Shown one piece after another: positions 1 through 64,000 of a DNA stretch of 64,000 bases (the stretch's first letter is position 1; each line of letters starts with the position of its first letter). The notes under the pieces were generated by a model that was not told the origin of the DNA, searched no databases, and saw nothing but the letters and a program-made list of their open reading frames with translations. Origin of the DNA: Faecalibacterium sp. I3-3-33 (GTDB lineage Bacteria > Bacillota > Clostridia > Oscillospirales > Ruminococcaceae); NCBI RefSeq assembly GCF_023347295.1, contig NZ_CP094469.1:1116001-1180000 (forward strand). The letters run 5' to 3'. Both the position numbers and the translations under genes were made by a program.

Positions 1-919
1 TCAGCACAAAAACGTTCTGGGTGCCGTCCTCGGAAAGAAACGGCATCAGCCCGAATTTATCGGCGTTGCCGTCTGCCTCCACAATGCCGTTGGTGTTTCC
101 AATCAAAAACAGGGTGTTGCCCTCAGCCATCCTCTGCCGGGTCACGTTGTCGTCAAGAGCATCACCGGAGCCGTTCAGCATCCCGATGTCCTTCCACTTT
201 TTGACATACGCCATTGCCTGCATCATGCCGGGGGTGTTGCTGACGTTCGCCTTGCCGGAAAGATAATCCTTCTGCCACAGTTTGCCGTCCAGTGTGCCAA
301 GGAAATCGGCATCTGCAATGTTGAACAGATACTGGAAACCGTAGCCCGGATACTGGATCTGCGGCAGGCAGAGATCGACCCCGGCTTCCTTGGCCTTTGC
401 AGCCAGTTCTTCCAGCTCAGCAAAAGAATTGGGCAGTTCCCAGCCGTGTTCCCGCAGCAGGGTCTTGTTGTAGGTGATGCCGTAGCAGTTGTAAACCGAG
501 GGCAGCAGATAGATGGCACCGTTGTCGAACACGTCCTGCAGACGGGACTCCACATAGTTATCCGTAAAATCGTAGCCGGAAAGGTCCAGCAGTTTGTCGG
601 AGACCAGATCAATCTGGGGATCGTAGTAGGTCAAGGTGCAGACGTCCGGCAGGTCGCCCGCCGCAAACATATTCTGCAAACAGGTGGTGGTGTTATCGCC
701 GCTGTATGGCACGACCTCGATGTTCACTTCCGGGTAAACGCTGTGTACCTGCTCAATAAAGGCTTCTATCTCCTTATAAGGTGCCATAAAGGTGACGGCT
801 TCGTGCGCATCTGCTGTTTTGCTTTCAGCCTTACCGCCGCCGCAGGCGGTCAGCGCTGCCGTTGCCGCAGTAATGCCGCAAACCTGCAAAAACGAGCGGC
901 GGGAGATTTTTTTCATCAT
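1..919 (-). CDS. ABC transporter extracellular solute-binding lipoprotein (3' part cut by window edge)
   Basis: About 306 codons are visible; the C-terminus lies beyond the window edge. The N-terminus begins MMKKISRRSFLQ, which combines a twin-arginine-like motif (SRRSFL) with a lipobox (LTAC, Cys about residue 26). The protein is therefore probably a lipoprotein tethered outside the membrane. The rest has the look of a family 1 sugar-binding protein, for example the stretches PDVCTLTYYDP and LPSVYNCYGITYNK. Such proteins deliver a carbohydrate to an ABC permease; the permease genes are not visible and would lie past the edge. The start is placed at the first of two adjacent ATG codons, with AGGAAGG nine bases upstream. 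The substrate cannot be told from sequence. Confidence 0.85.
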   Translation of the reverse strand, partial: MMKKISRRSFLQVCGITAATAALTACGGGKAESKTADAHEAVTFMAPYKEIEAFIEQVHSVYPEVNIEVVPYSGDNTTTCLQNMFAAGDLPDVCTLTYYDPQIDLVSDKLLDLSGYDFTDNYVESRLQDVFDNGAIYLLPSVYNCYGITYNKTLLREHGWELPNSFAELEELAAKAKEAGVDLCLPQIQYPGYGFQYLFNIADADFLGTLDGKLWQKDYLSGKANVSNTPGMMQAMAYVKKWKDIGMLNGSGDALDDNVTRQRMAEGNTLFLIGNTNGIVEADGNADKFGLMPFLSEDGTQNVFVL

Positions 920-1075
920 ATAAATATACCTTCCTCACATTTCGGAGGGCAGTGCTGCACAGAACCAATGGGGTGCAGTGCTGCCATAGCTATTTTACAC
1001 ACCCCACAGGAACCCCTACGCTCGCGGCCTGTCCGCACTGGGCATACGCCGATTTTCCCATAAAATGACATTCTT

Positions 1076-1104
1076 ATTGTATCATTGTAACAAAAGTGTT
1101 TCAA
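1076..1104 (-). promoter_or_regulatory. Promoter of the solute-binding protein gene
   Basis: On the minus strand TTGAAA (1104-1099) and TACAAT (1081-1076) are separated by 17 bp, a good sigma-A match. It lies about 155 bp upstream of the start, which leaves a long 5' leader (920-1070) in which no known regulatory RNA was recognised. Confidence 0.65.
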
Positions 1105-1170
1105 GTTGTTTTTTGAAGGATTTTGTATGGAAAAGGGCGAAAAACCGCGTGCTTTGCAGGCATGCGGCAT

Positions 1171-1208
1171 AAAAATACCCCTGATGCCGGAGAGCCCGGG
1201 ATCAGGGG
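1171..1208 (-). terminator. Rho-independent terminator after the AI-2E family gene
   Basis: A perfect 8-bp stem (ATCAGGGG at 1201-1208 with CCCCTGAT at 1179-1186) is followed on the minus strand by a T-rich run. It starts 23 bp past the stop codon. With the promoter at 1076-1104 it accounts for the 312-bp gap between the two genes. Confidence 0.75.
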
Positions 1209-1231
1209 AGATAGTATTCTGGCACGCTGCT

Positions 1232-2353
1232 TTATTGCAACGGCTCTTTTGCGCGCAGACGCCGACAGGCATCCTCTTTTACAAGCTCGATGACCACCGC
1301 CGTCAGGGGGATAAAGAAGATGATGCCGATGATGCCGAAAAGCTCTCCGCCGATCATGGCAGCAACAAGGGTGTACAGCGGCGAAAGCCCCACGGACTTG
1401 CCCACCACCCGGGGGTAAATGAACTGATTTTCAATAAACTGCACGGCAAGGTAGACGATCAGGCAGCGCACCGCCAGCACAGGGTCTACCAACAGCACAA
1501 GGAACACGCTGACCACGCAGGAGATCAGCGCACCCACATAGGGGATGATGGCGCAGATGGCGGTAAGTACGCCGACCAGACTGCCGTAGGGGATCTTGAA
1601 AACAGAAAATGCAAGAGCCATGAGAACGCCAAGGATCACCGCCTCGCTGCATTGTCCCGTTAAAAAGTTTGCGAAGGACTGCCGGAACAGCCGGCAGAAT
1701 TTCAGCACCCCGGCGGCGTGGCTGGGCTTCAGGTAGGCGCACACCAGTGTGCGGGCTTGGTGGCCAAGGCTCTCCGTCCCAAGGGACATATAGACGGAGA
1801 TGATCAGCGCAAACGAGGCGGTGACTACGATATTCACCGTGGCAGAGACAGCCCCTACCGCATTGACCAGCACCGTGTCGATGCTTGCGGTGACCTTGTG
1901 CAGCAGCTGCTCCCAGTTGATGCCCTCCAGCCAGTTCATCAGCCAGCTCATATCGGTGTTCTGTGCGCTGAGATAGGCGGTCCAGCGTGGGATATTGGCC
2001 TCGATCTGCACATACAGGCTGTGGAAGGACTGCACCAGTTCCGGGATCAGCAGGGTGAGCGCCAGCACCAGCACCAGCACAACACCCAGCAGGGTGATGA
2101 AAAAGCTGAGAAGGCGGATGGCTTTCGCCGAGGGCTGCTTTTTGGCCTTGCCGAACAGGCGGTTCAGCCGCTTTTCCAGCCCGGTCATGGGCACGTTGAT
2201 AAAAAGCGCCAGAATGCCGCCCGCCAGAATGGGCAAAACCAGATCTATCAGCTTTGCGGCAAAGGCCAGAACGTCAGAAAGCCGCAGCAGCGCTACAAAA
2301 AGCGTTACCCCTACAACGGTAACGAGCAGAGATTGTTTTGTTTTTGGTTCCAT
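1232..2353 (-). CDS. AI-2E family transporter (PF01594-type membrane protein)
   Basis: This 373-residue polytopic membrane protein has about eight hydrophobic segments and the family hallmarks of a conserved C-terminal half, for example ILGVLMALAF, AICAIIPYVGALIS and QFIENQFIYPRVVG. Members were named after an E. coli autoinducer-2 exporter, but many are now thought to be ion/proton antiporters or small-molecule exporters, so the substrate is open. The start was placed at MEPKTKQ because the ATG at 2353 is preceded by AAAGGAAC; an upstream ATG at 2395 lacks comparable support. It is a single-gene unit closed by its own terminator. Confidence 0.85.
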   Translation of the reverse strand: MEPKTKQSLLVTVVGVTLFVALLRLSDVLAFAAKLIDLVLPILAGGILALFINVPMTGLEKRLNRLFGKAKKQPSAKAIRLLSFFITLLGVVLVLVLALTLLIPELVQSFHSLYVQIEANIPRWTAYLSAQNTDMSWLMNWLEGINWEQLLHKVTASIDTVLVNAVGAVSATVNIVVTASFALIISVYMSLGTESLGHQARTLVCAYLKPSHAAGVLKFCRLFRQSFANFLTGQCSEAVILGVLMALAFSVFKIPYGSLVGVLTAICAIIPYVGALISCVVSVFLVLLVDPVLAVRCLIVYLAVQFIENQFIYPRVVGKSVGLSPLYTLVAAMIGGELFGIIGIIFFIPLTAVVIELVKEDACRRLRAKEPLQ

Positions 2354-2511
2354 GAAAAAGTTCCTTTCCCGGAGGGTTATGCCCGCAAGCAGCAAAAAGA
2401 CCGCCTGCGGGCTCTTTTTGGTATTGTAATCGGAAGAAAAGGGCTTGTCAAGACGAGGGAAAAGGGAAACGGAACTTTATAAAAGCAGTTTGCGGTAATG
2501 TTAGCGGAAGC

Positions 2512-2540
2512 TTTTCAGCAGGGGAAAAGCGTGGTATACT
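2512..2540 (+). promoter_or_regulatory. Probable promoter of the first MATE gene
   Basis: TTTTCA and TATACT lie 17 bp apart, 55 bp ahead of the start codon. The -35 overlaps a small inverted repeat (CTTTTC with GAAAAG, 2511-2529) that could be a regulator site. Confidence 0.5.
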
Positions 2541-2594
2541 TGTGCAGAGCAAATTAAAAAATTGAGAGAAACACAGTTCGGAAGGAAAGAGATC

Positions 2595-3938
2595 ATGTCG
2601 AAAGATGAATACCTGATCACAGACGCGCCGCTGAAAGCGCTGACGGTTTTTGCAATGCCAATGATCCTTGGCAGCTTTTTTCAGCAGGTCTATAATATGG
2701 CAGACTCCATCATAGTCGGCCAGTTTGTCGGCTCCTCGGCACTGGCGGCTGTTGGTGCCTGTGCTGCGCTGACCAATGTTTTTATCTGTGTGGCGCTGGG
2801 TGCCGGTGTGGGTGCCGGTGTGCTGGTAAGCCGCTATTTTGGTGCCAAAAACTATGGCAAAATGAAAACCATCGTGTCAACGTCTCTGATCAGCTTTCTG
2901 GTTTTGAGCGTTGTCCTTGGCGTTTTTGGCTTCTGCTCTTCCCACTTTATGATGAGCGGCTTGCAGACCCCTGCCGATATTCTGGAGGATGCGGTGCTGT
3001 ATCTGCGCGTTTATTTTGTAGGCTTCCCGTTTTTGTTCATGTACAACATTCTTTCCACCATGTTTACCTCCATTGGGGAATCCAGAATTCCGCTGGGTCT
3101 GTTGATCTTTTCCTCCGTCCTGAATATTTTTATGGATCTCTGGATGGTGGCGGGGCTTGGCTTGGGCGTATTTGGCGCAGCCCTTGCCACGTTGATCGCA
3201 CAGGGCATTTCTGCCGTCTTTTCGTTTTTGATCTTCCTGTACCGGATGCGGCAATATAAAAGCCCCTTTAAAAAGTTTGACCGGCAGGAGCTGGTTTCCA
3301 TGCTCCGCATTGCGGTGCCTTCGGTCTTGCAGCAGTCCACCGTGTCCATCGGCATGATGATCGTGCAGGCGGTGGTAAACCCCTTCGGCACACAGGCGCT
3401 TGCGGGGTATGCGGCAACGATGCGGGTAGAAAATGTTTTCTCGCTAATCTTTGTATCCATCGGCAATGCGGTCTCGCCCTATATCTCCCAGAATCTTGGC
3501 GCAAAGAAGATCGACCGCCTCAAAAAAGGCTACCACGCTGCGCTGGTGCTGGATCTCTGCTTTGCGGTCATTGCCTTTGCGGTCATTGAAACCCTGCACA
3601 CCCAGATCTCCTCGCTGTTTTTGGGCAAGGACGGAACGGCGCTGGCCTATCAGGTGTCCGGTGATTATATGCGGTGGCTCGGTTATTTCTTCATCTTCAT
3701 GGGCATCAAGATGGCGACTGATGGCGTCCTGCGCGGGCTTGGCATCATGCGCCCGTTCCTCATTGCAAATATGGTAAACCTTGCCATTCGCCTGTCCGTT
3801 GCCCTGCTCTGCGCACCGCGCTATGGCATTGCCTTTGTCTGGCTTGCCGTCCCGGCAGGCTGGCTTGCAAACTTTTTGGTCTCCTATGCGGCGCTCAGAA
3901 GATCGTGGCCGACGGAAAATGCAGCGGCACCTCAATGA
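2595..3938 (+). CDS. MATE family multidrug/toxin efflux transporter
   Basis: This 447-residue membrane protein has about twelve transmembrane segments and the typical MATE opening (PLKALTVFAMPMILGSFFQQVYNMADSI is the family pattern of a first helix followed by a YNxxDxxxVG turn). MATE proteins extrude cationic drugs or metabolites using Na+ or H+ gradients. The start is ATG 2595, which follows GAAGGAAAGAGATC; the in-frame ATG 33 bp upstream has no ribosome binding site. It is transcribed alone, with the next gene having its own promoter. The substrate is unknown. A second MATE paralogue is at 34304-35638. Confidence 0.92.
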   Translation: MSKDEYLITDAPLKALTVFAMPMILGSFFQQVYNMADSIIVGQFVGSSALAAVGACAALTNVFICVALGAGVGAGVLVSRYFGAKNYGKMKTIVSTSLISFLVLSVVLGVFGFCSSHFMMSGLQTPADILEDAVLYLRVYFVGFPFLFMYNILSTMFTSIGESRIPLGLLIFSSVLNIFMDLWMVAGLGLGVFGAALATLIAQGISAVFSFLIFLYRMRQYKSPFKKFDRQELVSMLRIAVPSVLQQSTVSIGMMIVQAVVNPFGTQALAGYAATMRVENVFSLIFVSIGNAVSPYISQNLGAKKIDRLKKGYHAALVLDLCFAVIAFAVIETLHTQISSLFLGKDGTALAYQVSGDYMRWLGYFFIFMGIKMATDGVLRGLGIMRPFLIANMVNLAIRLSVALLCAPRYGIAFVWLAVPAGWLANFLVSYAALRRSWPTENAAAPQ

Positions 3939-3992
3939 TTTTGTGCAGCGCGGCAGCCTTTTTTCTACGCCCGCCCGGGCTTGTTACAGCGG

Positions 3993-4021
3993 TTTACTTT
4001 TGGCAGCGGAAATGCTATGAT
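3993..4021 (+). promoter_or_regulatory. Promoter of the P1 peptidase gene
   Basis: TTTACT and TATGAT are separated by 17 bp. The distance to the start codon is 30 bp, and AAGGAGG lies just before the gene. Confidence 0.6.
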
Positions 4022-4050
4022 ATCCATAAAAAAGGCAAGGAGGAGCTACA

Positions 4051-5088
4051 ATGGGCATTGCAGGGAACGAATGGGGTTTTCAGGTGGGCACGCTGCCCAA
4101 AGGTGCGCGGGATAAGATCAGCGATGTGCCGGGGGTGACGGTGGGGCACTGCACGCTGGCGGACGGCGTGGTGCAGACGGGTGTAACGGCGCTGCTGCCG
4201 CACCAAGGGGATGTTTTCCACGAAAAGGTGCTGGCGGCCAGCTATGTCATCAACGGCTTTGGCAAGACCACCGGTCTTGTGCAGATCGACGAGCTGGGCA
4301 CGCTGGAAACGCCCATCCTGTTTACCAACACCCTCAGCGTGGGCACGGCACAGACCGCGCTGGTGAAGTATATGCTGGAGAAAAACCCCGACATCTGCGA
4401 GACCACCGGCAGCGTGAACCCGGTGGTCTGCGAGTGCAACGACTGCGGCCTGAACGACATCCGGGGGCTCCATGTGACCGAAGAGCACGTCTTTGCCGCG
4501 CTGGCAGACTGCAAGGCAGACTTTGCCGAGGGTGCCGTAGGTGCCGGGCGGGGAATGCGCTGCCATGGGTTGAAAGGCGGCATCGGCTCTGCCTCCCGGG
4601 TGGTGGAGCTGGACGGCAAGCCGTACACCATGGGTGCACTGGTGCTTTCCAACCACGCGCTGTTCGATGACCTCATCGTGGCGGGCACGCCTATCCATAC
4701 CCTGCTGAGCGACAGCATCCCGCCCCACGAGGATAAGGGGTCTATCATCACGGTGCTGGCCACGGATATCCCCCTGAGCGAGCGGCAGCTGCGGCGGCTG
4801 TGCCGCCGGGCGCTGGTGGGGCTTTCCCGCACCGGGTCCTACTGCGGCAACGGCAGCGGCGAGATCGTCATCGCCTTCACTACCGCTAACCGAATGCCGC
4901 ATTATTCGGAAAAAGCCCTGCTGCCCATGACCATGCTCCACGATGACGCCATCAACCCCCTGTTCCGGGCGGTGGCAGAGTGCGTGGAGGAGAGCGTGCT
5001 CAGCAGCCTGCTCCACGCCGAGACGGTTACCGGCAACCACGGACGTACTTTCCGCAGCCTGACGGAGCTCCTGAAACAAAAAGGCTGA
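4051..5088 (+). CDS. P1 family (DmpA/BapA-like, MEROPS S58) self-processing aminopeptidase
   Basis: The 345-residue protein matches the DmpA/BapA family, N-terminal nucleophile hydrolases that release N-terminal residues or beta-amino acids from short peptides after autocleavage into two chains. Family marks are visible: ISDVPGVTVGH near the N-terminus, SVNPVVCECND near 121-131, GAVGAGRGMR near 161-170, and the processing dipeptide Gly230-Ser231 inside EDKGSIIT. After cleavage Ser231 would become the N-terminal nucleophile. No signal peptide is present, so it should act in the cytoplasm. AAGGAGG precedes the ATG. It has its own promoter and terminator. Natural substrate unknown. Confidence 0.9.
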   Translation: MGIAGNEWGFQVGTLPKGARDKISDVPGVTVGHCTLADGVVQTGVTALLPHQGDVFHEKVLAASYVINGFGKTTGLVQIDELGTLETPILFTNTLSVGTAQTALVKYMLEKNPDICETTGSVNPVVCECNDCGLNDIRGLHVTEEHVFAALADCKADFAEGAVGAGRGMRCHGLKGGIGSASRVVELDGKPYTMGALVLSNHALFDDLIVAGTPIHTLLSDSIPPHEDKGSIITVLATDIPLSERQLRRLCRRALVGLSRTGSYCGNGSGEIVIAFTTANRMPHYSEKALLPMTMLHDDAINPLFRAVAECVEESVLSSLLHAETVTGNHGRTFRSLTELLKQKG

Positions 5089-5103
5089 GACCCTGCAATA
5101 CAG

Positions 5104-5136
5104 AAAAAAGCCCCGCATCCGGTGCGGGGCTTTTGC
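5104..5136. terminator. Bidirectional terminator between convergent genes
   Basis: An 8-bp GC-rich stem (GCCCCGCA with TGCGGGGC, 5110-5130) has an A-run on its left and T-rich sequence on its right. It ends both the plus-strand peptidase gene and the minus-strand DacA-like gene, whose stop is at 5142. Confidence 0.85.
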
Positions 5137-5141
5137 TTTGC

Positions 5142-6485
5142 TCAATAGCGGCGGTGGATCTTTTTGGTGGGCTTGCGGCGGTTCCAGTTGGCGCACAGCA
5201 GCCACAGCCCGTAGATCAGGGCGGCGATCAGGCTGAGCACCAGCACCACCTTCAGGTACAGGCTGGTGAAGAACTCCTTCACCTTGTCCACCCCGAACAG
5301 CAGCGGGTTGCGGGCTACGTCCTGCCCGGCGATCAGATCGACCACGCCGATGGTCTCGCCCGCCAGCTTCAGTTCCACCGTGCCCACTACATCGCCCTGC
5401 TGGATGGGGGCGCAGACGTAGTCCGGCAGGTGGAAGTATTTCTGGGTGACAGTGCCGTCGCTGGTGGAGGGCAGCAGGGTCATCATGCTGTCGTTGGGGT
5501 ACAGCTGCAAGGTGTCGGTGTCGGAGGAATACTTTACCGGGATCTCTGCAATGGTCAGGTCGGTGTCCAGCGCAGCCTGAATGGAAAAGCTGTCGAACAC
5601 CCAGTCCATCAGCTCGACCGTCTCGAACAGGGCAGGGCGACGGTTGGCGTAGCCAAGGGTATCGCAGCTGTCGGGGCTTTCCATCACGCAGAAGATATAG
5701 GTGGCACCGTCCTTGTTGCCCCACGAAACATAGCTCTGGGTGCCGGTATCGTTTTTAAAGGCGGTCACGCTGCACATACCGCCCTGCATGGCGCTGCGGT
5801 AATAGCCGCCGCCGCTGCCCTTGCTCAGCGCGGCGTTCTGGCTGACCAGCACCGAGGAGGAGCGGTGCTTCTCCTTGGCGGGCATGGTAAAGCTGGGCGC
5901 ACCGGATACTTCCACAAAGGCGTCAAAGCTCATCAGGTAACGCAAGATCAGGTACATATCCACGGCGCAGGTGGTGTTGCCGCTGTCGATGCCGCAGGCG
6001 TCCGTCCAGCTGCTGGCGGTGGTGCCGATGCGCTGGGACAGGGTGTTCATCTGCGCCACCCAGCCGTCCAGATCGCCGCCGGAAAGGGTGTACGCCACAC
6101 CCATGGCCGCTTCGTTTGCGTTGCGGGTAAGCATGGCGTACATGGCCTCGCGGTAGGTGAAAGTCTCGTTGGAGCGCATATCCGCGTTGTCAGTCTTGAA
6201 AACATAGTCCGAGATGGCAAAGGGCATCTGGAAGGTGCTGTCCAGCTGGTCGGCGTAGTTGGTCAGCAGCACGGCAAGGGTCATATATTTGGTCAGACCG
6301 CCGGCAGATACCTGCTTTGTGCTGTCCTTATCATAGACGATGATGTTGGTATCCGTGTTCACGATATAGGCGCTTGCAGCCTGCACCTGATACACCGGGC
6401 TGGGGTCGAACATGGCCCCGGCGGGCAGCACAAGGCAGCTGAGCAGGAATACAAGCGAGAGAACCAGTGCAAAAATACGTTTCAT
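5142..6485 (-). CDS. DacA-like (peptidase S11 fold) exported membrane protein with degenerate catalytic motifs
   Basis: The 447-residue protein has a signal peptide (MKRIFALVLSLVFLLSC), an S11 D-alanyl-D-alanine carboxypeptidase-like domain (about 35-300), a DacA-style beta domain (about 310-395), and a C-terminal transmembrane helix with an R/K-rich tail, as in low-molecular-weight penicillin-binding proteins. All three active-site motifs are altered. The SxxK box reads A-G-G-L-T-K with Gly63 in place of the nucleophilic serine. The SxN box reads N122-A-N. The KTG box reads Q234-G-G. It is probably a non-catalytic member that binds peptidoglycan or partner proteins. The start at ATG 6485 follows AAAGGAATT; a start 72 bp upstream was rejected because the signal peptide begins at MKR. 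Confidence 0.8.
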   Translation of the reverse strand: MKRIFALVLSLVFLLSCLVLPAGAMFDPSPVYQVQAASAYIVNTDTNIIVYDKDSTKQVSAGGLTKYMTLAVLLTNYADQLDSTFQMPFAISDYVFKTDNADMRSNETFTYREAMYAMLTRNANEAAMGVAYTLSGGDLDGWVAQMNTLSQRIGTTASSWTDACGIDSGNTTCAVDMYLILRYLMSFDAFVEVSGAPSFTMPAKEKHRSSSVLVSQNAALSKGSGGGYYRSAMQGGMCSVTAFKNDTGTQSYVSWGNKDGATYIFCVMESPDSCDTLGYANRRPALFETVELMDWVFDSFSIQAALDTDLTIAEIPVKYSSDTDTLQLYPNDSMMTLLPSTSDGTVTQKYFHLPDYVCAPIQQGDVVGTVELKLAGETIGVVDLIAGQDVARNPLLFGVDKVKEFFTSLYLKVVLVLSLIAALIYGLWLLCANWNRRKPTKKIHRRY

Positions 6486-6558
6486 GTGGACAATTCCTTT
6501 AAAAAGCGATAAAATATACGAGATACGGCTGCGCAGTGCGGCGCGCCGGAAGATCAAT

Positions 6559-6587
6559 TTTGCAGCAAGTGTGCTGTGTTCTATAAT
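6559..6587 (+). promoter_or_regulatory. Promoter of the metallophosphoesterase/glycosyltransferase/acyltransferase group
   Basis: TTTGCA and a perfect TATAAT (6582-6587) have a 17-bp spacer. Its -10 overlaps the -10 of the divergent DacA-like promoter. Confidence 0.65.
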
Positions 6588-6614
6588 AATAACAGGTTTG
6601 CCGGGGTGTTACAA
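6586..6614 (-). promoter_or_regulatory. Promoter of the DacA-like gene, overlapping the divergent promoter
   Basis: On the minus strand TTGTAA (6614-6609) and TATTAT (6591-6586) have a 17-bp spacer. The two divergent -10 boxes share bases 6586-6587, so RNA polymerase cannot occupy both promoters at once. Confidence 0.6.
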
Positions 6615-6665
6615 GAGCCTTGCGGTGTTTTACACCGTTCTTTCGCTCCGGCAGGGAGGGCAGGA

Positions 6666-7358
6666 ATGGTATATCTAACAGGGGACACCCACGGCGATAT
6701 CCAGCGCTTCAAGCAGGGCAAACTGCGCTGGCTGGGCAAAAAGGACACCGTGGTGGTGCTGGGGGATTTTGGTTTTGTGTGGGACGGCAGCGCCGCAGAG
6801 CGCAAGCGGCTGGACTGGCTGCGCAAGCGCCCCTACACGGTGCTGTTTCTGGACGGCAGCCACGAAAACTACGACCTGCTGGCACAGTACCCGGAGACGG
6901 AGCTGTTCGGCGGCAGGGTGCAGAGCCTTGGCGGCAATGTGTACCATGTGTGCCGGGGCAGCGTGCTGGAGCTGGAGGGCAAAAGCTATCTCTGCTTCGG
7001 CGGCGCGGAAAGTCAGGATAAGGACGACCGGGAGCCGGGTGTGAACTGGTGGAAACAGGAGATGCCCAGTGACGAGGAGTACGACACCTGCCGCCGCAAC
7101 TTAGAGGCAGCAGACTACAAGGTAGATTATGTGCTGACCCACGATGCACCAAGCAGATTTTTGGATTTTACCGCCCTTGCCCTTGGCGAGAGCAACCGTC
7201 TGCACCTGTTTCTGGACGAAATACTGCTCAAACTGACCTACGAAAAATGGTTTTTTGGCTGCTATCACAAGGATGTGCAGCTTTCCACCAAGAGCCGGTG
7301 TGTGTTCTGCGATGTCATCCCTATGGGTGAGCGGCGCACCGGGCTGTTCCACCGATAG
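6666..7358 (+). CDS. Calcineurin-like metallophosphoesterase
   Basis: This 230-residue protein has the ordered metallophosphatase motifs: GDTHGD (about 6-11), LGDFGFVWD (about 34-42), GSHEN (about 67-71), a later THD (about 158), and GCYH near 197. These residues would bind two metal ions and hydrolyse phosphomono- or diesters in the cytoplasm. The start is ATG 6666, directly after a GGGAGGGCAGGA ribosome binding site. The glycosyltransferase begins eight bases after its stop, so the two are almost surely cotranscribed. The substrate is unknown. Confidence 0.85.
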   Translation: MVYLTGDTHGDIQRFKQGKLRWLGKKDTVVVLGDFGFVWDGSAAERKRLDWLRKRPYTVLFLDGSHENYDLLAQYPETELFGGRVQSLGGNVYHVCRGSVLELEGKSYLCFGGAESQDKDDREPGVNWWKQEMPSDEEYDTCRRNLEAADYKVDYVLTHDAPSRFLDFTALALGESNRLHLFLDEILLKLTYEKWFFGCYHKDVQLSTKSRCVFCDVIPMGERRTGLFHR

Positions 7359-7366
7359 GAGGGAAT

Positions 7367-8392
7367 ATGCAGGTTACAATAAAACTTGCCACCCGGGAAG
7401 GTGCGGCGCACATCAGCGGCATTCTGGCGGGCTTTATCCTGCTGGCAAAGCGCGGGGAACTGACTTTGCGGGTGCAGGACGAGCGGCAGGGCAGCCCCAT
7501 TGCCCGGGAGGCGCTGCTGGAAACGGAAATCGACGGCCGCACGGTGGTGTTCGATTTGATGGATGGCTACTTCTATAATGACCCCGCAGCGGTGCAGGCA
7601 CTGTTCCACCGGGCAGATGTGGTGTTCAAGCGCTCTTTTTCGGCGGAGAAAAACCGGCAGTTCCCGGGCGATATCCCCGCAAAGCTGCGGCCATTGGGGC
7701 TGAACTACTACGTTACCTGCCCGGGCTCGCCGCTGGATGCGGAGCACAGCGCAAAGAGTCGCCTGAAGCAGTGGGCGCTTTCCACCCGCTGCTACCCGCA
7801 GGACTTTGAAGCCCGGCTGACCCGGGTGCGCAAAAAGCCGCGCATCCTCTTTCTGACCCGTCTGTGGGACCCGGAGGAACCGGCGGTGCAGCAATACCCG
7901 GCCTTGCAGGCAGAGTGGCGGCAGGTGAACGCGGACCGCATCGAGCTGCTGCACCGGCTGCAAAGCGCCTTCCCGCAGCAGTTCACCGGCGGTGTGTCGG
8001 ACAACGCCTGCGCCCGGCGGCTGTGCCCGGAGCTGATTTTGCCGGACAAGCTGACCGGAAAGCGGGCGTATCTGCACCGGATGCAGCACACGGAAGTTTG
8101 TGTGGCGTCTACCGGACTGCACGGCTCTACCGGTTGGAAGCTGGGCGAGTATGTGGCAGCGGGGCGCGCCATCGTTACCGAGCCGCTGCGGTATACCCTG
8201 CCGGGCGGCTTTGAAGAAGGCAAAAACTATAAAACGTATACCTCCCCGGCAGAGTGCGAGGAGAAGCTGCGGCAGCTGCTGGCAGACCCGGCGGCGATAC
8301 TGGCTATGGCACAGCACAATGCGGCGTATTATCAGGCATGGCTGCGGCCGGAGCAGCAGGTGCGGCAGGCTTTGCGGCAGCTGGAGAGATAA
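7367..8392 (+). CDS. Glycosyltransferase-like protein (GT-B, family 1-like C-terminal half)
   Basis: The 341-residue protein has no clear N-terminal family match by eye. Its C-terminal third resembles the nucleotide-sugar binding half of GT-B enzymes: CVASTGLHGSTGWKLGEYVA, then a proposed glycan-binding turn and a short helical tail. It is preceded by AGGAGGGA and followed after 11 bp by an integral-membrane acyltransferase. This suggests the pair glycosylates and acylates a surface polysaccharide or lipid. Donor and acceptor are unknown. The family call is moderate because the canonical E-x7-E motif is not cleanly visible. Confidence 0.6.
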   Translation: MQVTIKLATREGAAHISGILAGFILLAKRGELTLRVQDERQGSPIAREALLETEIDGRTVVFDLMDGYFYNDPAAVQALFHRADVVFKRSFSAEKNRQFPGDIPAKLRPLGLNYYVTCPGSPLDAEHSAKSRLKQWALSTRCYPQDFEARLTRVRKKPRILFLTRLWDPEEPAVQQYPALQAEWRQVNADRIELLHRLQSAFPQQFTGGVSDNACARRLCPELILPDKLTGKRAYLHRMQHTEVCVASTGLHGSTGWKLGEYVAAGRAIVTEPLRYTLPGGFEEGKNYKTYTSPAECEEKLRQLLADPAAILAMAQHNAAYYQAWLRPEQQVRQALRQLER

Positions 8393-8403
8393 GGGAGCGG
8401 GGT

Positions 8404-9516
8404 ATGGAAGAACAAAAACGGCATAGCGGCTTTGAGACGATGCGCATCCTCAGTATGGTGATGATCGTGCTGATGCACGGCATCGGGCACGGCGGGCTGG
8501 GCAGGGCGGCACCACAGGGGTCGGCGGCATTCTGGATCTACTGGCTGCTGTTTATTCTGGCGCGTGTATCCACAAACTGCTTTGTAATGCTTTCCGGCTA
8601 TTATCTGTCGGAGCGCAAGGGGCCTGTTCATGCCGGGCGGCTGTTCCGCATCGGGGTACAGGTGTGGTTTTATTCCATGCTAACTTTCTGCGTTGCGGTG
8701 AAAGCGGGGGCGGTCCCGCTTTCGGCTGTTGCACTGCTCCGGGCACTTTTACCCCTTACCTCCAACGGCTACTGGTTTGCCTCGGCTTATTTTCTGATGT
8801 ACCTCTCAGTGCCGGTGCTGAACGTGGTGGTGCAAAGCCTTGACCGGCGGCAGTACAAAACGCTGCTGCTGGTGGCACTGCTGCTGCAAAGCGTGTGGGG
8901 CACGCTGTTCTACTGGGCAACGGATGCGACCTTTGTGAATAACGGATACAGCTTTATCTGGTTCTATATCCTGTATTTTATGGCAGCCTATTTCCGCAAA
9001 TACCGGGTGACCGTGCCCAGCGGGCTGTGCCTAGTGGCGTATCTGGCGGCTTCGGCGGCGGGGCTTTTCAACCGGATGCTGGCACTGCGGGTGGAAAACG
9101 CTCTGCACCTGAACGGCTTTGTGGATACCGTCGGCGGCTATCAGGCACTGGCTACGGTCATTGCTTCGGCAGCGCTGTTTTTGCTGTTCCAGAATATCCG
9201 CATCCGCTCGGACTACTGGCGGCGCTGGGTCTTTTTGCTGGCACCGCTGTCCTTCGGGGTGTACCTGCTGCACGACAGCGGTTTTACCCGGGCACTGCTG
9301 TGGCAGTGGGTAGATCTGCCCCGGTTCGGCGGGGCGTTGCTGCCCTCGCTGGCTTACCTGACCGGTGTGGTGCTGCTGATCACCGTGGCGGGCTACGCAG
9401 TGGCTGCCGTGTATCAGCGGCTCTACCGTCTGCTGCGCCTGCCCGCGCTGGAAACAAAACTGGACGCCCTGACCGCCCGCATCCTGCAAAGCGTTGTCGG
9501 GAGCAAAGAAGTGTAA
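8404..9516 (+). CDS. Acyltransferase 3 family membrane protein (OafA/WecH-like)
   Basis: This 370-residue protein has about ten membrane helices. It begins with the family motif region FETMRILSMVMIVLMHG, in which Arg and the following His belong to the acyltransferase-3 signature. Such enzymes transfer acetyl or other acyl groups across the membrane onto sugars of surface polymers. The start is ATG 8404 after GGGAGCGGGG; the preceding in-frame sequence overlaps the glycosyltransferase gene and was not used. It is the last gene of the three-gene unit and is followed at once by a strong terminator. Confidence 0.85.
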   Translation: MEEQKRHSGFETMRILSMVMIVLMHGIGHGGLGRAAPQGSAAFWIYWLLFILARVSTNCFVMLSGYYLSERKGPVHAGRLFRIGVQVWFYSMLTFCVAVKAGAVPLSAVALLRALLPLTSNGYWFASAYFLMYLSVPVLNVVVQSLDRRQYKTLLLVALLLQSVWGTLFYWATDATFVNNGYSFIWFYILYFMAAYFRKYRVTVPSGLCLVAYLAASAAGLFNRMLALRVENALHLNGFVDTVGGYQALATVIASAALFLLFQNIRIRSDYWRRWVFLLAPLSFGVYLLHDSGFTRALLWQWVDLPRFGGALLPSLAYLTGVVLLITVAGYAVAAVYQRLYRLLRLPALETKLDALTARILQSVVGSKEV

Positions 9517-9518
9517 AG

Positions 9519-9562
9519 AAAAGCGCTATCGCACGAGTTTTTTGTGCGACAGCGCTTTTTTA
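9519..9562. terminator. Bidirectional terminator between the acyltransferase gene and recG
   Basis: A long interrupted stem (AAAAGCGCT..TCGCAC with GTGCGA..AGCGCTTTTTT) ends both convergent transcripts. Its right edge overlaps the recG stop codon at 9560-9562. Confidence 0.85.
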
Positions 9563-11620
9563 GTTCATCGGCCCGGCCTTGTCGAACATCTGCTGCACCT
9601 GCGCGGCCAGCAAAGCGTGGGCAGGGCTTTCCAGCAGCGGGTCGGCGGCAAGCAATGCGGCGGCCTCGCTCTGGGCGGCGTGCAGGGTGCGGGTGTCGTT
9701 CATCAAATCGGCGATCTGCAAGGTGGGCAGGCCGTGCTGGCGGCTGCCGAAAAAGTCGCCGGGGCCGCGGGTCTCCAAGTCGTACTGCGCCACGGCAAAG
9801 CCGTCGGTGGTGGAGCAGAGAAATTTCAGCCGCTTCTGCACGGCTTCGCTGGTGTTGTCGCTGACAAGGAAGCACCAACTCTCGGTAGCGCCGCGTCCCA
9901 CACGCCCGCGCAGCTGGTGCAGGGCGCTCAGGCCGTAGCGCTCGGCGTTTTCAATCACCATCACGCTGGCGTTGGGCACGTCCACGCCCACCTCAATGAC
10001 GGTGGTGGACACCAGTGCGTCCAGCCGCCCGGCCTTGAAATCCTCCATGACGGCGGCTTTTTCCTTGGGCTTCAGCTTGCCGTGCATCAGCCCCACCCGG
10101 CGGTCGGGCAGCAGCGCCTTGGCGATGTCCTCGTAGTAGGTCTTGACGGCGTTCAGCCCGCCGTCCGGCACATCCTCGATGGCGGGGCAGACCAGATACA
10201 CCTGCCGCCCTTTGTCGATCTCGCTGTCCAGAAAGCGGTACAGGTCCCGCCGCCGCTTGCCGGTGATGCACCGGGTCTTGACCGGGGTGCGCCCGGGGGG
10301 CAGCTCGTCCAGAATGGAGATATCCAAGTCGCCGTAGATCAAAAGCCCCAGCGTGCGGGGGATAGGGGTGGCGCTCATGACCAGCAGGTGCGGGTTCGCG
10401 GCCTTTTCCGCCAGTGCGCCGCGCTGGCGCACCCCGAAGCGGTGCTGCTCGTCAATGACAGCAAGACCCAGCCGGGCAAACTCCACCCCTTCGCTCATCA
10501 GGGCGTGGGTGCCCACCACAAGGTCGGCTTCATCATTGCGGATGGCTGCCAGCGTGGTGCGACGGGCGGCGGCCTTCATGCCGCCGGTCAGCAGGGCCAC
10601 CCGCATCCCGAAAGGGGCAAGCAGCCGATTGAGCCCCTCGGCGTGCTGCGCGGCAAGAATCTCGGTAGGAGCCAGCAGCGCGGCCTGATACCCCGCCCGG
10701 ATGCACGCCCAGATGGCGGCAGCAGCTACCAGCGTTTTACCGCTGCCCACATCGCCCTGCAACAGGCGGTTCATGGCGGTATCGCCCGCCATATCGTTTA
10801 AAATCTCCTCCACCGCGCGGCGTTGCGCCCCGGTGGGGGCAAAGGGCAGGCTCTGCCAGAAAGGAGCAGGGTCGGCGCGGCGCATGGGGGCCCCGGTGGC
10901 CGCAGCGCCCCGGCTGCGCATCCGCCCAATGCCCAATTGCAGCACCAGCAGTTCCTCATAGATGAGCCGCCGCCGCGCCGCTGCGGCCTGTTCCTCGGTG
11001 GCAGGGCAGTGGATGGCGCGCACCGCTTCGGCCTTGGGGAGCAGACGGTATTTTTGCAGCATCTCCGGGGGCAGCGGGTCGGGCAGCAGCTCCGCATGGG
11101 GCAAAAGCTGCCGGATGCAGCGGGAGATGACGCTGCTGGACAGTCCTTCGGTCTGGGGGTAAACGGCCTCAAAGGGTGCGGCTTGTATCTGTTCAGCGGT
11201 GCGCACCTGCGGGTTGACCATCTGGCGGCGCAGCATCCCGCCGGTGACGATGCCCTGAAAATAGTATTCCTGTCCCAGCTGCAATTTCTGGGTGGCGTAG
11301 GGGTTATTGAACCATGTGATCTCCAGACTGGCTACATCGTCTCCGGCAGTGATGCGCTCCATCCGCCGCCCGCCCGGCAGAATGCGCCCGCCGGGCTTTG
11401 CAAACACTTCGGCCTTTACCACGCATTCGGTGTCGGCGGGGGCTTCCGCGATGGAGTAGGGCTTGGAAAAGTCGATGTACCGCCGGGGGTAGTGGCACAG
11501 CAGGTCTGCCAGCGTCACGATGCCCAGCTTCTCGAACCGCTCTGCGGTCTTGGGCCCCACCCCTTTCAGGTAGCGCACCGGGGTGTCCGGGGTCAGGGTA
11601 GTGCGGTTTTCGGTGGGCAT
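9560..11620 (-). CDS. recG: ATP-dependent DNA helicase RecG
   Basis: The 686-residue protein has the usual RecG length and order: an N-terminal wedge/OB region with a helix-hairpin-helix-like start (VRYLKGVGPKTAERFEKLGI), Walker A GDVGSGKT at 289-296, DEQH box at 390-393, SATPIPRTL motif III, and the C-terminal helicase motifs ending QLRGRVGRG. RecG remodels stalled replication forks and branch-migrates Holliday junctions. The ATG at 11620 follows AGAAGGGAGC. It is monocistronic, with a possible minus-strand -10 (TATACT) about 30 bp upstream. Confidence 0.97.
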   Translation of the reverse strand: MPTENRTTLTPDTPVRYLKGVGPKTAERFEKLGIVTLADLLCHYPRRYIDFSKPYSIAEAPADTECVVKAEVFAKPGGRILPGGRRMERITAGDDVASLEITWFNNPYATQKLQLGQEYYFQGIVTGGMLRRQMVNPQVRTAEQIQAAPFEAVYPQTEGLSSSVISRCIRQLLPHAELLPDPLPPEMLQKYRLLPKAEAVRAIHCPATEEQAAAARRRLIYEELLVLQLGIGRMRSRGAAATGAPMRRADPAPFWQSLPFAPTGAQRRAVEEILNDMAGDTAMNRLLQGDVGSGKTLVAAAAIWACIRAGYQAALLAPTEILAAQHAEGLNRLLAPFGMRVALLTGGMKAAARRTTLAAIRNDEADLVVGTHALMSEGVEFARLGLAVIDEQHRFGVRQRGALAEKAANPHLLVMSATPIPRTLGLLIYGDLDISILDELPPGRTPVKTRCITGKRRRDLYRFLDSEIDKGRQVYLVCPAIEDVPDGGLNAVKTYYEDIAKALLPDRRVGLMHGKLKPKEKAAVMEDFKAGRLDALVSTTVIEVGVDVPNASVMVIENAERYGLSALHQLRGRVGRGATESWCFLVSDNTSEAVQKRLKFLCSTTDGFAVAQYDLETRGPGDFFGSRQHGLPTLQIADLMNDTRTLHAAQSEAAALLAADPLLESPAHALLAAQVQQMFDKAGPMN

Positions 11621-11688
11621 GGCGTTTCAGCTCCCTTCTAAGCGTAGTATAGCCATTGTAACACGGACGGGGAACAGATGCAAACACT

Positions 11689-11717
11689 TTGCCTTTGTGC
11701 GGAAGCTGTGGTACACT
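11689..11717 (+). promoter_or_regulatory. Promoter of the GNAT gene
   Basis: TTGCCT and TACACT have a 17-bp spacer and lie 33 bp ahead of the start codon. Confidence 0.55.
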
Positions 11718-11749
11718 GGCAGCACAGAAAAAAGAGAGGAGAGAATCGT

Positions 11750-12274
11750 ATGGAAATACGCAATGCGACCATGGACGATCTACACGCCATTGCCGCCGTG
11801 GAGGCGGCCTGTTTTCCGGCAGCGGAGGCTGCCACGGCAGAAGAATTTGCCGGGCGGCTGGCACACTATGCCGATCATTTCTGGCTGCTGTTTGAGCAGG
11901 GGGAACTGGTAGCCTTTGTGGACGGCTTTTGCACCGACACGCCCGACCTGACCGATGCGATGTACGCGGACGCCGCCCTGCATGATGAAAACGGCGCATG
12001 GCAGATGATCTTTGGGGTGAACACCCTCCCGCGCTGCCGCCGCCGGGGCTATGCCGGGCTGCTGCTGCAAAGAGCCATTGCAGATGCCCGCGCGCAGGGG
12101 CGCAAGGGACTGGTGCTGACCTGCAAGGAGAAGCTTTTGCACTATTACGCAAAATTCGGCTTTGTGAACGAGGGCGTTTCCGCTTCCACCCACGGCGGGG
12201 TGGTGTGGTACCAGATGCGGCTGCGCATCTCATACGGGAACACCCTGCCCACGGAGTTTTGCCGCATGGTGTGA
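11750..12274 (+). CDS. GNAT family N-acetyltransferase
   Basis: The 174-residue protein has the GNAT fold signature: an N-terminal MEIRNATMDDLHAIAAVE start and an acetyl-CoA binding motif A near 93-103 (RCRRRGYAGLL, fitting R/QxxGxG/A). It is followed by the helix with ADARAQGRKGLVLTCK and a Y..FGF C-terminal element. It probably acetylates an amine on a small molecule or protein. AGAGGAGAG precedes ATG 11750. It is transcribed alone, with the next gene having an independent consensus promoter. Substrate not predictable. Confidence 0.85.
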   Translation: MEIRNATMDDLHAIAAVEAACFPAAEAATAEEFAGRLAHYADHFWLLFEQGELVAFVDGFCTDTPDLTDAMYADAALHDENGAWQMIFGVNTLPRCRRRGYAGLLLQRAIADARAQGRKGLVLTCKEKLLHYYAKFGFVNEGVSASTHGGVVWYQMRLRISYGNTLPTEFCRMV

Positions 12275-12353
12275 GGGAGAGCGCTTGTGCCGGAGCGTGC
12301 GTTTTTCATTATTTTTTGCGGCGCGGAAGAGCCTGTTGCAGCGTCGAATTTTG

Positions 12354-12381
12354 TTGACAGGGGCAAAGCAGGGGGTATAAT
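12354..12381 (+). promoter_or_regulatory. Consensus sigma-A promoter of the secreted-protein cluster
   Basis: Perfect TTGACA and perfect TATAAT have a 16-bp spacer. This is the closest match to consensus in the window and suggests strong expression of the 12.4-17.7 kb cluster. Confidence 0.8.
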
Positions 12382-12413
12382 AAAAGGGAGACAAAACAAT
12401 AGGAGGCATCTGT

Positions 12414-12869
12414 ATGAAACAGTCCACAAGACTTGTGCCCTTGGTGATGTTGCTGCTGTGGATGTTGTTGGCTCTGCCGGCAGCGGCAGCGGCTCCCGAG
12501 ACTACCGTGCAGCAAAACGGCATCTACACCATCTATTTTGAGACCGGCGGCGGTGTGGGGATCCCGGTGATCGCCAGCACTACCTCTACGGGCAGGCTGA
12601 ACTCTCTGCCCACCCCCACCATGTCCGGCTATACCTTCGAAGGCTGGTATACCGATCAGTTGGAAGGGGACAAGATCACTGTGAACACAGAGTTCGGCGC
12701 GGACACCACGATCTATGCGCATTGGGTGCCCAATGCCTCCGACAAGACCCCGGCGGTCACAAAGCCGGGCACTGCATCGACAGACGGCTTTGCGTGGAAG
12801 GCGCATGTTGGCACGATGCTGGTGGCAGGTACGATCCTGCTGACCATGGCCGTGCTGTATCTGCGCTGA
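12414..12869 (+). CDS. Exported protein with one InlB B-repeat (Listeria-Bacteroides repeat) and a C-terminal membrane helix
   Basis: The 151-residue protein has a signal peptide (about 1-26, cleavage near AAAAAPE) and a beta-rich domain (about 35-105) containing SGYTFEGWYTD followed by DTTIYAHW, the hallmark of the InlB B-repeat/Flg_new family. A short linker and a C-terminal hydrophobic helix (about 131-149) follow. It should face the outside, anchored by the helix. It is the first gene behind a consensus promoter, and 28 bp separate it from the double-glycine peptide gene. The function is unknown; B-repeats usually serve adhesion or protein-protein contact. Confidence 0.8.
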   Translation: MKQSTRLVPLVMLLLWMLLALPAAAAAPETTVQQNGIYTIYFETGGGVGIPVIASTTSTGRLNSLPTPTMSGYTFEGWYTDQLEGDKITVNTEFGADTTIYAHWVPNASDKTPAVTKPGTASTDGFAWKAHVGTMLVAGTILLTMAVLYLR

Positions 12870-12897
12870 GACGTTTCGTTCAGAAAAGAGGTATCTT

Positions 12898-13143
12898 ATG
12901 ATGAAGTATTCTGCCCAGACGATCCGGCTTCCGGCACAGTATGCTCTGCTGGCACCCGAGGAACAGGCTGCCGTGGCGGGCGGCGCGGGTTTTGCCGATG
13001 TGCTGAACAATATCAGCAAGATCAGTAAAGTATTCAACTATATGGCGCGCTTTTTCTCTTCCACCAGCGCCATGCTCAACAATTTTATCACAGCCTATAA
13101 CACCCTGCAGGATCTGAATAGTTATATCCAGAAAAATTTCTGA
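12898..13143 (+). CDS. Small double-glycine-leader protein resembling the N-terminus of F. prausnitzii MAM
   Basis: The 81-residue protein has no ordinary signal peptide. Its first 29 residues form a leader ending LLAPEEQAAVAGG, the pattern of peptides processed after Gly-Gly by peptidase-containing ABC exporters. The block LPAQYALLAPEE..V.GGA lines up with my memory of the start of the microbial anti-inflammatory molecule of Faecalibacterium (PANYSVIAENE..VNGGA). The released 52-residue part is an amphipathic, slightly basic helix-former. AAAGAGG precedes two adjacent ATGs (12898, 12901); the first is used. No matching exporter is in this window. A bacteriocin-like or surface role is possible; the function is unproven. 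Confidence 0.7.
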   Translation: MMKYSAQTIRLPAQYALLAPEEQAAVAGGAGFADVLNNISKISKVFNYMARFFSSTSAMLNNFITAYNTLQDLNSYIQKNF

Positions 13144-13271
13144 CAGGCTGCACTTGCGAAGTACGGCACCGGTGTTGCTACCAACACGGGTGTGCTGAAA
13201 ATATATCTTTTGCCCGGCAGCCAGAACCGGCTGCCATAGAACAGGTTTGCGATCCTGAGGAGGAAAACAAG

Positions 13272-14204
13272 ATGAAAAAAGCGTTCAGACTTTCCGCGTG
13301 GATCACGGCTGCGGCCATGGCGGTCAGCCTGCTGCCAATGGGGGCGTTTGCGGCTCCCGCAGCACCGGAGACCACCAACACCATTGCGGAGGGTGCGTAC
13401 ACAAAGGAAGGTACCCAGTGGTATGTCAGCTTCAATGATCTGGAGACAGAGGCGGATTACATCGTCATCGTCAGCCGCTCGGCAGAGCAGCCGCTGGCGG
13501 CAGAGAATCTGGTCTACCTGACCGAGACTGCTTCTACGGACACCGGCACGCTCACCGTGCCTTTCCGTGCGGCGGCAGAAGATATCCGGTACGCCGTGGC
13601 CTGCCGACCCGGCAAAATACCGGAAAGCCGCACCGTCCGGGTAAACGGCGGCACGGCCGACCTTGAACAGGCTGCTGCGGGCGCAGTGGTCACCATTACT
13701 GCACCGGCAGAGCAGGACGGAAAGCCCTTTGCCCGCTGGAAGGTGGAAGCCGGTGACATCACGCTGGCCGAGGAGACCGCCCGCCAGACCACCTTTGTAA
13801 TGGGCAGTCTGGATGTTGAGGTGACGGCGTGCTACGACACGAAGGACTCCCCCACCCCCGCCCCCGGCGGCGATGGAGACGGCGGCGGTGCGATCATTGC
13901 GTTGGCCGCAGGTGCGGCCGCTGTGGCGGTGGCAGTCGGTGTAGTGACTACTGTGGCACCGGTGGCTGTGCGGGGCAGGGTAGAGCTGGCAGATCATACC
14001 GTACCGGCCAACGCACGCATCTCGCTGCTGCAAGACGGCAAGGTGGTGGCGCAGACGACTGCCAACGCCGAGGGCAGCTTTGAACTGAAGGTCAAGCGCG
14101 GAAATTACGAACTGACTGCTGTTTATACGGATGCAAACGGTCAGCTTGTGCATAAGACGATCCAGATCAAGGCCCCGGTCAAGGGATTGACCGTGACCCT
14201 TTAA
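13272..14204 (+). CDS. Exported protein with divergent InlB-type repeat, glycine/alanine-rich membrane segment and carboxypeptidase-regulatory-like domain
   Basis: The 310-residue protein has a signal peptide (1-28) and a first beta domain (about 35-120). A divergent InlB B-repeat (about 121-190) is marked by GAVVTITAP, FARWKVEAG and TTFVMGSLDVEVTA. A Pro/Gly-rich linker (193-206) leads to an Ala/Val/Gly-rich hydrophobic stretch (207-233). The final domain (234-302) resembles CarboxypepD_reg/SpaA-type folds (VPANARISLLQDGKVVA..GSFELKVKRGNYELTA). If residues 207-233 span the membrane, this last domain would be cytoplasmic, which is odd for such a fold. AGGAGG precedes the ATG. It is the third gene of the cluster. 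Confidence 0.75.
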   Translation: MKKAFRLSAWITAAAMAVSLLPMGAFAAPAAPETTNTIAEGAYTKEGTQWYVSFNDLETEADYIVIVSRSAEQPLAAENLVYLTETASTDTGTLTVPFRAAAEDIRYAVACRPGKIPESRTVRVNGGTADLEQAAAGAVVTITAPAEQDGKPFARWKVEAGDITLAEETARQTTFVMGSLDVEVTACYDTKDSPTPAPGGDGDGGGAIIALAAGAAAVAVAVGVVTTVAPVAVRGRVELADHTVPANARISLLQDGKVVAQTTANAEGSFELKVKRGNYELTAVYTDANGQLVHKTIQIKAPVKGLTVTL

Positions 14205-14249
14205 GGCCGTCTCACAGCTTTACAGTAAGATAGAAAGGAATCCTGCCCT

Positions 14250-17200
14250 ATGAAGCGATTTGTTGCGGCGATCCTTGCGGTCGTTATGCTTTTGAGCACC
14301 TTTTCATTCACAGCGCTGGCAGCAGCCCCGGAGCAGCTGCCCCAGACCGGCCCGGCGGTACAGCAGCTGCAAACCACAGCGCTTCCGCCTGTCGGACTGG
14401 ATACCCGCCCCTACGCTGCTGCAATGGCGCAGCAGCAGACCGGCAAGCTTTCTCAGTCCACGACCAGCGACCAGCTGAGCATGACCGCCACCGACAGTCT
14501 GAGCGCCCTGCTGCTGGCGGGAATGCCGGACGCAGACCCGGACGCAGAAAACGGCGGCAGCGATGCCCAGAACTACCGGGTGATCGATGCAGGCGTAACG
14601 GGGCAGACCGCCACAGTGCGCTATTTTGCCGCCGGTACGGCAGACCTTGTGGTGGGCATTTACAGCACCGACAGCAAGCAGCTGCTGGCCAGCGGCACCA
14701 TACAGGTGGAGCAGACGGAGGAGACCATGGCGGAGATCCCGCTCACCGGCACGCTGCCCCAGTATTTTGTGCTCAAGGTATTTCTGCTGGACACGGAAGA
14801 GCACAGCGCCCTGAGCGATACTTATGTCAGCACCTTGTTCACCGAGGAAATGTCCGACCTGAAGGAGGCCAAGGCCAGCGACTTTGACCCGGAATTGGTG
14901 GTCAATCTGGACGAGCGGGACGACACGAACTTTGGTGTGGTGAAAGCCGATGTTGCACTGCTGGACAATGACGCGGTGGCACCCGACGAAAACGTCATCA
15001 CGCAGGACGCCGACAGCTATGTGTATACCGTTGAAAACCCCACCGAAGAGTTCCGGAACCTGCAGGAAGGCGATACCTTTGTTTACCACAGCCCGGAGGG
15101 ACTGCTGGTGGCCCGTGTGCAGGACATTCGGGAGGAAGGCGGCAAACTTGTCATTACTGGTGACGAGGAACTGGACATCCGGGATGTGTTCGACCTGCTG
15201 AAGATCGACAGCGATCAGGACAGCAGCGAATTCCACTATGTGGAGGGCAGTGCAGAGAGCGGCGCGGATGGCAGTGTGACCAGCAACGTGACCGTGCAGG
15301 AGTCTGCGATAGTGGATTTCTCGCCTGAGGCGCTGGAGTATACCGGCGAGGGCGCCGACGCCATCCATGCGGCTGCGGACGATGCAGAGGCGGACAACGG
15401 CTTTGTGGATGATCTGACGGAAGATATCGGCAACATATTTGAGCCCAAAAAGGACAACCAATCAAAGGAAAAGACTTTGAAGGTCCTGATGGACAAGGAG
15501 TACAAGAAGAAGTATACGGATGATCTGGAATACTCCGTCAAGCTGCATATTGATTCCAGTGTTGCAGTGAACGCAAACTTTGCCTACTATATCGCATGGG
15601 ACCGTGTGTATGTGGCAGGCTCGGCCGCACTGAGCATAAAGGGCGTTTACGGCGTGGAAGCCGATTTAAAAGCGACCGTAGATCTGGGCAAGTACGATGC
15701 CACCGATGTCATGACGGGCATCTCCTTTGGTGTTGCGGCAAGCATTGATGTGGAACTGAACGCTTCGGCAAATGTTACGCTGCTGACCACCGCAACCATT
15801 GGCGCTTCCTACCAGCTGGGCTATGGCTTCCGCAACCTGAGCAGCAACCCCTATTACCAGATGACGGCAGATGCCAATGTGGTGGTAAAGGCGACCCTGC
15901 ACCTGAGTCCGTATATAGGTGCAGCCTACAATCTGGTGCAGCTGTACTTCAACCTGAGCTTTGAAAATACCCTTACAGCCCATGCTATTTTCCGGGGAGC
16001 GGACTCGGAGGATGTGCCGGAATCCCGCGATGGCTGCGCCCCAGTGTGCTTTGCGTTCAATCTGCACATTACCTGTTCCGGCAACTTGCAGATCGGAATG
16101 CAGCTTGTCCCTGGAAAAGACGGAATTATGTTCGATCCCTTTACCCTGTGGAAGAACGCAGAACTCTTTGATGGCGATGCCTACTGGTCGCCCTTCCGCA
16201 AGGAGTTTGCCTTTACCAAGTGCCCCCACACGGAGTACCGTGTCACGGCAACGCTGGAAGGGGTAAACAACACCACCGCCCTGCCGCTGTACCTGCAAAA
16301 GGACGGCAACACCCCGGAACTCATCGGTGAGTGCACCTACGTCAACCCGACCAAGTTCTATCTGGAACACGGCGAAGCTTACCGCCTGTACTCGGTGGTG
16401 GACGGCGTGGTGTTTGCCACGGACGAGGAGTTCACGCTGGATAAGGCGCTGGAAGTCACCCTGACAAAGCACCCAGAGATCAGTCTGGACGACCTGCTCA
16501 ACAGCGGCCGTGTGGATGACGGCTCCAGCGATACCGGCCATATCACCTACACCTTCAACGAAAAGACCGGCACGCTCATCATCAGCGGCGAAGGTGCTAT
16601 GCCCAGTTTTGATACCGCAAACCATGGCATCCCTTGGCCGTGGGACAACAGCAAAATCAAAAAGCTGATCATCCGCGAAGGTGTGACAAAGATTGGCAAT
16701 CATGCATTTATGTATGCTGACGCCCTTACAGAAGTATATCTGCCGGAAAGCTTGAAAACCATTGGAGATCGTGGGTTTGGCTATTTCAACGCTTACAATG
16801 AAACTCCAACCGAAATCTATTATGCAGGCACCCGGAAGCAGTGGCGCACAGTAGGTGTTGTGGTCGACAGTTCAAAAGGATCTTATACAAATGCTGCATT
16901 CAAAAACGCTGTCAAGCACTGCACAGATGGCGATACCAACCTTCCGATGGCAGGCGGCAGCGGTACGAAAAATGACCCGTACCAGATTGCCACGGCAGAG
17001 CAATTAGATGCCATCCATGACTGGCCGACCGCTACATACTATGTGCTGGTCAATGATATCGACCTTTCCGGCATTGAGTGGGTGCCGTATAGCGGTTACA
17101 TCAATTTTGATGGACAGGGACACACGGTTTCCAATCTGACTATCATCAAAACGGATGTGAGCGGCGAAGCCAACATTGGCATGTTCGGCGCATTGTATTC

Positions 17201-17693
17201 GTACTATGACAACTATTATGCCGGTACGTTCCAGAGCCGGGTGAGTAACCTGAACCTGAAAGATGTGAACATTGATATTACCGGCACTGATGAAAGTGAG
17301 ACAGTGCTCAATGTTGGTGCAATCGTTGGCTTGAACAATGCCTCTAGTAACGATATCTATATCCAGAATTGCTCTGTCAGCGGCAGAATCAACGTACAAG
17401 GCGGCTTCCGCACATGGATCGGCGGCATTTCAGGTCGAGGCCAGCAGAATTGCCGCACCTATGTGCAGAACTGCACGAATAAGGCGGATATCACCTATAC
17501 ACGCGGAGAAGGCACTTACGAATGCGAAGTCGGTGCATTGCATGGTTTCCAGGCAGATGTGAGCGACTGCACCAACTATGGTACCATTACGGCCAACGGC
17601 AAGGGCATGGAAAGTTGTGTGCGTACAGTAGGCAGTGGCAACACCGACTACGGCAAAACAATCATCAACGGCGTGGAGCGCACCGCAGCATAA
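14250..17693 (+). CDS. Large secreted protein with BspA-like leucine-rich repeat and GLUG/beta-helix-like C-terminal region
   Basis: The 1147-residue protein has a signal peptide (about 1-26). Residues 30-430 form an acidic region with no family I recognise. Residues 430-720 are beta-rich, with alternating short hydrophobic strands. A leucine-rich BspA-type (LRR_5) repeat covers about 765-885 (LIISGEGAMPSF, then KIGNHAFMYA and LKTIGDRGFG). A stretch typical of GLUG/right-handed beta-helix proteins covers about 905-1140 (GGSGTKNDPYQIATAEQLDAI, DGQGHTVSNL, ANIGMFGAL). No LPxTG motif or C-terminal membrane anchor is visible, so retention would need another means. From about 16.6 kb the DNA is visibly more AT-rich than the first half, which suggests a mosaic origin. 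Confidence 0.8.
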   Translation: MKRFVAAILAVVMLLSTFSFTALAAAPEQLPQTGPAVQQLQTTALPPVGLDTRPYAAAMAQQQTGKLSQSTTSDQLSMTATDSLSALLLAGMPDADPDAENGGSDAQNYRVIDAGVTGQTATVRYFAAGTADLVVGIYSTDSKQLLASGTIQVEQTEETMAEIPLTGTLPQYFVLKVFLLDTEEHSALSDTYVSTLFTEEMSDLKEAKASDFDPELVVNLDERDDTNFGVVKADVALLDNDAVAPDENVITQDADSYVYTVENPTEEFRNLQEGDTFVYHSPEGLLVARVQDIREEGGKLVITGDEELDIRDVFDLLKIDSDQDSSEFHYVEGSAESGADGSVTSNVTVQESAIVDFSPEALEYTGEGADAIHAAADDAEADNGFVDDLTEDIGNIFEPKKDNQSKEKTLKVLMDKEYKKKYTDDLEYSVKLHIDSSVAVNANFAYYIAWDRVYVAGSAALSIKGVYGVEADLKATVDLGKYDATDVMTGISFGVAASIDVELNASANVTLLTTATIGASYQLGYGFRNLSSNPYYQMTADANVVVKATLHLSPYIGAAYNLVQLYFNLSFENTLTAHAIFRGADSEDVPESRDGCAPVCFAFNLHITCSGNLQIGMQLVPGKDGIMFDPFTLWKNAELFDGDAYWSPFRKEFAFTKCPHTEYRVTATLEGVNNTTALPLYLQKDGNTPELIGECTYVNPTKFYLEHGEAYRLYSVVDGVVFATDEEFTLDKALEVTLTKHPEISLDDLLNSGRVDDGSSDTGHITYTFNEKTGTLIISGEGAMPSFDTANHGIPWPWDNSKIKKLIIREGVTKIGNHAFMYADALTEVYLPESLKTIGDRGFGYFNAYNETPTEIYYAGTRKQWRTVGVVVDSSKGSYTNAAFKNAVKHCTDGDTNLPMAGGSGTKNDPYQIATAEQLDAIHDWPTATYYVLVNDIDLSGIEWVPYSGYINFDGQGHTVSNLTIIKTDVSGEANIGMFGALYSYYDNYYAGTFQSRVSNLNLKDVNIDITGTDESETVLNVGAIVGLNNASSNDIYIQNCSVSGRINVQGGFRTWIGGISGRGQQNCRTYVQNCTNKADITYTRGEGTYECEVGALHGFQADVSDCTNYGTITANGKGMESCVRTVGSGNTDYGKTIINGVERTAA

Positions 17694-17734
17694 ACATTTC
17701 TCAGCGATAAGGGAAAGCAGAAAACAGCCCCAAC

Positions 17735-17779
17735 AAAAAGAGATAGACTTCCCGGAAAGGGCGGTCTATCTCTTTTTTT
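17735..17779 (+). terminator. Terminator of the secreted-protein cluster
   Basis: A 14-bp arm (AAAAAGAGATAGAC) pairs with GTCTATCTCTTTTT and is followed by a run of T. It lies 41 bp past the stop of the 1147-residue protein. The bases between it and the next hairpin (17780-17886) hold nothing I recognise. Confidence 0.85.
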
Positions 17780-17886
17780 GTCATGAGCTGAAACTGCAAC
17801 AAAAACTTTTTTTTAATAAATAGCCAAAATAATGGAAATGTAAAGGCATGAGCCTTTGCCGCTGGCAGATAAAAGCATAGAATAAC

Positions 17887-17931
17887 AAAAAAGTCTGAAC
17901 TGAGGCATCAGCCACCGGTTCAGACTTTTTT
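17887..17931. terminator. Bidirectional hairpin terminator upstream of the convergent epimerase-like gene
   Basis: AAAAAAGTCTGAAC pairs perfectly with GTTCAGACTTTTTT around a 17-base loop. It can end minus-strand transcripts of the gene stopping at 17986 and any plus-strand readthrough. Confidence 0.8.
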
Positions 17932-17985
17932 CATACCATAAAACCACAGACGGCTGCGGCCAGCAGCCTGCGGTTCAGTTTGTTG

Positions 17986-18834
17986 TCAGCACTCATCGTA
18001 CTGCTTTTGCAGGTATTGTAGGCACTGGACGGCGTTTTCCGGGGTAGTGTTCTCCAAGGTGGCGAACACATAGGGCTTTTGCTCCTTGGCGAACCGCAGA
18101 ATGGTGCGGTAGTCGCCCATGCCGCCCTGCCCGGCACCGGTGGCAGCCAGCTGCCCGCCGGCATCCTGCCGCAAGAAGTCCTTGAAGTGGATCATGGCCA
18201 CGTCCTTGCCCAGCAGCTCGATAGCCTCGGCGAACACTTCCTCCCGGCGGTCTACGTTTTCCATGTTCAAAAGGTTCACCGGGTCCAGCAGAATTTGCAG
18301 ATTGGGGCTGCCGATCTCGTCCAGTACAGTGCGGGCGCGGCGGGCGTCATACACGATGTGCTTGACCACCGGCTCAATGGCAATGGTCACGCCGTACTGC
18401 TCGGCGCAGCGCACCACCGGCTTGAAGTTTTTGATAAAGGTGGCAAGGGCGGCATCGCTGCGGCACTCCGGGCAGAACTTGTACTCCGCGTTGGGTGCAC
18501 CGGTCTCGGTGCCCACCATGCCGCAGCCCAGCAGGCTGGCAAAGCGGATATGCGCGTAGTACTTTTCCTGAATGGCGTGCAGGGCATCCGCATCCGGGTG
18601 CGCCAGATTCAGGTAGTTGCCCAGCACCGCAATGTCCAGCTCGTTTTTGGCAAACAGGCGGCGCAGATAGGCCGCGTAGCCGGGGGTGAGAGCAGAGGGG
18701 GTGTTGGGCAACTCCTTCAGGGATTTGCTCAGTGCCAGATGCACGCAGGAAAAGCCCTTCTGGTGCACCAGCGGCAGCACCTGCTCAATGGGCAGCTTTT
18801 CCGCGTCGTGCAGACGCAGACCGAATTGGATCAT
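17986..18834 (-). CDS. Sugar phosphate isomerase/epimerase-like TIM-barrel protein
   Basis: The 282-residue protein belongs to the xylose-isomerase-like TIM barrel (AP endonuclease 2) superfamily. This is suggested by FGLRLHDAEKLP at the start, CGMVGTETGAPNAEY near 110, TIAIEPVVKHIVYD near 155, and ILLDPVNLLN and MIHFKDFL in the second half, where Glu, Asp and His would bind a divalent metal. Such proteins isomerise or epimerise sugars or inositols. The ATG at 18834 follows AAAGGAGG. No sugar catabolic genes adjoin it, so the substrate is unknown. Confidence 0.8.
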   Translation of the reverse strand: MIQFGLRLHDAEKLPIEQVLPLVHQKGFSCVHLALSKSLKELPNTPSALTPGYAAYLRRLFAKNELDIAVLGNYLNLAHPDADALHAIQEKYYAHIRFASLLGCGMVGTETGAPNAEYKFCPECRSDAALATFIKNFKPVVRCAEQYGVTIAIEPVVKHIVYDARRARTVLDEIGSPNLQILLDPVNLLNMENVDRREEVFAEAIELLGKDVAMIHFKDFLRQDAGGQLAATGAGQGGMGDYRTILRFAKEQKPYVFATLENTTPENAVQCLQYLQKQYDEC

Positions 18835-19018
18835 GCTTGGTTCCTCCTTTGATTTGAGTGCGTTTTTACCATTATACACCAAAAATGTCTGCGGGGGAAC
18901 ACCTTAGATGTCTTTTGGCAGGTGCTGTTTGTCACCCCGGGTGGCACCCGGCGGCGCAGGTAATACAGATGTGTGTTATGCAGAGGGCGAAATGCTGATT
19001 TGTTGGCTTCTTTGTTAG

Positions 19019-19048
19019 ATTATGCCATCCTTTCCGGGCATTTTGCAA
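19019..19048 (-). promoter_or_regulatory. Possible distal promoter of the epimerase-like gene
   Basis: On the minus strand TTGCAA and CATAAT are separated by 18 bp. A closer TATAAT (18876-18871) with a poor -35 is an alternative. Otherwise 18835-19060 holds nothing recognisable. Confidence 0.35.
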
Positions 19049-19061
19049 CGCATATAAAAGC

Positions 19062-19112
19062 AAAAATCCCACGATACACGCCGCCATTCTAGCGGTATAT
19101 CGCAGGATTTTT
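19062..19112 (-). terminator. Terminator of tRNA-Thr
   Basis: AAAAATCC...GGATTTTT with an inner GCGATATAC/GTATCGT-like arm forms a long stem directly after the tRNA 3' end and finishes in a T-run on the minus strand. Confidence 0.75.
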
Positions 19113-19114
19113 CT

Positions 19115-19189
19115 TGGAGCTGGTGACAGGAGTTGAACCTGCAACCCACTGATTACAAATCAGTTGCGCTGCCATTGCGCCACACCAGC
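19115..19189 (-). tRNA. tRNA-Thr (anticodon UGU)
   Basis: The complete cloverleaf was read on the minus strand. It has a 7-bp acceptor (GCTGGTG/CACCAGC), a 4-bp D stem (GCGC/GCGC), an anticodon stem ACTGA/TCAGT with loop TTTGTAA giving anticodon TGT, a 5-base variable loop, and a T arm (GCAGG/CCTGT). The 3' CCA is encoded (19117-19115). It decodes ACA and other ACN codons. It is a single-gene transcription unit with its own promoter and terminator. Confidence 0.95.
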
Positions 19190-19204
19190 AAAGGTTACCA
19201 GAAT

Positions 19205-19233
19205 AGTATAACACAGGCACGGCCATTTGGCAA
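19205..19233 (-). promoter_or_regulatory. Promoter of tRNA-Thr
   Basis: TTGCCA and TATACT lie 17 bp apart on the minus strand, and the mature tRNA begins 16 bp after the -10. Confidence 0.75.
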
Positions 19234-19336
19234 GGATTGTTTTTTTGCAGGGGATGATAATCCTTGGAAACAGACAAAAATAACAGAAAACGATACACAA
19301 GTATAAAAATATGCTACAAATTTAAACAATTTTACA

Positions 19337-19365
19337 TTGCAAATTTTTTGACGATGTGCTATGCT
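19337..19365 (+). promoter_or_regulatory. Promoter of fucO
   Basis: TTGCAA and TATGCT are separated by 17 bp. The 70 bp upstream are strongly AT-rich (19260-19336), like an UP element. Confidence 0.7.
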
Positions 19366-19424
19366 GAAACGTAGAGAAACGCCGCCGGAAAGGCGGCTGC
19401 AAACAGATTTGGAGGATTTATATT

Positions 19425-20573
19425 ATGGCTGACCGCATTGTTCTGAATACCATCTCCTACCACGGCCACGGCGCTATCGAGAACATCGTTCCCGAGTTGA
19501 CCGCCCGCGGCTACAAGAAGGCTTTCGTCTGCTCCGACCCCGACCTGATCAAGTTTGGCGTTACCAAAAAGGTCACCGACCTGCTGGATGCTGCAAACTT
19601 TGCCTACGCTGTGTACAGCGAGATCAAGCCCAACCCCACCATCGCCAACGTACAGGACGGCGTGGCTGCCTTCAAGGCTGCCGAGGCTGACTGCATCGTG
19701 ACCATCGGCGGCGGCTCCTCCATGGATACCGCAAAGGCCATTGGTATCATCATCAATAACCCTGAGTTTGCGGACGTCCGCTCTCTGGAAGGCGTTGCTC
19801 CCACCAAGAAGCACGCAGTGTTCACCATTGCAGTGCCCACCACCGCCGGTACTGCTGCTGAGGTCACCATCAACTACGTCATCACCGATGTGGAGAAAAA
19901 GCGCAAGTTCGTCTGCGTCGACACCAACGATATCCCCGAGATCGCTGTGGTCGACCCCGATATGATGTCCTCCATGCCCAAGGGCCTGACTGCCGCTACC
20001 GGTATGGATGCGCTGACCCACGCCATCGAGGGCTACATCACCAAGGGCCACTGCGTCATCTCCGATATGTTCCATCTGGAAGCCATCAAGCTCATCAGCC
20101 AGAGCCTGCGCGGCGCTGTGCAGAACACCCCGGAGGGCCGCGAGGGCATGGCTCTGGGTCAGTACATTGCCGGTATGGGCTTCTCCAACGTGGGTCTGGG
20201 CATCGTGCACTCCATGGCACACGGCCTGTCTGCTCTGTATGATACCCCCCACGGTGTGGCCTGCGCCATTCTGCTGCCGGTGGGTCTGGAATACAACAAG
20301 AGCGTTGCCGGTGAGCGTTACCGCGCCGTGGGCAAGGCCATGGGCGTTATGGGCATCGACGAGATGAACGATGTGGAAGCCGCTGATGCCACCATCGCTG
20401 CCGTCAAGCAGCTGAGCGCAGATGTGGGCATCCCCGCAAACCTGCACGGCATCCTGAAGGAACAGGATATCCAGTTCCTCGCCGAGTCCGCTTTTGCAGA
20501 CGCCTGCCGTCCCGGCAACCCCCGCGACACCAGCGTGGAGGAGATCGTGGAGCTGTATAAGAGCCAGCTGTAA
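19425..20573 (+). CDS. fucO: Lactaldehyde reductase / iron-containing alcohol dehydrogenase
   Basis: The 382-residue protein matches the FucO branch of group III iron alcohol dehydrogenases in length and sequence. It has GGGSSMDTAKAI for NAD binding (about 95-106) and TTAGTAAEVT near 139. The metal ligands lie in GMDALTHAIEGY (Asp and His near 196-200) and HSMAHGLSALYDTPHG (His residues near 263-277). FucO interconverts L-lactaldehyde and 1,2-propanediol with NAD(H) in fucose or rhamnose fermentation. No other fucose genes adjoin, so it may serve as a general propanediol- or alcohol-forming enzyme. The ribosome binding site is GGAGG. Codon choice suggests high expression. Confidence 0.9.
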   Translation: MADRIVLNTISYHGHGAIENIVPELTARGYKKAFVCSDPDLIKFGVTKKVTDLLDAANFAYAVYSEIKPNPTIANVQDGVAAFKAAEADCIVTIGGGSSMDTAKAIGIIINNPEFADVRSLEGVAPTKKHAVFTIAVPTTAGTAAEVTINYVITDVEKKRKFVCVDTNDIPEIAVVDPDMMSSMPKGLTAATGMDALTHAIEGYITKGHCVISDMFHLEAIKLISQSLRGAVQNTPEGREGMALGQYIAGMGFSNVGLGIVHSMAHGLSALYDTPHGVACAILLPVGLEYNKSVAGERYRAVGKAMGVMGIDEMNDVEAADATIAAVKQLSADVGIPANLHGILKEQDIQFLAESAFADACRPGNPRDTSVEEIVELYKSQL

Positions 20574-20594
20574 TCTACAAAAGTAAACTCCGAG

Positions 20595-20629
20595 AGCCGC
20601 TGCACCGTGCATGTGCAGCGGCTTTTTTT
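20595..20629 (+). terminator. Terminator of fucO
   Basis: GCCGCTGCAC pairs with GTGCAGCGGC and is followed by seven T. Confidence 0.9.
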
Positions 20630-20633
20630 AACG

Positions 20634-20690
20634 GAAAAATGTTTTTAATTGCATCATTCCGGGCAGACTGCGGTCTGCCCGGAATGATGC
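20634..20690 (+). repeat. Family 1 hairpin, copy H (18-bp perfect stem, UGCG loop)
   Basis: Two perfect 18-base arms (20651-20668, 20673-20690) flank the loop TGCG. The left flank CGGAAAAATGTTTTTAATT resembles the left flanks of other family 1 copies, but the right flank (GTTCGTAAAA) has diverged. It lies just downstream of the ordinary fucO terminator. Confidence 0.65.
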
Positions 20691-20740
20691 GTTCGTAAAA
20701 TGAAAACGCACGCCAATTGTAACATTTTTTTGCCGTCCCC

Positions 20741-20769
20741 TTGTATAAACCGGCGCAAGCGAGTACAAT
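20741..20769 (+). promoter_or_regulatory. Promoter of the CmpB-like gene
   Basis: TTGTAT and TACAAT have a 17-bp spacer. The start codon is 33 bp downstream of the -10. Confidence 0.5.
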
Positions 20770-20802
20770 CAGAGCATAAAACTAGAAGGCGAGGAAAGCG
20801 CG

Positions 20803-22110
20803 ATGACACTGAACTTCTATACATTGGGTGTGCTGTATCTGGTCTATTCCTTCCTTGGGTGGGTAGGGGAGACCGTGGTGGCTACCTTCCGGGGCAAGCG
20901 GTTTGCAAACCGCGGCATGGCGGCGGGGCCGTTCTGCTTTGTGTATGGCACCACGGCCATCCTGATGGCAGTGGGCTTTGCAGATATGCGCACAAAGCCT
21001 GCGATGCTGTTTGTGGCCTGTATGCTCACAGCTACCGTGGTGGAGTGGCTCACGGCAAAGCTGCTGGAGCGGCTGCACAACCGCAAATGGTGGGACTACT
21101 CTGATAAAAAGTTCAACCTGAACGGCTACGTCTGCCTGCAATACTCGGTGCTGTGGGGCGCGCTGGGCATGGTGACCGTGCTTTGGGGCAATGGGCTGCT
21201 GCTGCGTCTGTGCGCCCTTGTGCCGGGCTGGCTGCTGCATCCGCTGGTGTGGGCGGCGCTGGGCATCGCGGCGCTGGACCAGCTGGGCTCGGCGGTGCTG
21301 GTGGGGCGGTATGCGGCGCAGCACCCGGTGCTGGAACAGCTGAACCAGAAACTGGAGGCACGCTCCGATACCTTGCGCCGCCGCATTGCCGTGTATGTGG
21401 AAAAGCGCATCCAGCGCGCCTACCCGGAAGCCGCCCGGCAGCAGCCCACGGCAGCGCAGAAGGGAAAAGCCGACTTCCTCAGCGCGGCAGACCTGCTGTG
21501 GCTGTTCGTCATCGGGGCGTTTCTGGGCGATGTAGTGGAGACCGTGTTCTGCCGCCTGACCGCCGGGGTATGGATGAGCCGCTCCAGCTTGGTGTGGGGG
21601 CCTTTCAGCGTGGTGTGGGGTCTGGCGCTGGCCATGGCTACCGTGCTGCTGCGGCAGAATCAGGAAAAAAGCGACCGCTATCTCTTTGCCTTCGGCACGG
21701 TGCTGGGCGGCGTATATGAATATGTGTGCAGCGCCGTTACCGAGCTGCTGTTCGGCACGGTGTTCTGGGATTACAGCAAGTTCAAGTTCAATCTGGGCGG
21801 GCGCATCAACCTGCTGTACTGCTTTTTCTGGGGCATTGCGGCGGTGCTGTGGATGCGCTACGGCTACCCGCTGGTGCTGAAGCTGATGAAAAAGGTGCGC
21901 AGCCATATCCGCCCGTGGATGACGGCGGCGCTGGCGGTGTTCATGGCGGTGAATATGCTCACCAGTGCGCTGGCACTGGCGCGGTACGATGCCCGCACCA
22001 GCGGCGAAGCACCCAACGGCCAGCTGGAAGTGTTCCTTGACGCGCATTTCGACAATGCCCGCATGGAGCGCATTTACCCCAACGCCAAAAAAGTGAACAA
22101 GGCAGAATAA
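20803..22110 (+). CDS. Putative ABC-transporter type IV (CmpB, PF06541) membrane protein with internal duplication
   Basis: The 435-residue protein contains two related membrane modules. The first (about 1-150) has GWVGETVVATF, RGMAAGPFCFVYG and KWWDYSDKKFNLNGYVCL. The second (about 225-375) repeats the pattern with GDVVETVFCRL, SSLVWGPFSVVWG and VFWDYSKFKFNLGGRINL. A helical, soluble linker joins them. This is the arrangement of the CmpB-like family, whose role is unknown; no ATPase partner adjoins. The ATG follows GGCGAGGA. It has its own promoter; no obvious terminator precedes the antiporter promoter 16 bp downstream. Confidence 0.8.
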   Translation: MTLNFYTLGVLYLVYSFLGWVGETVVATFRGKRFANRGMAAGPFCFVYGTTAILMAVGFADMRTKPAMLFVACMLTATVVEWLTAKLLERLHNRKWWDYSDKKFNLNGYVCLQYSVLWGALGMVTVLWGNGLLLRLCALVPGWLLHPLVWAALGIAALDQLGSAVLVGRYAAQHPVLEQLNQKLEARSDTLRRRIAVYVEKRIQRAYPEAARQQPTAAQKGKADFLSAADLLWLFVIGAFLGDVVETVFCRLTAGVWMSRSSLVWGPFSVVWGLALAMATVLLRQNQEKSDRYLFAFGTVLGGVYEYVCSAVTELLFGTVFWDYSKFKFNLGGRINLLYCFFWGIAAVLWMRYGYPLVLKLMKKVRSHIRPWMTAALAVFMAVNMLTSALALARYDARTSGEAPNGQLEVFLDAHFDNARMERIYPNAKKVNKAE

Positions 22111-22125
22111 ACTCCATATTTCCCC

Positions 22126-22154
22126 TTGCGTTTTTGCCGGAAAACCGGTATAAT
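22126..22154 (+). promoter_or_regulatory. Promoter of the riboswitch-antiporter transcript
   Basis: TTGCGT and a perfect TATAAT are separated by 17 bp. Transcription should begin at about 22161-22163, exactly at the aptamer's 5' strand. Confidence 0.75.
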
Positions 22155-22162
22155 ATTCTCTG

Positions 22163-22272
22163 GATAAAAGGGAGTAAGGGGCGTACCTTGGTTGAAAAAC
22201 CGGTGCGCTGTGCTGTAGCGACAGTCCCGGCAGAAATGCCCGATGCAGTACCGGATGCTTGAGACTTTTATC
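22163..22272 (+). promoter_or_regulatory. yybP-ykoY type (Mn2+) riboswitch aptamer, copy 1
   Basis: P1 is GATAAAAG (22163-22170) with CTTTTATC (22265-22272). The 5' strand carries GGGAGTA and the 3' strand GAGAC, the invariant pair of the yybP-ykoY class. A second stem is formed by GCGTACC and GGTGCGC, and a third region carries AGCGACAGTCCCGGCAG. The class senses Mn2+. A close relative lies at 30624-30741. An Rfam RF00080 covariance search would settle the class. Confidence 0.75.
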
Positions 22273-22315
22273 ACATTTTCCCGTTCTGGGCAGGATGTGA
22301 TAAGGGTCTTTTTTT
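22263..22315 (+). terminator. Riboswitch expression-platform terminator, copy 1
   Basis: GACTTTTATCACAT can pair with ATGTGATAAGGGTC and is followed by seven T. Its 5' arm contains the 3' strand of aptamer P1, so aptamer and terminator are mutually exclusive. Ligand binding should turn the gene on. Confidence 0.8.
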
Positions 22316-22354
22316 GTGCCTCTGCCGCCATCATTTAAAAAAAGGAGAGATATT

Positions 22355-23314
22355 ATGCTGATCCCTGTTCTGTTGTTTATCGTGGGTCTGCTGTGCCTGA
22401 TCAAGGGCGGCGACTGGTTTGTGGACGGTGCCACCGGCATCGCCCGCCGCTTCCATGTGCCGGAGCTGCTCATCGGTGCCACGGTGGTGTCCATCGGTAC
22501 CACCCTGCCGGAGGTTATGGTGTCCACCACCTCTGCCCTCACCGGTCATGGCGAGATCGCCTACGGCAACGCCATCGGCTCGGTCATCTGCAACGCTGCA
22601 CTGATCGCCGCCATCACCATTGCGGTGCGCCCGGGCAAGGTTGACCCCAAGAGCCTGCGCACCCCGGTGGCCTTCTTCTTTGTGGCTGCCGCTTTCTATG
22701 CCGGTGTGGCCTACACCACCGGCTCCTTCACCCGCCCGGTGGGTCTGATCCTGCTGGCCATGTTCGTGGCTTACATCGTGTGCAACGTGCTGGCTATGAA
22801 AAACGCCACCGCCCCGGAAGAGGAGGAGCAGGCAGAGGAAGGCTCCTTTGCCAAGGAGCTGGGTCTGCTGGCCATCGGCGCAGTGCTCATTGCTGTGGGC
22901 GCTGACCTGCTGGTGGACAACGGCACCCTCATCGCACAGGCACTGGGCGTACCGGAGTCGGTCATTGCGCTGACCTTTGTGGCACTGGGCACCTCGCTGC
23001 CGGAGCTGGTCACCGCCATCACCTCGCTGGCCAAGGGTCACGGCGCACTGTCGCTGGGCAACGTCATCGGTGCAAACGTGTTCAATCTGGTGCTGGTCAG
23101 CGGCGTGTCCGTCACTTTGGCACCTTTCAGCATCCCGCAGAACTCCACCATCGCAGGCATGAACGCCTCGCTGGTGATGGATATCCCGGTCATGTTTGCC
23201 GTGATGCTGCTGCTCACCCTGCCCGCACTGATCAAGGGCAAGCTGAGCCGCCCGCAGGGCATTGCACTGCTGTGCATCTATGCCGCCTTCTGCGCCGTGC
23301 AGTTCAGCATCTGA
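22355..23314 (+). CDS. Na+/Ca2+-exchanger family (YrbG-like) cation antiporter, probably Mn2+-induced
   Basis: The 319-residue protein has ten membrane helices in two inverted halves, each with an alpha-repeat. The first is GTTLPEVMVSTTSAL followed by GNAIGSVICN; the second is LGTSLPELVTAITSL followed by GNVIGANVFN. The acidic residue of each GT(S/T)LPE is the cation ligand. Family members exchange Ca2+ (some Mn2+ or other divalents) for Na+ or H+. AAAGGAGAG precedes ATG 22355, only 40 bp beyond the terminator. The upstream yybP-ykoY type riboswitch argues that this copy exports Mn2+ or is induced by it. The substrate remains inferred. Confidence 0.85.
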   Translation: MLIPVLLFIVGLLCLIKGGDWFVDGATGIARRFHVPELLIGATVVSIGTTLPEVMVSTTSALTGHGEIAYGNAIGSVICNAALIAAITIAVRPGKVDPKSLRTPVAFFFVAAAFYAGVAYTTGSFTRPVGLILLAMFVAYIVCNVLAMKNATAPEEEEQAEEGSFAKELGLLAIGAVLIAVGADLLVDNGTLIAQALGVPESVIALTFVALGTSLPELVTAITSLAKGHGALSLGNVIGANVFNLVLVSGVSVTLAPFSIPQNSTIAGMNASLVMDIPVMFAVMLLLTLPALIKGKLSRPQGIALLCIYAAFCAVQFSI

Positions 23315-23337
23315 TCTGTTGTAAACGTAAAATAGTT

Positions 23338-23375
23338 AAGGCTGCTGCACAGGGTTTTGTGCAGCAGCCTTTTTA
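23338..23375 (+). terminator. Terminator of the antiporter gene
   Basis: AAGGCTGCTGCAC pairs with GTGCAGCAGCCTT, followed by T-rich sequence. Confidence 0.9.
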
Positions 23376-23385
23376 TGTGGGACGA

Positions 23386-23494
23386 TTTGGAATGCGCTCC
23401 GCGTTCGCTTTGCGCATCATCAGCGGAAAGATTATTTATAATTTCGGAATACCGGAGCGTCTGCGGACGCTCCGGTATTCCATTTTCACGGGAG
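23386..23494 (+). repeat. Family 1 element, copy A (two-stem form)
   Basis: It starts TTTGGAATG. A first stem is ATGCGC (23392-23397) with GCGCAT (23412-23417). The loop TCCGC can pair with GCGGA (23423-23427) as a pseudoknot. After ATTATTTATAATTT comes a perfect 16-bp hairpin (23446-23461 with 23466-23481) around the loop TGCG, then ATTTTCACGGGAGG. Layout and flanks match copy B at 30903-31010, while the paired bases differ. No coding sequence overlaps it. Confidence 0.75.
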
Positions 23495-23505
23495 GGGTTT
23501 GGAAC

Positions 23506-23711
23506 GAACTCCCTCAGTCAAAGCCTGACGGCTTTGCCAGATTCCTCTGGGAGGGAGCCTCTGGCGCGCCCGGAAGCTTTGCGCTTTAGCCGGAAACGAT
23601 ACCGTCATGCCAAAGGCCCCATTCCAGAGGACGACTTCCCCCGGCCGGGGGAAGATGTCGCCGCAGGTGACAAAAGGGGGAATCTGTCGCCATAGGCGAC
23701 TGGGGGAGTTC
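23506..23711. repeat. Family 2 MITE-like element, copy 1
   Basis: The ends are inverted repeats GAACTCCCTCAGTC and GACTGGGGGAGTTC (a few mismatches). Inside are smaller palindromes such as AAAGCCTGACGGCTTTG. No transposase is encoded. A 38-base internal stretch (23647-23685) recurs almost exactly in copy 2 (23869-23907). Confidence 0.7.
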
Positions 23712-23720
23712 AGCGGCGTG

Positions 23721-23931
23721 CGCCCTCTCAGTCAAGCCCTGTCGGGCCTGACAGCTCTCCCAAAGGGAGAGCCAAGAGCACCACCGGAAGCTTTCTCATT
23801 GCGCCTAATACTTTAGCAACGGACTTTAAACCTTGGCTCTCCCTTTGAGGAAAGACTTCCCCTGCTCCGGGGGAAGATGTCACCGTAGGTGACAAAAGGG
23901 GGAATCTGGCGCGTTAGCGCCTGAGAGGGCG
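23721..23931. repeat. Family 2 MITE-like element, copy 2
   Basis: The ends are CGCCCTCTCAG and CTGAGAGGGCG. It contains the palindrome GGCTCTCCC..GGGAGAGCC and the shared internal stretch described for copy 1. A partial third unit (ending CTGAGAGGG) follows to 23963. With copy 1 and the family 1 element this fills the 650-bp gene-free stretch. Confidence 0.7.
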
Positions 23932-23964
23932 TGGCAAAACCCTGACGGCTTTGCCTGAGAGGGT

Positions 23965-24007
23965 AAAAAAAGTGGGTCAGAAGCGCCCACAGACGTTTCT
24001 GACCCAC
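23965..24007 (-). terminator. Terminator of the enoate reductase operon (family 1-like hairpin, copy F)
   Basis: On the minus strand GTGGGTCAGAA..CG pairs with CG..TTCTGACCCAC, followed by seven T. The centre CGTCTGTGGGCG resembles the centre of family 1 copy E. It lies 23 bp past the reductase stop codon. Confidence 0.8.
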
Positions 24008-24029
24008 AAATAGAACGATATTTTTTGTT

Positions 24030-25955
24030 TTACAGCTGGCAGGCGGTATCGTAGCCGGTGCGGATGGCGTTGGAGATATCCGCAGCCTTACCGGCGGCAT
24101 CGCCGATGGAATACACCGGGATGTTGGAAGCTTCCAGCGCAGCAGCGTCAAATTCGTTGGAGCGTGCGCCCATGGCCAGCACGATGTAATCGCAGGGGAT
24201 GGTCACCTCTGCGCCGTCCTTGTTCTCGCAGACGACGGCATCCATGCGGAACTCCTTGACCTTGTGGCTGGGGTACTGCTCCACGCCGTAGGTCTTGTAG
24301 TTTTCCAGCAGGGTGGGCAGAATGGTGGTGCTCTCGCCGGCGGCGATCTTGTCCATCATCTCGATGACCGACACCTTGCAGCCGCGGGCAGCCAGATACT
24401 CTGCGGTCTCGCAGCCTACCATGCCGCCGCCAATGACAGCCACCGTGCCGTACACCTGCTGCTCGCCGGCCAGCACCTTCCACGCGTCGGCAACGTTCAC
24501 GCTGTCAATGCCGGGGATGCGGGGTGCGGCGCTGTGGGCACCCACAGCGTTGATGACGGCCTCGAAACCGGCGTCCTTCAGCTGCTCTGCGGTGCGGGTC
24601 TGACCCATGCACAGGTGCACACCGGCGTTGCAGACCGCGTGGATCAGGTCCTGTGCGGCGCGGCGCATCTCCTCCTTGCGGGGAGGTACGCAGGCAATGT
24701 TCAGCTGACCGCCCAGAGAGGTGGTCTTTTCAAACAGGGTCACGTCATGGCCGCGCAGCGCTGCCACACGGGCAGCTTCCAGACCGGCAGGGCCGCCGCC
24801 GAGGACGGCGATCTTCTTTTTCTGTGCTGCGGGCTGGATGCTGCGGGTATTCTCGTAGCCGTTCTCCGCGTTCAGCACGCAGGAGAGGAACTGGCGGTTC
24901 TGGATGGCATCGGTGCAGCCCTTGTTGCAGCTGATGCAGCGGCGGATATCGCAGGCCTTCCCGGCAGCAATCTTGGTGCCCCAGTCGGGGTCTGCCAGCA
25001 GCGGACGGCCCATGGCAACCATATCGGCCATGCCGCTCTCGATGACACGTGCAGCCATATCGGCGTCCATGATACGACCCACGGCGCTGACCGGCACATT
25101 GACAGCCTTTTTGATGTCCCCGGCGATCTTGACGAAGAAGCCGTAGGGCTGTACGCCCATGGGAGGAATGGTGTCGGCCATGTTGCCGGTGTGGTTAGCC
25201 TGGGCAACGTGGAACATATCCACGCCGTCCTCCACCAGCCACTGGGCAAACTGCACGGCGTCGGCTTCGTCAATGCCGCCCTTGCCGCGCTGCGGGGTGA
25301 CGATGGACAGCTTGTAGTCGATGACCATATCCGGCACAGCCTTGCGGATGGCGCGGGTCAGCATACGGGCAAAGCGGACGCGGTTCTCCAGACTGCCGCC
25401 GAACTTATCGGTGCGGTGGTTCATGCGGGTGGAGCACAGGCAGCCGTTCAGGCGGTCGCCGTGGATCTGGATGACATCCACACCGGCCTTCTGGGCGCGC
25501 ACTGCGCAGGCGCACATCTTATCGATGATGGACATCAGCATCTCCTCGCTGGCCTCATCGGTGAAGAACATCATGTCGTGGTGCAGGCGCTGACGCATCT
25601 CGTCAAACTTCTTCTGCATAAACAGGCTGTTGATGGCGTCCACATCGTACTCCGGGTGGAAGATCTGGATGCCCAGCTTGGTGCCGTAGGCGTGTACGCT
25701 GTCGGCCAGTGCCTTGAAGGCAGGGATCTGGCTGTCGTCAAACAGCTTGGGGGTGGGAGAAAAGCTGTTGATGGGTGCCACATCGCCCAGAACGATGTAG
25801 CCCACGCCGCCCTTTGCCAGACGGGTGTAGAAGCCCATGTCCTGCTCGCTGATCATGCCGTTTTTCTCGTAGCCGGTGGTCAGCGGGGGGAACATGATGC
25901 GGTTTTTAAAGGTCTGTCCGCCCACCTCGATGGGCTGCAGAATTACGTTTTCCAT
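24030..25955 (-). CDS. FMN/FAD/[4Fe-4S] enoate reductase of the FadH/BaiH (old yellow enzyme fusion) family
   Basis: The 641-residue protein has an OYE TIM barrel (1-335), iron-sulfur cysteines C340-C343-C347-C359, and two Rossmann modules (IAVLGGGPAGLEAARVA and VAVIGGGMVGCETAEYLA). This is the layout of 2,4-dienoyl-CoA reductase and bile-acid BaiCD/BaiH enzymes. They pass hydride from NAD(P)H through FAD and the cluster to FMN to reduce C=C bonds. The usual active-site block (HAAHGY) is replaced by IHGDRLNG, marking a subgroup with a different acceptor. It is the last gene of an operon behind an esterase-like hydrolase and a GPH symporter. Reduction of a plant phenylpropenoate is therefore a reasonable guess, not proven. 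AAGGAGG precedes the ATG. Confidence 0.85.
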   Translation of the reverse strand: MENVILQPIEVGGQTFKNRIMFPPLTTGYEKNGMISEQDMGFYTRLAKGGVGYIVLGDVAPINSFSPTPKLFDDSQIPAFKALADSVHAYGTKLGIQIFHPEYDVDAINSLFMQKKFDEMRQRLHHDMMFFTDEASEEMLMSIIDKMCACAVRAQKAGVDVIQIHGDRLNGCLCSTRMNHRTDKFGGSLENRVRFARMLTRAIRKAVPDMVIDYKLSIVTPQRGKGGIDEADAVQFAQWLVEDGVDMFHVAQANHTGNMADTIPPMGVQPYGFFVKIAGDIKKAVNVPVSAVGRIMDADMAARVIESGMADMVAMGRPLLADPDWGTKIAAGKACDIRRCISCNKGCTDAIQNRQFLSCVLNAENGYENTRSIQPAAQKKKIAVLGGGPAGLEAARVAALRGHDVTLFEKTTSLGGQLNIACVPPRKEEMRRAAQDLIHAVCNAGVHLCMGQTRTAEQLKDAGFEAVINAVGAHSAAPRIPGIDSVNVADAWKVLAGEQQVYGTVAVIGGGMVGCETAEYLAARGCKVSVIEMMDKIAAGESTTILPTLLENYKTYGVEQYPSHKVKEFRMDAVVCENKDGAEVTIPCDYIVLAMGARSNEFDAAALEASNIPVYSIGDAAGKAADISNAIRTGYDTACQL

Positions 25956-25985
25956 ACAAAAGCCTCCTTGCAGATACGCTTTGCT

Positions 25986-26741
25986 TTACAGATTTGCTTT
26001 GATGAATGCTGCGGTCTTTTCCTCCACGGCGGCACGGGCTGCCAGCGTGGCAAAGTTGTGGCCGCCGCCTGCAATGGTGTCCATCACGGGTGCGGTGTAC
26101 ACCTGTGCGTAACGGTTGCAGGTGCCCTCGTCCACCAGACGGTCATCGTCGGCGCGCAGCAGCAGCACCGGGCCGTTGTAGCCCTTGGCCTCGGTAAAGG
26201 GGTCGGGGTGCTTGGCCATCTCGTAGTTAAAGGCCATCTTGTAGCACAGGCCCTCCATGTCGGCGTAGTCCTTGCCGGCCTGCACAACGCCGTCGGCGCG
26301 CTGTGCGCAGCCGAACCACATGCCGGCGCCCGGGCACAGCAGGATCAGGCCGTGGGGCTGGATGACCGGTGCGCAGGAGGCGGCAATGTAGCCGCCCATG
26401 CTCTGGCCGGAGAGGAACAGCTTTTCGCTGTCCACATAGGGCTGCTCAGCTGCCCATGCAAAGATATCCTGTGCATCGGTGTGCAGGCCGTCGAAGCTCA
26501 TATCCTCAAACTCGCCGTCGCTCTCGCCGTTGCCGTAGAAATCGAACCGGGCGCTGCCGATGCCCTGCGCTGCCAGAGCGCGGGACAGGTGGGTGTACAT
26601 GGACTTGTAGCCGCTGCAGCTGCCGGCAAAGCCGTGCAGGTGCACCACAAAGGGTACCTTGCCCTCGGTGTCGGGCAGGGTCACGATGCCGCGCAGGGTG
26701 TGGCCGTTGCGGTTTTTAAACTGAACCTGTAAGATCTTCAT
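25986..26741 (-). CDS. Alpha/beta hydrolase, cinnamoyl/feruloyl esterase-like
   Basis: The 251-residue cytoplasmic alpha/beta hydrolase has the oxyanion motif HLHGFAG (34-40), nucleophile elbow GQSMGG with Ser114, acid Asp199 or Asp200, and His228 in GGGHNF. Its size and pattern (RFDFYGNGESDG before the nucleophile) recall gut cinnamoyl esterases that release ferulic or caffeic acid. Its ATG lies 3 bp after the symporter stop, and its AAAGGAG ribosome binding site is inside the symporter gene, so translation is coupled. Placement between a glycoside symporter and an enoate reductase supports ester cleavage of an imported plant compound. Carboxylesterases of other specificity are not excluded. 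Confidence 0.75.
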   Translation of the reverse strand: MKILQVQFKNRNGHTLRGIVTLPDTEGKVPFVVHLHGFAGSCSGYKSMYTHLSRALAAQGIGSARFDFYGNGESDGEFEDMSFDGLHTDAQDIFAWAAEQPYVDSEKLFLSGQSMGGYIAASCAPVIQPHGLILLCPGAGMWFGCAQRADGVVQAGKDYADMEGLCYKMAFNYEMAKHPDPFTEAKGYNGPVLLLRADDDRLVDEGTCNRYAQVYTAPVMDTIAGGGHNFATLAARAAVEEKTAAFIKANL

Positions 26742-26744
26742 GGT

Positions 26745-28133
26745 TTACTTGCTCTCCTTTGCGGCGCGGCGAGCCTTCAGCTCGGTCAGCATCTCAGCAG
26801 TCTTCTGCTTGGTCAGGGGGTAGACGAAGAACAGGATGGCAACTGCAATGCCGTAGCCCAGGAAGTAGATGCCGGTGTAGCTCTTCCAGATGGCGTTCAC
26901 AACGCCTGCGGTCTGCACAGCGCCTGCGGTAACGTTGTAGCCGATAGCACCCAGCACAAAGCTGGACAGGCTGCCGGAAATGGCGCTTGCAAGCTTGCGG
27001 AAGAAGGAGTAGGTGGAGTAGACGATGCCCTCGTTGCGCTCGCCGGTCTGCAGCTCGTGGTAGTCGATGGCGTCGTTAACCATGGCCCAGATCAGCACCT
27101 GCATGCCGGAAGCGCCCAGATAGCAGATACCGTTGATGACGATGAAGGCCACGGGGTTATGGACGGGGAAGAAGAACAGGATGCCGAACACGATGGCAGC
27201 AAAGCCAGCGCCCATGCAGCACCACTCCTTCTTGCCGAACTTGTTGGCCAGAGGCTGGGTGATGGCAAAGGACAGCACAGCGTACAGCACGCTCAGCATA
27301 CCGGAGACAGCCTGAATTTTGACGTTGCCGAAGAAGTCCTTGTACAGGTAGGTGTTCAGACCGTTGACCACGGAAGCACCGATCATACCGGTCAGGCTGA
27401 AGAACATAACGCCCAGCAGAGCCTTATTGTGAGAAATCTCCTTGAGGACGTGCAGGTAGTTCAGCTTTTCGCCCTGCGGACGCTCGGGCACTGCCACGCG
27501 CTCCTTGCACCACACGCAGGTGATCTGCAGGCACAGCAGACCCAGCATAGCGCAGATGCAGGCCAGCATCAGGAAGCGGCCAGCCACGGGCTGGTTGTTC
27601 ACATACAGGAACAGGGGGCCGACCATGACCATGACGGTCATGAAGATGGTGCCGCCAAGGCTGCGGTAGCGGGACAGTGCGGTGCGCTGGCTGACATCAT
27701 CGGTCATCACGCTGGACAGGGTGCCGAAGGGCACGTTGACGCAGGTGTACAGTGCCTCGTACAGAACGTAGGTGATGAACATGTAGGCCAGACGCAGGCC
27801 GTAGTTGATGTTGCCCACATTGACAAAGCCAAGGATGCACAGCACTGCCATGGGGAAGGAGAAGGCGCGGATCCAAGGGATGAACTTGCCGCCCTTGGTG
27901 GCCTTGCGGGAGTCCACGATCGCACCGATGATGGGGTCGTTAACGGCGTCCCAGATCTTGGTGACCAGCAGCAGGATACCCACATGGAAGGGGTTGACCT
28001 GCAGGATCAGGGTGTAGAAGATCGACAGATACATGGCGCGGTACTGCTCGGTGAAGCAGCAGCCCAGATCGCCCAGCGTATAGCCGATCTTGTCCTTCAT
28101 AGAGAAGGGTCGGATGGTCTTTTTCTGGTCCAT
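26745..28133 (-). CDS. GPH family (MelB-like) glycoside/pentoside/hexuronide:cation symporter
   Basis: The 462-residue protein has twelve predicted helices. The GPH signature is clear: GYTLGDLG near 17-24, WDAVNDPIIGAIVD near 62-75 (cation-site Asp), and the conserved R..SLGG region near 158. Such symporters import glycosides or uronides with Na+ or H+. It is the first gene of the minus-strand operon. AAGGAGG precedes the ATG, and an AraC regulator gene is divergent. The substrate may be an aromatic glycoside or ester, judging from the downstream genes. Confidence 0.88.
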   Translation of the reverse strand: MDQKKTIRPFSMKDKIGYTLGDLGCCFTEQYRAMYLSIFYTLILQVNPFHVGILLLVTKIWDAVNDPIIGAIVDSRKATKGGKFIPWIRAFSFPMAVLCILGFVNVGNINYGLRLAYMFITYVLYEALYTCVNVPFGTLSSVMTDDVSQRTALSRYRSLGGTIFMTVMVMVGPLFLYVNNQPVAGRFLMLACICAMLGLLCLQITCVWCKERVAVPERPQGEKLNYLHVLKEISHNKALLGVMFFSLTGMIGASVVNGLNTYLYKDFFGNVKIQAVSGMLSVLYAVLSFAITQPLANKFGKKEWCCMGAGFAAIVFGILFFFPVHNPVAFIVINGICYLGASGMQVLIWAMVNDAIDYHELQTGERNEGIVYSTYSFFRKLASAISGSLSSFVLGAIGYNVTAGAVQTAGVVNAIWKSYTGIYFLGYGIAVAILFFVYPLTKQKTAEMLTELKARRAAKESK

Positions 28134-28203
28134 TGTGTTTTATCCTCCTTAAAAACAGTGAAACCACGAGACTTTTCGCACAAGTCTCTTTTCTACGCTT
28201 TGC

Positions 28204-28232
28204 ATTATACGTTAAATTTCCATCAATACATA
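28204..28232 (-). promoter_or_regulatory. Possible promoter of the symporter-esterase-reductase operon
   Basis: A perfect TATAAT (28209-28204, minus strand) has only a poor -35 (TATGTA) at 17 bp. A weak -35 fits a promoter that needs an activator such as the divergent AraC protein. Confidence 0.5.
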
Positions 28233-28244
28233 TCCAAAAAATGA

Positions 28245-28273
28245 TTGAAAACTATCGCAAATTGATGTATTAT
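28245..28273 (+). promoter_or_regulatory. Promoter of the AraC-type regulator gene
   Basis: TTGAAA and TATTAT are separated by 17 bp. Confidence 0.6.
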
Positions 28274-28281
28274 GCAATTAT

Positions 28282-28318
28282 AACAGTTGTACTTTTCTGT
28301 TGTGTACAACAAACTGTT
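28282..28318. promoter_or_regulatory. Nested inverted repeat, candidate regulator site
   Basis: AACAGTT..AACTGTT encloses GTTGTAC..GTACAAC. It lies just downstream of the predicted transcription start of the AraC gene, in the divergent intergenic region, and suits autoregulation. Confidence 0.45.
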
Positions 28319-28348
28319 ACACATGACAGTTTTGCGGAGGAGTTTTTG

Positions 28349-29179
28349 GTGAACTATACAGCCAAGCGTTATTTTTTCGAGAAGAGCGCCGTCCGGGAGT
28401 TTTACTCCGGCGCATATTACGACCTGTTTCTGGTCATGCGGGGCAGCGGAGTATTCCGGTGCCCCGAGGTGGTGCTGCCCGCCCAGCAGCAGAACCTCAT
28501 CATCTTCAAGCCCGGTCAGGGCGGCAGGCTGGAATATGCCGGTGCATACGGCCCGCTGGAGATTATCCGGGTGCAGCTGTCCCCCCAGACGCTGGCGCAG
28601 CTTTCGGACGCCGACACCGACCTTGAAAAAAGCTTCAACGTGGTGCCCTTCCGGCAGGTGGCTGTGCGCCCGGACAGCCAGATCTATATGCTGCTGAAAA
28701 ACCTTGCCCGGAAGCTGCTGATGCTCCCGCAGGAGCGCACCCAGTTCGGCGCAGCGGTGTTCGAGCACGGTATTCTGCAAATGTTCGTGGTGCTGGCGCT
28801 GCGTGCCTGCATCCATGCGGAGTTCCACACCGCATCGGTCAGCCGCCACCATCTGATGCTGGACGAGGTGTTTTTGTTTATTCAGGCGCACCTTACCGAG
28901 GAACTGACGCTGGAGCGGCTGGAAAAGGAGTTTTTCGTCTCCCGGGAGCATATTGCCCGGGAATTCAAGCGCCAGACCGGGCAGACGGTGCACCGCTACA
29001 TCGTGAAAGCACGGTTGGACCGCTGCTGCACCCTCATCGAGCAGGGGCTGCCCATCACCGAGGTGTACAAGACCAGCGGCTTTGGCGGCTACAACCACTT
29101 TTTCCGCGCCTTTAAAAAGGAGTACGGCATGACCCCCAAGGAGTACTTCCACACCACCCGGCAGGACGCCCGGGGATGA
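28349..29179 (+). CDS. AraC family transcriptional regulator
   Basis: The 276-residue protein has an N-terminal cupin-like sensing half (about 20-150) and a C-terminal double helix-turn-helix (about 170-270). The latter is marked by LTLERLEKEFFVSREHIAREFKRQTG and the AraC signature ending GFGGYNHFFRAFKKEYGMTPKEY. I chose the GTG at 28349 because GGAGGAG lies five bases upstream and this length is usual for the family. Upstream in-frame ATGs would add a hydrophobic, AT-rich leader peptide with no ribosome binding site. It is divergent from the symporter operon and probably controls it in response to the imported compound. Confidence 0.88.
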   Translation: MNYTAKRYFFEKSAVREFYSGAYYDLFLVMRGSGVFRCPEVVLPAQQQNLIIFKPGQGGRLEYAGAYGPLEIIRVQLSPQTLAQLSDADTDLEKSFNVVPFRQVAVRPDSQIYMLLKNLARKLLMLPQERTQFGAAVFEHGILQMFVVLALRACIHAEFHTASVSRHHLMLDEVFLFIQAHLTEELTLERLEKEFFVSREHIAREFKRQTGQTVHRYIVKARLDRCCTLIEQGLPITEVYKTSGFGGYNHFFRAFKKEYGMTPKEYFHTTRQDARG

Positions 29180-29204
29180 ATCCGGCAAAAGCAGCGCCGT
29201 CCGC

Positions 29205-29253
29205 ACCTGTGAAAAAAGCCGCCCGGAAAGATCCGCAGATCCTCCCGGGCGGC
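29205..29253 (-). terminator. Terminator of the oadB unit (family 1 hairpin, copy G)
   Basis: On the minus strand GCCGCCCGGGAGGATC pairs with GATCTTTCCGGGCGGC around TGCG, followed by TTTTTTCACAGG. Two pairs are G-U in the minus-strand RNA and would be A-C mismatches in the opposite RNA, so the structure is maintained for the gene's own transcript. Confidence 0.75.
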
Positions 29254-29275
29254 TTGCTTATTCTATTATTTGCCC

Positions 29276-29404
29276 TTACTTGCGTCGGGTGAGGCAGTTC
29301 AGCGCCATCACAACCAGCACGAGAAAGCCGATGACCAGCAGGATACCGGTCATGCCGATAAGCATCATGGGCAGGGTGGTCATCCAGGAAGAAAGATGAA
29401 GCAT
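29276..29404 (-). CDS. 42-residue single-helix membrane protein, OadG-like partner
   Basis: This short gene encodes a protein with one hydrophobic helix (about 11-36, MTTLPMMLIGMTGILLVIGF and onward) and a basic tail CLTRRK. It starts 13 bp after the OadB-like gene, with a good ribosome binding site (GGAGG). Position, size and topology resemble the small gamma subunit (OadG) that anchors Na+-pumping decarboxylases, but it lacks the usual longer cytoplasmic tail. It is probably a stabilising partner of the OadB-like protein. Confidence 0.65.
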   Translation of the reverse strand: MLHLSSWMTTLPMMLIGMTGILLVIGFLVLVVMALNCLTRRK

Positions 29405-29417
29405 AAAGGCACCTCCG

Positions 29418-30548
29418 TTAAGCCATCAGGGAAAGGATCAGTCCGCCGGCAAGGACGGATGCGATCTGCCCGGAAACGTTGACGCTGATGGAGTACATCA
29501 GCAGGAAATTCTGGCTGTCCTCGGCCAGACCCATCTTGTTGACCACGCGTCCGCTCATGGGGAAGGCCGAAATGCCTGCCGCACCGATCATGGGGTTCAG
29601 CTTTTTGCCCTCGGGCAGGAAGAGGTTCAGCAGCTTGGCGAACAGCACGCCGCCAGCGGTATCAAAGATAAAGGCCACAAGACCCAGCGCCATGATAAGC
29701 AGGGTATCCGGCCGGACGAACTTGTCGGCGGTCATCTGCCCGGCTACGGTCAGACCCAGCAGCAGGGTGATGAGGTTTGCCAGCACGTTCTGGGCGGTCT
29801 CGCTCAGGGAGTTCAGCACCCCGCACTCCCGCAGCAGGTTGCCGAACATCAAAAAGCCCACCAGCGCCACGCTGGCCGGGGCTACCAGACCGGCGACCAC
29901 CGTGACCACAACGGGGAACAGGATCTTAGTCAGCTGGGTGACGTTGCCTTTTTCGTAGGGCATACGGATGCGGCGCTCCTTCTGGGTGGTCAGCAGCCGG
30001 ATGACTGGCGGCTGAACGATGGGCACCAGCGCCATATAGCTGTAAGCCGCCACCATAATAGCGCCCAGATACTGGGATTTCAGGGTGTTTGCCACAAAAA
30101 TGGCGGTGGGGCCGTCGGCAGCGCCAATGACCGCAATGGATGCGGCGTCCTTCATATCAAAGAAGAACCCGGCCAGAAACAGGGTGAAAAAGATGCCGAA
30201 CTGTGCCGCTGCGCCAAACAGCATGAGCCACGGTTTTTCCAGCAGCGGGCCAAAATCGATCATGGCACCGATGCCGATGAACAGCAGCAGCGGGAACAGC
30301 TCGTTGGACATGCCTGCCTCAAACAGGGCAGAGATGGGGCCAACGGTGTCGCCCTGCGTGATAGCGCCGGATGCGGGAAGGTTGACCAGAATGGCACCGA
30401 ACCCCATGGGCAGCAGCAGACTGGGCTCCATCTTTTTGACGATGGCAAGGTAAATGAGCAGGGCACCAATGCCCCACATGACCACCATCTGCCATGTCAG
30501 CGCCCCGAAGTTTGAAAAGAGCGCGGCGAATGTGTTCCAGAAATTCAT
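29418..30548 (-). CDS. Orphan OadB-type protein (Na+-translocating decarboxylase beta-subunit family)
   Basis: The 376-residue polytopic membrane protein matches the beta subunit of oxaloacetate/glutaconyl-CoA/methylmalonyl-CoA decarboxylases: GIGAMIDFGPLL near 108-119, AVIGAADGPTAIFVA with the Na+-site Asp near 157-171, and GAAGISAFPMSGRVV near the C-terminus. In known pumps this subunit couples decarboxylation to Na+ export, with a biotin-dependent alpha subunit. No alpha subunit or biotin-carrier gene lies nearby. ATG 30548 follows AAAGGAGG. A yybP-ykoY type riboswitch directly precedes the gene, which suggests that it responds to, and perhaps transports, a metal ion. The alpha subunit could lie elsewhere. 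Confidence 0.85.
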   Translation of the reverse strand: MNFWNTFAALFSNFGALTWQMVVMWGIGALLIYLAIVKKMEPSLLLPMGFGAILVNLPASGAITQGDTVGPISALFEAGMSNELFPLLLFIGIGAMIDFGPLLEKPWLMLFGAAAQFGIFFTLFLAGFFFDMKDAASIAVIGAADGPTAIFVANTLKSQYLGAIMVAAYSYMALVPIVQPPVIRLLTTQKERRIRMPYEKGNVTQLTKILFPVVVTVVAGLVAPASVALVGFLMFGNLLRECGVLNSLSETAQNVLANLITLLLGLTVAGQMTADKFVRPDTLLIMALGLVAFIFDTAGGVLFAKLLNLFLPEGKKLNPMIGAAGISAFPMSGRVVNKMGLAEDSQNFLLMYSISVNVSGQIASVLAGGLILSLMA

Positions 30549-30588
30549 AATGTTTTTCTGCCTCCTTTTGTTCTGATGCTGCGGCAAG

Positions 30589-30635
30589 AAAAAAAGAGAC
30601 CCTTGCCACAGCGTACGATCTGTGACAAAAGTCTC
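30589..30635 (-). terminator. Riboswitch expression-platform terminator, copy 2
   Basis: On the minus strand GAGACTTTTGTCACAG pairs with CTGTGGCAAGGGTCTC, followed by seven T. Its 5' arm overlaps the aptamer's closing strand, as in copy 1. Confidence 0.8.
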
Positions 30636-30741
30636 AAGCGAACACATGACATCGGGCATTGCTGCCGTGATGACGCTGCCATGCAGCGGCCTGCCGGAAA
30701 AAAGCCTTGACCGGCGGGCTGCCCTTTACTCCCCTTTATCA
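30624..30741 (-). promoter_or_regulatory. yybP-ykoY type (Mn2+) riboswitch aptamer, copy 2
   Basis: P1 is TGATAAAG (30741-30734) with CTTTTGTCA. GGGGAGTA and GAGAC sit at the same positions as in copy 1, and both copies share GCTTGAGACTTTT and a CGGCAG.AATGCCCGATG block. GCGTCA, a recurring L3-like sequence of the class, is present. Transcription would be switched on by ligand binding. Confidence 0.75.
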
Positions 30742-30747
30742 TTTTTA

Positions 30748-30776
30748 TTGATACCAGAAACTGCCGCTTCTGTCAA
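30748..30776 (-). promoter_or_regulatory. Promoter of the riboswitch-oadB transcript
   Basis: On the minus strand a perfect TTGACA and TATCAA are separated by 17 bp. Transcription would start at the first aptamer bases. Confidence 0.75.
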
Positions 30777-30834
30777 GGGGGAAAATGCGGTTTTTCGCAA
30801 AAATCCAATAGACGGATGCCGGTTCCCTCTATGC

Positions 30835-31010
30835 CCCTCCCGTGAAAAGGCGAGCCGAAAAATCCGCAATTTTAGTTATAGATGCAGCTTTCCTTTGCGG
30901 CTCCTCTTGTGAAAAGGCCAACCGGGAAAATCCGCAGATTTTCCCGGTTGGCAAAATATAAATAATTTTTCCGCTGAAAATGGTCAGAGCGCAGCGGAGA
31001 CCATTCCAAA
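30835..31010 (-). repeat. Family 1 element, copy B (two-stem form), plus a half copy
   Basis: The full copy is 31010-30903 on the minus strand. The first stem is AATGGTC (31005-30999) with GACCATT. The loop TCCGCTG can pair with CAGCGGA (30976-30970). Then come ATTATTTATATTT, a perfect 16-bp hairpin (30917-30932 with 30937-30952) around TGCG, and CTTTTCACAAGAGG. It begins 4 bp past the pfkB stop. A degenerate right half (TGCGGA..CTTTTCACGGGAGG) follows at about 30873-30835. Confidence 0.75.
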
Positions 31011-31013
31011 CCG

Positions 31014-31946
31014 TTAATCCACCACCGGTACATCCAGCCCGAACTCCTGCGGGCGGAAGCGGGGACAGACGTTCTCGGTGATGCAGATGACCGAAGCAGC
31101 AAGACGGCTGCCGATCTCGCAGGATTCTGCCAGCGTTTTGCCGTAGGTCAGGCCGATGACCGTGCCTGCAAAGAAGGCGTCGCCCGCGCCGGTGGTGTCC
31201 ATGACGTCCACCTTTTTGGCGGGCACGATGCCGCAGCTGCCGTCCGCGCAGGCGTATACCGCGCCCTGCCCGCCCATGGTCACCACCATGCTGGGGATAT
31301 TGGCGCTGCGCACGTTGCTGCTGAGCACCCGGCACATCTCGTCTGGGGAGAGGTGGTCGTAGTCGTCCGAGAACAGCAGCCCGGCCTCCTGCTGGTTGCA
31401 GACGAAACAATCGATCTGCTGCAAGAAATCCCGTCGCTCCATGGCGATGCTCATGTTGGAGACAACGGCAAACACCTTTTTGCCGTACTTTTTGGCGTAG
31501 CGCAGGGTCTGCTTCACTGTCTCTTTTTCAAGGTCCAGTTCCAGCGCAATGGAATCGCAATCCGCAAAAATGGCATCGCCCTGCTCCTGTAACAGGCCGG
31601 TCAGCGGGGTGGTGTCCGGCCGCTTGGAGATGGCGGCGTGCACATCGCCGTCGTTGTCAAAAATGGCCAGCCATGTACCCATGCCGTCCGGCTTTTTCTG
31701 GATAAAGCGGGTGTTCACCTTGTGCTTTGCCAGCTTGTCGATGACGTCCTGTCCCATGCCGGTGTCATCCACCAGACCCACAAAGGTGGGGCGCAGCTCC
31801 ACGTTGGCGATATCCTCCACCACATTGCGGCTCACGCCGCCGTGTACCTGCTCGATGCGTCCGGCGTTGCGCCCGCCGGGGATATAGGTGGAAAGGGGAT
31901 AGCCCTTGATATCCACAAAAACAGCTCCGATGACTACGATGCCCAT
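31014..31946 (-). CDS. PfkB family carbohydrate kinase
   Basis: The 310-residue protein has the ribokinase fold: an N-terminal VVIGAVFVDIKG, a GGVSRNVVEDIA substrate loop (about 36-47), and the C-terminal DTTGAGDAFFAG signature (about 249-260) with the catalytic Asp. Family members phosphorylate sugars, nucleosides or sugar phosphates. The next upstream gene is the short pyruvate kinase, so a sugar-catabolic role is plausible. AGAAAGG precedes the ATG. The 3' end runs directly into a family 1 element. Confidence 0.9.
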   Translation of the reverse strand: MGIVVIGAVFVDIKGYPLSTYIPGGRNAGRIEQVHGGVSRNVVEDIANVELRPTFVGLVDDTGMGQDVIDKLAKHKVNTRFIQKKPDGMGTWLAIFDNDGDVHAAISKRPDTTPLTGLLQEQGDAIFADCDSIALELDLEKETVKQTLRYAKKYGKKVFAVVSNMSIAMERRDFLQQIDCFVCNQQEAGLLFSDDYDHLSPDEMCRVLSSNVRSANIPSMVVTMGGQGAVYACADGSCGIVPAKKVDVMDTTGAGDAFFAGTVIGLTYGKTLAESCEIGSRLAASVICITENVCPRFRPQEFGLDVPVVD

Positions 31947-31985
31947 AAACGATAAACCTTTCTGACTTCAGTTGATTTTACCTGT

Positions 31986-32027
31986 ATTATACAGGAAGCA
32001 GACAAAAGATGCTATCCTTTTGTCTGC
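31986..32027 (-). promoter_or_regulatory. Possible -10 of pfkB with an adjacent perfect hairpin
   Basis: A perfect TATAAT (31991-31986, minus strand) lacks a good -35. Directly upstream is an 11-bp perfect inverted repeat (GCAGACAAAAG with CTTTTGTCTGC, 31998-32027), which could be an operator or a residual terminator. Confidence 0.35.
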
Positions 32028-32101
32028 TTTTGCGGAAAAATGTCTCCAAGGCGGGACGCGCAAAACGCATTTTCACAGGAGGGCTGTTTCCGGTCACGAC
32101 C

Positions 32102-32174
32102 CCTTTCCGTGAAAAAGGGCTTCCGAAAAGTCCGCAGACTTTTCGGAAGCCCAAATAAAAAATAATTCTTCCTC
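32102..32174 (-). terminator. Terminator-like family 1 hairpin, copy D, after the short pyruvate kinase
   Basis: On the minus strand the element starts at the base after the stop codon with AATTATTTTTTATTT. A perfect 16-bp hairpin follows (32117-32132 with 32137-32152, loop TGCG), then CTTTTTCACGG. Confidence 0.75.
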
Positions 32175-33128
32175 TTACATCGCCGTGCGGGCGGTGCGCA
32201 CCAGATACTCCATGGCCTGCACCGGGTACTGCCCGGCGGCGGTCTCGCCGGTGAGCATCAGGCTGGATGCGCCGTCCAGTACGGCGTTGTAGATGTCGCT
32301 CACCTCGGCGCGGGTGGGCACAGCCCGGGTGTGCATGCTGTCCAGCATCTGGGTCACCACCATAAAAGGCACCCCGGCTGCCCGGCAGGCGGCAGAAAGC
32401 TGCTTTTGGCAGCGGGGCAGCTCCCACAGGGGCATGGCGTTGCCAAGGTCGCCCCGGGCAATGACGATTTCGTCCACCAGCGGCAAAAACTCCGGCAGCG
32501 CCTGTACGCCCGCAAGGTTTTCGATTTTAGCAAGAATTTTCAGCTGCGGCGCACCGGCTTCTGCCAGCGCCTGCCGCAGGCTGCGGATATCCGCAGCGCC
32601 GCGCACAAAGGGCAGCATGACCCCGGTGACGCCGCAACCGGCGGCGATGGCAAGGTTTTCCTTGTCCTCAGCGGTCAGGGTGGGCATCTGGATGTCTGCC
32701 CCCGGTGCTGCCAGACTTTTGCGGCTTTGCAGCACGCCGCCCCGCACTACGGTGCACACGAGCGCTTCCGGCTCTGCGGTGTCCACCCGTGCCAGCAGCT
32801 TGCCGTCATCCAGCAGCAGCTCCTGCCCGGGCTGCACGCCCTGTACTAGTGCAGCAGGGCAGGGGATGCCCTGCGCGCCCAGACGCACGGTCTGCCCGGC
32901 GGTCAGGGACAGCGGCTGCGGCAGACGACCAATGCGCAATTCCGGCCCTTGCAGGTCGATGAGCAGCTTTTTGACCCCGGCTTTATGCAGCATCTCCAGC
33001 CAGTCCTTGTGCGCTGCCAGCGGCCCGTGAGAAAGATTCATGCGGATGCCGGTCATGCCGGCTTCCACCATCTGCTGCAAAAGCTTTACATCGGCACAGG
33101 CAGGGCCGATGGTTCCGTAAAAATCCAT
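32175..33128 (-). CDS. Pyruvate kinase-like protein, catalytic barrel only
   Basis: The 317-residue protein covers only the A/B catalytic domains of pyruvate kinase and stops before the C-terminal allosteric domain (usual length about 470-585). Key residues are kept: RMNLSHG (substrate Arg), DLQGPELR, AKIEN with the catalytic Lys, ARGDLG, VTQMLDSM, and LTGETAAGQYPVQA. It may convert phosphoenolpyruvate to pyruvate without allosteric control, or act on a related enol phosphate. AGGAGGA precedes the ATG. A leader with a terminator lies upstream (33201-33334). It is not a frameshifted remnant: the reading frame is intact and the stop is followed by a terminator hairpin. Confidence 0.85.
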   Translation of the reverse strand: MDFYGTIGPACADVKLLQQMVEAGMTGIRMNLSHGPLAAHKDWLEMLHKAGVKKLLIDLQGPELRIGRLPQPLSLTAGQTVRLGAQGIPCPAALVQGVQPGQELLLDDGKLLARVDTAEPEALVCTVVRGGVLQSRKSLAAPGADIQMPTLTAEDKENLAIAAGCGVTGVMLPFVRGAADIRSLRQALAEAGAPQLKILAKIENLAGVQALPEFLPLVDEIVIARGDLGNAMPLWELPRCQKQLSAACRAAGVPFMVVTQMLDSMHTRAVPTRAEVSDIYNAVLDGASSLMLTGETAAGQYPVQAMEYLVRTARTAM

Positions 33129-33200
33129 AATTCCTCCTGCAATTCGCGTTTTCTTTCTATTGTAGCATGACCGCGCAGCAAAAGATAGCCCGGCGGCACA

Positions 33201-33334
33201 TAAAAAAACACCGGAAGCTGATGCAAAGCCTCCGGTGTCTTTTTATGATGCCTTATGGGGTTTACTGCTACACTTTGCACCGCCTGCGTTCAGTACAAAG
33301 CTTACAGCTCCCTCTATTTTTAAAGGTTGTACTT
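33201..33334 (-). ncRNA. Attenuator-like leader RNA of the short pyruvate kinase gene, class unknown
   Basis: This roughly 130-nt stretch runs from a promoter to a strong terminator (ACACCGGA/TCCGGTGT stem at 33208-33238, followed by T-run) and contains no gene. The segment at 33292-33300 can pair either with 33327-33333 (AGTACAA/TTGTACT) or with 33273-33280 (GTACAAAG/CTTTGCAC). Two mutually exclusive stems suit a riboswitch or attenuator. I do not recognise the class. It could also be an independent small RNA. Confidence 0.5.
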
Positions 33335-33363
33335 AGTTTACAGCATTTCGGGCAGTTCGTCAA
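33335..33363 (-). promoter_or_regulatory. Promoter of the leader RNA / short pyruvate kinase
   Basis: TTGACG and TAAACT are separated by 17 bp on the minus strand, just beyond the yfcE stop. Confidence 0.6.
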
Positions 33364-33411
33364 GGGCTTTTTCCAGCTTTTTCCGGCAAAGACTGGAATA
33401 TCACAACATTA

Positions 33412-33957
33412 TCACAACTGTAACTGGTGGTAGCACGTGCCTTCCATAGTTTTCCAGCAGACGGTGTTTCCCTCCAAGGTCATGTAGCTGTGAGCGGTGT
33501 TTTCCTTGGGGATGCTCACGGAACCGGGGTTCAGATAAAGGTTCCCCTGTCCGAAGTCTGTCCATGCGGGCACATGGGTGTGGCCGTGGAGCAGAATGTC
33601 CCCCGGGGCAAGGGGCGGCAGATGGTTCAGGTTGAACACATGGCCGTGGGTGACGTAGACCAGCCGCTGCCCCACCGGCAGCACAGCGTAATCTGCCAGC
33701 ACCGGGAAATTGAGCACCATCTGGTCCACCTCGGCGTCGCAGTTGCCGCGCACGCACAGCAGCTTGGACGCAAGGCTGTTCAGCAGGGGGATGACCTGCT
33801 TGGGGGCGTAGTCCCGGGGCAGGTCGTTGCGGGGGCCGTGGTAGAGCAGGTCTCCCAGAAAGAGCAGGCGGTCGGCCTGCTCCCGTTCAAAGGCCTGTTG
33901 CAGCTGCTGCGCATAATAATAGGAGCCGTGCAGGTCTGATGCGATCATCCATTTCAT
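33412..33957 (-). CDS. yfcE: YfcE-type manganese-dependent phosphodiesterase
   Basis: The 181-residue protein closely follows E. coli YfcE (184 residues): SDLHGS, LGDLLYHGPRN, VRGNCDAEVDQM, THGH, HGHTH and LNPGSVSIPK are all in order. These residues bind two metal ions, usually Mn2+. YfcE hydrolyses phosphodiester model substrates; its cellular substrate is unknown. It is monocistronic, with a strong promoter upstream. Confidence 0.92.
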   Translation of the reverse strand: MKWMIASDLHGSYYYAQQLQQAFEREQADRLLFLGDLLYHGPRNDLPRDYAPKQVIPLLNSLASKLLCVRGNCDAEVDQMVLNFPVLADYAVLPVGQRLVYVTHGHVFNLNHLPPLAPGDILLHGHTHVPAWTDFGQGNLYLNPGSVSIPKENTAHSYMTLEGNTVCWKTMEGTCYHQLQL

Positions 33958-33990
33958 ATATAATGCCCTCCCTTAAAGCCGGTTTGCCTT

Positions 33991-34019
33991 ATTGTAGCGC
34001 CTGCTGTAAAAATGGTCAA
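33991..34019 (-). promoter_or_regulatory. Promoter of yfcE
   Basis: TTGACC and TACAAT are separated by 17 bp on the minus strand, 33 bp from the start codon. Confidence 0.75.
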
Positions 34020-34055
34020 GCACTTGCAAAAGTCATACTTTTGCGCCAAAACCCC

Positions 34056-34084
34056 TTGACATACCGCCTGGGATGTGGTATTCT
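34056..34084 (+). promoter_or_regulatory. Promoter of the second MATE gene and its leader
   Basis: A perfect TTGACA and TATTCT are separated by 17 bp. The start codon lies 220 bp downstream, leaving a long structured leader. Confidence 0.75.
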
Positions 34085-34089
34085 GCTAA

Positions 34090-34224
34090 GGTTGCAGCCC
34101 GCAAATGCGCAGGGTGCATATCGCGGACAGCTGCCGCGATCATAAAAACCGTGTGGATTTTTACGGCAGAATTGCTACTTTTCGCCACACAATGACCTTC
34201 CAAGGGTCATTGTGTGGCTTTTTT
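34090..34224 (+). promoter_or_regulatory. Candidate riboswitch leader of the second MATE gene, class unknown
   Basis: The leader folds into at least two upstream hairpins (GCA.CCC/GGGTGC near 34094-34118; ATCGCGG/CCGCGAT at 34119-34141) and a CCGT/ACGG stem (34149-34165). A terminator with 13-bp arms CCACACAATGACC/GGTCATTGTGTGG (34185-34217) and a T-run follows. GTGTGG (34151-34156) can pair with the terminator's first arm CCACAC (34185-34190), giving an antiterminator. The alternative folds imply ligand- or stress-controlled expression of the exporter. It does not fit the guanidine, c-di-GMP or purine consensus sequences I can recall. Confidence 0.6.
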
Positions 34225-34303
34225 GTGCGCCGGAAACCGGCTGCAAGCCGATGCTGTGCCCGCCACATTTTTACTTTTTACAGATAGCAGGTGAAATTTT
34301 TCA

Positions 34304-35638
34304 ATGAACGAAACTTTTATGAAGGAGAAGCCGGTGCTGCCGCTGCTGCTCTCGATGGCGCTGCCTAACGTGATCTCCATGCTGGTGAACAGCCTCTACA
34401 ACATCGTGGACAGCCTGTTTGTGGCGCGCATCAGCGAGGACGCCATGACCGCGTTAAGTCTGGTGTTCCCCATCCAGAATTTTTCCAATGCCATTGCCAT
34501 CGGCTTTGGCATCGGCATCAATGCCATGATCGCGCTGTATCTGGGCGCGGGCGACCGCGAAAAGGCCGAGACGGCCGCCACCCATGGCTTTGTGCTCAGC
34601 CTTGTGCACGGCGTGGTGATGATGGCGGTCAGCATCGCCATCATGCCCGGCTTTCTGCGCCGCTTTACGCAGGACGAGGGGCTGATCGCTGCCGGTATCA
34701 CCTATTCCACCATCGTGTTCCTGTTTTTGGTCGTGAACATGGTCTCGCTGGCCTTTGAAAAGATCTTTCAGGCGGTGGGCCGCATGAAGGTGTCCATGAT
34801 CGCCCTGATCACCGGCTGCGTGTGCAATATTCTGTTGGACCCGGTACTCATCTTTGGGCTGGGGCCGGTGCCTGCCATGGGCATTGCGGGCGCGGCACTG
34901 GCTACCGGCATCGGTCAGATGCTCAGCGTGGTGGTCTACCTTGTGGTCTACCTGCGCACCGAGCTGCCGGTGCGGCTGCGCCGCAGCTGCCTGCGCCCGG
35001 ATGCAATGCTGGATGGCAGACTGTACGCCATCGGCGTTCCGGCCATCCTAAATCTAGCGCTGCCCTCGCTGCTGGTCACCTTTCTCAACGGGCTGCTGGC
35101 GGCCTTTTCCCAGAGTTATGTGGTGGTGTTGGGCATCTATTATAAATTGCAGACCTTTTTGTACCTGCCCGCCAACGGCTTCGTGCAGGGCATGCGCCCT
35201 CTTATCGGCTACAACTACGGTGCGCGGGAGTACGCCCGGGTGAAAAAGCTGTTCCAGCTGACCCTGCTCATGAGCGCTGCCATCATGGCGGCGGGCACGG
35301 TGATCTGTCAGGTTGCCTCCGGGCAGCTGATGGGGCTGTTCACCCAGAACCCCGAAACCATCGCCGCCGGGCGGACTGCCTTGCGCATCATCAGCATCGG
35401 CTTTGTCATCTCGGCAGTCTCCACCACCGCTTCCGGTGCACTGGAGGGGCTAGGTAAGGGCGCAGAATCGCTGGTCATCGCGCTGTGCCGGTATGTTGTT
35501 TTCATCATGCCGCTGGCTGCACTGCTGTGCAATTGGCTGGGCGCAGACGGCGTGTGGCACGCCTTCTGGCTTACCGAGGTGCTGGCAGCGGTGGTCTCCG
35601 GTGCGGTCTACCGCCGGGCGGTCACACATAAAAAATAA
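34304..35638 (+). CDS. MATE family efflux transporter (second paralogue)
   Basis: The 444-residue protein has twelve membrane helices and a standard MATE opening (LPLLLSMALPNVISMLVNSLYNIVDSLFVARI pattern: helix, then YNIVDSLFV). A duplicated half follows with TFLYLPANGFVQGMRPLIGYNYGA near 285-308. It should extrude an organic cation or metabolite with Na+ or H+. The ATG at 34304 has a modest ribosome binding site (CAGGTG). The long upstream leader with terminator and antiterminator indicates control by a small molecule, possibly the exported substrate. Confidence 0.92.
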   Translation: MNETFMKEKPVLPLLLSMALPNVISMLVNSLYNIVDSLFVARISEDAMTALSLVFPIQNFSNAIAIGFGIGINAMIALYLGAGDREKAETAATHGFVLSLVHGVVMMAVSIAIMPGFLRRFTQDEGLIAAGITYSTIVFLFLVVNMVSLAFEKIFQAVGRMKVSMIALITGCVCNILLDPVLIFGLGPVPAMGIAGAALATGIGQMLSVVVYLVVYLRTELPVRLRRSCLRPDAMLDGRLYAIGVPAILNLALPSLLVTFLNGLLAAFSQSYVVVLGIYYKLQTFLYLPANGFVQGMRPLIGYNYGAREYARVKKLFQLTLLMSAAIMAAGTVICQVASGQLMGLFTQNPETIAAGRTALRIISIGFVISAVSTTASGALEGLGKGAESLVIALCRYVVFIMPLAALLCNWLGADGVWHAFWLTEVLAAVVSGAVYRRAVTHKK

Positions 35639-35647
35639 GAATTTCTG

Positions 35648-35676
35648 ATAGGGGCGTTTCATAACGTCCCTATTTT
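35648..35676 (+). terminator. Terminator of the second MATE gene
   Basis: ATAGGGGCGTT pairs with AACGTCCCTAT (one bulge), followed by TTTT, ten bases past the stop. Confidence 0.7.
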
Positions 35677-35679
35677 TCA

Positions 35680-35708
35680 TTGACACTACGGGAAAAGTAC
35701 GGTAAAAT
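35680..35708 (+). promoter_or_regulatory. Promoter of the AGCS symporter gene
   Basis: TTGACA and TAAAAT are separated by 17 bp. A short inverted repeat TGACA..TGTCA (35722-35736) just downstream may be a regulator site. Confidence 0.7.
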
Positions 35709-35769
35709 ATTTTTCGTGTTTTGACAAAAACTGTCAGTGCGCAAGATATTACAGAGGATGTGGAAGTAT

Positions 35770-37161
35770 ATGATCGAGACCATTGCCGCCGTCAATCAGG
35801 CGGTGAACAGCTTTATCTGGGGTATCCCCGCCATGGTGTGCATCATTGGCGTGGGGCTGCTGCTCAGTGTCCGCACGGGCTTTTTGCAGATCCGCAAATT
35901 CCCCTACGCCATCCGCACCACCGTGGGACGGATGTTCCGCAAGCGGGATGCTTCGGACGGTGCCATGACTCCCTTTCAGGCGGTGTGCACCGCGCTGGCG
36001 GGCACGGTGGGCACCGGCAACATTGCCGGTGTGGCGGGCGCTATCGCCATCGGCGGCCCGGGTGCCGTGTTCTGGATGTGGTGCTCTGCGCTGCTGGGCA
36101 TGTGCACCAAGTTTGCCGAGGTAACGCTGGCTGTGCATTTCCGGGAGCGCAGCGACACCGGCGAGTGGGTGGGCGGCCCGATGTACTATATTAAAAACGG
36201 CCTTGGTCGCCGCTGGCAGTTTCTGGCGGTGCTGTACGCGCTGTTCGGCGTGCTGACCGTGTTCGGCACCGGCAACGCAACGCAGGTGAATACCATCGTG
36301 GCGGCGGTGGATACTGCCCTGCTGGAATACGGGTTGGTGGGCGGCAGCTTTCTGCCCACCCTCAACCTCATCGTGGGCATCCTTGTGGCGGTGCTGGTGG
36401 CGCTGGTGCTGCTGGGCGGCATCAAGCGCATTGGCAGCGTGAGCGAGAAGCTGGTGCCCTTTATGGCGTTGTTCTACATTGTGCTGTCGGTGGGCGTGGT
36501 GGTGCTCAACTTCTCCCGCCTGCCCTATGTGCTGGAATCCATCGTGGCGGGTGCGTTCAACCCCGCTGCCTTTACCGGCGGCACCATCGGCAGTTTGTTC
36601 GTCAGTATGCAAAAGGGCGTTTCCCGCGGCATCTTTTCCAACGAGGCCGGTCTTGGCACCGGTTCTATCGCCCATGCCTGCGCCGATACCAAAAAGCCGG
36701 TCAAACAGGGCATGTTCGGTATTTTTGAGGTGTTTGCCGATACCATCGTCATCTGCACCCTGACCGCGCTGGTCATCCTGTGCAGCGGCACCCAGATCAG
36801 CTACGGCGCAGCGGCGGGTGCTGAGCTGACCATCTCCGGCTTTACCACCACCTACGGCGGCTGGGCGTCTATCTTTACTGCTGTGGCGCTGTGCTGCTTT
36901 GCCTTTTCCACCATCATCGGCTGGGGTCTGTACGGCTCCCGCTTTCTGGTGTTCCTGTGCAAGAGCAACAAAGTGGCGCGCCCCTTCTTTGTGGTGTATG
37001 CTCTGGTAGCCATTCTGGGCGCTACCATGGACCTTGGCCTGCTGTGGAGCATCGCCGATACCTTCAACGGCCTGATGAGCATCCCGAACCTCATTGCGCT
37101 GCTGCTGCTTTCCGGCACGGTGGTGCAGATGACCCGCGCCTTTTTTGAATCGGAGGGGTGA
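35770..37161 (+). CDS. Alanine/glycine:cation symporter (AGCS) family protein
   Basis: The 463-residue protein has eleven or so membrane helices and AGCS family marks: FQAVCTALAGTVGTGNIAGVA near 70-90, EWVGGPMYYI near 133-142, and SNEAGLGTGSIAHA near 290-303. It imports alanine or glycine with Na+ or H+. I placed the start at ATG 35770 (MIETIAAVNQ), preceded by AGAGGATGTGGAAG; a GTG 33 bp upstream gives a longer version with an extra basic segment and no ribosome binding site. It is monocistronic or continues weakly into the M29 peptidase gene, which has its own promoter. Confidence 0.9.
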   Translation: MIETIAAVNQAVNSFIWGIPAMVCIIGVGLLLSVRTGFLQIRKFPYAIRTTVGRMFRKRDASDGAMTPFQAVCTALAGTVGTGNIAGVAGAIAIGGPGAVFWMWCSALLGMCTKFAEVTLAVHFRERSDTGEWVGGPMYYIKNGLGRRWQFLAVLYALFGVLTVFGTGNATQVNTIVAAVDTALLEYGLVGGSFLPTLNLIVGILVAVLVALVLLGGIKRIGSVSEKLVPFMALFYIVLSVGVVVLNFSRLPYVLESIVAGAFNPAAFTGGTIGSLFVSMQKGVSRGIFSNEAGLGTGSIAHACADTKKPVKQGMFGIFEVFADTIVICTLTALVILCSGTQISYGAAAGAELTISGFTTTYGGWASIFTAVALCCFAFSTIIGWGLYGSRFLVFLCKSNKVARPFFVVYALVAILGATMDLGLLWSIADTFNGLMSIPNLIALLLLSGTVVQMTRAFFESEG

Positions 37162-37180
37162 GCGGCAGCTCTGCCCATAG

Positions 37181-37209
37181 TGGACAGAAACGCCGGAACG
37201 CGGTATACT
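37181..37209 (+). promoter_or_regulatory. Promoter of the M29 aminopeptidase gene
   Basis: TGGACA and TATACT are separated by 17 bp. Confidence 0.65.
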
Positions 37210-37251
37210 GAGAAAAAACAACGGTGGCTATGCACCACAGGAGGTTCTAAC

Positions 37252-38493
37252 GTGGAAAACTTTAACGAACTGCTGCAAAAGTATGCAGATTTTATCGTCC
37301 GGGTGGGTGTGAACCCGCAGCCGGGACAGACCCTGATCATCAACTGCCCGCTGGAAGGCGCTCCGCTGGCACGGCTGTGCGTGCGCAGCGCCTACGAAGC
37401 AGGTGCGCGGGACGTGCAGGTGAACTGGCAGGATGACGCCGTTACCCGCATCCGCATGGAGCTGGGCAGCGAGGAGGCACTGACCGACCACAAGGGCTGG
37501 CAGCTGCGCCGCTATCTGGACTACGCCGAGAGCGAGGGCAGTGTGTGCGTGCTGCACCTCATCGCGGACGACCCGGAACTGTTTGCCGGGCTGGACGGCG
37601 CTAAGATCAGCCGGGTGAACAGCGCCAACCGCAGCTTTATGCAGCCGTGGCGGGAGTACACCATGAACGATCGGGTGCAGTGGTCCATCGCCGCTCTGCC
37701 CGCAGAGCCGTGGGCAAAGAAGATGTTCCCGGAGCTGGACACTGCCGCCGCCATTGAAGCACAGTGGAAGCTGATCTTTGATACCTGCCGTGTGACCGGC
37801 GGCGACCCGGTAGGGGAGTGGCAGAAGCATCTGGACCGCCTGAACGAGCTGGGCGCAAAGATGAACGCCCTTGATCTGGAAAGCGTGCATTTTGAAAGCG
37901 CCAACGGCACCGACCTGACCGTGGGTCTGGCAGAACAGGCTGTGTGGGAGAGCGCCGGCAGCAAAAACGAGAAGGGTGTGCCCTTCCTGCCCAACATCCC
38001 CACCGAGGAGGTGTTCACCGCACCCCATAAAGATAAGGTGGACGGCATCGTTTACGGCACAAAGCCCTACGTCTTTAACGGACAGCTGATCAAGAATTTC
38101 CACGTCACCTTCAAGGACGGCAAGGTGGTGGAGCACGGCGCCGACGAGGGCGCAGATCTGCTGGGCCAGCTGTTGGACACCGACGAGGGCGCACGCCACA
38201 TCGGTGAGGTGGCACTGGTGCCTGCTTCCAGCCCCATCAACCGCAGCGGCAAGCTGTTCTACAACACCCTGTTTGACGAGAACGCTGCCTGCCACATCGC
38301 CTTTGGCGACAGCTACCCCGGCACCACTGTGGGCGGCACCGGCCTTTCCAAGGAAGAACTGGCAGCCCGCGGCATGAACCACTCCTCCCTGCACGAGGAC
38401 GTGATGATCGGTGCAGAGGACAGCCGTATCACCGGCAAATGCCGCGACGGCCGCACTGTGCCGCTGTTTGAAAACGGCGTCTGGGTGCTGTAA
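37252..38493 (+). CDS. M29 family (AmpS/aminopeptidase T-like) metallo-aminopeptidase
   Basis: The 413-residue protein matches thermophilic-type M29 aminopeptidases. The N-terminal half has QPGQTLIINCPLEGAPLARL near 26-45. The C-terminal catalytic half has FLPNIPTEEVFTAP (metal-binding Glu), GEVALVP, and HIAFGDSY and NHSSLHEDVMIG (His, His, Asp ligands). Two Zn2+ or Co2+ ions activate water to remove N-terminal residues from peptides in the cytoplasm. The start is GTG 37252, chosen because AGGAGG lies eight bases upstream; the earlier in-frame ATG has none. Next to an alanine/glycine symporter, it fits peptide and amino-acid use. Confidence 0.9.
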   Translation: MENFNELLQKYADFIVRVGVNPQPGQTLIINCPLEGAPLARLCVRSAYEAGARDVQVNWQDDAVTRIRMELGSEEALTDHKGWQLRRYLDYAESEGSVCVLHLIADDPELFAGLDGAKISRVNSANRSFMQPWREYTMNDRVQWSIAALPAEPWAKKMFPELDTAAAIEAQWKLIFDTCRVTGGDPVGEWQKHLDRLNELGAKMNALDLESVHFESANGTDLTVGLAEQAVWESAGSKNEKGVPFLPNIPTEEVFTAPHKDKVDGIVYGTKPYVFNGQLIKNFHVTFKDGKVVEHGADEGADLLGQLLDTDEGARHIGEVALVPASSPINRSGKLFYNTLFDENAACHIAFGDSYPGTTVGGTGLSKEELAARGMNHSSLHEDVMIGAEDSRITGKCRDGRTVPLFENGVWVL

Positions 38494-38537
38494 AAAGCCC
38501 AAAAGGGTGTGCAACTGCAAAAAAATTGCGAAAATGC

Positions 38538-38566
38538 TTGCATAAATCGCAAGAGTATGCTATATT
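38538..38566 (+). promoter_or_regulatory. Promoter of the rimP-nusA-infB translation operon
   Basis: TTGCAT and TATATT are separated by 17 bp. The inverted repeat TTGCGA..TCGCAA (38526-38552) overlaps the -35. Confidence 0.65.
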
Positions 38567-38591
38567 CTAGTAGTACGATATACTTTAACCT

Positions 38592-38630
38592 GAAACGTGG
38601 GCCGCAAGGTCCGCGTTTCTTGTTTGTTTG
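38592..38630 (+). promoter_or_regulatory. Leader hairpin with T-rich tail ahead of rimP, possible attenuator
   Basis: GAAACGTGGGCC can pair with GGTCCGCGTTTC around GCAA, followed by TTGTTTGTTT and then the rimP ribosome binding site. It resembles a weak terminator. NusA autogenously controls this operon in other bacteria, so attenuation here is possible but unproven. Confidence 0.4.
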
Positions 38631-38640
38631 GAGGTTTTTT

Positions 38641-39126
38641 ATGGCGAAGCAGTCTGGCGGCAACACCGCGCAGAGAGTGGAAGCGCTTGTCCGTCCCACG
38701 GTGGAAGGCATGGGTCTGCGCCTGTGGGATGTGGTTTTTGAGAAGGAAGGGCCGGACTGGTATCTTCGCATCCTCATCGACCGGGACGGCACCATGGATA
38801 CCGACACCTGTGCAGAGGTGTCCCACGCACTGGACCCCATTCTGGATGAGGCAGACCCCATCGACCAGAGCTATTATCTGGAAGTGGGCAGCCCCGGCCT
38901 TGGCCGCAAGCTGACCCGCCCGGAGCATTACGAGGCACTGAAGGGCCAGAAGGTGCGGGCAAAGCTCATCCGCCCCAACGCTGACGGCGTGCGGGAGCTG
39001 TCCGGCATCCTGACCGGCCGCGAGGGCAGCACCGTGACACTGGAAACCGAGAACGGCCCCGTGACCTTTGAGGTGAACGCAGCCTCCGGCGTGCAGCTGT
39101 GCGACGACGAGGATCTGTTTAACTGA
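38641..39126 (+). CDS. rimP: Ribosome maturation factor RimP
   Basis: The 161-residue protein has the RimP two-domain pattern: VEGMGLRLWDVVFEKEGPDW near 22-41, ILIDRDG, a LEVGSPGLGRKL signature near 80-91 and a C-terminal SH3-like domain. It assists 30S subunit maturation. The ATG follows GGAGG. It is the first gene of the operon with nusA 56 bp downstream, the usual Firmicute arrangement. Confidence 0.96.
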   Translation: MAKQSGGNTAQRVEALVRPTVEGMGLRLWDVVFEKEGPDWYLRILIDRDGTMDTDTCAEVSHALDPILDEADPIDQSYYLEVGSPGLGRKLTRPEHYEALKGQKVRAKLIRPNADGVRELSGILTGREGSTVTLETENGPVTFEVNAASGVQLCDDEDLFN

Positions 39127-39182
39127 GAAGTACCGTCTCTGATGGAGAAAAGAGAACAAAATATATAGGAGGAACCCGAAAA

Positions 39183-40289
39183 ATGACAGCAGCGAATAAG
39201 GACTTTTTTGAAGCGCTCTCCATGCTGGAGCATGAGCGCGGCATCACCGCAGAATACCTGATCGAAAAGATCAAGGCGGCTATCATCATTGCCGTCAAGA
39301 AGAACTACGAGGTCGAGGAGGATCACATCCGTGTGGACATCGACCCCGACACCGGCCGCTTTGACGTGGCGCTGATCCAGGACATCGTGGCAGACGAGGA
39401 CTGGTACGACGAGCACGCCGAGATCGGCGTGACCGAGGCACGTAAGATCCGCAGCAGCTACGAGGTGGGCGACCGCATCATCACCCCGCTCAAGACCCGC
39501 GATTTTGGCCGCATTGCCGCCCAGACCGCAAAGCACGTCATCCGTCAGGGCATCCGCGAGGCCGAGCGCAACCAGCAGCTCAGCGAGATCCAGTCCCGCG
39601 CACATGACATCGTGCAGGCCACCGTTACCCGCGTGGATACCGAGAAGGGCATCGTGGCGCTGGATCTGGGCAAGGGCGGCGAGGCAGTTCTGCCCCGCAA
39701 CGAGCAGGTGCCCGGCGAGGTGTACACCGAGGGCGAGACCCTGCAGGTCTACATCGTGGACGTGGTCAGCACCGAGCGCGGCCCCCGCGTGATGATCAGC
39801 CGCACCCATCCCGGCCTTGTCAAGCGCCTGTTTGAGCTGGAAGTGCCCGAGATCTTTGACGGCACTGTGGAGGTAAAGGCCATCAGCCGCGAGGCCGGTG
39901 CCCGCACCAAGATGGCTGTCTGGTCCAAGGACCCCAACGTCAACCCCGTTTCCGCCTGCATCGGCGAGCACGGCGCCCGCGTGGCCGCTGTTGTGGAAAA
40001 GCTGGGCGGCGAGAAGATCGACATCGTCAAGTGGAGCGAGGATATCTCGGAGTTCATCTCCGCAGCCCTGAGCCCCGCCAAGGTGGTCAAGGTAGAGCTG
40101 CTGCCCGGCGAGACCCGCTCCTGCCGCGTCACCGTGCCCGACCAGCAGCTGAGCCTTGCCATTGGCAACAAGGGCCAGAACGCCCGCCTGTGCGCCCGCC
40201 TGACCGGCTACAACATTGATATCCGTCCCGAGAGCGGCTACTACGGCGAGGACGAGGAGCCCAAGAAGGACGCAGCAGACGCTGAATAA
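39183..40289 (+). CDS. nusA: Transcription termination/antitermination factor NusA
   Basis: The 368-residue protein has the NusA N-terminal RNA polymerase-binding domain (1-125), S1 domain (about 133-200, with GKGGEAVLPRNEQVPGE) and two KH domains (about 205-345, with SACIGEHGARV and AIGNKGQNARLCARLTG). No C-terminal acidic repeats follow, as is normal in Gram-positives. It modulates pausing, termination and antitermination. AGGAGG precedes the ATG. Confidence 0.97.
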   Translation: MTAANKDFFEALSMLEHERGITAEYLIEKIKAAIIIAVKKNYEVEEDHIRVDIDPDTGRFDVALIQDIVADEDWYDEHAEIGVTEARKIRSSYEVGDRIITPLKTRDFGRIAAQTAKHVIRQGIREAERNQQLSEIQSRAHDIVQATVTRVDTEKGIVALDLGKGGEAVLPRNEQVPGEVYTEGETLQVYIVDVVSTERGPRVMISRTHPGLVKRLFELEVPEIFDGTVEVKAISREAGARTKMAVWSKDPNVNPVSACIGEHGARVAAVVEKLGGEKIDIVKWSEDISEFISAALSPAKVVKVELLPGETRSCRVTVPDQQLSLAIGNKGQNARLCARLTGYNIDIRPESGYYGEDEEPKKDAADAE

Positions 40290-40322
40290 GCCCGGCACCA
40301 TCTGCCGAAGGAGGGAAACCGG

Positions 40323-40622
40323 ATGGCACAAAAAAAGATCCCTGCCCGCCAGTGCATCGGCTGCATGACCAGCCGCCCCAAAAAGGAGCTGGTGCGCGTG
40401 GTGCGCGCACCCAGCGGGGAGATCAGCATTGATCTGGTAGGCAAAAAGCCGGGACGTGGCGCATATCTCTGCCCGGACCCGGACTGCCTGACCAAGGCAA
40501 AGAAGAAAAAGGCGCTGGAGCGCTGCTTTGAGCAGCCGGTCCCCGCCGAGGTATACGACGCGCTGGCTGTACAGCTGGCCGCAGCCGCAAAGGAGGCAGC
40601 AGCCGATGGCAAAAAAGAATAA
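40323..40622 (+). CDS. ylxR: YlxR/RnpM (DUF448) RNA-binding protein
   Basis: The 99-residue protein has the family signature RQCIGCMTSRPKKELVRVVR and KKPGRGAYLCPDPDCL. Homologues bind RNA and have been linked to RNase P. GGAGGG precedes the ATG. It overlaps ylxQ by 17 bp, so the two are translationally linked. Confidence 0.93.
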   Translation: MAQKKIPARQCIGCMTSRPKKELVRVVRAPSGEISIDLVGKKPGRGAYLCPDPDCLTKAKKKKALERCFEQPVPAEVYDALAVQLAAAAKEAAADGKKE

Positions 40623-40983
40623 CGCCCCCGCAAAACCCAAGCTGCCCCCGGAGGAGGCGCTGTATCAGGCCGTGAGCCTGTGCCGCAAGGCCGGTGCGCT
40701 GACCATGGGCTTTGATGCCGTGGAGGAGGCCTGCGTAAAAAGCAAGGCATGGCTGGTGATGACCGCATCGGATATCAGCCCCAAGACTTTGCAGCGTTTG
40801 AACTACGCCGTAGGGGACTTGGTGGACGTGTTCACCATGCCGCTGACGCAGGATAAGCTGGCCGATATCAGCCACAAGCCCGTGGCTGTTTACGCGGTGA
40901 CCGACCGCAACCTCGCAAAGCTCTGCTTCGACCGCCTGTCGGACTGCGGAGCAATCAAAAATGAGGAGGATATGAGCGAATGA
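40606..40983 (+). CDS. ylxQ: YlxQ, ribosomal L7Ae/L30e-type RNA-binding protein
   Basis: The 125-residue protein has an L7Ae-like fold (LCRKAGALTMGFDAVEEACV, VMTASDISPKTLQRLNY, DISHKPVAVYAVTD). It would bind kink-turn RNA. The start ATG 40606 lies inside the end of ylxR and has AAAGGAGG 9 bases upstream. Its stop overlaps the infB start (ATGA). The first 15 residues are a basic Ala/Pro/Lys extension. Confidence 0.93.
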   Translation: MAKKNNAPAKPKLPPEEALYQAVSLCRKAGALTMGFDAVEEACVKSKAWLVMTASDISPKTLQRLNYAVGDLVDVFTMPLTQDKLADISHKPVAVYAVTDRNLAKLCFDRLSDCGAIKNEEDMSE

Positions 40984-43460
40984 TCGTAAAATATAAAGTG
41001 AGTGACTTTGCAAAGGATCTGAACCTTTCTACAAAGAAGGTGCTGGATGAGCTGACCGCCATGGGCAGCACCGGCAAGAAGAACAGCTCCAATCTGGAGG
41101 AGAACGAGCTGAACTATCTGCTGGAGAAGTTCAGCAAGGATAACAGCGTGGCGAATCTGGACGAGTTTTTGAACAGCGCCAAGGCTCCCAAGGAGGAGCC
41201 CAAGGCTGAGAAAAAGGCTGAGCAGAAAGCCGAAAAGAAGGCTGAGAAGAAGCCCGAGGCTCCCAAGGCTGACAAAAAGCCCCAGCAGCCCGCCGCAAAG
41301 GCCGAGCAGCCCAAGGCAAACAACAATAACAACAACGGCAAGCACGGCGATAAGAAGCCCGAGCAGCACAAGAAGCGCGAGGAAAAGACCGTTTCCTTCA
41401 GCGAGCTGGCACGCGAGACCGGCGCAAAGGCTACCGCTGCCCCCGCACAGGCAGTCTCTGTCCGCCGTGAGGACAATCAGGTCACCGTGGATACCCGCAC
41501 TGTGGATATGAACGTGGACCGTTTCGACGCCCGCTACGATGATCTGGCCTCCACCAAGAACACCGAGAACCGCCGCAAGCCCACCCCGCAGGGCAACAAG
41601 CAGAAGTTCACCCAGCGCGGCCAGCGCCAGCGCCAGCAGTTCCAGAAGGGCAAGCGCGAGACCGAGTTCGAGCGTCTGCAGCGCATCCAGCTGGAAAAGG
41701 CCCGTAACGCCCAGCTGAAGGTGCTGATCCCTGACGAGATCACCGTGGGCGAGCTGGCTGCCCGCCTGAAGCAGCAGGCCGGCAAGGTCATTGCCAAGTT
41801 CATGCAGATGGGCGAGATGCACGCCATCAACGATGTGATCGACTTCGACACTGCAGCTCTGCTGGCAGAGGAGTTCCACGCAAAGGTCGAGCACGAGGTG
41901 CACGTTACCATCGAGGAGCGCCTGTTCACGCAGGAAGAGGATTCGCAGGAGGATCTGGTGGAGCGTCCCCCGGTGGTCTGCGTTATGGGCCATGTTGACC
42001 ACGGCAAGACCAGTATTCTGGATGCCATCCGCAAGACCAACGTTACCGCAGGCGAGGCCGGCGGCATCACGCAGGCCATCGGTGCATATCAGGTCAAGGT
42101 CAACGACAGCCTCATCACCTTCCTGGATACCCCGGGCCATGAGGCGTTCACCTCCATGCGTGCCCGCGGTGCCAACATGACCGATATTGCAGTTCTGGTG
42201 GTTGCTGCCGACGACGGCATCATGCCCCAGACCATCGAGTCCATCAACCACGCCAAGGCTGCAAATGTCAAGCTCATCGTGGCAATGAACAAGATGGATA
42301 AGCCCACCGCAAACCCCGAGCGCGTGATGGAAGGCCTGACCAAGTACGGCATCATCACCGAGGACTGGGGCGGCGATGTGGCCTGCATCCCGGTGTCTGC
42401 CCTGACCGGCATGGGCATCAACGACCTGCTGGAGCGCATTGCTCTGGAAGCTGAGGTCATGGAGCTGAAAGCAAACCCCAACCGCCGCGCCAAGGGTGCG
42501 GTCGTCGAGGCCCGTCTGGACAAGGGCCAGGGCCCCATTGCCACCATTCTGGTGCAGAACGGCACCCTGCACTCCGGCGACGTCATCATTGCCGGTACCG
42601 CTGTGGGCCGCGTGCGCACCATGCGCAGCGACAAGGGTCAGTTGCTCACCGATGCCGGCCCCTCTACCCCTGTGGAGATCACCGGCCTGACCGCCGTGCC
42701 CGAGGCAGGCGACCTGTTCGAGGCTGTTGAGGACGAGCGTCTGGCCCGTGAGCTGGCCGAGCAGCGCATTGCTGCCGCCAAGGAGAAGCAGTTCTCCTCC
42801 TTCCAGAAGGTCACGCTGGATAACTTGTTCAGCCAGATGGCACAGAACGACATGAAGGAACTGGCCATCGTGGTCAAGGCCGACGTGCAGGGCTCTGCCG
42901 AGGCTGTGAAGCAGAGTCTGGAGAAGATCTCCAACGATGAGGTGCGCGTGCGCGTCATCCACGCCGGTGTCGGCGCCATCAGCAAGTCTGACGTGGATCT
43001 GGCCGATGCCTCCAACGCCATCATCATCGGCTTCAACGTCCGCCCGGACAACGTGGCTAAGGAAGAAGCCGCTGCCACCAAGGTGGAAATGCGTATGTAC
43101 CGCGTCATTTACGACGCCATCAACGATGTTACCGACGCTATGAAGGGTATGCTGGCACCCAAGTTCCGTGAGGTCTCTCTGGGCGAGCTGCAGGTGCGTC
43201 AGGTGTACAAGATCTCCAACGTGGGCACCGTTGCAGGTTGCCGCGTGACCAGCGGCAAGATCACCCGCGACAGCAAGGTGCGCGTGGTGCGTGACGGCAT
43301 CGTCATTGCCGAGGACGAGATCGCATCCCTGAAGCGCTTCAAGGATGACGCCAAGGAAGTGGCCGAGGGCTACGAGTGCGGCGTGACCCTGGAGAAGTTT
43401 GCGGACGTCAAGGAAGGCGACGTGTACGAAGCTTTCAAGATGGAAGAATACCGCGACTAA
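40980..43460 (+). CDS. infB: Translation initiation factor IF-2
   Basis: The 826-residue protein has an N-terminal IF2_N motif (KVSDFAKDLNLSTKKVLDEL), then a Lys/Glu/Ala-rich low-complexity linker (about 60-135) and a basic region. The GTPase has P-loop GHVDHGKT at 337-344, DTPGH, and NKMDKP. Domains II, III and C2 follow and bind fMet-tRNA. IF-2 joins the initiator tRNA to the ribosome. It is coupled to ylxQ by a 4-bp overlap. Confidence 0.98.
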   Translation: MIVKYKVSDFAKDLNLSTKKVLDELTAMGSTGKKNSSNLEENELNYLLEKFSKDNSVANLDEFLNSAKAPKEEPKAEKKAEQKAEKKAEKKPEAPKADKKPQQPAAKAEQPKANNNNNNGKHGDKKPEQHKKREEKTVSFSELARETGAKATAAPAQAVSVRREDNQVTVDTRTVDMNVDRFDARYDDLASTKNTENRRKPTPQGNKQKFTQRGQRQRQQFQKGKRETEFERLQRIQLEKARNAQLKVLIPDEITVGELAARLKQQAGKVIAKFMQMGEMHAINDVIDFDTAALLAEEFHAKVEHEVHVTIEERLFTQEEDSQEDLVERPPVVCVMGHVDHGKTSILDAIRKTNVTAGEAGGITQAIGAYQVKVNDSLITFLDTPGHEAFTSMRARGANMTDIAVLVVAADDGIMPQTIESINHAKAANVKLIVAMNKMDKPTANPERVMEGLTKYGIITEDWGGDVACIPVSALTGMGINDLLERIALEAEVMELKANPNRRAKGAVVEARLDKGQGPIATILVQNGTLHSGDVIIAGTAVGRVRTMRSDKGQLLTDAGPSTPVEITGLTAVPEAGDLFEAVEDERLARELAEQRIAAAKEKQFSSFQKVTLDNLFSQMAQNDMKELAIVVKADVQGSAEAVKQSLEKISNDEVRVRVIHAGVGAISKSDVDLADASNAIIIGFNVRPDNVAKEEAAATKVEMRMYRVIYDAINDVTDAMKGMLAPKFREVSLGELQVRQVYKISNVGTVAGCRVTSGKITRDSKVRVVRDGIVIAEDEIASLKRFKDDAKEVAEGYECGVTLEKFADVKEGDVYEAFKMEEYRD

Positions 43461-43470
43461 GATTTAAAAT

Positions 43471-43608
43471 AACCCTCTCCGTCATTGCTGACGCAATGCC
43501 GCCTCTCCCGAGGCAGGAGGCTTGCAGAGAAACGGAAAAGCATCCCGTATCCACGCAAAAAGCTCGCCCATCGGGAGAGCTGCCAAGCGAAGCGAGGCTG
43601 AGAGGGTT
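43471..43608. repeat. Family 2 MITE-like element inside the translation operon
   Basis: Terminal inverted repeats AACCCTCTC and GAGAGGGTT bound 138 bp containing CCTCTCCCGAGGCAGGAGG and CATCGGGAGAG. It fills the infB-rbfA gap without breaking either gene; rbfA keeps its own AAAGGAG just beyond. Confidence 0.65.
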
Positions 43609-43630
43609 TTCTTTTTAAAGGAGAAACGGA

Positions 43631-44023
43631 ATGTCTCAGAAAAATATGGGCCGTCTTGCGCAGGATATGAAGCGCGAGGTCATTGCCATCATCGGCCGGC
43701 TGAAGGACCCGCGGCTGGAGGGCGGTCTGCTGACCGTCACCCGTCTGGACGTGACGCCGGATCTGGATGTGGCAAAAGTGTATGTAAGCGTGATGGGCCG
43801 CGCAGACGGCCCCAAGCCCGCAATCGAAGCGCTGAACCGTGCTGCAGGCCATGTGCGCACCGAGGTCAGCAAAAAAATGCACATCCGCAAGGCACCCCGC
43901 TTCATCTTTGTGGAGGATGACGGTGCCGCCTACGCCGCCCACATCAACGAGCTGCTGCGCAGTCTGAACGTGAACGGCGAGGAAGAAGCACAGTCTGCCG
44001 ATACCGAACAGACCGAGGACTGA
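43631..44023 (+). CDS. rbfA: Ribosome-binding factor A
   Basis: The 130-residue protein has the RbfA KH-like core (RLAQDMKREVIAIIGRLKDPR near 8-28, LDVTPDLDVAKVYVSV near 40-55, LNRAAGHVRTEVSKKM near 70-85). It aids maturation of the 16S rRNA 5' end and cold adaptation. AAAGGAG precedes the ATG. A Glu-rich tail follows the fold. Confidence 0.96.
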   Translation: MSQKNMGRLAQDMKREVIAIIGRLKDPRLEGGLLTVTRLDVTPDLDVAKVYVSVMGRADGPKPAIEALNRAAGHVRTEVSKKMHIRKAPRFIFVEDDGAAYAAHINELLRSLNVNGEEEAQSADTEQTED

Positions 44024-44052
44024 CTGCCTTTGCGGAAAGGATGGATCATTGG

Positions 44053-45030
44053 ATGACAGAACAACTGAATGTGCAGCAGATGGCGCAGCGCCTGCTGGCT
44101 GCGGACAACATTTTGATTCTGTGCCACAAAAACCCGGACGGTGACACCATCGGCTGCGGCAGCGCCCTGTACTATGCGCTCAAAGCGCTGGAAAAAACAA
44201 CGGCGGTGCTCTGTTCCGATGCCATTCCGTCCCGCTACGCCTTTACGAACCCACGGCTGTTCAAGGGCGAGTTTGAGCCCCGCACCGTGATCGCAGTGGA
44301 CGTGGCCGGTTTGCAGCTGTTTGGCGAAAATAACGGTGTGCCGCAGTTTGCACGCCATGTGGACCTGTGCATCGACCACCACGCGGGCAACAACGGCTAT
44401 GCCGATTTTACCCTTCTGGATGCCGGTGCCGCTGCGGCAGCAGAGCTGCTGTATCAGGTCATCGTGGAGATGGGCGTGACCATCACCCCCCACATTGCCG
44501 ACTGCCTGTACACAGGCATTGCCACCGACACTGGCTGCTTCAAGTTCTCCTCCACCACGGCCAACACCCACACGGTGGCGGCAAAGCTCATTGAGGCCGG
44601 CTGTCATGTGGAGGAGCTGAACACCCTGCTCTTCGACACCAAGCCCCGTGCCCGCATGGAGGCCGAGCGCATCGCCCGCAACCATCTGGAGTACTATCTG
44701 GATGGCCGCTGCGCCCTGATCTACCTGACGCGGGACGAGATCCGGCAGAGCGGGGTAGACCCTGCGGATCTGGAGGAGCTGACCAGCCTGCCCATCAGCA
44801 TCGAGGGAGTCAAGGTGGGTCTGACCCTGCGCCAGCAGCCCGGCGGCAGCTACCGCATCAGCGTGCGCACCGCAAAGGGCGTGGACGCCTGTGCCATTGC
44901 CCGGCGGCTGGGCGGCGGCGGCCACACCCGCGCAGCGGGCTGTGAGCTGCTGGGCGACCTTGAAAACACCAAAAATGCGATCCTTGCAGAGGTGGAAGCC
45001 GAACTGGACGCACCGCAGGAGGAAGCATGA
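44053..45030 (+). CDS. nrnA: DHH/DHHA1 phosphoesterase NrnA (nanoRNase / pAp phosphatase)
   Basis: The 325-residue protein has the DHH motifs in order: HKNPDGDTIGCGSAL near 26-40, VDVAG near 82, DHHAG near 107-111, and the C-terminal DHHA1 GGGGHTRAAGC near 295-305. NrnA degrades 2-5 nt RNAs and dephosphorylates 3'-phosphoadenosine phosphate. Either ATG 44041 or ATG 44053 could be the start; I prefer 44053, since GGAAAGG directly abuts the first. It sits in the usual rbfA-nrnA-truB order and overlaps truB by 4 bp. Confidence 0.93.
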   Translation: MTEQLNVQQMAQRLLAADNILILCHKNPDGDTIGCGSALYYALKALEKTTAVLCSDAIPSRYAFTNPRLFKGEFEPRTVIAVDVAGLQLFGENNGVPQFARHVDLCIDHHAGNNGYADFTLLDAGAAAAAELLYQVIVEMGVTITPHIADCLYTGIATDTGCFKFSSTTANTHTVAAKLIEAGCHVEELNTLLFDTKPRARMEAERIARNHLEYYLDGRCALIYLTRDEIRQSGVDPADLEELTSLPISIEGVKVGLTLRQQPGGSYRISVRTAKGVDACAIARRLGGGGHTRAAGCELLGDLENTKNAILAEVEAELDAPQEEA

Positions 45031-45914
45031 TGCAGGGCATCCTGATCGTAGACAAGCCCATGGACTGGACCAGCTTTGACGTGGTGGCAAAGCTGCGCGG
45101 CGTGCTGGGCACCCGCAAGCTGGGGCACAGCGGTACGCTGGATCCTATGGCCACCGGCGTTCTGCCGGTGTTCTGCGGCGGTGCCAGCAAGGCGGTGGAT
45201 CTGCAGCTGAACCACGACAAGACCTACCGCGCCACCCTGCGCCTGGGCGCACGCACCGATACCGGCGATAGCACCGGCACGGTGCTGGAAACCGCGCCCG
45301 TTACCGCCGGAGAAAAGGAGCTGCTGGCTGTACTGCCGCAGTTTGTCGGCCCGCAGATGCAGGTGCCGCCCATGTACTCCGCGGTCAAGATCAACGGCCA
45401 GCCGCTGTATAAGCTGGCCCGCGAGGGCGTGACCGTGGAGCGCAAGGCGCGCCCCATTGAGATCTACGGCATCGAGTACGGCGGCAGTCCGGCAGAAAAC
45501 GAGTATGTGCTGACGGTGCGCTGCTCCAAGGGCACCTATATCCGCACGCTGCTGGAGGAGATCGCCGCCGCCATGGGGCAGAAGGGCACCATGAGCGCTC
45601 TGCGCCGCACTTCTGCCGGTCTGTACACCGAAGCGGACGCCCACACGCTGGAAGAAATTCTTGCCGCAAAGGAGCAGGGAAGCGCTGCACTGGAAGCACT
45701 GATGCTGCCGGTGGAAAGCGTGTTCACCCCGCTGCCGCTGCTGGTGGTGGAGCCATGGGTGGAGCAGCACCTGTACAACGGCTGCCCCACCAGCCGCTAC
45801 CCGGCGGCAGACGGACGCTACCGGGTGCGCAGCGCCGCCGGACAGTTCCTTGGCCTTGCCAACATCACCGGCGGGGTGCTCCGGGTGGAAAAACTGTTCG
45901 TGGAACGTAATTGA
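45027..45914 (+). CDS. truB: tRNA pseudouridine(55) synthase TruB
   Basis: The 295-residue protein has the TruB start (GILIVDKPMDWTSFDVV) and catalytic motif KLGHSGTLDPMATGVL with Asp39. KTYRATLRLG, VPPMYSAVKINGQPLYKLAR and RCSKGTYIRTL complete the fold. It makes pseudouridine 55 in the T loop of tRNAs. AGGAGGA precedes two adjacent ATGs; the first overlaps the nrnA stop. Confidence 0.97.
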   Translation: MMQGILIVDKPMDWTSFDVVAKLRGVLGTRKLGHSGTLDPMATGVLPVFCGGASKAVDLQLNHDKTYRATLRLGARTDTGDSTGTVLETAPVTAGEKELLAVLPQFVGPQMQVPPMYSAVKINGQPLYKLAREGVTVERKARPIEIYGIEYGGSPAENEYVLTVRCSKGTYIRTLLEEIAAAMGQKGTMSALRRTSAGLYTEADAHTLEEILAAKEQGSAALEALMLPVESVFTPLPLLVVEPWVEQHLYNGCPTSRYPAADGRYRVRSAAGQFLGLANITGGVLRVEKLFVERN

Positions 45915-45935
45915 ACAATAAAGGAAACAAGACCC

Positions 45936-46853
45936 ATGCAGATCATTTCTCAGTTTGCCCCGCTGCCGCTGGCACAGCCCAAAAAGGGCACCGCCGTGGC
46001 CATGGGCTACTTTGACGGCATCCATATCGGCCACCGGGCGGTGATCGAAGGGGCGGTACAATGGGCAAAGACCCATGATGCAGCCCCGGCGGTGTTCACC
46101 TTCCGCCTGCCGGTAGAAAATAAAATGAAGGGCAAGCGCCTGCTCTCCACCGAGGATAAGCACGCCTTGATCCACAGCCTTGGGGTGGAGTATTACCTTA
46201 CCCCGGACTTTGAAGCAATCAAGGCGCTGAGCCCGGAGGAGTTCGTGCGCGGCATCGTAGAAAACTGCCACGCCCGGGCGCTGTTCTGCGGCGAAAACTT
46301 CACCTTTGGCGCAAAAGCTGCCGGTACGCCGGAGCTGCTGCGCACCCTCTGCGCCCCCCTTGGGGTAGAGGTAGTGGTGGTGCCCATGGCACAGTTTGAG
46401 GAAAAGCCGGTGTCCTCCACCCGCATCCGCACTGCGCTGGAGGGCGGGGATATCCCCGCCGCCAACGCCATGCTGGGCATGCCCTATGCCATCCGCTTTG
46501 CGGTGCAGCACGGGGCGGGACTGGGGCACACCCTCGGGGTGCCCACCATCAACCAGCTGTACCCGCAGGGCTTCCAGATGCCCCGCAGCGGCATTTATAT
46601 CACCCGCACCTGCATCAACGGGGTGTGGTATCCCTCGGCCACCGGTCTGGGCAGCCGCCCTACTGTGAACGATGACGCCACCAAGGTGACCTGCGAGACC
46701 TTTATCCCGGGTTTTTCCGGTGACCTGTACGGCACCGACCCGGTGGTGGAGTTCCACGCTTACCTGAGCCCCAGCAAAAAGTTTGACACGCTGGACCAGC
46801 TGCGGGACTGCATCAACGATGCCGCTCGCCGCGCACAGGAATATTTTGCATAA
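45936..46853 (+). CDS. ribF: Bifunctional riboflavin kinase / FAD synthetase
   Basis: The 305-residue protein has an N-terminal nucleotidyltransferase half (MGYFDGIHIGHRAVIEGA near 23-40, FCGENFTFGAKAAGTPELL near 110-128, SSTRIRTAL near 162-170). The C-terminal flavokinase half has GHTLGVPTIN near 201-210 and GLGSRPTVN. It converts riboflavin to FMN and FAD. It is the last gene of the operon and is followed directly by a family 1 hairpin. The kinase motif reads GHTLGVPT where GRTLGFPT is more common, a mild variation. Confidence 0.95.
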   Translation: MQIISQFAPLPLAQPKKGTAVAMGYFDGIHIGHRAVIEGAVQWAKTHDAAPAVFTFRLPVENKMKGKRLLSTEDKHALIHSLGVEYYLTPDFEAIKALSPEEFVRGIVENCHARALFCGENFTFGAKAAGTPELLRTLCAPLGVEVVVVPMAQFEEKPVSSTRIRTALEGGDIPAANAMLGMPYAIRFAVQHGAGLGHTLGVPTINQLYPQGFQMPRSGIYITRTCINGVWYPSATGLGSRPTVNDDATKVTCETFIPGFSGDLYGTDPVVEFHAYLSPSKKFDTLDQLRDCINDAARRAQEYFA

Positions 46854-46861
46854 CGCATCAA

Positions 46862-46926
46862 CAGCGGAAAAATTATTTTTATTTGGGGTCGAGAAACGCC
46901 TGTGGGCGTTTTTCGACCCCTTTTGT
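46862..46926 (+). terminator. Terminator of the translation operon (family 1 hairpin, copy E)
   Basis: After CAGCGGAAAAATTATTTTTATTT, a 16-bp stem (46885-46900 with 46905-46920, one G-U pair in the plus-strand RNA) closes the loop TGTG and runs into TTTTGTCGTGAAGG. It begins eight bases past the ribF stop. From there to the pgk promoter no gene is seen. Confidence 0.75.
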
Positions 46927-47018
46927 CGTGAAGGAAAACAGCATTTCCGGCGTCTGCGGGCAGAAAAAACCGCACTTCGGGCAAAATAGACACATTTCCG
47001 TGCAACAACGGCAAATGT

Positions 47019-47075
47019 TTGTTAAACAATTATCTATCTCATATCCTTGCAATGCGCGCAGTTTTTGTTTATAAT
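47019..47075 (+). promoter_or_regulatory. Promoter of pgk with an upstream palindrome
   Basis: TTGCAA (47047-47052) and TATAAT (47070-47075) are separated by 17 bp. Upstream, TTGTTAAACAA (47019-47029) is a perfect palindrome of a kind recognised by redox or sugar repressors such as Rex, which is only a suggestion here. Confidence 0.65.
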
Positions 47076-47151
47076 AGTAGCTGTACGGGGCAACGCCCCG
47101 ATTGTGAGCGAGACTCTGGTTCAGAATTATAACTTGAGAGGAGTTTTTACC

Positions 47152-48360
<1,209 letters not shown>

Positions 48361-48381
48361 TTTTTCCGGCATCACAATGGG

Positions 48382-48417
48382 TGCGGCGGCATTTACGCCG
48401 CCGCATCTTTTCTTTTT
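48382..48417 (+). terminator. Terminator (or attenuator) between pgk and tpiA
   Basis: TGCGGCGGC pairs with GCCGCCGCA, followed by TTTTCTTTTT. tpiA lies only 46 bp further, so partial readthrough is likely. Confidence 0.8.
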
Positions 48418-48463
48418 GTGCAGGCAATTTGTAAATAGTTACGAAGGTAAGGAGAAAATAACA

Positions 48464-49234
48464 ATGGATAAGGCAAAGCGCAAGGCTATTATCGCTGGCA
48501 ACTGGAAGATGAACAAGACCGCCTCCGAGGCTGCTGTTCTGGTGGACGAGCTGATCCCCGCCGTGAAGGACGCCACCTGCGAGGTCGTCATCTGCACCCC
48601 GTTTACCGATCTGGTCACCGCTGTGGCTAAGACCAAGGGCACCAACATCCATGTGGGTGCCGAGAACGTCCACTTTGAGAAGTCCGGTGCTTTCACCGGC
48701 GAGATCAGCGCCGATATGCTGGTAGATCTGGGCGTGGAGTACGTCATCGTCGGCCACTCTGAGCGCCGTCAGTACTTTGCAGAGACCGACCAGACCGTCA
48801 ACAAGCGCGCGCTGGCTGCCCTGAACGCCGGTCTGAAGGTCATCCTGTGCGTGGGCGAGAGCCTGCAGCAGCGCGAGGAGGGCGTTACCGAGGAGCTGGT
48901 CCGTATGCAGACCAAGATCGCCCTGCGTGACGTGACCACCGAGCAGATGGCAAACGTTGTCATCGCCTACGAGCCTGTCTGGGCCATCGGCACCGGCAAG
49001 ACCGCTACCGCTGATCAGGCAGAGGAAGTCTGCGCTCAGATCCGCAAGGTGGTGGGCGAGCTGTACGGCGAGGCTGTGGCCGAAACTACCACCGTACAGT
49101 ATGGCGGCAGCATGAACGCCAAGAACTGCGAGGAGCTGCTGAGCAAGAAGGACGTGGACGGCGGCCTGATCGGCGGCGCATCCCTGAAGGCTCCTGACTT
49201 TGCAGTCATCGTCAATGCAGCAACCAAGGGCTGA
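48464..49234 (+). CDS. tpiA: Triosephosphate isomerase
   Basis: The 256-residue protein has all catalytic residues: Lys15 in AGNWKMN, His98 in VGHSERR and Glu170 in [12 protein letters not shown], followed by the phosphate-binding YGGSMNAKN and GGLIGGASL. It interconverts glyceraldehyde-3-phosphate and dihydroxyacetone phosphate. The start is ATG 48464 after AAGGAGAAA. Confidence 0.98.
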
Positions 49235-49264
49235 GCAACTGCCTTTTTCCCTAATTAGCTGTTT

Positions 49265-49317
49265 CAGCGCCCGGCTGCGCCGTTTTTTCAGCGCTGAGCC
49301 GGGCGCTGATCTGTTTT
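49265..49317 (+). terminator. Terminator of tpiA
   Basis: CAGCGCCCGGCT pairs with AGCCGGGCGCTG, followed by T-rich sequence. Just after it, GCACCCGCAGGC is directly repeated (about 49340-49365) in the gpmI leader. Confidence 0.75.
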
Positions 49318-49419
49318 TACAGCAGCCGTTCGGGTGTTATGCACCCGCAGGCTGCACCCGCAGGCGGGGCGCTTAGCCTTGCCCGCAACGCGTGATAAAT
49401 TCAAAGGAGATTCAATTTT

Positions 49420-50946
49420 ATGGCAAAGAAACCTGTTCTTCTGTGCATCATGGATGGCTTCGGCTGGGTGCCGAACGAGACCTTTGGCAACGCCGTTGTG
49501 GCTGCCAAGACCCCCCATCTGGATGCTCTGATGGCAAAGTACCCCATGACCACCATTGATGCTTCCGGCATGGCTGTCGGTCTGCCCGATGGCCAGATGG
49601 GTAACTCCGAGGTCGGCCACACCAACATGGGCGCAGGCCGTATCGTGTACCAGCAGCTGACCCTTATCACCAAGTCCATCCACGATGGCGAGATGCTCAA
49701 GAACCCTGTGCTGGTCAAGAACATGAAGGCCGCTATTGAGGCTGGCAAGGCCATCCACCTGATGGGTCTGGTGGGCACCGGCGGTGTGCACAGCCATGCC
49801 GACCACTGGTTTGGCGTGCTGGAAATGGCAAAGCATCTGGGTGCAAAGGAAGTTTACCTGCACTGCATCACCGATGGCCGTGATACCGACCCCCACTCCG
49901 GCAAGGGCTTCCTTGCTGACCTGCAGGCCAAGCTGGACGAGCTGGGTGTGGGCAAGATCGCCAGCGTTTCCGGCCGTTACTACGCCATGGACCGCGATAA
50001 CAACTGGGATCGTGAAGAGAAGGCTTACGCTGCCTTCGTCTACGGCGAGGGTGAGCACGCTGCCAACGCTGCCGAGGCCATCGAGGCTTCCTACGCAGCA
50101 GACAAGACCGATGAGTTCGTGCTGCCCTGCGTCACCTGCGAGGGTGGCCGCGTGCAGGACGGCGACACCGTCATCTTCATGAACTTCCGCCCCGACCGTG
50201 CCCGCCAGATGACCCGCATCTTCTGCGACGATGCCTTTACCGGCTTCGAGCGCCGCGGCGGCCGCAAGCAGGTGAACTACGTCTGCATGGCCGAGTACGA
50301 TGCCACCATGCCCAACTGCGAGGTTGCTTATCCCCCGGTGGAGCTGAAGAACGTTCTGGGCGAGTACCTGTCTGCCCATGGCAAGACCCAGCTGCGCATT
50401 GCCGAGACCGAGAAGTACGCTCATGTCACCTTCTTCTTCAACGGCGGCGTGGAGGCTCCCTACGAGGGTGAGGACCGCTGCGTCATCCCCAGCCCCAAGG
50501 TTGCCACCTACGACCTGAAGCCTGAGATGAGCGCCCCCGAGGTCGCTGCCGAGTGCGTCAAGCGCATCGAGAGCGGCAAGTACGATGTGGTCATCCTGAA
50601 CTTTGCAAACTGCGATATGGTCGGCCACACCGGCGTGTTCGATGCTGCTGTCAAGGCCGTTGAGGCTGTGGATACCTGCGTGGATCAGGTGGTCACCGCT
50701 GTGCTGAACGCCGGCGGCTGCGCTTTCATCACCGCTGACCACGGCAACGCCGAAAAGATGATGAACCCGGACGGCACCCCCTTCACCGCCCACACCACCA
50801 ACGTTGTGCCCTTTGTGGCAGTTGGCTGCGGCGACGTGAAGCTGCGCGAGGGCGGCTGTCTGGCCGACATCGCACCCACCATGCTGCCCTATATCGGCCT
50901 GCCCGTTCCCGCCGAGATGACCGGCAAGAGCATCATCGTGGAGTGA
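49420..50946 (+). CDS. gpmI: 2,3-bisphosphoglycerate-independent phosphoglycerate mutase
   Basis: The 508-residue protein is the Mn2+-dependent iPGM: MDGFG near 11-15, catalytic Ser63 in GNSEVGHTNMGAGR, RYYAMDRD near 187-194, and NFADCD-like NFANCDMVGHTG plus TADHGNAE near the C-terminus as metal ligands. NFANCD has Asn where NFANPD is usual in this family. It interconverts 3- and 2-phosphoglycerate. AAAGGAG precedes the ATG. Confidence 0.97.
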   Translation: MAKKPVLLCIMDGFGWVPNETFGNAVVAAKTPHLDALMAKYPMTTIDASGMAVGLPDGQMGNSEVGHTNMGAGRIVYQQLTLITKSIHDGEMLKNPVLVKNMKAAIEAGKAIHLMGLVGTGGVHSHADHWFGVLEMAKHLGAKEVYLHCITDGRDTDPHSGKGFLADLQAKLDELGVGKIASVSGRYYAMDRDNNWDREEKAYAAFVYGEGEHAANAAEAIEASYAADKTDEFVLPCVTCEGGRVQDGDTVIFMNFRPDRARQMTRIFCDDAFTGFERRGGRKQVNYVCMAEYDATMPNCEVAYPPVELKNVLGEYLSAHGKTQLRIAETEKYAHVTFFFNGGVEAPYEGEDRCVIPSPKVATYDLKPEMSAPEVAAECVKRIESGKYDVVILNFANCDMVGHTGVFDAAVKAVEAVDTCVDQVVTAVLNAGGCAFITADHGNAEKMMNPDGTPFTAHTTNVVPFVAVGCGDVKLREGGCLADIAPTMLPYIGLPVPAEMTGKSIIVE

Positions 50947-50975
50947 TGCCGGACGGGATAACCGGATAAACAAAC

Positions 50976-51011
50976 AAAAGGCTGCTGCACATTTTGTGCG
51001 GCAGCCTTTTT
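50976..51011 (+). terminator. Terminator of gpmI
   Basis: AAAAGGCTGCTGCACA pairs with TGTGCGGCAGCCTTTTT. It is very similar to the antiporter terminator at 23338-23375. Confidence 0.9.
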
Positions 51012-51026
51012 GCGTAAGAAAAATTT

Positions 51027-51087
51027 CCGTGAAAAGGGAATAGCGGAGCGTCCGCAGACGCTCCGCTATTCCGAAATTAAAAATAGT
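51027..51087 (-). repeat. Family 1 hairpin, copy C, downstream of apbE
   Basis: On the minus strand ACTATTTTTAATTT is followed by a perfect 16-bp stem (51037-51052 with 51057-51072) around TGCG, then CTTTTCACGG. Its arms match copy A except for one compensated base pair. It probably terminates apbE, whose stop is 22 bp upstream. Confidence 0.75.
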
Positions 51088-51108
51088 TGGCCTGCAAAAC
51101 GGCAGAAC

Positions 51109-52191
51109 TTACTTTTTCAGGTGGCTGTCCCAGCCGCTGGAGGTGGTGGCCTGCTGATCGGGCGTGCACCACATGGCCTCTACGCCGTCCAGCGATTCCA
51201 CCAGCTTCTGTCCCTCTTCCAGCGGCATACAGAACAGGGCGGTGGTCAGGCAGTCTGCCATGCCGGAGTCCGGGCACAGCACGGTGACACCGTTGTAGTA
51301 GGCAGCGGGCCACAAGGTGTCCGGGTCGATGATGTGGTGGTAGCGCTTGCCGTCTACCACAAAGTAGCGCTGGTAGTCGCCGCTGGTCACCAGCGCAAGG
51401 TCGCTCATGTTGATGGGCGAGCCGAAGATGGAGTTGCTATTGGTGTACACCTCCGAGGCGTTCCATGGGTTCTCCACGCCGCCCGTCCACTGGCTGCCGT
51501 CCGGCTTTGTGCCGATGGCGCGCAGGTTGCCGCCCACGCTCACCAGTGCGCTGGTCAGGCCCCGGGCTTCGGCGGCGCGGCAGACCATCTCCACGGCGTA
51601 GCCCTTGCCCACGCTGCCCACGTCCAGCGACATCTCCGGGTCGGACAGGTAGACCGTTTTGGCCTCCTCGTCGATGACAAGGTCGTTGATATCGCAGTGC
51701 TGGGCAGCGGCTTCCAACTCCTCCTGTGTGGGCAGGGTGTTGTCGGCCTCGGAGGCGTTCTGTTCGGCAGCTTCGCGGTAATCGTGCCAGATGCCCAGCA
51801 CACTACCCATGGCAATGTTGATCTTGCCGCCGGTCAGGTCGTACATCTGCCGCGCCAGCTCCAGCATGGAGAGGATACGGTCATCTACCTGTACCGGAGC
51901 TTTGCCGGCGTTTTCGTTGATGGTCTTGACGTTCACAACGCCGTCGTAGTCGTTGTAGATATCATAGAGCTGGTTGTAGGCAATCAGATCCTGATGTAGC
52001 GCCTGCATCTGGGTGTTGAACTCTTCCTCGCTCTCACAGTAGGCGATGACCTGCGTCACTGTGTCGAACACATCATAAAAGATAGTGGTGTACCGGGTCA
52101 GTTCCTTTTTGGGCTTGCAGCCGACCAGCAGGCTAAGGCTCAGCACTGCCGCCAGCATGGCAGCGGTCATGCGGGTGATGCGGCTCTTCAT
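51109..52191 (-). CDS. apbE: ApbE family FAD:protein FMN transferase, lipoprotein
   Basis: The 360-residue protein has a lipoprotein signal (LSLLVGC, Cys25). The ApbE fold includes TTIFYDVFDTVTQV near 35-48, NENAGKAPV near 92, SVGKGYAVE near 195-203, VSVGGNLRAIG near 218-228, and the Mg2+ site DCLTTALF near 315-322. It attaches FMN to Thr in secreted redox proteins (for example Rnf or flavin-containing reductases) outside the membrane. It is downstream of a DUF3783 gene with a 4-bp overlap and ends in a family 1 hairpin. Confidence 0.93.
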   Translation of the reverse strand: MKSRITRMTAAMLAAVLSLSLLVGCKPKKELTRYTTIFYDVFDTVTQVIAYCESEEEFNTQMQALHQDLIAYNQLYDIYNDYDGVVNVKTINENAGKAPVQVDDRILSMLELARQMYDLTGGKINIAMGSVLGIWHDYREAAEQNASEADNTLPTQEELEAAAQHCDINDLVIDEEAKTVYLSDPEMSLDVGSVGKGYAVEMVCRAAEARGLTSALVSVGGNLRAIGTKPDGSQWTGGVENPWNASEVYTNSNSIFGSPINMSDLALVTSGDYQRYFVVDGKRYHHIIDPDTLWPAAYYNGVTVLCPDSGMADCLTTALFCMPLEEGQKLVESLDGVEAMWCTPDQQATTSSGWDSHLKK

Positions 52192-52610
52192 ACGGTCTGG
52201 CTCTCCTTTGCGGCGGTAAAGGCGGCGTGCTCCTCCTGCAAATGCGCCAGCAGGTCTGCAAACATCCAGTTGCGGTTTGCGGGGGTGACCACCGCCTTGA
52301 GCGGGATGGTCACCTGTGCCTGCCGCATCAGGTCCAGCAGGGTGTCCACGTCCTTATCGCGGAAGTTTGCCAGCACCAGCGCCGGGGGATAGGCGCCCGG
52401 CTCCAGTACCAGCGTTTTGGGGGCTTTTACCTCTACCTCGCCCAGCAGCTGGGCAACGGTCTTGCCGGCATCGGCGGGGGAAACAAGCAGCAGCTTCATG
52501 CCAAGGGCGGGTGCCATACCCTCCAGCTTGCCCCGGTCGGCGGGGGAAAGGTTCCAGCCCAGCGCCAGCGGCACCCCGGCGTTCTGGTTGCGTGCAATGT
52601 GTGCTTTCAT
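52188..52610 (-). CDS. DUF3783-containing small protein
   Basis: The 140-residue protein lacks signal or membrane segments. The C-terminal half (about 70-130) fits DUF3783: LVLANFRDKDVDTLLDLMR and IPLKAVVTPANRNWMFADLLAHL followed by EEH. No function is known for the family. The start ATG 52610 follows AAGAGG; a longer in-frame reading upstream has no ribosome binding site. Its end overlaps the apbE start (ATGA), so the pair is probably translated together. A minus-strand -10 (TATACT, 52658-52653) lies about 43 bp upstream. Confidence 0.75.
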   Translation of the reverse strand: MKAHIARNQNAGVPLALGWNLSPADRGKLEGMAPALGMKLLLVSPADAGKTVAQLLGEVEVKAPKTLVLEPGAYPPALVLANFRDKDVDTLLDLMRQAQVTIPLKAVVTPANRNWMFADLLAHLQEEHAAFTAAKESQTV

Positions 52611-52701
52611 CTTTAAAACCTCTTTCGGCAGTGAATTTTCAAAATACACCATAGTATACCATAAAACCCGTGAAAAGAAAATGAAAACCCGCCGGTGCAT
52701 A

Positions 52702-52727
52702 CAAAAAAACTCCCCCTTGCGGGGGAG
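52702..52727 (-). terminator. Terminator of aroF
   Basis: On the minus strand CTCCCCC pairs with GGGGGAG around GCAA, followed by seven T, 15 bp past the stop. Confidence 0.9.
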
Positions 52728-52741
52728 CGGACGGAGCGGGC

Positions 52742-53755
52742 TCAGTTCATTTTTTTGCCGAAGAACTCTACCTCTTTGCCGATGAACTGCATCAGTTCAT
52801 CGAACTGGTCCGGGGTCAGGCTCTGTGCGCCGTCGCACTTGGCCTTGGCGGGGTTGTTGTGCACCTCGATCATCAGACCGTCGGCACCGGCGGCGACCGC
52901 GGCTTTGGCCAGCTCCGGCACCATCCATGCGTGGCCGCAGGCGTGGCTGGGGTCCACCACCACCGGCAGATGGGTCATCTTGTGCAGCATGACCACACCG
53001 GCAAGGTCCAGCGTGTTGCGCATACTGGTCTCAAAGGTGCGGATGCCGCGCTCGCACAGGATGACGTTCTCGTTGCCCTCGGCCATGATGTACTCGGCGC
53101 TCATCACGAACTCTTCCAGCGTGTTGGCAAGGCCGCGCTTGAGCAGCACCGGCTTTTTCTGGCGGCCAACAGCTTTGAGCAGTTCAAAATTCTGCATATT
53201 GCGGGCACCCACCTGGATCAGGTCTACGTTTTCAAACAGGGGCAGGTGCTCGGTGTTCATGATCTCGGTCACAATGGGCGAACCGGTGGCGCGGCGCGCC
53301 AGCTTGAGCAGGTCCAGACCCTCGCTGCGCATACCCTGAAAGGAGTAGGGAGAGGTGCGGGGCTTGAATGCGCCGCCGCGCAGCAGGGAAGCGCCTGCCG
53401 CCTTTACGCGCTGGGCGCAGTAGGTGATCTGCTCCTCGCTCTCAATGCTGCACGGCCCGGCGATGACCGCAAAGTTACCGCCGCCGATCTTGACGCCCTC
53501 CACGTCGATAACACTGTCGTCCGGATGGAATTTGCGGTTGGCCTTTTTGTAGGGCTCGGACACGCGGCGGCAGGTCTCCACCACCGGGTTTGCCAGCACC
53601 CAGCTTTCCGCAATGGCCTTGGTGTCGCCGATCAGCCCCAGAATATGGGTGTCGCTGCCCTTGGAATCGTTGATCTGCAGACCCATATCCTCCAGCTCGT
53701 GGCAGAACTCGCGCACCTGTACGTCGGGGGCATCCTGTTTGAGTACGATGATCAT
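52742..53755 (-). CDS. aroF: 3-deoxy-7-phosphoheptulonate (DAHP) synthase, type I-beta
   Basis: The 337-residue protein has an N-terminal ferredoxin-like regulatory domain (1-70) and a TIM barrel with AGPCSIES near 101-108, GGAFKPRTSPYSFQG near 128-142, VGARNMQN near 186-193, ILCERGIRTFE near 229-239 and DPSHACGH near 265-272. It condenses phosphoenolpyruvate and erythrose-4-phosphate as the first step of the shikimate pathway. The extra N-terminal domain in such enzymes binds aromatic amino acids for feedback. The start ATG 53755 follows AAAGGAG. It is expressed alone from a promoter with twin operator-like palindromes. Confidence 0.95.
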   Translation of the reverse strand: MIIVLKQDAPDVQVREFCHELEDMGLQINDSKGSDTHILGLIGDTKAIAESWVLANPVVETCRRVSEPYKKANRKFHPDDSVIDVEGVKIGGGNFAVIAGPCSIESEEQITYCAQRVKAAGASLLRGGAFKPRTSPYSFQGMRSEGLDLLKLARRATGSPIVTEIMNTEHLPLFENVDLIQVGARNMQNFELLKAVGRQKKPVLLKRGLANTLEEFVMSAEYIMAEGNENVILCERGIRTFETSMRNTLDLAGVVMLHKMTHLPVVVDPSHACGHAWMVPELAKAAVAAGADGLMIEVHNNPAKAKCDGAQSLTPDQFDELMQFIGKEVEFFGKKMN

Positions 53756-53836
53756 AGTGTTTTGTCTCCTTTGCCTTTTTCTATCCTGTGAAACGGCGAG
53801 GGAGACCGGCTCCTTTGCCGCAGCTTGCAGTGTCAA

Positions 53837-53854
53837 ACTTCATTACTCTGAAGT
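53837..53854. promoter_or_regulatory. Operator-like palindrome 1 at the aroF promoter
   Basis: ACTTCA-N6-TGAAGT, perfect half sites. It lies just downstream of the predicted aroF transcription start. Confidence 0.65.
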
Positions 53855-53864
53855 GCGTGACGCT

Positions 53865-53893
53865 ATGATATCACTTCATGAAACTGAAGTCAA
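53865..53893 (-). promoter_or_regulatory. Promoter of aroF
   Basis: On the minus strand TTGACT and TATCAT are separated by 17 bp. Palindrome 2 covers the spacer and part of the -35. Confidence 0.7.
53873..53890. promoter_or_regulatory. Operator-like palindrome 2 at the aroF promoter
   Basis: A second perfect ACTTCA-N6-TGAAGT lies 36 bp from the first. A protein bound here would block RNA polymerase. Confidence 0.7.
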
Positions 53894-53901
53894 GAGAAAT
53901 T

Positions 53902-53930
53902 TTGAATTTTTCCAGAAAAAGTGGTAAAAT
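53902..53930 (+). promoter_or_regulatory. Promoter of ybaK
   Basis: TTGAAT and TAAAAT are separated by 17 bp, divergent from aroF with only 8 bp between the two -35 boxes. Confidence 0.6.
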
Positions 53931-53963
53931 AGAAACAGAGCAAATGTAAAAGAGGGAATAACA

Positions 53964-54446
53964 ATGGGAAAAGAAGCTAAAACCAACGCAATGCGCATTC
54001 TGGAACGGGAAAAGGTGGCCTATATCGCCCACGAGTACCCCCACGAGGAGGGGGTGGCGGTGGACGGCGTGACCGTAGCCGCCAGCATGGGCGAGGACCC
54101 TGCCTGCGTATACAAGACGCTGGTAACGCAGGGCAGCAGCAAAAACTATTTTGTGTTCGTCATTCCGGTGGCGGCAGAGCTGGACTTAAAGGCCGCTGCC
54201 CGCAGCGTGGGCGAAAAGAGCGTGGCAATGATCCATGTGGCGGATATCAACAAGGTGACCGGCTATGTGCGGGGCGGCTGCAGCCCGGTGGGCATGAAAA
54301 AGCAGTACCGCACCGTCTTTGACGAAAGCGTGCTGACCCAGCAGAAGGTCTACGTTTCCGGTGGGCGCATCGGCACGCAGGTGTGCTGCGCCCCGGCGGA
54401 TCTGATCCGCGCTGCCCGCGCTGCCACCGCAAAGATCATTTTTTAA
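53964..54446 (+). CDS. ybaK: Cys-tRNA(Pro)/Cys-tRNA(Cys) deacylase (YbaK/EbsC)
   Basis: The 160-residue protein matches YbaK in length and motifs: VYKTLVTQG near 49-57 with the catalytic Lys, FVFVIPVAAELDLKAAA near 63-79, and GYVRGGCSPVGMKKQY near 99-114. It hydrolyses mischarged Cys-tRNA(Pro) in the cytoplasm. AGAGGGA precedes the ATG. It is a single-gene unit divergent from aroF. Confidence 0.93.
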   Translation: MGKEAKTNAMRILEREKVAYIAHEYPHEEGVAVDGVTVAASMGEDPACVYKTLVTQGSSKNYFVFVIPVAAELDLKAAARSVGEKSVAMIHVADINKVTGYVRGGCSPVGMKKQYRTVFDESVLTQQKVYVSGGRIGTQVCCAPADLIRAARAATAKIIF

Positions 54447-54608
54447 AAATCCGGCGCGATATCTGGGATACATCAACACGGCCTTTACATAAAATATACC
54501 CGCTGCATAAGTCATACTTAAAAAGAAAAAGAATGGCGAAACTGCACAAAACTTTCGAAAGTTTTTTGACGGCATGGGAACACAAGGGAGAATTTGCCCA
54601 AACGCTCT

Positions 54609-54636
54609 TTGCAAAGCGGTTTTTTTGCCGTAAACT
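54609..54636 (+). promoter_or_regulatory. Promoter of the 6S-like RNA and possibly the purine operon
   Basis: TTGCAA and TAAACT are separated by 16 bp. Transcription would begin near 54643. The preceding bases 54447-54608 are AT-rich and hold no recognised feature. Confidence 0.55.
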
Positions 54637-54642
54637 GTATCT

Positions 54643-54864
54643 AGTACAGGGACGATGCCCCAAAAATCGGGCTTGCATCGCCGCCTGAAAAAACGCTTGC
54701 ACAGGAAACTGCGGAGGGAAACTTCAATGATGCTGCTGGTGCCGGGTCGCATGGAATGGGGTCACATTCACTGCAATCAGGGGCATGGTGCAACCTTGTG
54801 CAAAATGCGCGGACAGAAAAACCGGAAATAAAGGCCGTGGTACAGGTGTACCGCAGCCTTTTTT
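54643..54864 (+). ncRNA. ssrS: Structured RNA upstream of purE, possible 6S RNA (SsrS)
   Basis: The region folds as one long, interrupted hairpin. A closing stem is ATGCCCC (54655-54661) with GGGGCAT (54780-54786). TTGCA then pairs with TGCAA and GCAC with GTGC, with an apex near GAGGGAAACTTC (about 54720). On the 3' side of the wide central bubble sits a small hairpin GAATG/CATTC. This two-arm, central-bubble shape is that of 6S RNA, which binds sigma-A RNA polymerase. A terminator follows (54831-54864). I recall 6S genes next to purE in some Firmicutes but cannot verify it here. A purine-operon leader attenuator is the alternative. Confidence 0.5.
54831..54864 (+). terminator. Terminator upstream of purE
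   Basis: GTGGTACA (54837-54844) pairs with TGTACCGC, extended by GGC/GCC, and is followed by a T-run. Readthrough would feed purE 45 bp downstream; no separate strong promoter is evident after it. Confidence 0.8.
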
Positions 54865-54909
54865 GTTTGTCGGTCTTGTTGGACAGTTGAGAAAGAGAGG
54901 CTTTGGAAA

Positions 54910-55410
54910 ATGGTTCGTAAAGTGGCAGTGATCATGGGTTCGGACAGCGATTGGCCGGTGGTCAAGGGTGCCTGCGCCCAGCTGAAAGCGCTGGACATCC
55001 CCTTTGAGGCACATATCCTTTCGGCACACCGCACCCCCGCCGAGGCAGCAGCTTTTGCAAAAAGCGCAAAGGCCAACGGCTTTGGTGTCATCCTGTGCGC
55101 AGCAGGCATGGCAGCACATCTGGCAGGTGCTTTTGCCGCCAACACCACCCTGCCGGTCATCGGCATCCCCATGAAGGGCGGCGCGATGGATGGCTTGGAC
55201 GCGCTGCTGGCTACCGTGCAGATGCCCAGCGGCATCCCGGTGGCGACTGTGGCGCTGAACGGTGCCAAGAACGCCGCATGGCTGGCTGCTGAAATTCTGG
55301 CCCTGAGCGATGACGCACTGGCTGAAAAGCTGGAGGCTGAGCGCGTAGCCATGGCACAGCAGATCGCAGCAAAGGAAGAAAAGCTGCAGAACGAACTGAA
55401 CGAGCTGTAA
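54910..55410 (+). CDS. purE: 5-(carboxyamino)imidazole ribonucleotide mutase / AIR carboxylase subunit PurE
   Basis: The 166-residue protein has GSDSDWPVV near 10-18, SAHRTP near 38-43, and AAGMAAHLAGAFA near 64-76. It performs the carboxylation step to CAIR in IMP synthesis. No purK lies next to it, so whether it works as a mutase with a distant PurK or directly with CO2 is open. It is the first gene of the pur operon; purF begins 10 bp after its stop. Confidence 0.95.
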   Translation: MVRKVAVIMGSDSDWPVVKGACAQLKALDIPFEAHILSAHRTPAEAAAFAKSAKANGFGVILCAAGMAAHLAGAFAANTTLPVIGIPMKGGAMDGLDALLATVQMPSGIPVATVALNGAKNAAWLAAEILALSDDALAEKLEAERVAMAQQIAAKEEKLQNELNEL

Positions 55411-55420
55411 AGGAGAACCA

Positions 55421-56899
55421 ATGTCTGATTTTGCATATCCGCTGCATGAGGAGTGCGGCGTTTTCGGCATCTACGACCGTGCCGGTACCGAGGATGTGGC
55501 CGCAGCGGCTTATTCGGCCCTGTATGCGCTGCAGCACCGCGGGCAGGAGAGCTGCGGTATTGCCGTCAACGATGACGGCGTGATCACCGGCCACCGGGAT
55601 CTGGGACTTGTGAACGAGGTGTTCACCCCGGAGGTGCTGGCAAGCCTGTCTACTACCACGGCACACATGGCCACCGGTCATGTGCGCTACGCCACCGCCG
55701 GCACCCGCGTCCGCGCCAACGCCCAGCCTATGATCGTCCGTCATGGCCGCGGCACCATGGCGCTGTGCCACAACGGCAACCTGACCAACGCCGTGGAGTT
55801 GCGCCGCCAGCTGGAGAATGAGGGCGCGATTTTCCACGGCTCCTCGGATACCGAGGTCATCTGCTACCTCATCACCCGCAACCGTCTGCGCATGGGCAGC
55901 ATCGAGACTGCCATCAGCAAGACCATGGACGTGCTGGAGGGTGCATACAGCCTTGTGATCATGTCTGCCACCAAGCTCATCGCGGTGCGCGACCCCCGGG
56001 GCTACCGTCCCCTGTGCATCGGCACCCTGCCCGGCGGCGGCTACGTCTTTGCCAGCGAGAGCTGCGCACTGGATGCCACAGGTGCCACCCTGCTGCGGGA
56101 TGTGGAGCCCGGCGAGATCGTAGTGATGGATACCAAGACCGGCGAACTGCGCAGCATCAAGGATCACTGCGGCCGCCCGGACACCCAGATGTGCGTGTTC
56201 GAGTTCATCTACTTCGCCCGCCCGGACAGCGTCATCGAGGGCAGCTCGGTGCACGAAGCCCGCAAGCAGGCAGGACGCTTCCTTGCACAGGAGCACCCCG
56301 TGGAGGCCGATGTGGTCATCGGCGTGCCGGATTCCGGCTTGGATGCAGCACTGGGCTACTCGCAGGAGAGCGGCATCCCCTATGGCATCGGCTTCATCAA
56401 AAATAAATACATCGGCCGCACCTTCATTCAGGGCAGCCAGAAGCAGCGCGAGAACAGCGTGCGCATCAAGCTGAACGTGGTGTCCAGCACTGTCAAGGGC
56501 AAGCGCGTGGTGCTGGTGGATGACTCCATCGTGCGCGGCACTACCTCTGCCCGCATCATCAAGCTGTTGCGGGATGCCGGTGCTGCCGAGGTGCACTTTA
56601 TGGTCTCGGCACCTCCCTTCAAGTATCCGTGCTACTTTGGCACCGATATCCCGGACCAGAAGCTGCTGGTGGCTACCGGTCGCACGCTGGAGCAGATCAA
56701 CGAGGTCATCGGCGCCGATACGCTGGGCTATTTGTCCAACGAGCACGTTGTCCAGCTTGCCAAAAATGCAAAATGCGGTTTCTGCACCGCCTGCTTTACC
56801 GGCGAGTATGCCGTAGAGCCGGAAAGTGTGCTTTCTACCGATATTCACGACCGTCACCTGAACGACCGTCCCAAGGACGCCAAAAAGTTAGGAGAGTAA
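55421..56899 (+). CDS. purF: Amidophosphoribosyltransferase
   Basis: The 492-residue protein has an Ntn glutaminase half with a short propeptide and nucleophile Cys12 (EECGVFG), and a phosphoribosyltransferase half with the PRPP loop VVLVDDSIVRGTT near 364-376. The C-terminal CGFCTACFTG cysteines fit the iron-sulfur cluster of Bacillus-type PurF. It makes phosphoribosylamine, the committed step of purine synthesis, under nucleotide feedback. AAAGGAG precedes the ATG. Confidence 0.97.
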   Translation: MSDFAYPLHEECGVFGIYDRAGTEDVAAAAYSALYALQHRGQESCGIAVNDDGVITGHRDLGLVNEVFTPEVLASLSTTTAHMATGHVRYATAGTRVRANAQPMIVRHGRGTMALCHNGNLTNAVELRRQLENEGAIFHGSSDTEVICYLITRNRLRMGSIETAISKTMDVLEGAYSLVIMSATKLIAVRDPRGYRPLCIGTLPGGGYVFASESCALDATGATLLRDVEPGEIVVMDTKTGELRSIKDHCGRPDTQMCVFEFIYFARPDSVIEGSSVHEARKQAGRFLAQEHPVEADVVIGVPDSGLDAALGYSQESGIPYGIGFIKNKYIGRTFIQGSQKQRENSVRIKLNVVSSTVKGKRVVLVDDSIVRGTTSARIIKLLRDAGAAEVHFMVSAPPFKYPCYFGTDIPDQKLLVATGRTLEQINEVIGADTLGYLSNEHVVQLAKNAKCGFCTACFTGEYAVEPESVLSTDIHDRHLNDRPKDAKKLGE

Positions 56900-56903
56900 G
56901 AAC

Positions 56904-57950
56904 ATGGAAAAGAGCTATTCTGAAAGCTACGCCGCAGCAGGCGTGGACATTACCGCCGGTTACCGCTCTGTGGAGCTGATGAAGCAGTATGTCGCCCGTA
57001 CCATGAACGAGCACTGCATCGGCGGCTTGGGCGGCTTTGGCGGCCTGTTTGAGCTGGACTGCACCGGCTACAAGCACCCGGTGCTGATCTCCGGCACCGA
57101 CGGTGTGGGCACCAAGCTGAAGGTGGCTATGATCATGGATAAGCACGATACCATCGGTATCGACTGCGTTGCTATGTGCGTCAACGATGTCATCTGCGCC
57201 GGTGCAAAGCCGCTGGTGTTCCTGGACTACATCGCCTGCGGCCGCAACGTGCCGGAAAAAATCGCCAACATCGTCAAGGGCGTGGCCGAGGGCTGCGTGC
57301 AGGCCGATTGTGCACTGGTGGGCGGCGAGACTGCCGAGCACCCGGGCATGATGCCGGAGGACGAGTACGATCTGGCCGGTTTCACCGTGGGCGTTGTGGA
57401 CAAGGAAAAGATCCTGAACAACGAGACCATGGCAGCAGGTGACGTGATCCTCGCTCTGCCCTCCACCGGTGTGCACTCCAACGGCTTCTCGCTGGTGCGC
57501 AAGGTGTTCAACATTGACGCCGACCCCGATGTGCTGTTCTCCACCCCCGCCGAGCTGGGCGGCAAGACCCTTGGCGAGGCGCTGCTGGCTCCCACCAAGA
57601 TCTACGTCAAGCCCGTGCTGAAGGTGCTGGAAGAGGTGCAGGTCAAGGGCATCTCCCACATCACCGGCGGCGGCTTCTACGAGAATATCCCCCGCAGCCT
57701 GAAGAAGGGCTGCTGCGCCCGCATCAACAAGGCAGATGTGCGCACCCCGGCGCTGTTCCACCTGATGCAGAAGGTGGGCGGCATCTCCGAGCACGATATG
57801 TTCAACACCTTCAACATGGGCGTGGGCATGGTGCTCACCGTGCCCGCCGAGCAGGCTGATAAGGCACTGGAGATCCTGCACGCCAACGGCGAGCCGGAGG
57901 CCTACCGTCTGGGCGTCATCGCAGAAGGTGAGGGCGTGGAGCTGTGCTGA
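56904..57950 (+). CDS. purM: Phosphoribosylformylglycinamidine cyclo-ligase (AIR synthetase)
   Basis: The 348-residue protein has PurM marks: YAAAGVDITAGYRSVELMK near 7-25, GTDGVGTKLKVA near 63-74, GIDCVAMCVNDVICAGAKPLVF near 85-106, GGETAEHPGMMP near 138-149 and GVHSNGFSLVR near 190-200. It closes the imidazole ring of AIR with ATP. It overlaps purN by 7 bp. Confidence 0.97.
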   Translation: MEKSYSESYAAAGVDITAGYRSVELMKQYVARTMNEHCIGGLGGFGGLFELDCTGYKHPVLISGTDGVGTKLKVAMIMDKHDTIGIDCVAMCVNDVICAGAKPLVFLDYIACGRNVPEKIANIVKGVAEGCVQADCALVGGETAEHPGMMPEDEYDLAGFTVGVVDKEKILNNETMAAGDVILALPSTGVHSNGFSLVRKVFNIDADPDVLFSTPAELGGKTLGEALLAPTKIYVKPVLKVLEEVQVKGISHITGGGFYENIPRSLKKGCCARINKADVRTPALFHLMQKVGGISEHDMFNTFNMGVGMVLTVPAEQADKALEILHANGEPEAYRLGVIAEGEGVELC

Positions 57951-58540
57951 ACATTGCCGTGTTAGTGTCCGGCGGCGGCACCAATCTGCAGGCGCTGCTG
58001 GACAGCGAGGCCCGGGGCGAGAACCCCAATGGTAAAATTACGCTGGTAGTGGCCTCCAAGCCCGGCGTCTTTGCGCTGGAACGCGCTGCAAAGGCCGGTG
58101 TGGAAGGCTGCGTGGTGCGCCGCAAGGACTACGCCACCAGCGAGGAATTTGACGCTGCACTGCTGGAAACACTGCGGGCGCACAACATTGATCTGGTGGT
58201 GCTGGCGGGCTTTCTGTCCGTGCTGGGCCCCAGCGTCATCGCGGCCTATCCGCGCCGCATCCTGAACGTGCACCCCGCGCTGATCCCTTCCTTCTGCGGG
58301 CCGGGCATGTACGGCCTGCGCCCCCACGAGGCTGCACTGGCCCGGGGCTGCAAGGTGACCGGCGCTACCGTCCACTTTGTCAACGAGGAGTGCGACGGCG
58401 GGCCCATCCTGCTGCAAAAGGCCGTGGATATCCTGCCCGGCGACACCCCCGAGGTGCTGCAGAAGCGGGTGATGGAGCAGGCTGAATGGAAGCTGCTGCC
58501 CAAGGCTGTGGCTATGATCTGTAACGGTGAAGTGGAGTAA
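57944..58540 (+). CDS. purN: Phosphoribosylglycinamide formyltransferase (10-formyl-THF type)
   Basis: The 198-residue protein has VLVSGGGTNLQALLD near 6-20, and the catalytic trio within LNVHPALIPSF (Asn, His) and NEECDGGPILLQ (Asp). It formylates GAR with 10-formyltetrahydrofolate. The start is GTG 57944, inside the end of purM, with GGAG four bases upstream; translational coupling is likely. Confidence 0.95.
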   Translation: MLNIAVLVSGGGTNLQALLDSEARGENPNGKITLVVASKPGVFALERAAKAGVEGCVVRRKDYATSEEFDAALLETLRAHNIDLVVLAGFLSVLGPSVIAAYPRRILNVHPALIPSFCGPGMYGLRPHEAALARGCKVTGATVHFVNEECDGGPILLQKAVDILPGDTPEVLQKRVMEQAEWKLLPKAVAMICNGEVE

Positions 58541-58541
58541 A

Positions 58542-58642
58542 AACTCCTTCTATCATGCCTGACGGCGCGCCACCTCCCTCAAGGAGGGAGGCTTAAGGCC
58601 CCCTCCCCGAGGGGGCTGTCGCCGCAGGCGACTGGGGGAGTT
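58542..58642. repeat. Family 2 MITE-like element inside the purine operon
   Basis: Terminal AACTCC and GGAGTT bound 101 bp containing CCTCCCTCAAGGAGGGAGG and CCCTCCCCGAGGGGG hairpins and GTCGCCGCAGGCGAC. It lies between purN and purO and ends just before the purO ribosome binding site (AGGAG). Confidence 0.65.
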
Positions 58643-58662
58643 CCGTAAATAGGAGAACAACA

Positions 58663-59463
58663 ATGGAAAAGATCAACCTGAACGAGTATCTGGCCGCCAA
58701 CGAGTACCCCGGCCGCGGCATTGCTGTGGCAATGGCACCGGACGGACGGCAGATGTTTATCGGCTACTTTATCATGGGACGCAGCGAGAACAGCCGCAAC
58801 CGCGTGTTTGACCCCGTGCCCGAGCGCGGCGGCATCTGCACTGTTGCAGCCGACCCCGCAAAGCTGGAGGACCCCAGCCTGATCATTTACAACCCGGTGC
58901 TGACCCTTGGCAAGACCCACATCGTGACCAACGGCGACCAGACCGATACCATCTACGACCTGATGAGTCAGGGCAAGAGCTTTGCCGACGCCCTGCGCAC
59001 CCGCACCTTTGAGCCGGACGGCCCCAACTACACCCCCCGCATCTCTGCTGTGGTGTACGCCGACGGCAGCTACCAGATGAGCATCCTCAAGTCTGCCGAC
59101 GGCAACGGCGACAGCGTACAGCGCTATTTCTTTGATTATCCCCAGCCCGTTGCAGGCGAGGGCCACTTCATCAGCACCTACAAGCACAACGGCAACCCCA
59201 TCCCCAGCTTTGAGGGCGAGCCTCTGCGCTTTGCCTGCCCCCGCACCATCGGCGATTTTGCCCACGATATGTGGAGCAGCCTGAATCTGGACAACAAGGT
59301 GAGCCTGTTTGCCCGGGTCATTGATCTGGAAACCGGCGAGAGCGGCGATATGATCTTTAATAAATATGATCCGGTGTGCAGCGACTTTGACGACCCTGAG
59401 GAGCCGGAGCTGCTGCCCGAGGAGCTGGAACTGCTCAAAAAGCTTGACGCCGAGGAAGAATAA
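58663..59463 (+). CDS. purO: IMP cyclohydrolase, archaeal PurO type
   Basis: The 266-residue protein resembles PF07826-type IMP cyclohydrolases (NEYPGRGIAVAMAPDGR near 13-29, GYFIMGRSENSRNRVF near 34-49, NGDQTDTIYD near 88-97) rather than the N-terminal domain of bacterial PurH. It closes the purine ring to give IMP. Its neighbour encodes a stand-alone AICAR formyltransferase, so together they replace bifunctional PurH. An acidic C-terminal tail (about 240-266) is unusual and of unknown role. Confidence 0.85.
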   Translation: MEKINLNEYLAANEYPGRGIAVAMAPDGRQMFIGYFIMGRSENSRNRVFDPVPERGGICTVAADPAKLEDPSLIIYNPVLTLGKTHIVTNGDQTDTIYDLMSQGKSFADALRTRTFEPDGPNYTPRISAVVYADGSYQMSILKSADGNGDSVQRYFFDYPQPVAGEGHFISTYKHNGNPIPSFEGEPLRFACPRTIGDFAHDMWSSLNLDNKVSLFARVIDLETGESGDMIFNKYDPVCSDFDDPEEPELLPEELELLKKLDAEEE

Positions 59464-59496
59464 GAGTAAACCTTAGGATATAAGGAGGATGCACCA

Positions 59497-60678
59497 ATGA
59501 ATGAACTCGCACTGAAGTACGGCTGCAACCCCAACCAGAAGCCCAGCCGTATTTATATGGAAGATGGCTCCGACCTGCCCGTTACCGTGCTGAACGGCAA
59601 GCCCGGCTACATCAACTTTCTGGATGCTCTCAACTCCATCCAGCTGGTCAAGGAACTGAAAACCGCCTGCGGTCTGCCCGCAGCGGCCTCCTTCAAGCAC
59701 GTTTCCCCGGCAGGCGCAGCACTGGGTCTGCCCCTGACCGAGGTGGAGCGCCGGATGTACCACATTGCCCCGGAGACAGAGCTTTCTCCGCTGGCCTGTG
59801 CCTATGCCCGCGCCCGCGGCGCAGACCGGATGTCCTCCTTCGGCGACTGGATCGCCCTGTCTGACATCTGCGATGTGCCCACCGCAAAGCTGATCCAGCA
59901 CGAGGTCTCCGACGGTATCATCGCCCCGGGCTACGAGCCGGAGGCACTGGCTATCCTGTCCGGCAAAAAGAAGGGCAACTACAACGTGGTCGCCATCGAC
60001 CCTGCCTATCAGCCCGCTCCCATCGAGCATAAGCAGGTGTACGGCATCACCTTCGAGCAGGGCCGCAACGAGCTGGTCATCAACGCCGACACCATGCTGA
60101 ACAACTGGGTCACCGAGAACAAGGACGTGACCGAGGAGCAGAAGCGTGACCTCATCATTGCCCTCATCACCCTGAAGTACACCCAGTCCAACAGCGTGTG
60201 CTATACCTATAATGGTCAGACTATCGGCGTGGGCGCAGGCCAGCAGAGCCGTATCCACTGCACCCGTCTGGCCGGTCAGAAGGCCGACAACTGGCAGCTG
60301 CGCCACATGGACAAGGTGCTGGATCTGCCCTTCCGTGACGATGTGGCAAAGCCCAACCGCGACAACGCCATTGATGTTTACATCGGCGATACCCCGGAGG
60401 ATGTCATTGGTGATGACGTCTGGGCAGAGACCTTCACCCGCCAGCCCGAGCCGCTGACCGCCGAGGAAAAGAAGGCCTACCTCAGCAAGGTGACCGGTGT
60501 TTGCCTTGGTTCGGACGCTTTCTTCCCCTTCGGTGACAACATCGAGCGCGCCCGCCGCTCCGGCGTGACTGCCATCGTGCAGCCCGGCGGCTCCATCCGC
60601 GACCAGCAGGTCATCGACACCTGCAATAAGTACGGCATCGCCATGGACTTCTGCGGCCTGCGGCTGTTCCATCACTGA
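59497..60678 (+). CDS. purH: Stand-alone AICAR formyltransferase (PurH C-terminal domain only)
   Basis: The 393-residue protein covers only the transformylase part of PurH: LKYGCNPNQKP near 5-15, SFKHVSPAGAALG near 67-79 with the Lys-His pair, TLKYTQSNSVCY near 227-238, GVGAGQQSRIHC near 245-256 and SDAFFPFGDNI near 336-346. The N-terminal MGS-like cyclohydrolase domain is absent. It formylates AICAR to FAICAR, which PurO then cyclises. AAGGAGG precedes the ATG. Short hairpins fill the 107-bp gap to purD. Confidence 0.93.
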   Translation: MNELALKYGCNPNQKPSRIYMEDGSDLPVTVLNGKPGYINFLDALNSIQLVKELKTACGLPAAASFKHVSPAGAALGLPLTEVERRMYHIAPETELSPLACAYARARGADRMSSFGDWIALSDICDVPTAKLIQHEVSDGIIAPGYEPEALAILSGKKKGNYNVVAIDPAYQPAPIEHKQVYGITFEQGRNELVINADTMLNNWVTENKDVTEEQKRDLIIALITLKYTQSNSVCYTYNGQTIGVGAGQQSRIHCTRLAGQKADNWQLRHMDKVLDLPFRDDVAKPNRDNAIDVYIGDTPEDVIGDDVWAETFTRQPEPLTAEEKKAYLSKVTGVCLGSDAFFPFGDNIERARRSGVTAIVQPGGSIRDQQVIDTCNKYGIAMDFCGLRLFHH

Positions 60679-60785
60679 TTTTCCTCTGCACAGGAGCAAC
60701 GCAGCAAAAAGGCTCCCCCCAAAGAGGGAAGCCTTCAGAGGATGCCTGCATACGCAGGCAGATCAAAAACGGGAAGGTGAATGAT

Positions 60786-62090
60786 ATGGCTGAAAAAATT
60801 CTGGTAGTGGGCGGCGGCGGCCGCGAGCACGCCATCATCAAGGCACTGAAAAAGAGCCCCGACTGCGGCGAGATCTGGTGCGCACCGGGTAACGGCGGCA
60901 TCAGCTATGACGCCAAGTGCAAAAACATCAAGGCCACCGATGTGGATACTATGGTGGGCTTTGCAGTGGAAGAAAAGTTCGATTACGTTGTGGTGGCGCA
61001 GGATGACCCTCTTGCACTGGGCATGGTGGACGCGCTGGCAAAGGTGGGTATCCCCGCCTTTGGCCCGGACAAGGCTGCTGCCCGCATCGAGGCCTCCAAG
61101 GTGTTCTCCAAGGACCTGATGAAGAAATACGGCATCCCTACCGCAAAGTACGAGACCTTCGATGACCCCGCAAAGGTCATGGACTACATCCGCGCCGAGG
61201 GCAAGTACCCGGTGGTCATCAAGGCAGACGGTCTTGCACTGGGTAAGGGCGTGCTCATCTGCGAAAACGAGCAGCAGGCCGCTGATGGCGTCAAGGAGAT
61301 CATGCTGGACAAAAAGTTCGGCGCATCCGGCAACCATGTGGTGGTGGAAGAGTTCCTCACCGGGCCGGAGGTCAGCGTGCTGAGCTTTACGGACGGCAAG
61401 GTGGTCAAGCCCATGGTCTCCAGCATGGACCATAAGCGCGCCAACGACCACGACACCGGCCTGAACACCGGCGGCATGGGCACCATTGCCCCTAACCCCT
61501 ACTACACCCCGGAAGTGGCTGCGGAGTGCATGGAAAAGATCTTCCTGCCCACCATCCGCGCCATGAACGCCGAGGGCTGCCCCTTCAAGGGCTGCCTGTA
61601 CTTCGGCCTCATGCTCACCCCGGACGGCCCCAAGGTCATCGAGTATAACTGCCGCTTCGGCGACCCCGAAACGCAGGTGGTGCTGCCGTTGCTGGAAAGC
61701 GACCTGCTGCACATCATGCAGGCCTGCACCGACGGTACGCTGGCACAGCAGGAGGTCAAGTTCTCCGATGGTGCTGCGGCCTGCGTGATTCTGGCCTCCG
61801 GCGGCTACCCTGTGGCCTACGAGAAGGGCAAGCCCATCTCCGGCCTTGTGGACGGTCAGCTGCCCGGCGAGGAGAACGTGACGGTGTACCACTCCGGTAC
61901 TGCCATCACCGAGGACGGCCAGCTGGTGACCAACGGCGGCCGCGTGCTGGGCGTTACCGCCACCGGCCCGCGCCTGACCAACGCCCTGAGCCACGCCTAT
62001 GAAGCAGCCGAAAAGATCAGCTTTGAAAAGCTGCATAAGCGCAGCGATATCGGCCTGCGTGCCCTGAAAGCGCTGGCAGAGAAGCAGTAA
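60786..62090 (+). CDS. purD: Phosphoribosylamine-glycine ligase (GAR synthetase)
   Basis: The 434-residue ATP-grasp protein has ILVVGGGGREHAI near 6-18, PTAKYETFDD near 118, VVIKADGLALGKGV near 142-155, EEFLTGPEVSVL near 188-199, GGMGTIAPNPYY near 230-241 and EYNCRFGDPETQ near 286-297. It ligates glycine to phosphoribosylamine. The ATG at 60786 follows GGGAAGG at eight bases; an in-frame GTG nine bases earlier is less likely. Confidence 0.96.
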   Translation: MAEKILVVGGGGREHAIIKALKKSPDCGEIWCAPGNGGISYDAKCKNIKATDVDTMVGFAVEEKFDYVVVAQDDPLALGMVDALAKVGIPAFGPDKAAARIEASKVFSKDLMKKYGIPTAKYETFDDPAKVMDYIRAEGKYPVVIKADGLALGKGVLICENEQQAADGVKEIMLDKKFGASGNHVVVEEFLTGPEVSVLSFTDGKVVKPMVSSMDHKRANDHDTGLNTGGMGTIAPNPYYTPEVAAECMEKIFLPTIRAMNAEGCPFKGCLYFGLMLTPDGPKVIEYNCRFGDPETQVVLPLLESDLLHIMQACTDGTLAQQEVKFSDGAAACVILASGGYPVAYEKGKPISGLVDGQLPGEENVTVYHSGTAITEDGQLVTNGGRVLGVTATGPRLTNALSHAYEAAEKISFEKLHKRSDIGLRALKALAEKQ

Positions 62091-62118
62091 GAAAGAATAC
62101 AAAGGGGGAACCTACCCA

Positions 62119-64000
62119 ATGGTCTATCGTATTTATGTGGAAAAAAAGCCCGGCTTTGATGTCGAGGCAAACGGTCTGAAAAACGAGCTCACCAGCCTGC
62201 TGGGCATCAAGGACCTGACCGGTCTGCGCCTGCTGAACCGCTACGATGTGGAAGGCATCGACGAGGCACTGTTCAACCAGTGCGTCAGCACCGTGTTCAG
62301 CGAGCCGCCGGTGGATAACACCTACGCCGAGCTGCCCGCTGCCGAGGGCGTGTCCTTCGCGGTGGAGTATCTGCCCGGTCAGTTCGACCAGCGCGCAGCT
62401 TCTGCTGCTGAGTGCATCCAGCTCATCAGTCAGGGCGAGCGCCCGCTGGTGCGCTCTGCTCGCGTCTACCTGCTGGAGGGTGCTCTGACCCCCGAGCAGG
62501 TGGCCGAAATTAAGAAGTATGTCATCAACCCTGTGGAAGCCCGCGAGGCTTCTCTGGAGACCAAAGAGACCCTGAAGATGGATTACCCTGTGCCCGCTGC
62601 CGTGGCAGTGCTGGAGGGCTTCAACCAGCTGGACGAGGCTGGCCTTGCCAAGTTCATCGAGGAAAAGGGTCTGGCCATGGATCTGGGCGACATCAAGTTC
62701 TGTCAGGAGTACTTCCGCTCCGAGCAGCGCGACCCCACCATCACCGAGATCAAGATGATCGACACCTACTGGTCCGATCACTGCCGCCACACCACCTTCG
62801 GCACCATTCTGGACGATGTGCAGATCGACGACGCCGTGGTGCAGGAAGCTTTTGACCGCTACATGGCTATGCGCACCGAGCTGGGCCGCGAGAACAAGCC
62901 CCGCTGCATGATGGACCTTGCCACCATTGGTGCCAAGGAGCTGAAGAAGCAGGGCATCCTGAAGAATCTGGACGAGTCTGAGGAGATCAATGCCTGCACC
63001 GTCAAGATCAAGTGCGATGTCAACGGCAAGGACGAGGACTGGCTGTTCCTGTTCAAGAACGAGACCCACAACCACCCCACCGAGATCGAGCCCTTCGGCG
63101 GCGCTGCCACCTGCATCGGCGGTGCCATCCGCGACCCGCTGTCCGGCCGCAGCTATGTCTATCAGGCTATGCGCGTCACCGGCGCAGGCGATCCGCTCAA
63201 GCCGGTCAGCGAGACCATGCCCGGCAAGCTGCCCCAGCGCAAGCTGGTCACCACCGCAGCCGCCGGTTACTCCTCCTACGGCAACCAGATCGGTCTGGCT
63301 ACCGGTCAGGTGGACGAGATCTACCACCCCGGTTATGTGGCAAAGCGCATGGAGATCGGCGCTGTTGTGGGCGCTACCCCTGCCTCCCACGTCCGCCGCG
63401 AGTGCCCCGCCCCCGGCGATGTGATCGTGCTGCTGGGCGGCCGCACCGGCCGTGACGGCATCGGCGGCGCTACCGGCTCCTCCAAGGCACACAAGCTGGA
63501 CAGCCTTGAGCACTGCGGTGCTGAAGTGCAGAAGGGCAATGCGCCCATCGAGCGCAAGCTGCAGCGCCTGTTCCGTCGCGAGGACGCCTGCAAGATGATC
63601 AAGCGCTGCAACGACTTTGGTGCCGGCGGCGTTTCCGTTGCCATCGGCGAACTGGCCGACGGTCTGTATATCGATCTGAATAAGGTCACCAAAAAGTACG
63701 AGGGTCTGGATGGCACCGAGCTGGCCATCAGCGAGAGCCAGGAGCGCATGGCTGTGGCGCTTGCCCCGGAGGATGTGGACAAGTTCATCGCCATTGCCAC
63801 CGAGGAGAACCTCGAGGCTACCCCTGTGGCCAAGGTCACCGAGGAAAAACGCCTGAACATGGTGTGGAACGGCGTTTCCATCGTGAACATCAGCCGTGAG
63901 TTCCTGAACTCCAACGGTGCAGAAAAGCACCAGAACGTCCATGTGGAAAAGGGCAGCGTCTGGCAGCCCCAGTGGGCCGGCCTGACCTTCAGCCAGAAGA
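62119..64000 (+). CDS. purL: Phosphoribosylformylglycinamidine synthase, large single-chain type (cut by window end)
   Basis: 627 codons are visible and the gene continues past the window. The N-terminal 140 residues form a PurS-like domain, followed by the linker and the first synthetase core: TYWSDHCRHTTFG near 215-227, NETHNHPTEIEPFGGAATCIGG near 314-335, and GATGSSKAHKLDS near 452-464. This is the large one-chain PurL (expected about 1200+ residues with a C-terminal glutaminase), not the short PurL+PurS+PurQ complex. AAAGGGGGAA precedes the ATG. It makes FGAM from FGAR and glutamine. Confidence 0.95.
   Translation, partial: MVYRIYVEKKPGFDVEANGLKNELTSLLGIKDLTGLRLLNRYDVEGIDEALFNQCVSTVFSEPPVDNTYAELPAAEGVSFAVEYLPGQFDQRAASAAECIQLISQGERPLVRSARVYLLEGALTPEQVAEIKKYVINPVEAREASLETKETLKMDYPVPAAVAVLEGFNQLDEAGLAKFIEEKGLAMDLGDIKFCQEYFRSEQRDPTITEIKMIDTYWSDHCRHTTFGTILDDVQIDDAVVQEAFDRYMAMRTELGRENKPRCMMDLATIGAKELKKQGILKNLDESEEINACTVKIKCDVNGKDEDWLFLFKNETHNHPTEIEPFGGAATCIGGAIRDPLSGRSYVYQAMRVTGAGDPLKPVSETMPGKLPQRKLVTTAAAGYSSYGNQIGLATGQVDEIYHPGYVAKRMEIGAVVGATPASHVRRECPAPGDVIVLLGGRTGRDGIGGATGSSKAHKLDSLEHCGAEVQKGNAPIERKLQRLFRREDACKMIKRCNDFGAGGVSVAIGELADGLYIDLNKVTKKYEGLDGTELAISESQERMAVALAPEDVDKFIAIATEENLEATPVAKVTEEKRLNMVWNGVSIVNISREFLNSNGAEKHQNVHVEKGSVWQPQWAGLTFSQK

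Follow-up and report, generated by a model that had tools for sequence, protein, structure and literature searches.

A Gly-Gly-leader peptide gene paired with an InlB-repeat protein gene in Faecalibacterium

MAM is studied as a main anti-inflammatory product of the key gut commensal Faecalibacterium. It is reported to be the most abundant envelope protein (PMC12184118). Export by an ABC exporter with a C39 peptidase domain (PCAT) is described for MAM alone in the accessible parts of PMC8836110 and PMC12184118. We analysed a 64,000-nt window from Faecalibacterium sp. I3-3-33 (GCF_023347295.1, NZ_CP094469.1, positions 1,116,001-1,180,000 of the forward strand), in which four genes form a cluster. 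Its second gene shares with the MAM system of these papers the leader type, the genome's single C39 exporter and a small helical cargo. It differs from MAM in the start of the leader and in an unrelated mature part. It also has an InlB-repeat gene as partner, unlike MAM, whose published descriptions contain no such gene in its context as far as their accessible text goes.

Other parts of the cluster resemble other systems. The exported domain of gene 1 is like the Internalin B repeat (List_Bact_rpt, Flg_new). Unlike Internalin B, gene 1 has a single repeat joined to a C-terminal membrane helix, and neither an LRR nor a GW part. BspA LRR stretches, as in BspA-like surface proteins, are found in gene 4 and its fused relatives, whereas the window version of the protein is divided between two genes with the order swapped. 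The usual copy of the pair formed by genes 1 and 2 lies directly upstream of a sortase-dependent pilus locus (SpaA type). Such a locus differs from the window cluster, where no pilus gene is found among genes 1-4. To our knowledge, a PCAT-type peptide is no part of known sortase-pilus loci.

The four-gene cluster in the window

The original prediction described a promoter, four genes in a row and one strong terminator, all of which we confirmed, with the genes on the plus strand (Table 1). The terminator hairpin is missing from the list of the consensus scanner and was identified by folding against shuffles. No further plus-strand promoter was listed by the consensus scan in the gaps among genes 1-4. 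A fold and T-tract check detected no terminator between genes 2 and 3, unlike at most other copies of the pair. We infer that genes 1-4 would be read as a single transcript from the promoter at 12354. A phage or plasmid origin was rejected, since viral contigs and a plasmid collection contained no relative.

Table 1. Features of the cluster, in positions of the 64,000-nt window
Feature	Position	Strand	Remarks
Promoter TTGACA-16-TATAAT	12354..12381	+	12/12 consensus; no second exact match at spacing 16-18 within the 64 kb; 0/100 shuffles with one
Shine-Dalgarno AGGAGG, 5' of gene 1	12401..12406	+	Direct sequence reading
Gene 1, 151-aa InlB-repeat protein, putative partner	12414..12869	+	PF09479, E 2.3e-14; sequence-based signal peptide; hydrophobic C-terminal helix at ~128-150
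Gene 2, KVFNY-family peptide of 81 aa with Gly-Gly leader	12898..13143	+	14 family loci in 13/31 genus genomes; dN < dS in relatives
Leader of gene 2, residues 1-29, Gly-Gly end	12898..12984	+	MAM-type leader profile, E 4.8e-9
Predicted mature 52-aa amphipathic helix, start AGFADVL	12985..13140	+	Helix 30-80 predicted, mean pLDDT 68
Gap, gene 2 to gene 3	13144..13271	+	Hairpins without T tract
Gene 3, 310-aa exported protein	13272..14204	+	Divergent InlB repeat, hydrophobic stretch, CarboxypepD-like C-terminal domain
Gene 4, 1147-aa exported surface protein	14250..17693	+	One BspA LRR stretch
Intrinsic terminator, hairpin and T run	17731..17780	+	-26.9 kcal/mol, z -6.1; 0/200 shuffles equal

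The Pfam domain search placed the InlB repeat (List_Bact_rpt) of gene 1 well over its cut-off (53.7 bits, cut-off 27). Internalin B repeats in the PDB were also matched, with a best E of 5.5e-8. A structure model of low confidence (mean pLDDT 54) contains a helix at 128-150. Together, these results indicate an exported InlB-type domain followed by a membrane helix.

The leader of gene 2, which reads RLPAQYALLAPEEQAAVAGG, was compared with the consensus of PCAT substrates (hydrophobic -12, Glu -8, Met/Leu -7, Val/Leu -4 and Gly-Gly -2/-1). It fits at L18, E22, V26 and G28-G29, and the exception is Gln at -7. Both the leader comparison and the leader profile group it with the MAM leader. The predicted resemblance to the start of MAM stands for the leader type, but not for the MMMPAN start, as the motif MMMPANx(8,11)VxGG is absent, nor for the mature part. 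Alignment of the mature peptide with the genome's own MAM gave an hhalign probability of 0.5%, a weak test with one MAM sequence. Gene 2 as a MAM homologue was rejected, the leader alone being common to both.

The predicted mature peptide is cationic, with a net charge of +2, and its hydrophobic moment exceeds that of 99.7% of shuffles over 18 residues. In the KVFNY family, the mature part is 49-54 aa long. Its sequence is conserved, with dN < dS in 13/13 compared pairs. The Gly-Gly site, expected to be conserved in homologues, is kept in 14/14 KVFNY-family loci. No family in the Pfam domain search was above cut-off for gene 2. The best bacteriocin match was the CTB family bacteriocin, at 13.4 bits with a cut-off of 32. 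The profile search proposed with the original prediction returned a MAM-type leader and no bacteriocin family over cut-off. Searches with PDB profiles gave a best E of only 0.11, and a fold search with the structure model gave 0 matches.

In gene 3, a divergent InlB repeat scores above its cut-off, and the CarboxypepD_reg match falls just short (31.6 bits, cut-off 32.3). The BspA LRR stretch of gene 4 scores 27.9 bits with a cut-off of 27.7. Elsewhere, the domains of genes 3 and 4 are fused as one surface protein. Matches to either gene are partial, in 4/31 genomes each including its own. When positions were compared across the 31 genomes, no match to either gene was found beside any other pair. 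A conserved four-gene cluster was therefore rejected.

Distribution of the pair, its pilus neighbours and the exporter

Across 31 genomes of the genus, a small InlB gene is followed by a Gly-Gly-peptide gene at 15/15 sites, with a gap of -4 to 62 nt. The InlB search gave 23 matches. Eight of them were excluded from the 15: seven lie in open frames of 698-1329 aa, and G026:C120 is interrupted by an in-frame stop. At 7/8 of these excluded loci, no Gly-Gly-type ORF was found on the plus strand; the eighth locus, in G016, is another stretch of a 784-aa frame already represented. Since Gly-Gly ORFs were recognised by a loose regular expression (38/1402 ORFs match), the 15 sites were cross-checked against the leader-profile list, a profile built partly from the same leaders. 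All 15 are in it. On this sequence comparison, genes 1 and 2 are a conserved pair.

Two unrelated mature families, KVFNY and APAW, follow the small InlB genes. Treating them as one family was rejected, as hhalign found no similarity. The peptide search returned 22 matches, 14 of the KVFNY family and eight mainly to the leader, with the G008 APAW peptide among the eight. In a further search, the G010 and G011 matches span the leader alone and were excluded from the counts. An InlB gene adjoins 12/14 KVFNY peptide loci. The other two lack an adjacent partner, and G013, which has a KVFNY peptide, lacks any small InlB gene at a threshold of E 1e-4. This suggests that the partner is not always needed. 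The neighbourhood survey proposed earlier showed the InlB gene as the usual partner, and the partial matches to genes 3 and 4 in other genomes are away from pairs. The earlier interpretation is partly borne out: the family adjoins surface-protein genes, but the four genes are no conserved set.

The window leader shares 12/18 residues with one APAW leader and 8/18 with the other two, and 6-8/18 with KVFNY leaders. In the partner tree, gene 1 is beside the APAW type with support of 88/88, on a long branch and in a placement that is not firm. The window copy may be an exchange at the Gly-Gly site, combining an APAW-like leader and partner with a KVFNY-type cargo.

Upstream position to a sortase-pilus locus was found for 10/11 non-window KVFNY pairs, including a second copy in this genome, and 10/10 strong pilin-backbone sites have a pair on their own strand at a distance of 2.3-8 kb; these counts come from related genomes and are not independent. 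Sortase, pilin backbone and LPXTG pilins are located beside this genome's second copy, and nine more genomes were recognised by the pilin backbone. The genes upstream of the pair vary among genome groups, whereas the pilus is constant. In G015 a pair occurs without a pilus, and in G020 a weakly matching pilin has no pair. No pilus locus is beside the window pair, and the only pilin-backbone match of the genome, C1:2240033-2240389, is outside the window. Because a terminator is found 3' of the peptide gene in 11/14 other pairs, the pilus and the pair are separate units. APAW pairs adjoin unrelated housekeeping-like genes at 3/3 loci. Among the literature matches listed, no title had Faecalibacterium pili as its topic.

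The sole C39 exporter found in the genome is a single gene at G000:C1:1322756-1323250, and its catalytic Cys14/His92/Asp139 are intact. It is ~141-143 kb beyond the window end; none is inside the 64-kb window, in agreement with the earlier observation that the cluster has no exporter. A C39 domain is present in 12/12 genomes carrying the pair. In each of 26 genomes, a strong C39 exporter domain occurs together with 3-10 MAM-type leaders.

Possible roles of the pair

The anatomy of the module is well supported. We tentatively favour, at somewhat less than an even chance, an exported amphipathic helix and a membrane-tethered partner that serve adhesive surface structures. The 81-aa precursor would be cleaved behind its Gly-Gly site and leave through the only PCAT found in the genome, the same exporter as proposed for MAM. 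The 52-residue helix would remain on the cell surface or close to it. The InlB-repeat protein, exported and anchored in the membrane by its C-terminal helix, may bind it as a docking or chaperone partner. At the usual locus the pair would serve pili assembled by sortase, and the diverged window copy may serve the split BspA/LRR-type surface protein of genes 3 and 4 under the same promoter. The two partner-less peptide loci, the exceptions in G015 and G020, the terminators that separate most other pairs from the pilus, the relatedness of the genomes, the low confidence of the partner model and the window copy without an adjacent pilus are points against this reading.

In the main rival, which we consider unlikely, the peptide would act on membranes as a class II-like bacteriocin that leaves through the PCAT, and the InlB-repeat membrane protein would confer immunity on the producer. 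Class II bacteriocins with an immunity gene share the Gly-Gly leader, the small cationic amphipathic helix and the small gene pair, and it would fit as well that the partner stays constant while the cargo is of two unrelated kinds. The sub-threshold CTB match points the same way, as does another Gly-Gly protein of this genome, whose lantibiotic-family match (18.1 bits) is also below its cut-off (32.95). However, no family model is over cut-off, the partner is an InlB-repeat protein encoded upstream of the peptide, and G013 keeps the peptide without it. Conservation of the mature peptide and the linkage to pilus genes also argue against a bacteriocin.

The pair could instead be an export unit in its own right, with an unspecified use and a place beside pilus and surface-protein genes through inherited order or chance. 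We regard this as rather improbable. It would account for the terminator between pair and pilus at most loci, the pilus-free pair of G015, the housekeeping-like neighbours of APAW pairs and the absence of genes 3 and 4 from other pairs. It is less consistent with a pilus that stays while upstream neighbours differ by genome group, and with strong pilus sites that all have a pair. Gly-Gly peptides are frequently pheromones, and the biofilm-regulating peptide BriC is matched weakly, below threshold, by one APAW peptide (14 bits, cut-off 120). A signal regulating surface structures is nevertheless very improbable here, as the KVFNY mature part would make a long pheromone, inspection of the conserved neighbours by eye recognised neither a kinase nor a regulator gene, and the partner has no evident cytoplasmic part.

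In a wider reading for the genus, one PCAT and the MAM-type leader may export a set of surface proteins beyond MAM, 6-10 in most genomes. One branch would be an undescribed two-part module of an amphipathic helical peptide and a membrane-tethered InlB-repeat partner, a sortase-pilus accessory that could also be coupled to different adhesins, as it would be in the window. We hold this wider proposal to be possible but doubtful. The pair connects peptide export with pili in Faecalibacterium, and there are hints that peptide-partner pairs beside pili are an undescribed part of its surface equipment. If one PCAT handles several leaders, its loss would strip the cell of many surface proteins together, and phenotypes ascribed to MAM would need re-reading as possible multi-protein losses.

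The InlB-repeat partner and its Gly-Gly peptide

Gene 1 in the window encodes a 151-residue partner protein with an InlB repeat, a signal peptide predicted from sequence and a C-terminal hydrophobic helix. Gene 2 encodes an 81-residue peptide with a Gly-Gly leader. A second copy of this pair is located near C1:2231.5-2232.3 kb in the same genome; over the aligned parts, the two partners are 39% identical and the two peptides 37%. This genome, G000, is a single contig of 2.99 Mb with the window at C1:1116001-1180000. Among the 31 genus genomes searched, we found 15 small InlB genes in 12 genomes (E < 1e-17). Every one of these has a downstream Gly-Gly gene in the same orientation, at a distance of -4 to 62 nt after choice of start codons, and all 15 Gly-Gly sites recur among the leader-profile matches listed. 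Named relatives of the gene 2 peptide belong to Faecalibacterium in 8/8 loci. In 13/13 close-relative pairs, dN did not exceed dS for the leader, the mature part or the partner; one leader comparison had zero change. This indicates that the pair genes are real and constrained.

The mature peptides are of two types, KVFNY (12 pairs, including the window) and APAW (3 pairs), and profile comparison detected no similarity between them. In the APAW pairs the peptide start overlaps the partner stop by 4 nt. These pairs (L108, L109 and L110, in three genomes) occupy one conserved site, about 25 nt past a 461-aa gene that is presumably glmM-like, and are followed by a gene we take to be lepA-like. No promoter of their own was detected for them.

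The partner is present at 12 of 14 KVFNY loci, the exceptions being L093 (G003) and L094 (G013). G013 encodes a KVFNY peptide, yet a search at E 1e-4 found no small InlB gene in it. In G003, the small InlB gene adjoins the APAW peptide, not the KVFNY peptide. The neighborhood of the KVFNY copy in G003 is that of the paired copies in G008 and G015, which would fit loss of the partner. Across the family Ruminococcaceae, the KVFNY-family profile matched 11 of 396 genomes, six of them Faecalibacterium. The other five (G086, G209, G273, G321 and G396) are from three other genera and match mainly in the leader, which suggests that the leader type is more widespread than the peptide.

MAM-type leaders and their predicted exporter

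The published N-terminus of MAM, the Faecalibacterium anti-inflammatory protein, matched seven places in the window's genome, including the window peptide (E 0.023, 35% identity). A profile from 21 leaders matched the identical seven. Besides the window peptide, these are MAM itself, the peptide of the second copy and four longer MAM-leader proteins arranged as two tandem pairs. Similar tandems are also found in L030-L032. Profile comparison detected no similarity between the mature window peptide and MAM. The resemblance to the start of MAM noted in the original prediction therefore holds for the leader, not for the mature part. No Pfam or NCBIfam model over cut-off names the cargo proteins. 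The published MAM survey (PMC12184118) relied on a strict MMMPAN motif, which the window leader does not carry.

The leader profile (E up to 1) matched 29/31 genus genomes. As totals counted by profile search, the 26 genomes with a strong C39-peptidase match contain 3-10 leaders (6-10 in 24 of them). The five genomes without one contain four (G025), one weak match each (G018, G026) or none (G019, G020). Per genome of the genus, this one included, the C39 search located a single site, matched in one or two stretches. In the window's genome the site encodes a peptide cleavage/export ABC transporter of 778 aa (family match over cut-off) with Cys14, His92 and Asp139 all in place. Its gene adjoins Ig-like and HlyD-like genes, as in the MAM context described in PMC8836110. 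The C39 exporter of G028 (C1:1947568), with an open frame of 203 aa versus about 780 aa in related genomes, is possibly broken.

Association with a pilus locus

Downstream of the second copy are genes for a coiled-coil-like protein, a Peptidase_S26, a SpaA protein, a pilin backbone, a sortase that we read as class C, and an LPQTG protein; Pfam assignment of pilus genes applies to this locus alone. By protein similarity, 10 of 11 non-window KVFNY pairs have an S26-like gene in the same orientation at no more than 1.8 kb, the exception being G015. The pilin-backbone search gave strong matches in 10 genomes and a weak one in G020. In all 10, backbone and pair share a strand and are 2.3-8 kb apart (Fisher p 2.5e-7, or 2.6e-6 with G020 counted as piliated; kinship ignored). 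The pilus is constant beside the pair while the upstream neighbors vary between genome groups.

A terminator is located 12-30 nt past the peptide gene in 11/14 non-window pairs, so the pair forms a unit distinct from the pilus in the majority of genomes. In the G015 pair it is at 120 nt, and none was detected after the peptide in the G008 pair or in the APAW pair of that genome.

The window cluster and a proposed role for the pair

The predicted arrangement of four plus-strand genes between a consensus promoter and a strong terminator was borne out. Between genes 2 and 3, the intergenic sequence folds into hairpins that lack a T tract; the terminator script found no terminator and the promoter scan listed no promoter-like site there. 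A single transcript over the four genes is plausible from these features. The window promoter is not general among pairs. Within 160 nt before the partner gene, three others of the 15 pairs (G008, G015 and G016) match 11/12 consensus positions, and the remaining pairs at most 8/12.

Features of the window cluster, leader proteins and pilus locus
Feature	Position	Strand	Length	Remark
Promoter	12354-12381	+		exact consensus; heads four-gene run
Terminator	17731-17780	+		strong; closes four-gene run
MAM	L014:6079-6516			leader match
Tandem pairs of longer MAM-leader proteins	L015:6324-7147; L017:4858-5809		109-184 aa as listed	
Pilus locus (L147)	G000:C1:2231000-2250000			complete-looking; relatives in nine other genomes
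SpaA protein, pilus locus			1826 aa	LPXTG anchor
Pilin backbone, pilus locus			497 aa	
LPQTG-ended protein, pilus locus			288 aa	weak SpaA match

The sole tRNA gene of the window (tRNA-Thr, 19115-19189, minus strand) is 1.4 kb beyond gene 4, and a tRNA-like reading frame, judged by eye, precedes some pilus-linked pairs too. A block at 5142-12274, with a 686-aa helicase gene that we assume to be recG, adjoins the window pair. It also flanks the pilus-linked pair, with its opposite end, in G009, G012, G027, G028 and G030.

Genes 3 and 4 are more closely tied to one another than to the pair. Matches, mostly partial, were found in 4/31 genomes for gene 3 (G000, G003, G012, G030) and for gene 4 (G000, G005, G012, G030). 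Outside the window, none adjoins a pair in the 31 genomes. Conserved co-location was upheld for the pair and not for genes 3 and 4. Fused proteins of 1546 aa in this genome (L090) and 1421 aa in G030 (L091) contain gene-4-like parts, then gene-3-like parts (about 30-113, then 188/197-308). The window genes therefore resemble such a protein split in two, with the order of its parts reversed.

Among the components, the exporter, the type of leader, the InlB repeat and the pilus all belong to known classes. Titles and abstract openings among the literature matches listed, which hardly cover preprints, mention neither the fixed pair nor its two cargoes nor the pilus link. A word search of the main text of PMC12184118 and PMC8836110 did not find 'InlB'.

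With 52 residues, the predicted mature peptide has a net charge of +2 and lacks Cys. Shuffled sequences exceed its best amphipathic stretch in 0.3% of cases over 18 residues and 2.3% over 45, and the structure model shows a single helix following the Gly-Gly break, with a mean pLDDT of 68 and a pTM of 0.36. A bacteriocin, with the partner as its immunity protein, is the main alternative reading. In its favor are weak bacteriocin matches below threshold; against it, the cargo is conserved, occurs without the partner and is linked to the pilus. In the mechanism we propose, the peptide would be exported by the C39 transporter. The partner, held on its membrane helix, would display the InlB repeat outside the cell and may capture the exported peptide. 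Together they would serve an adhesive structure.
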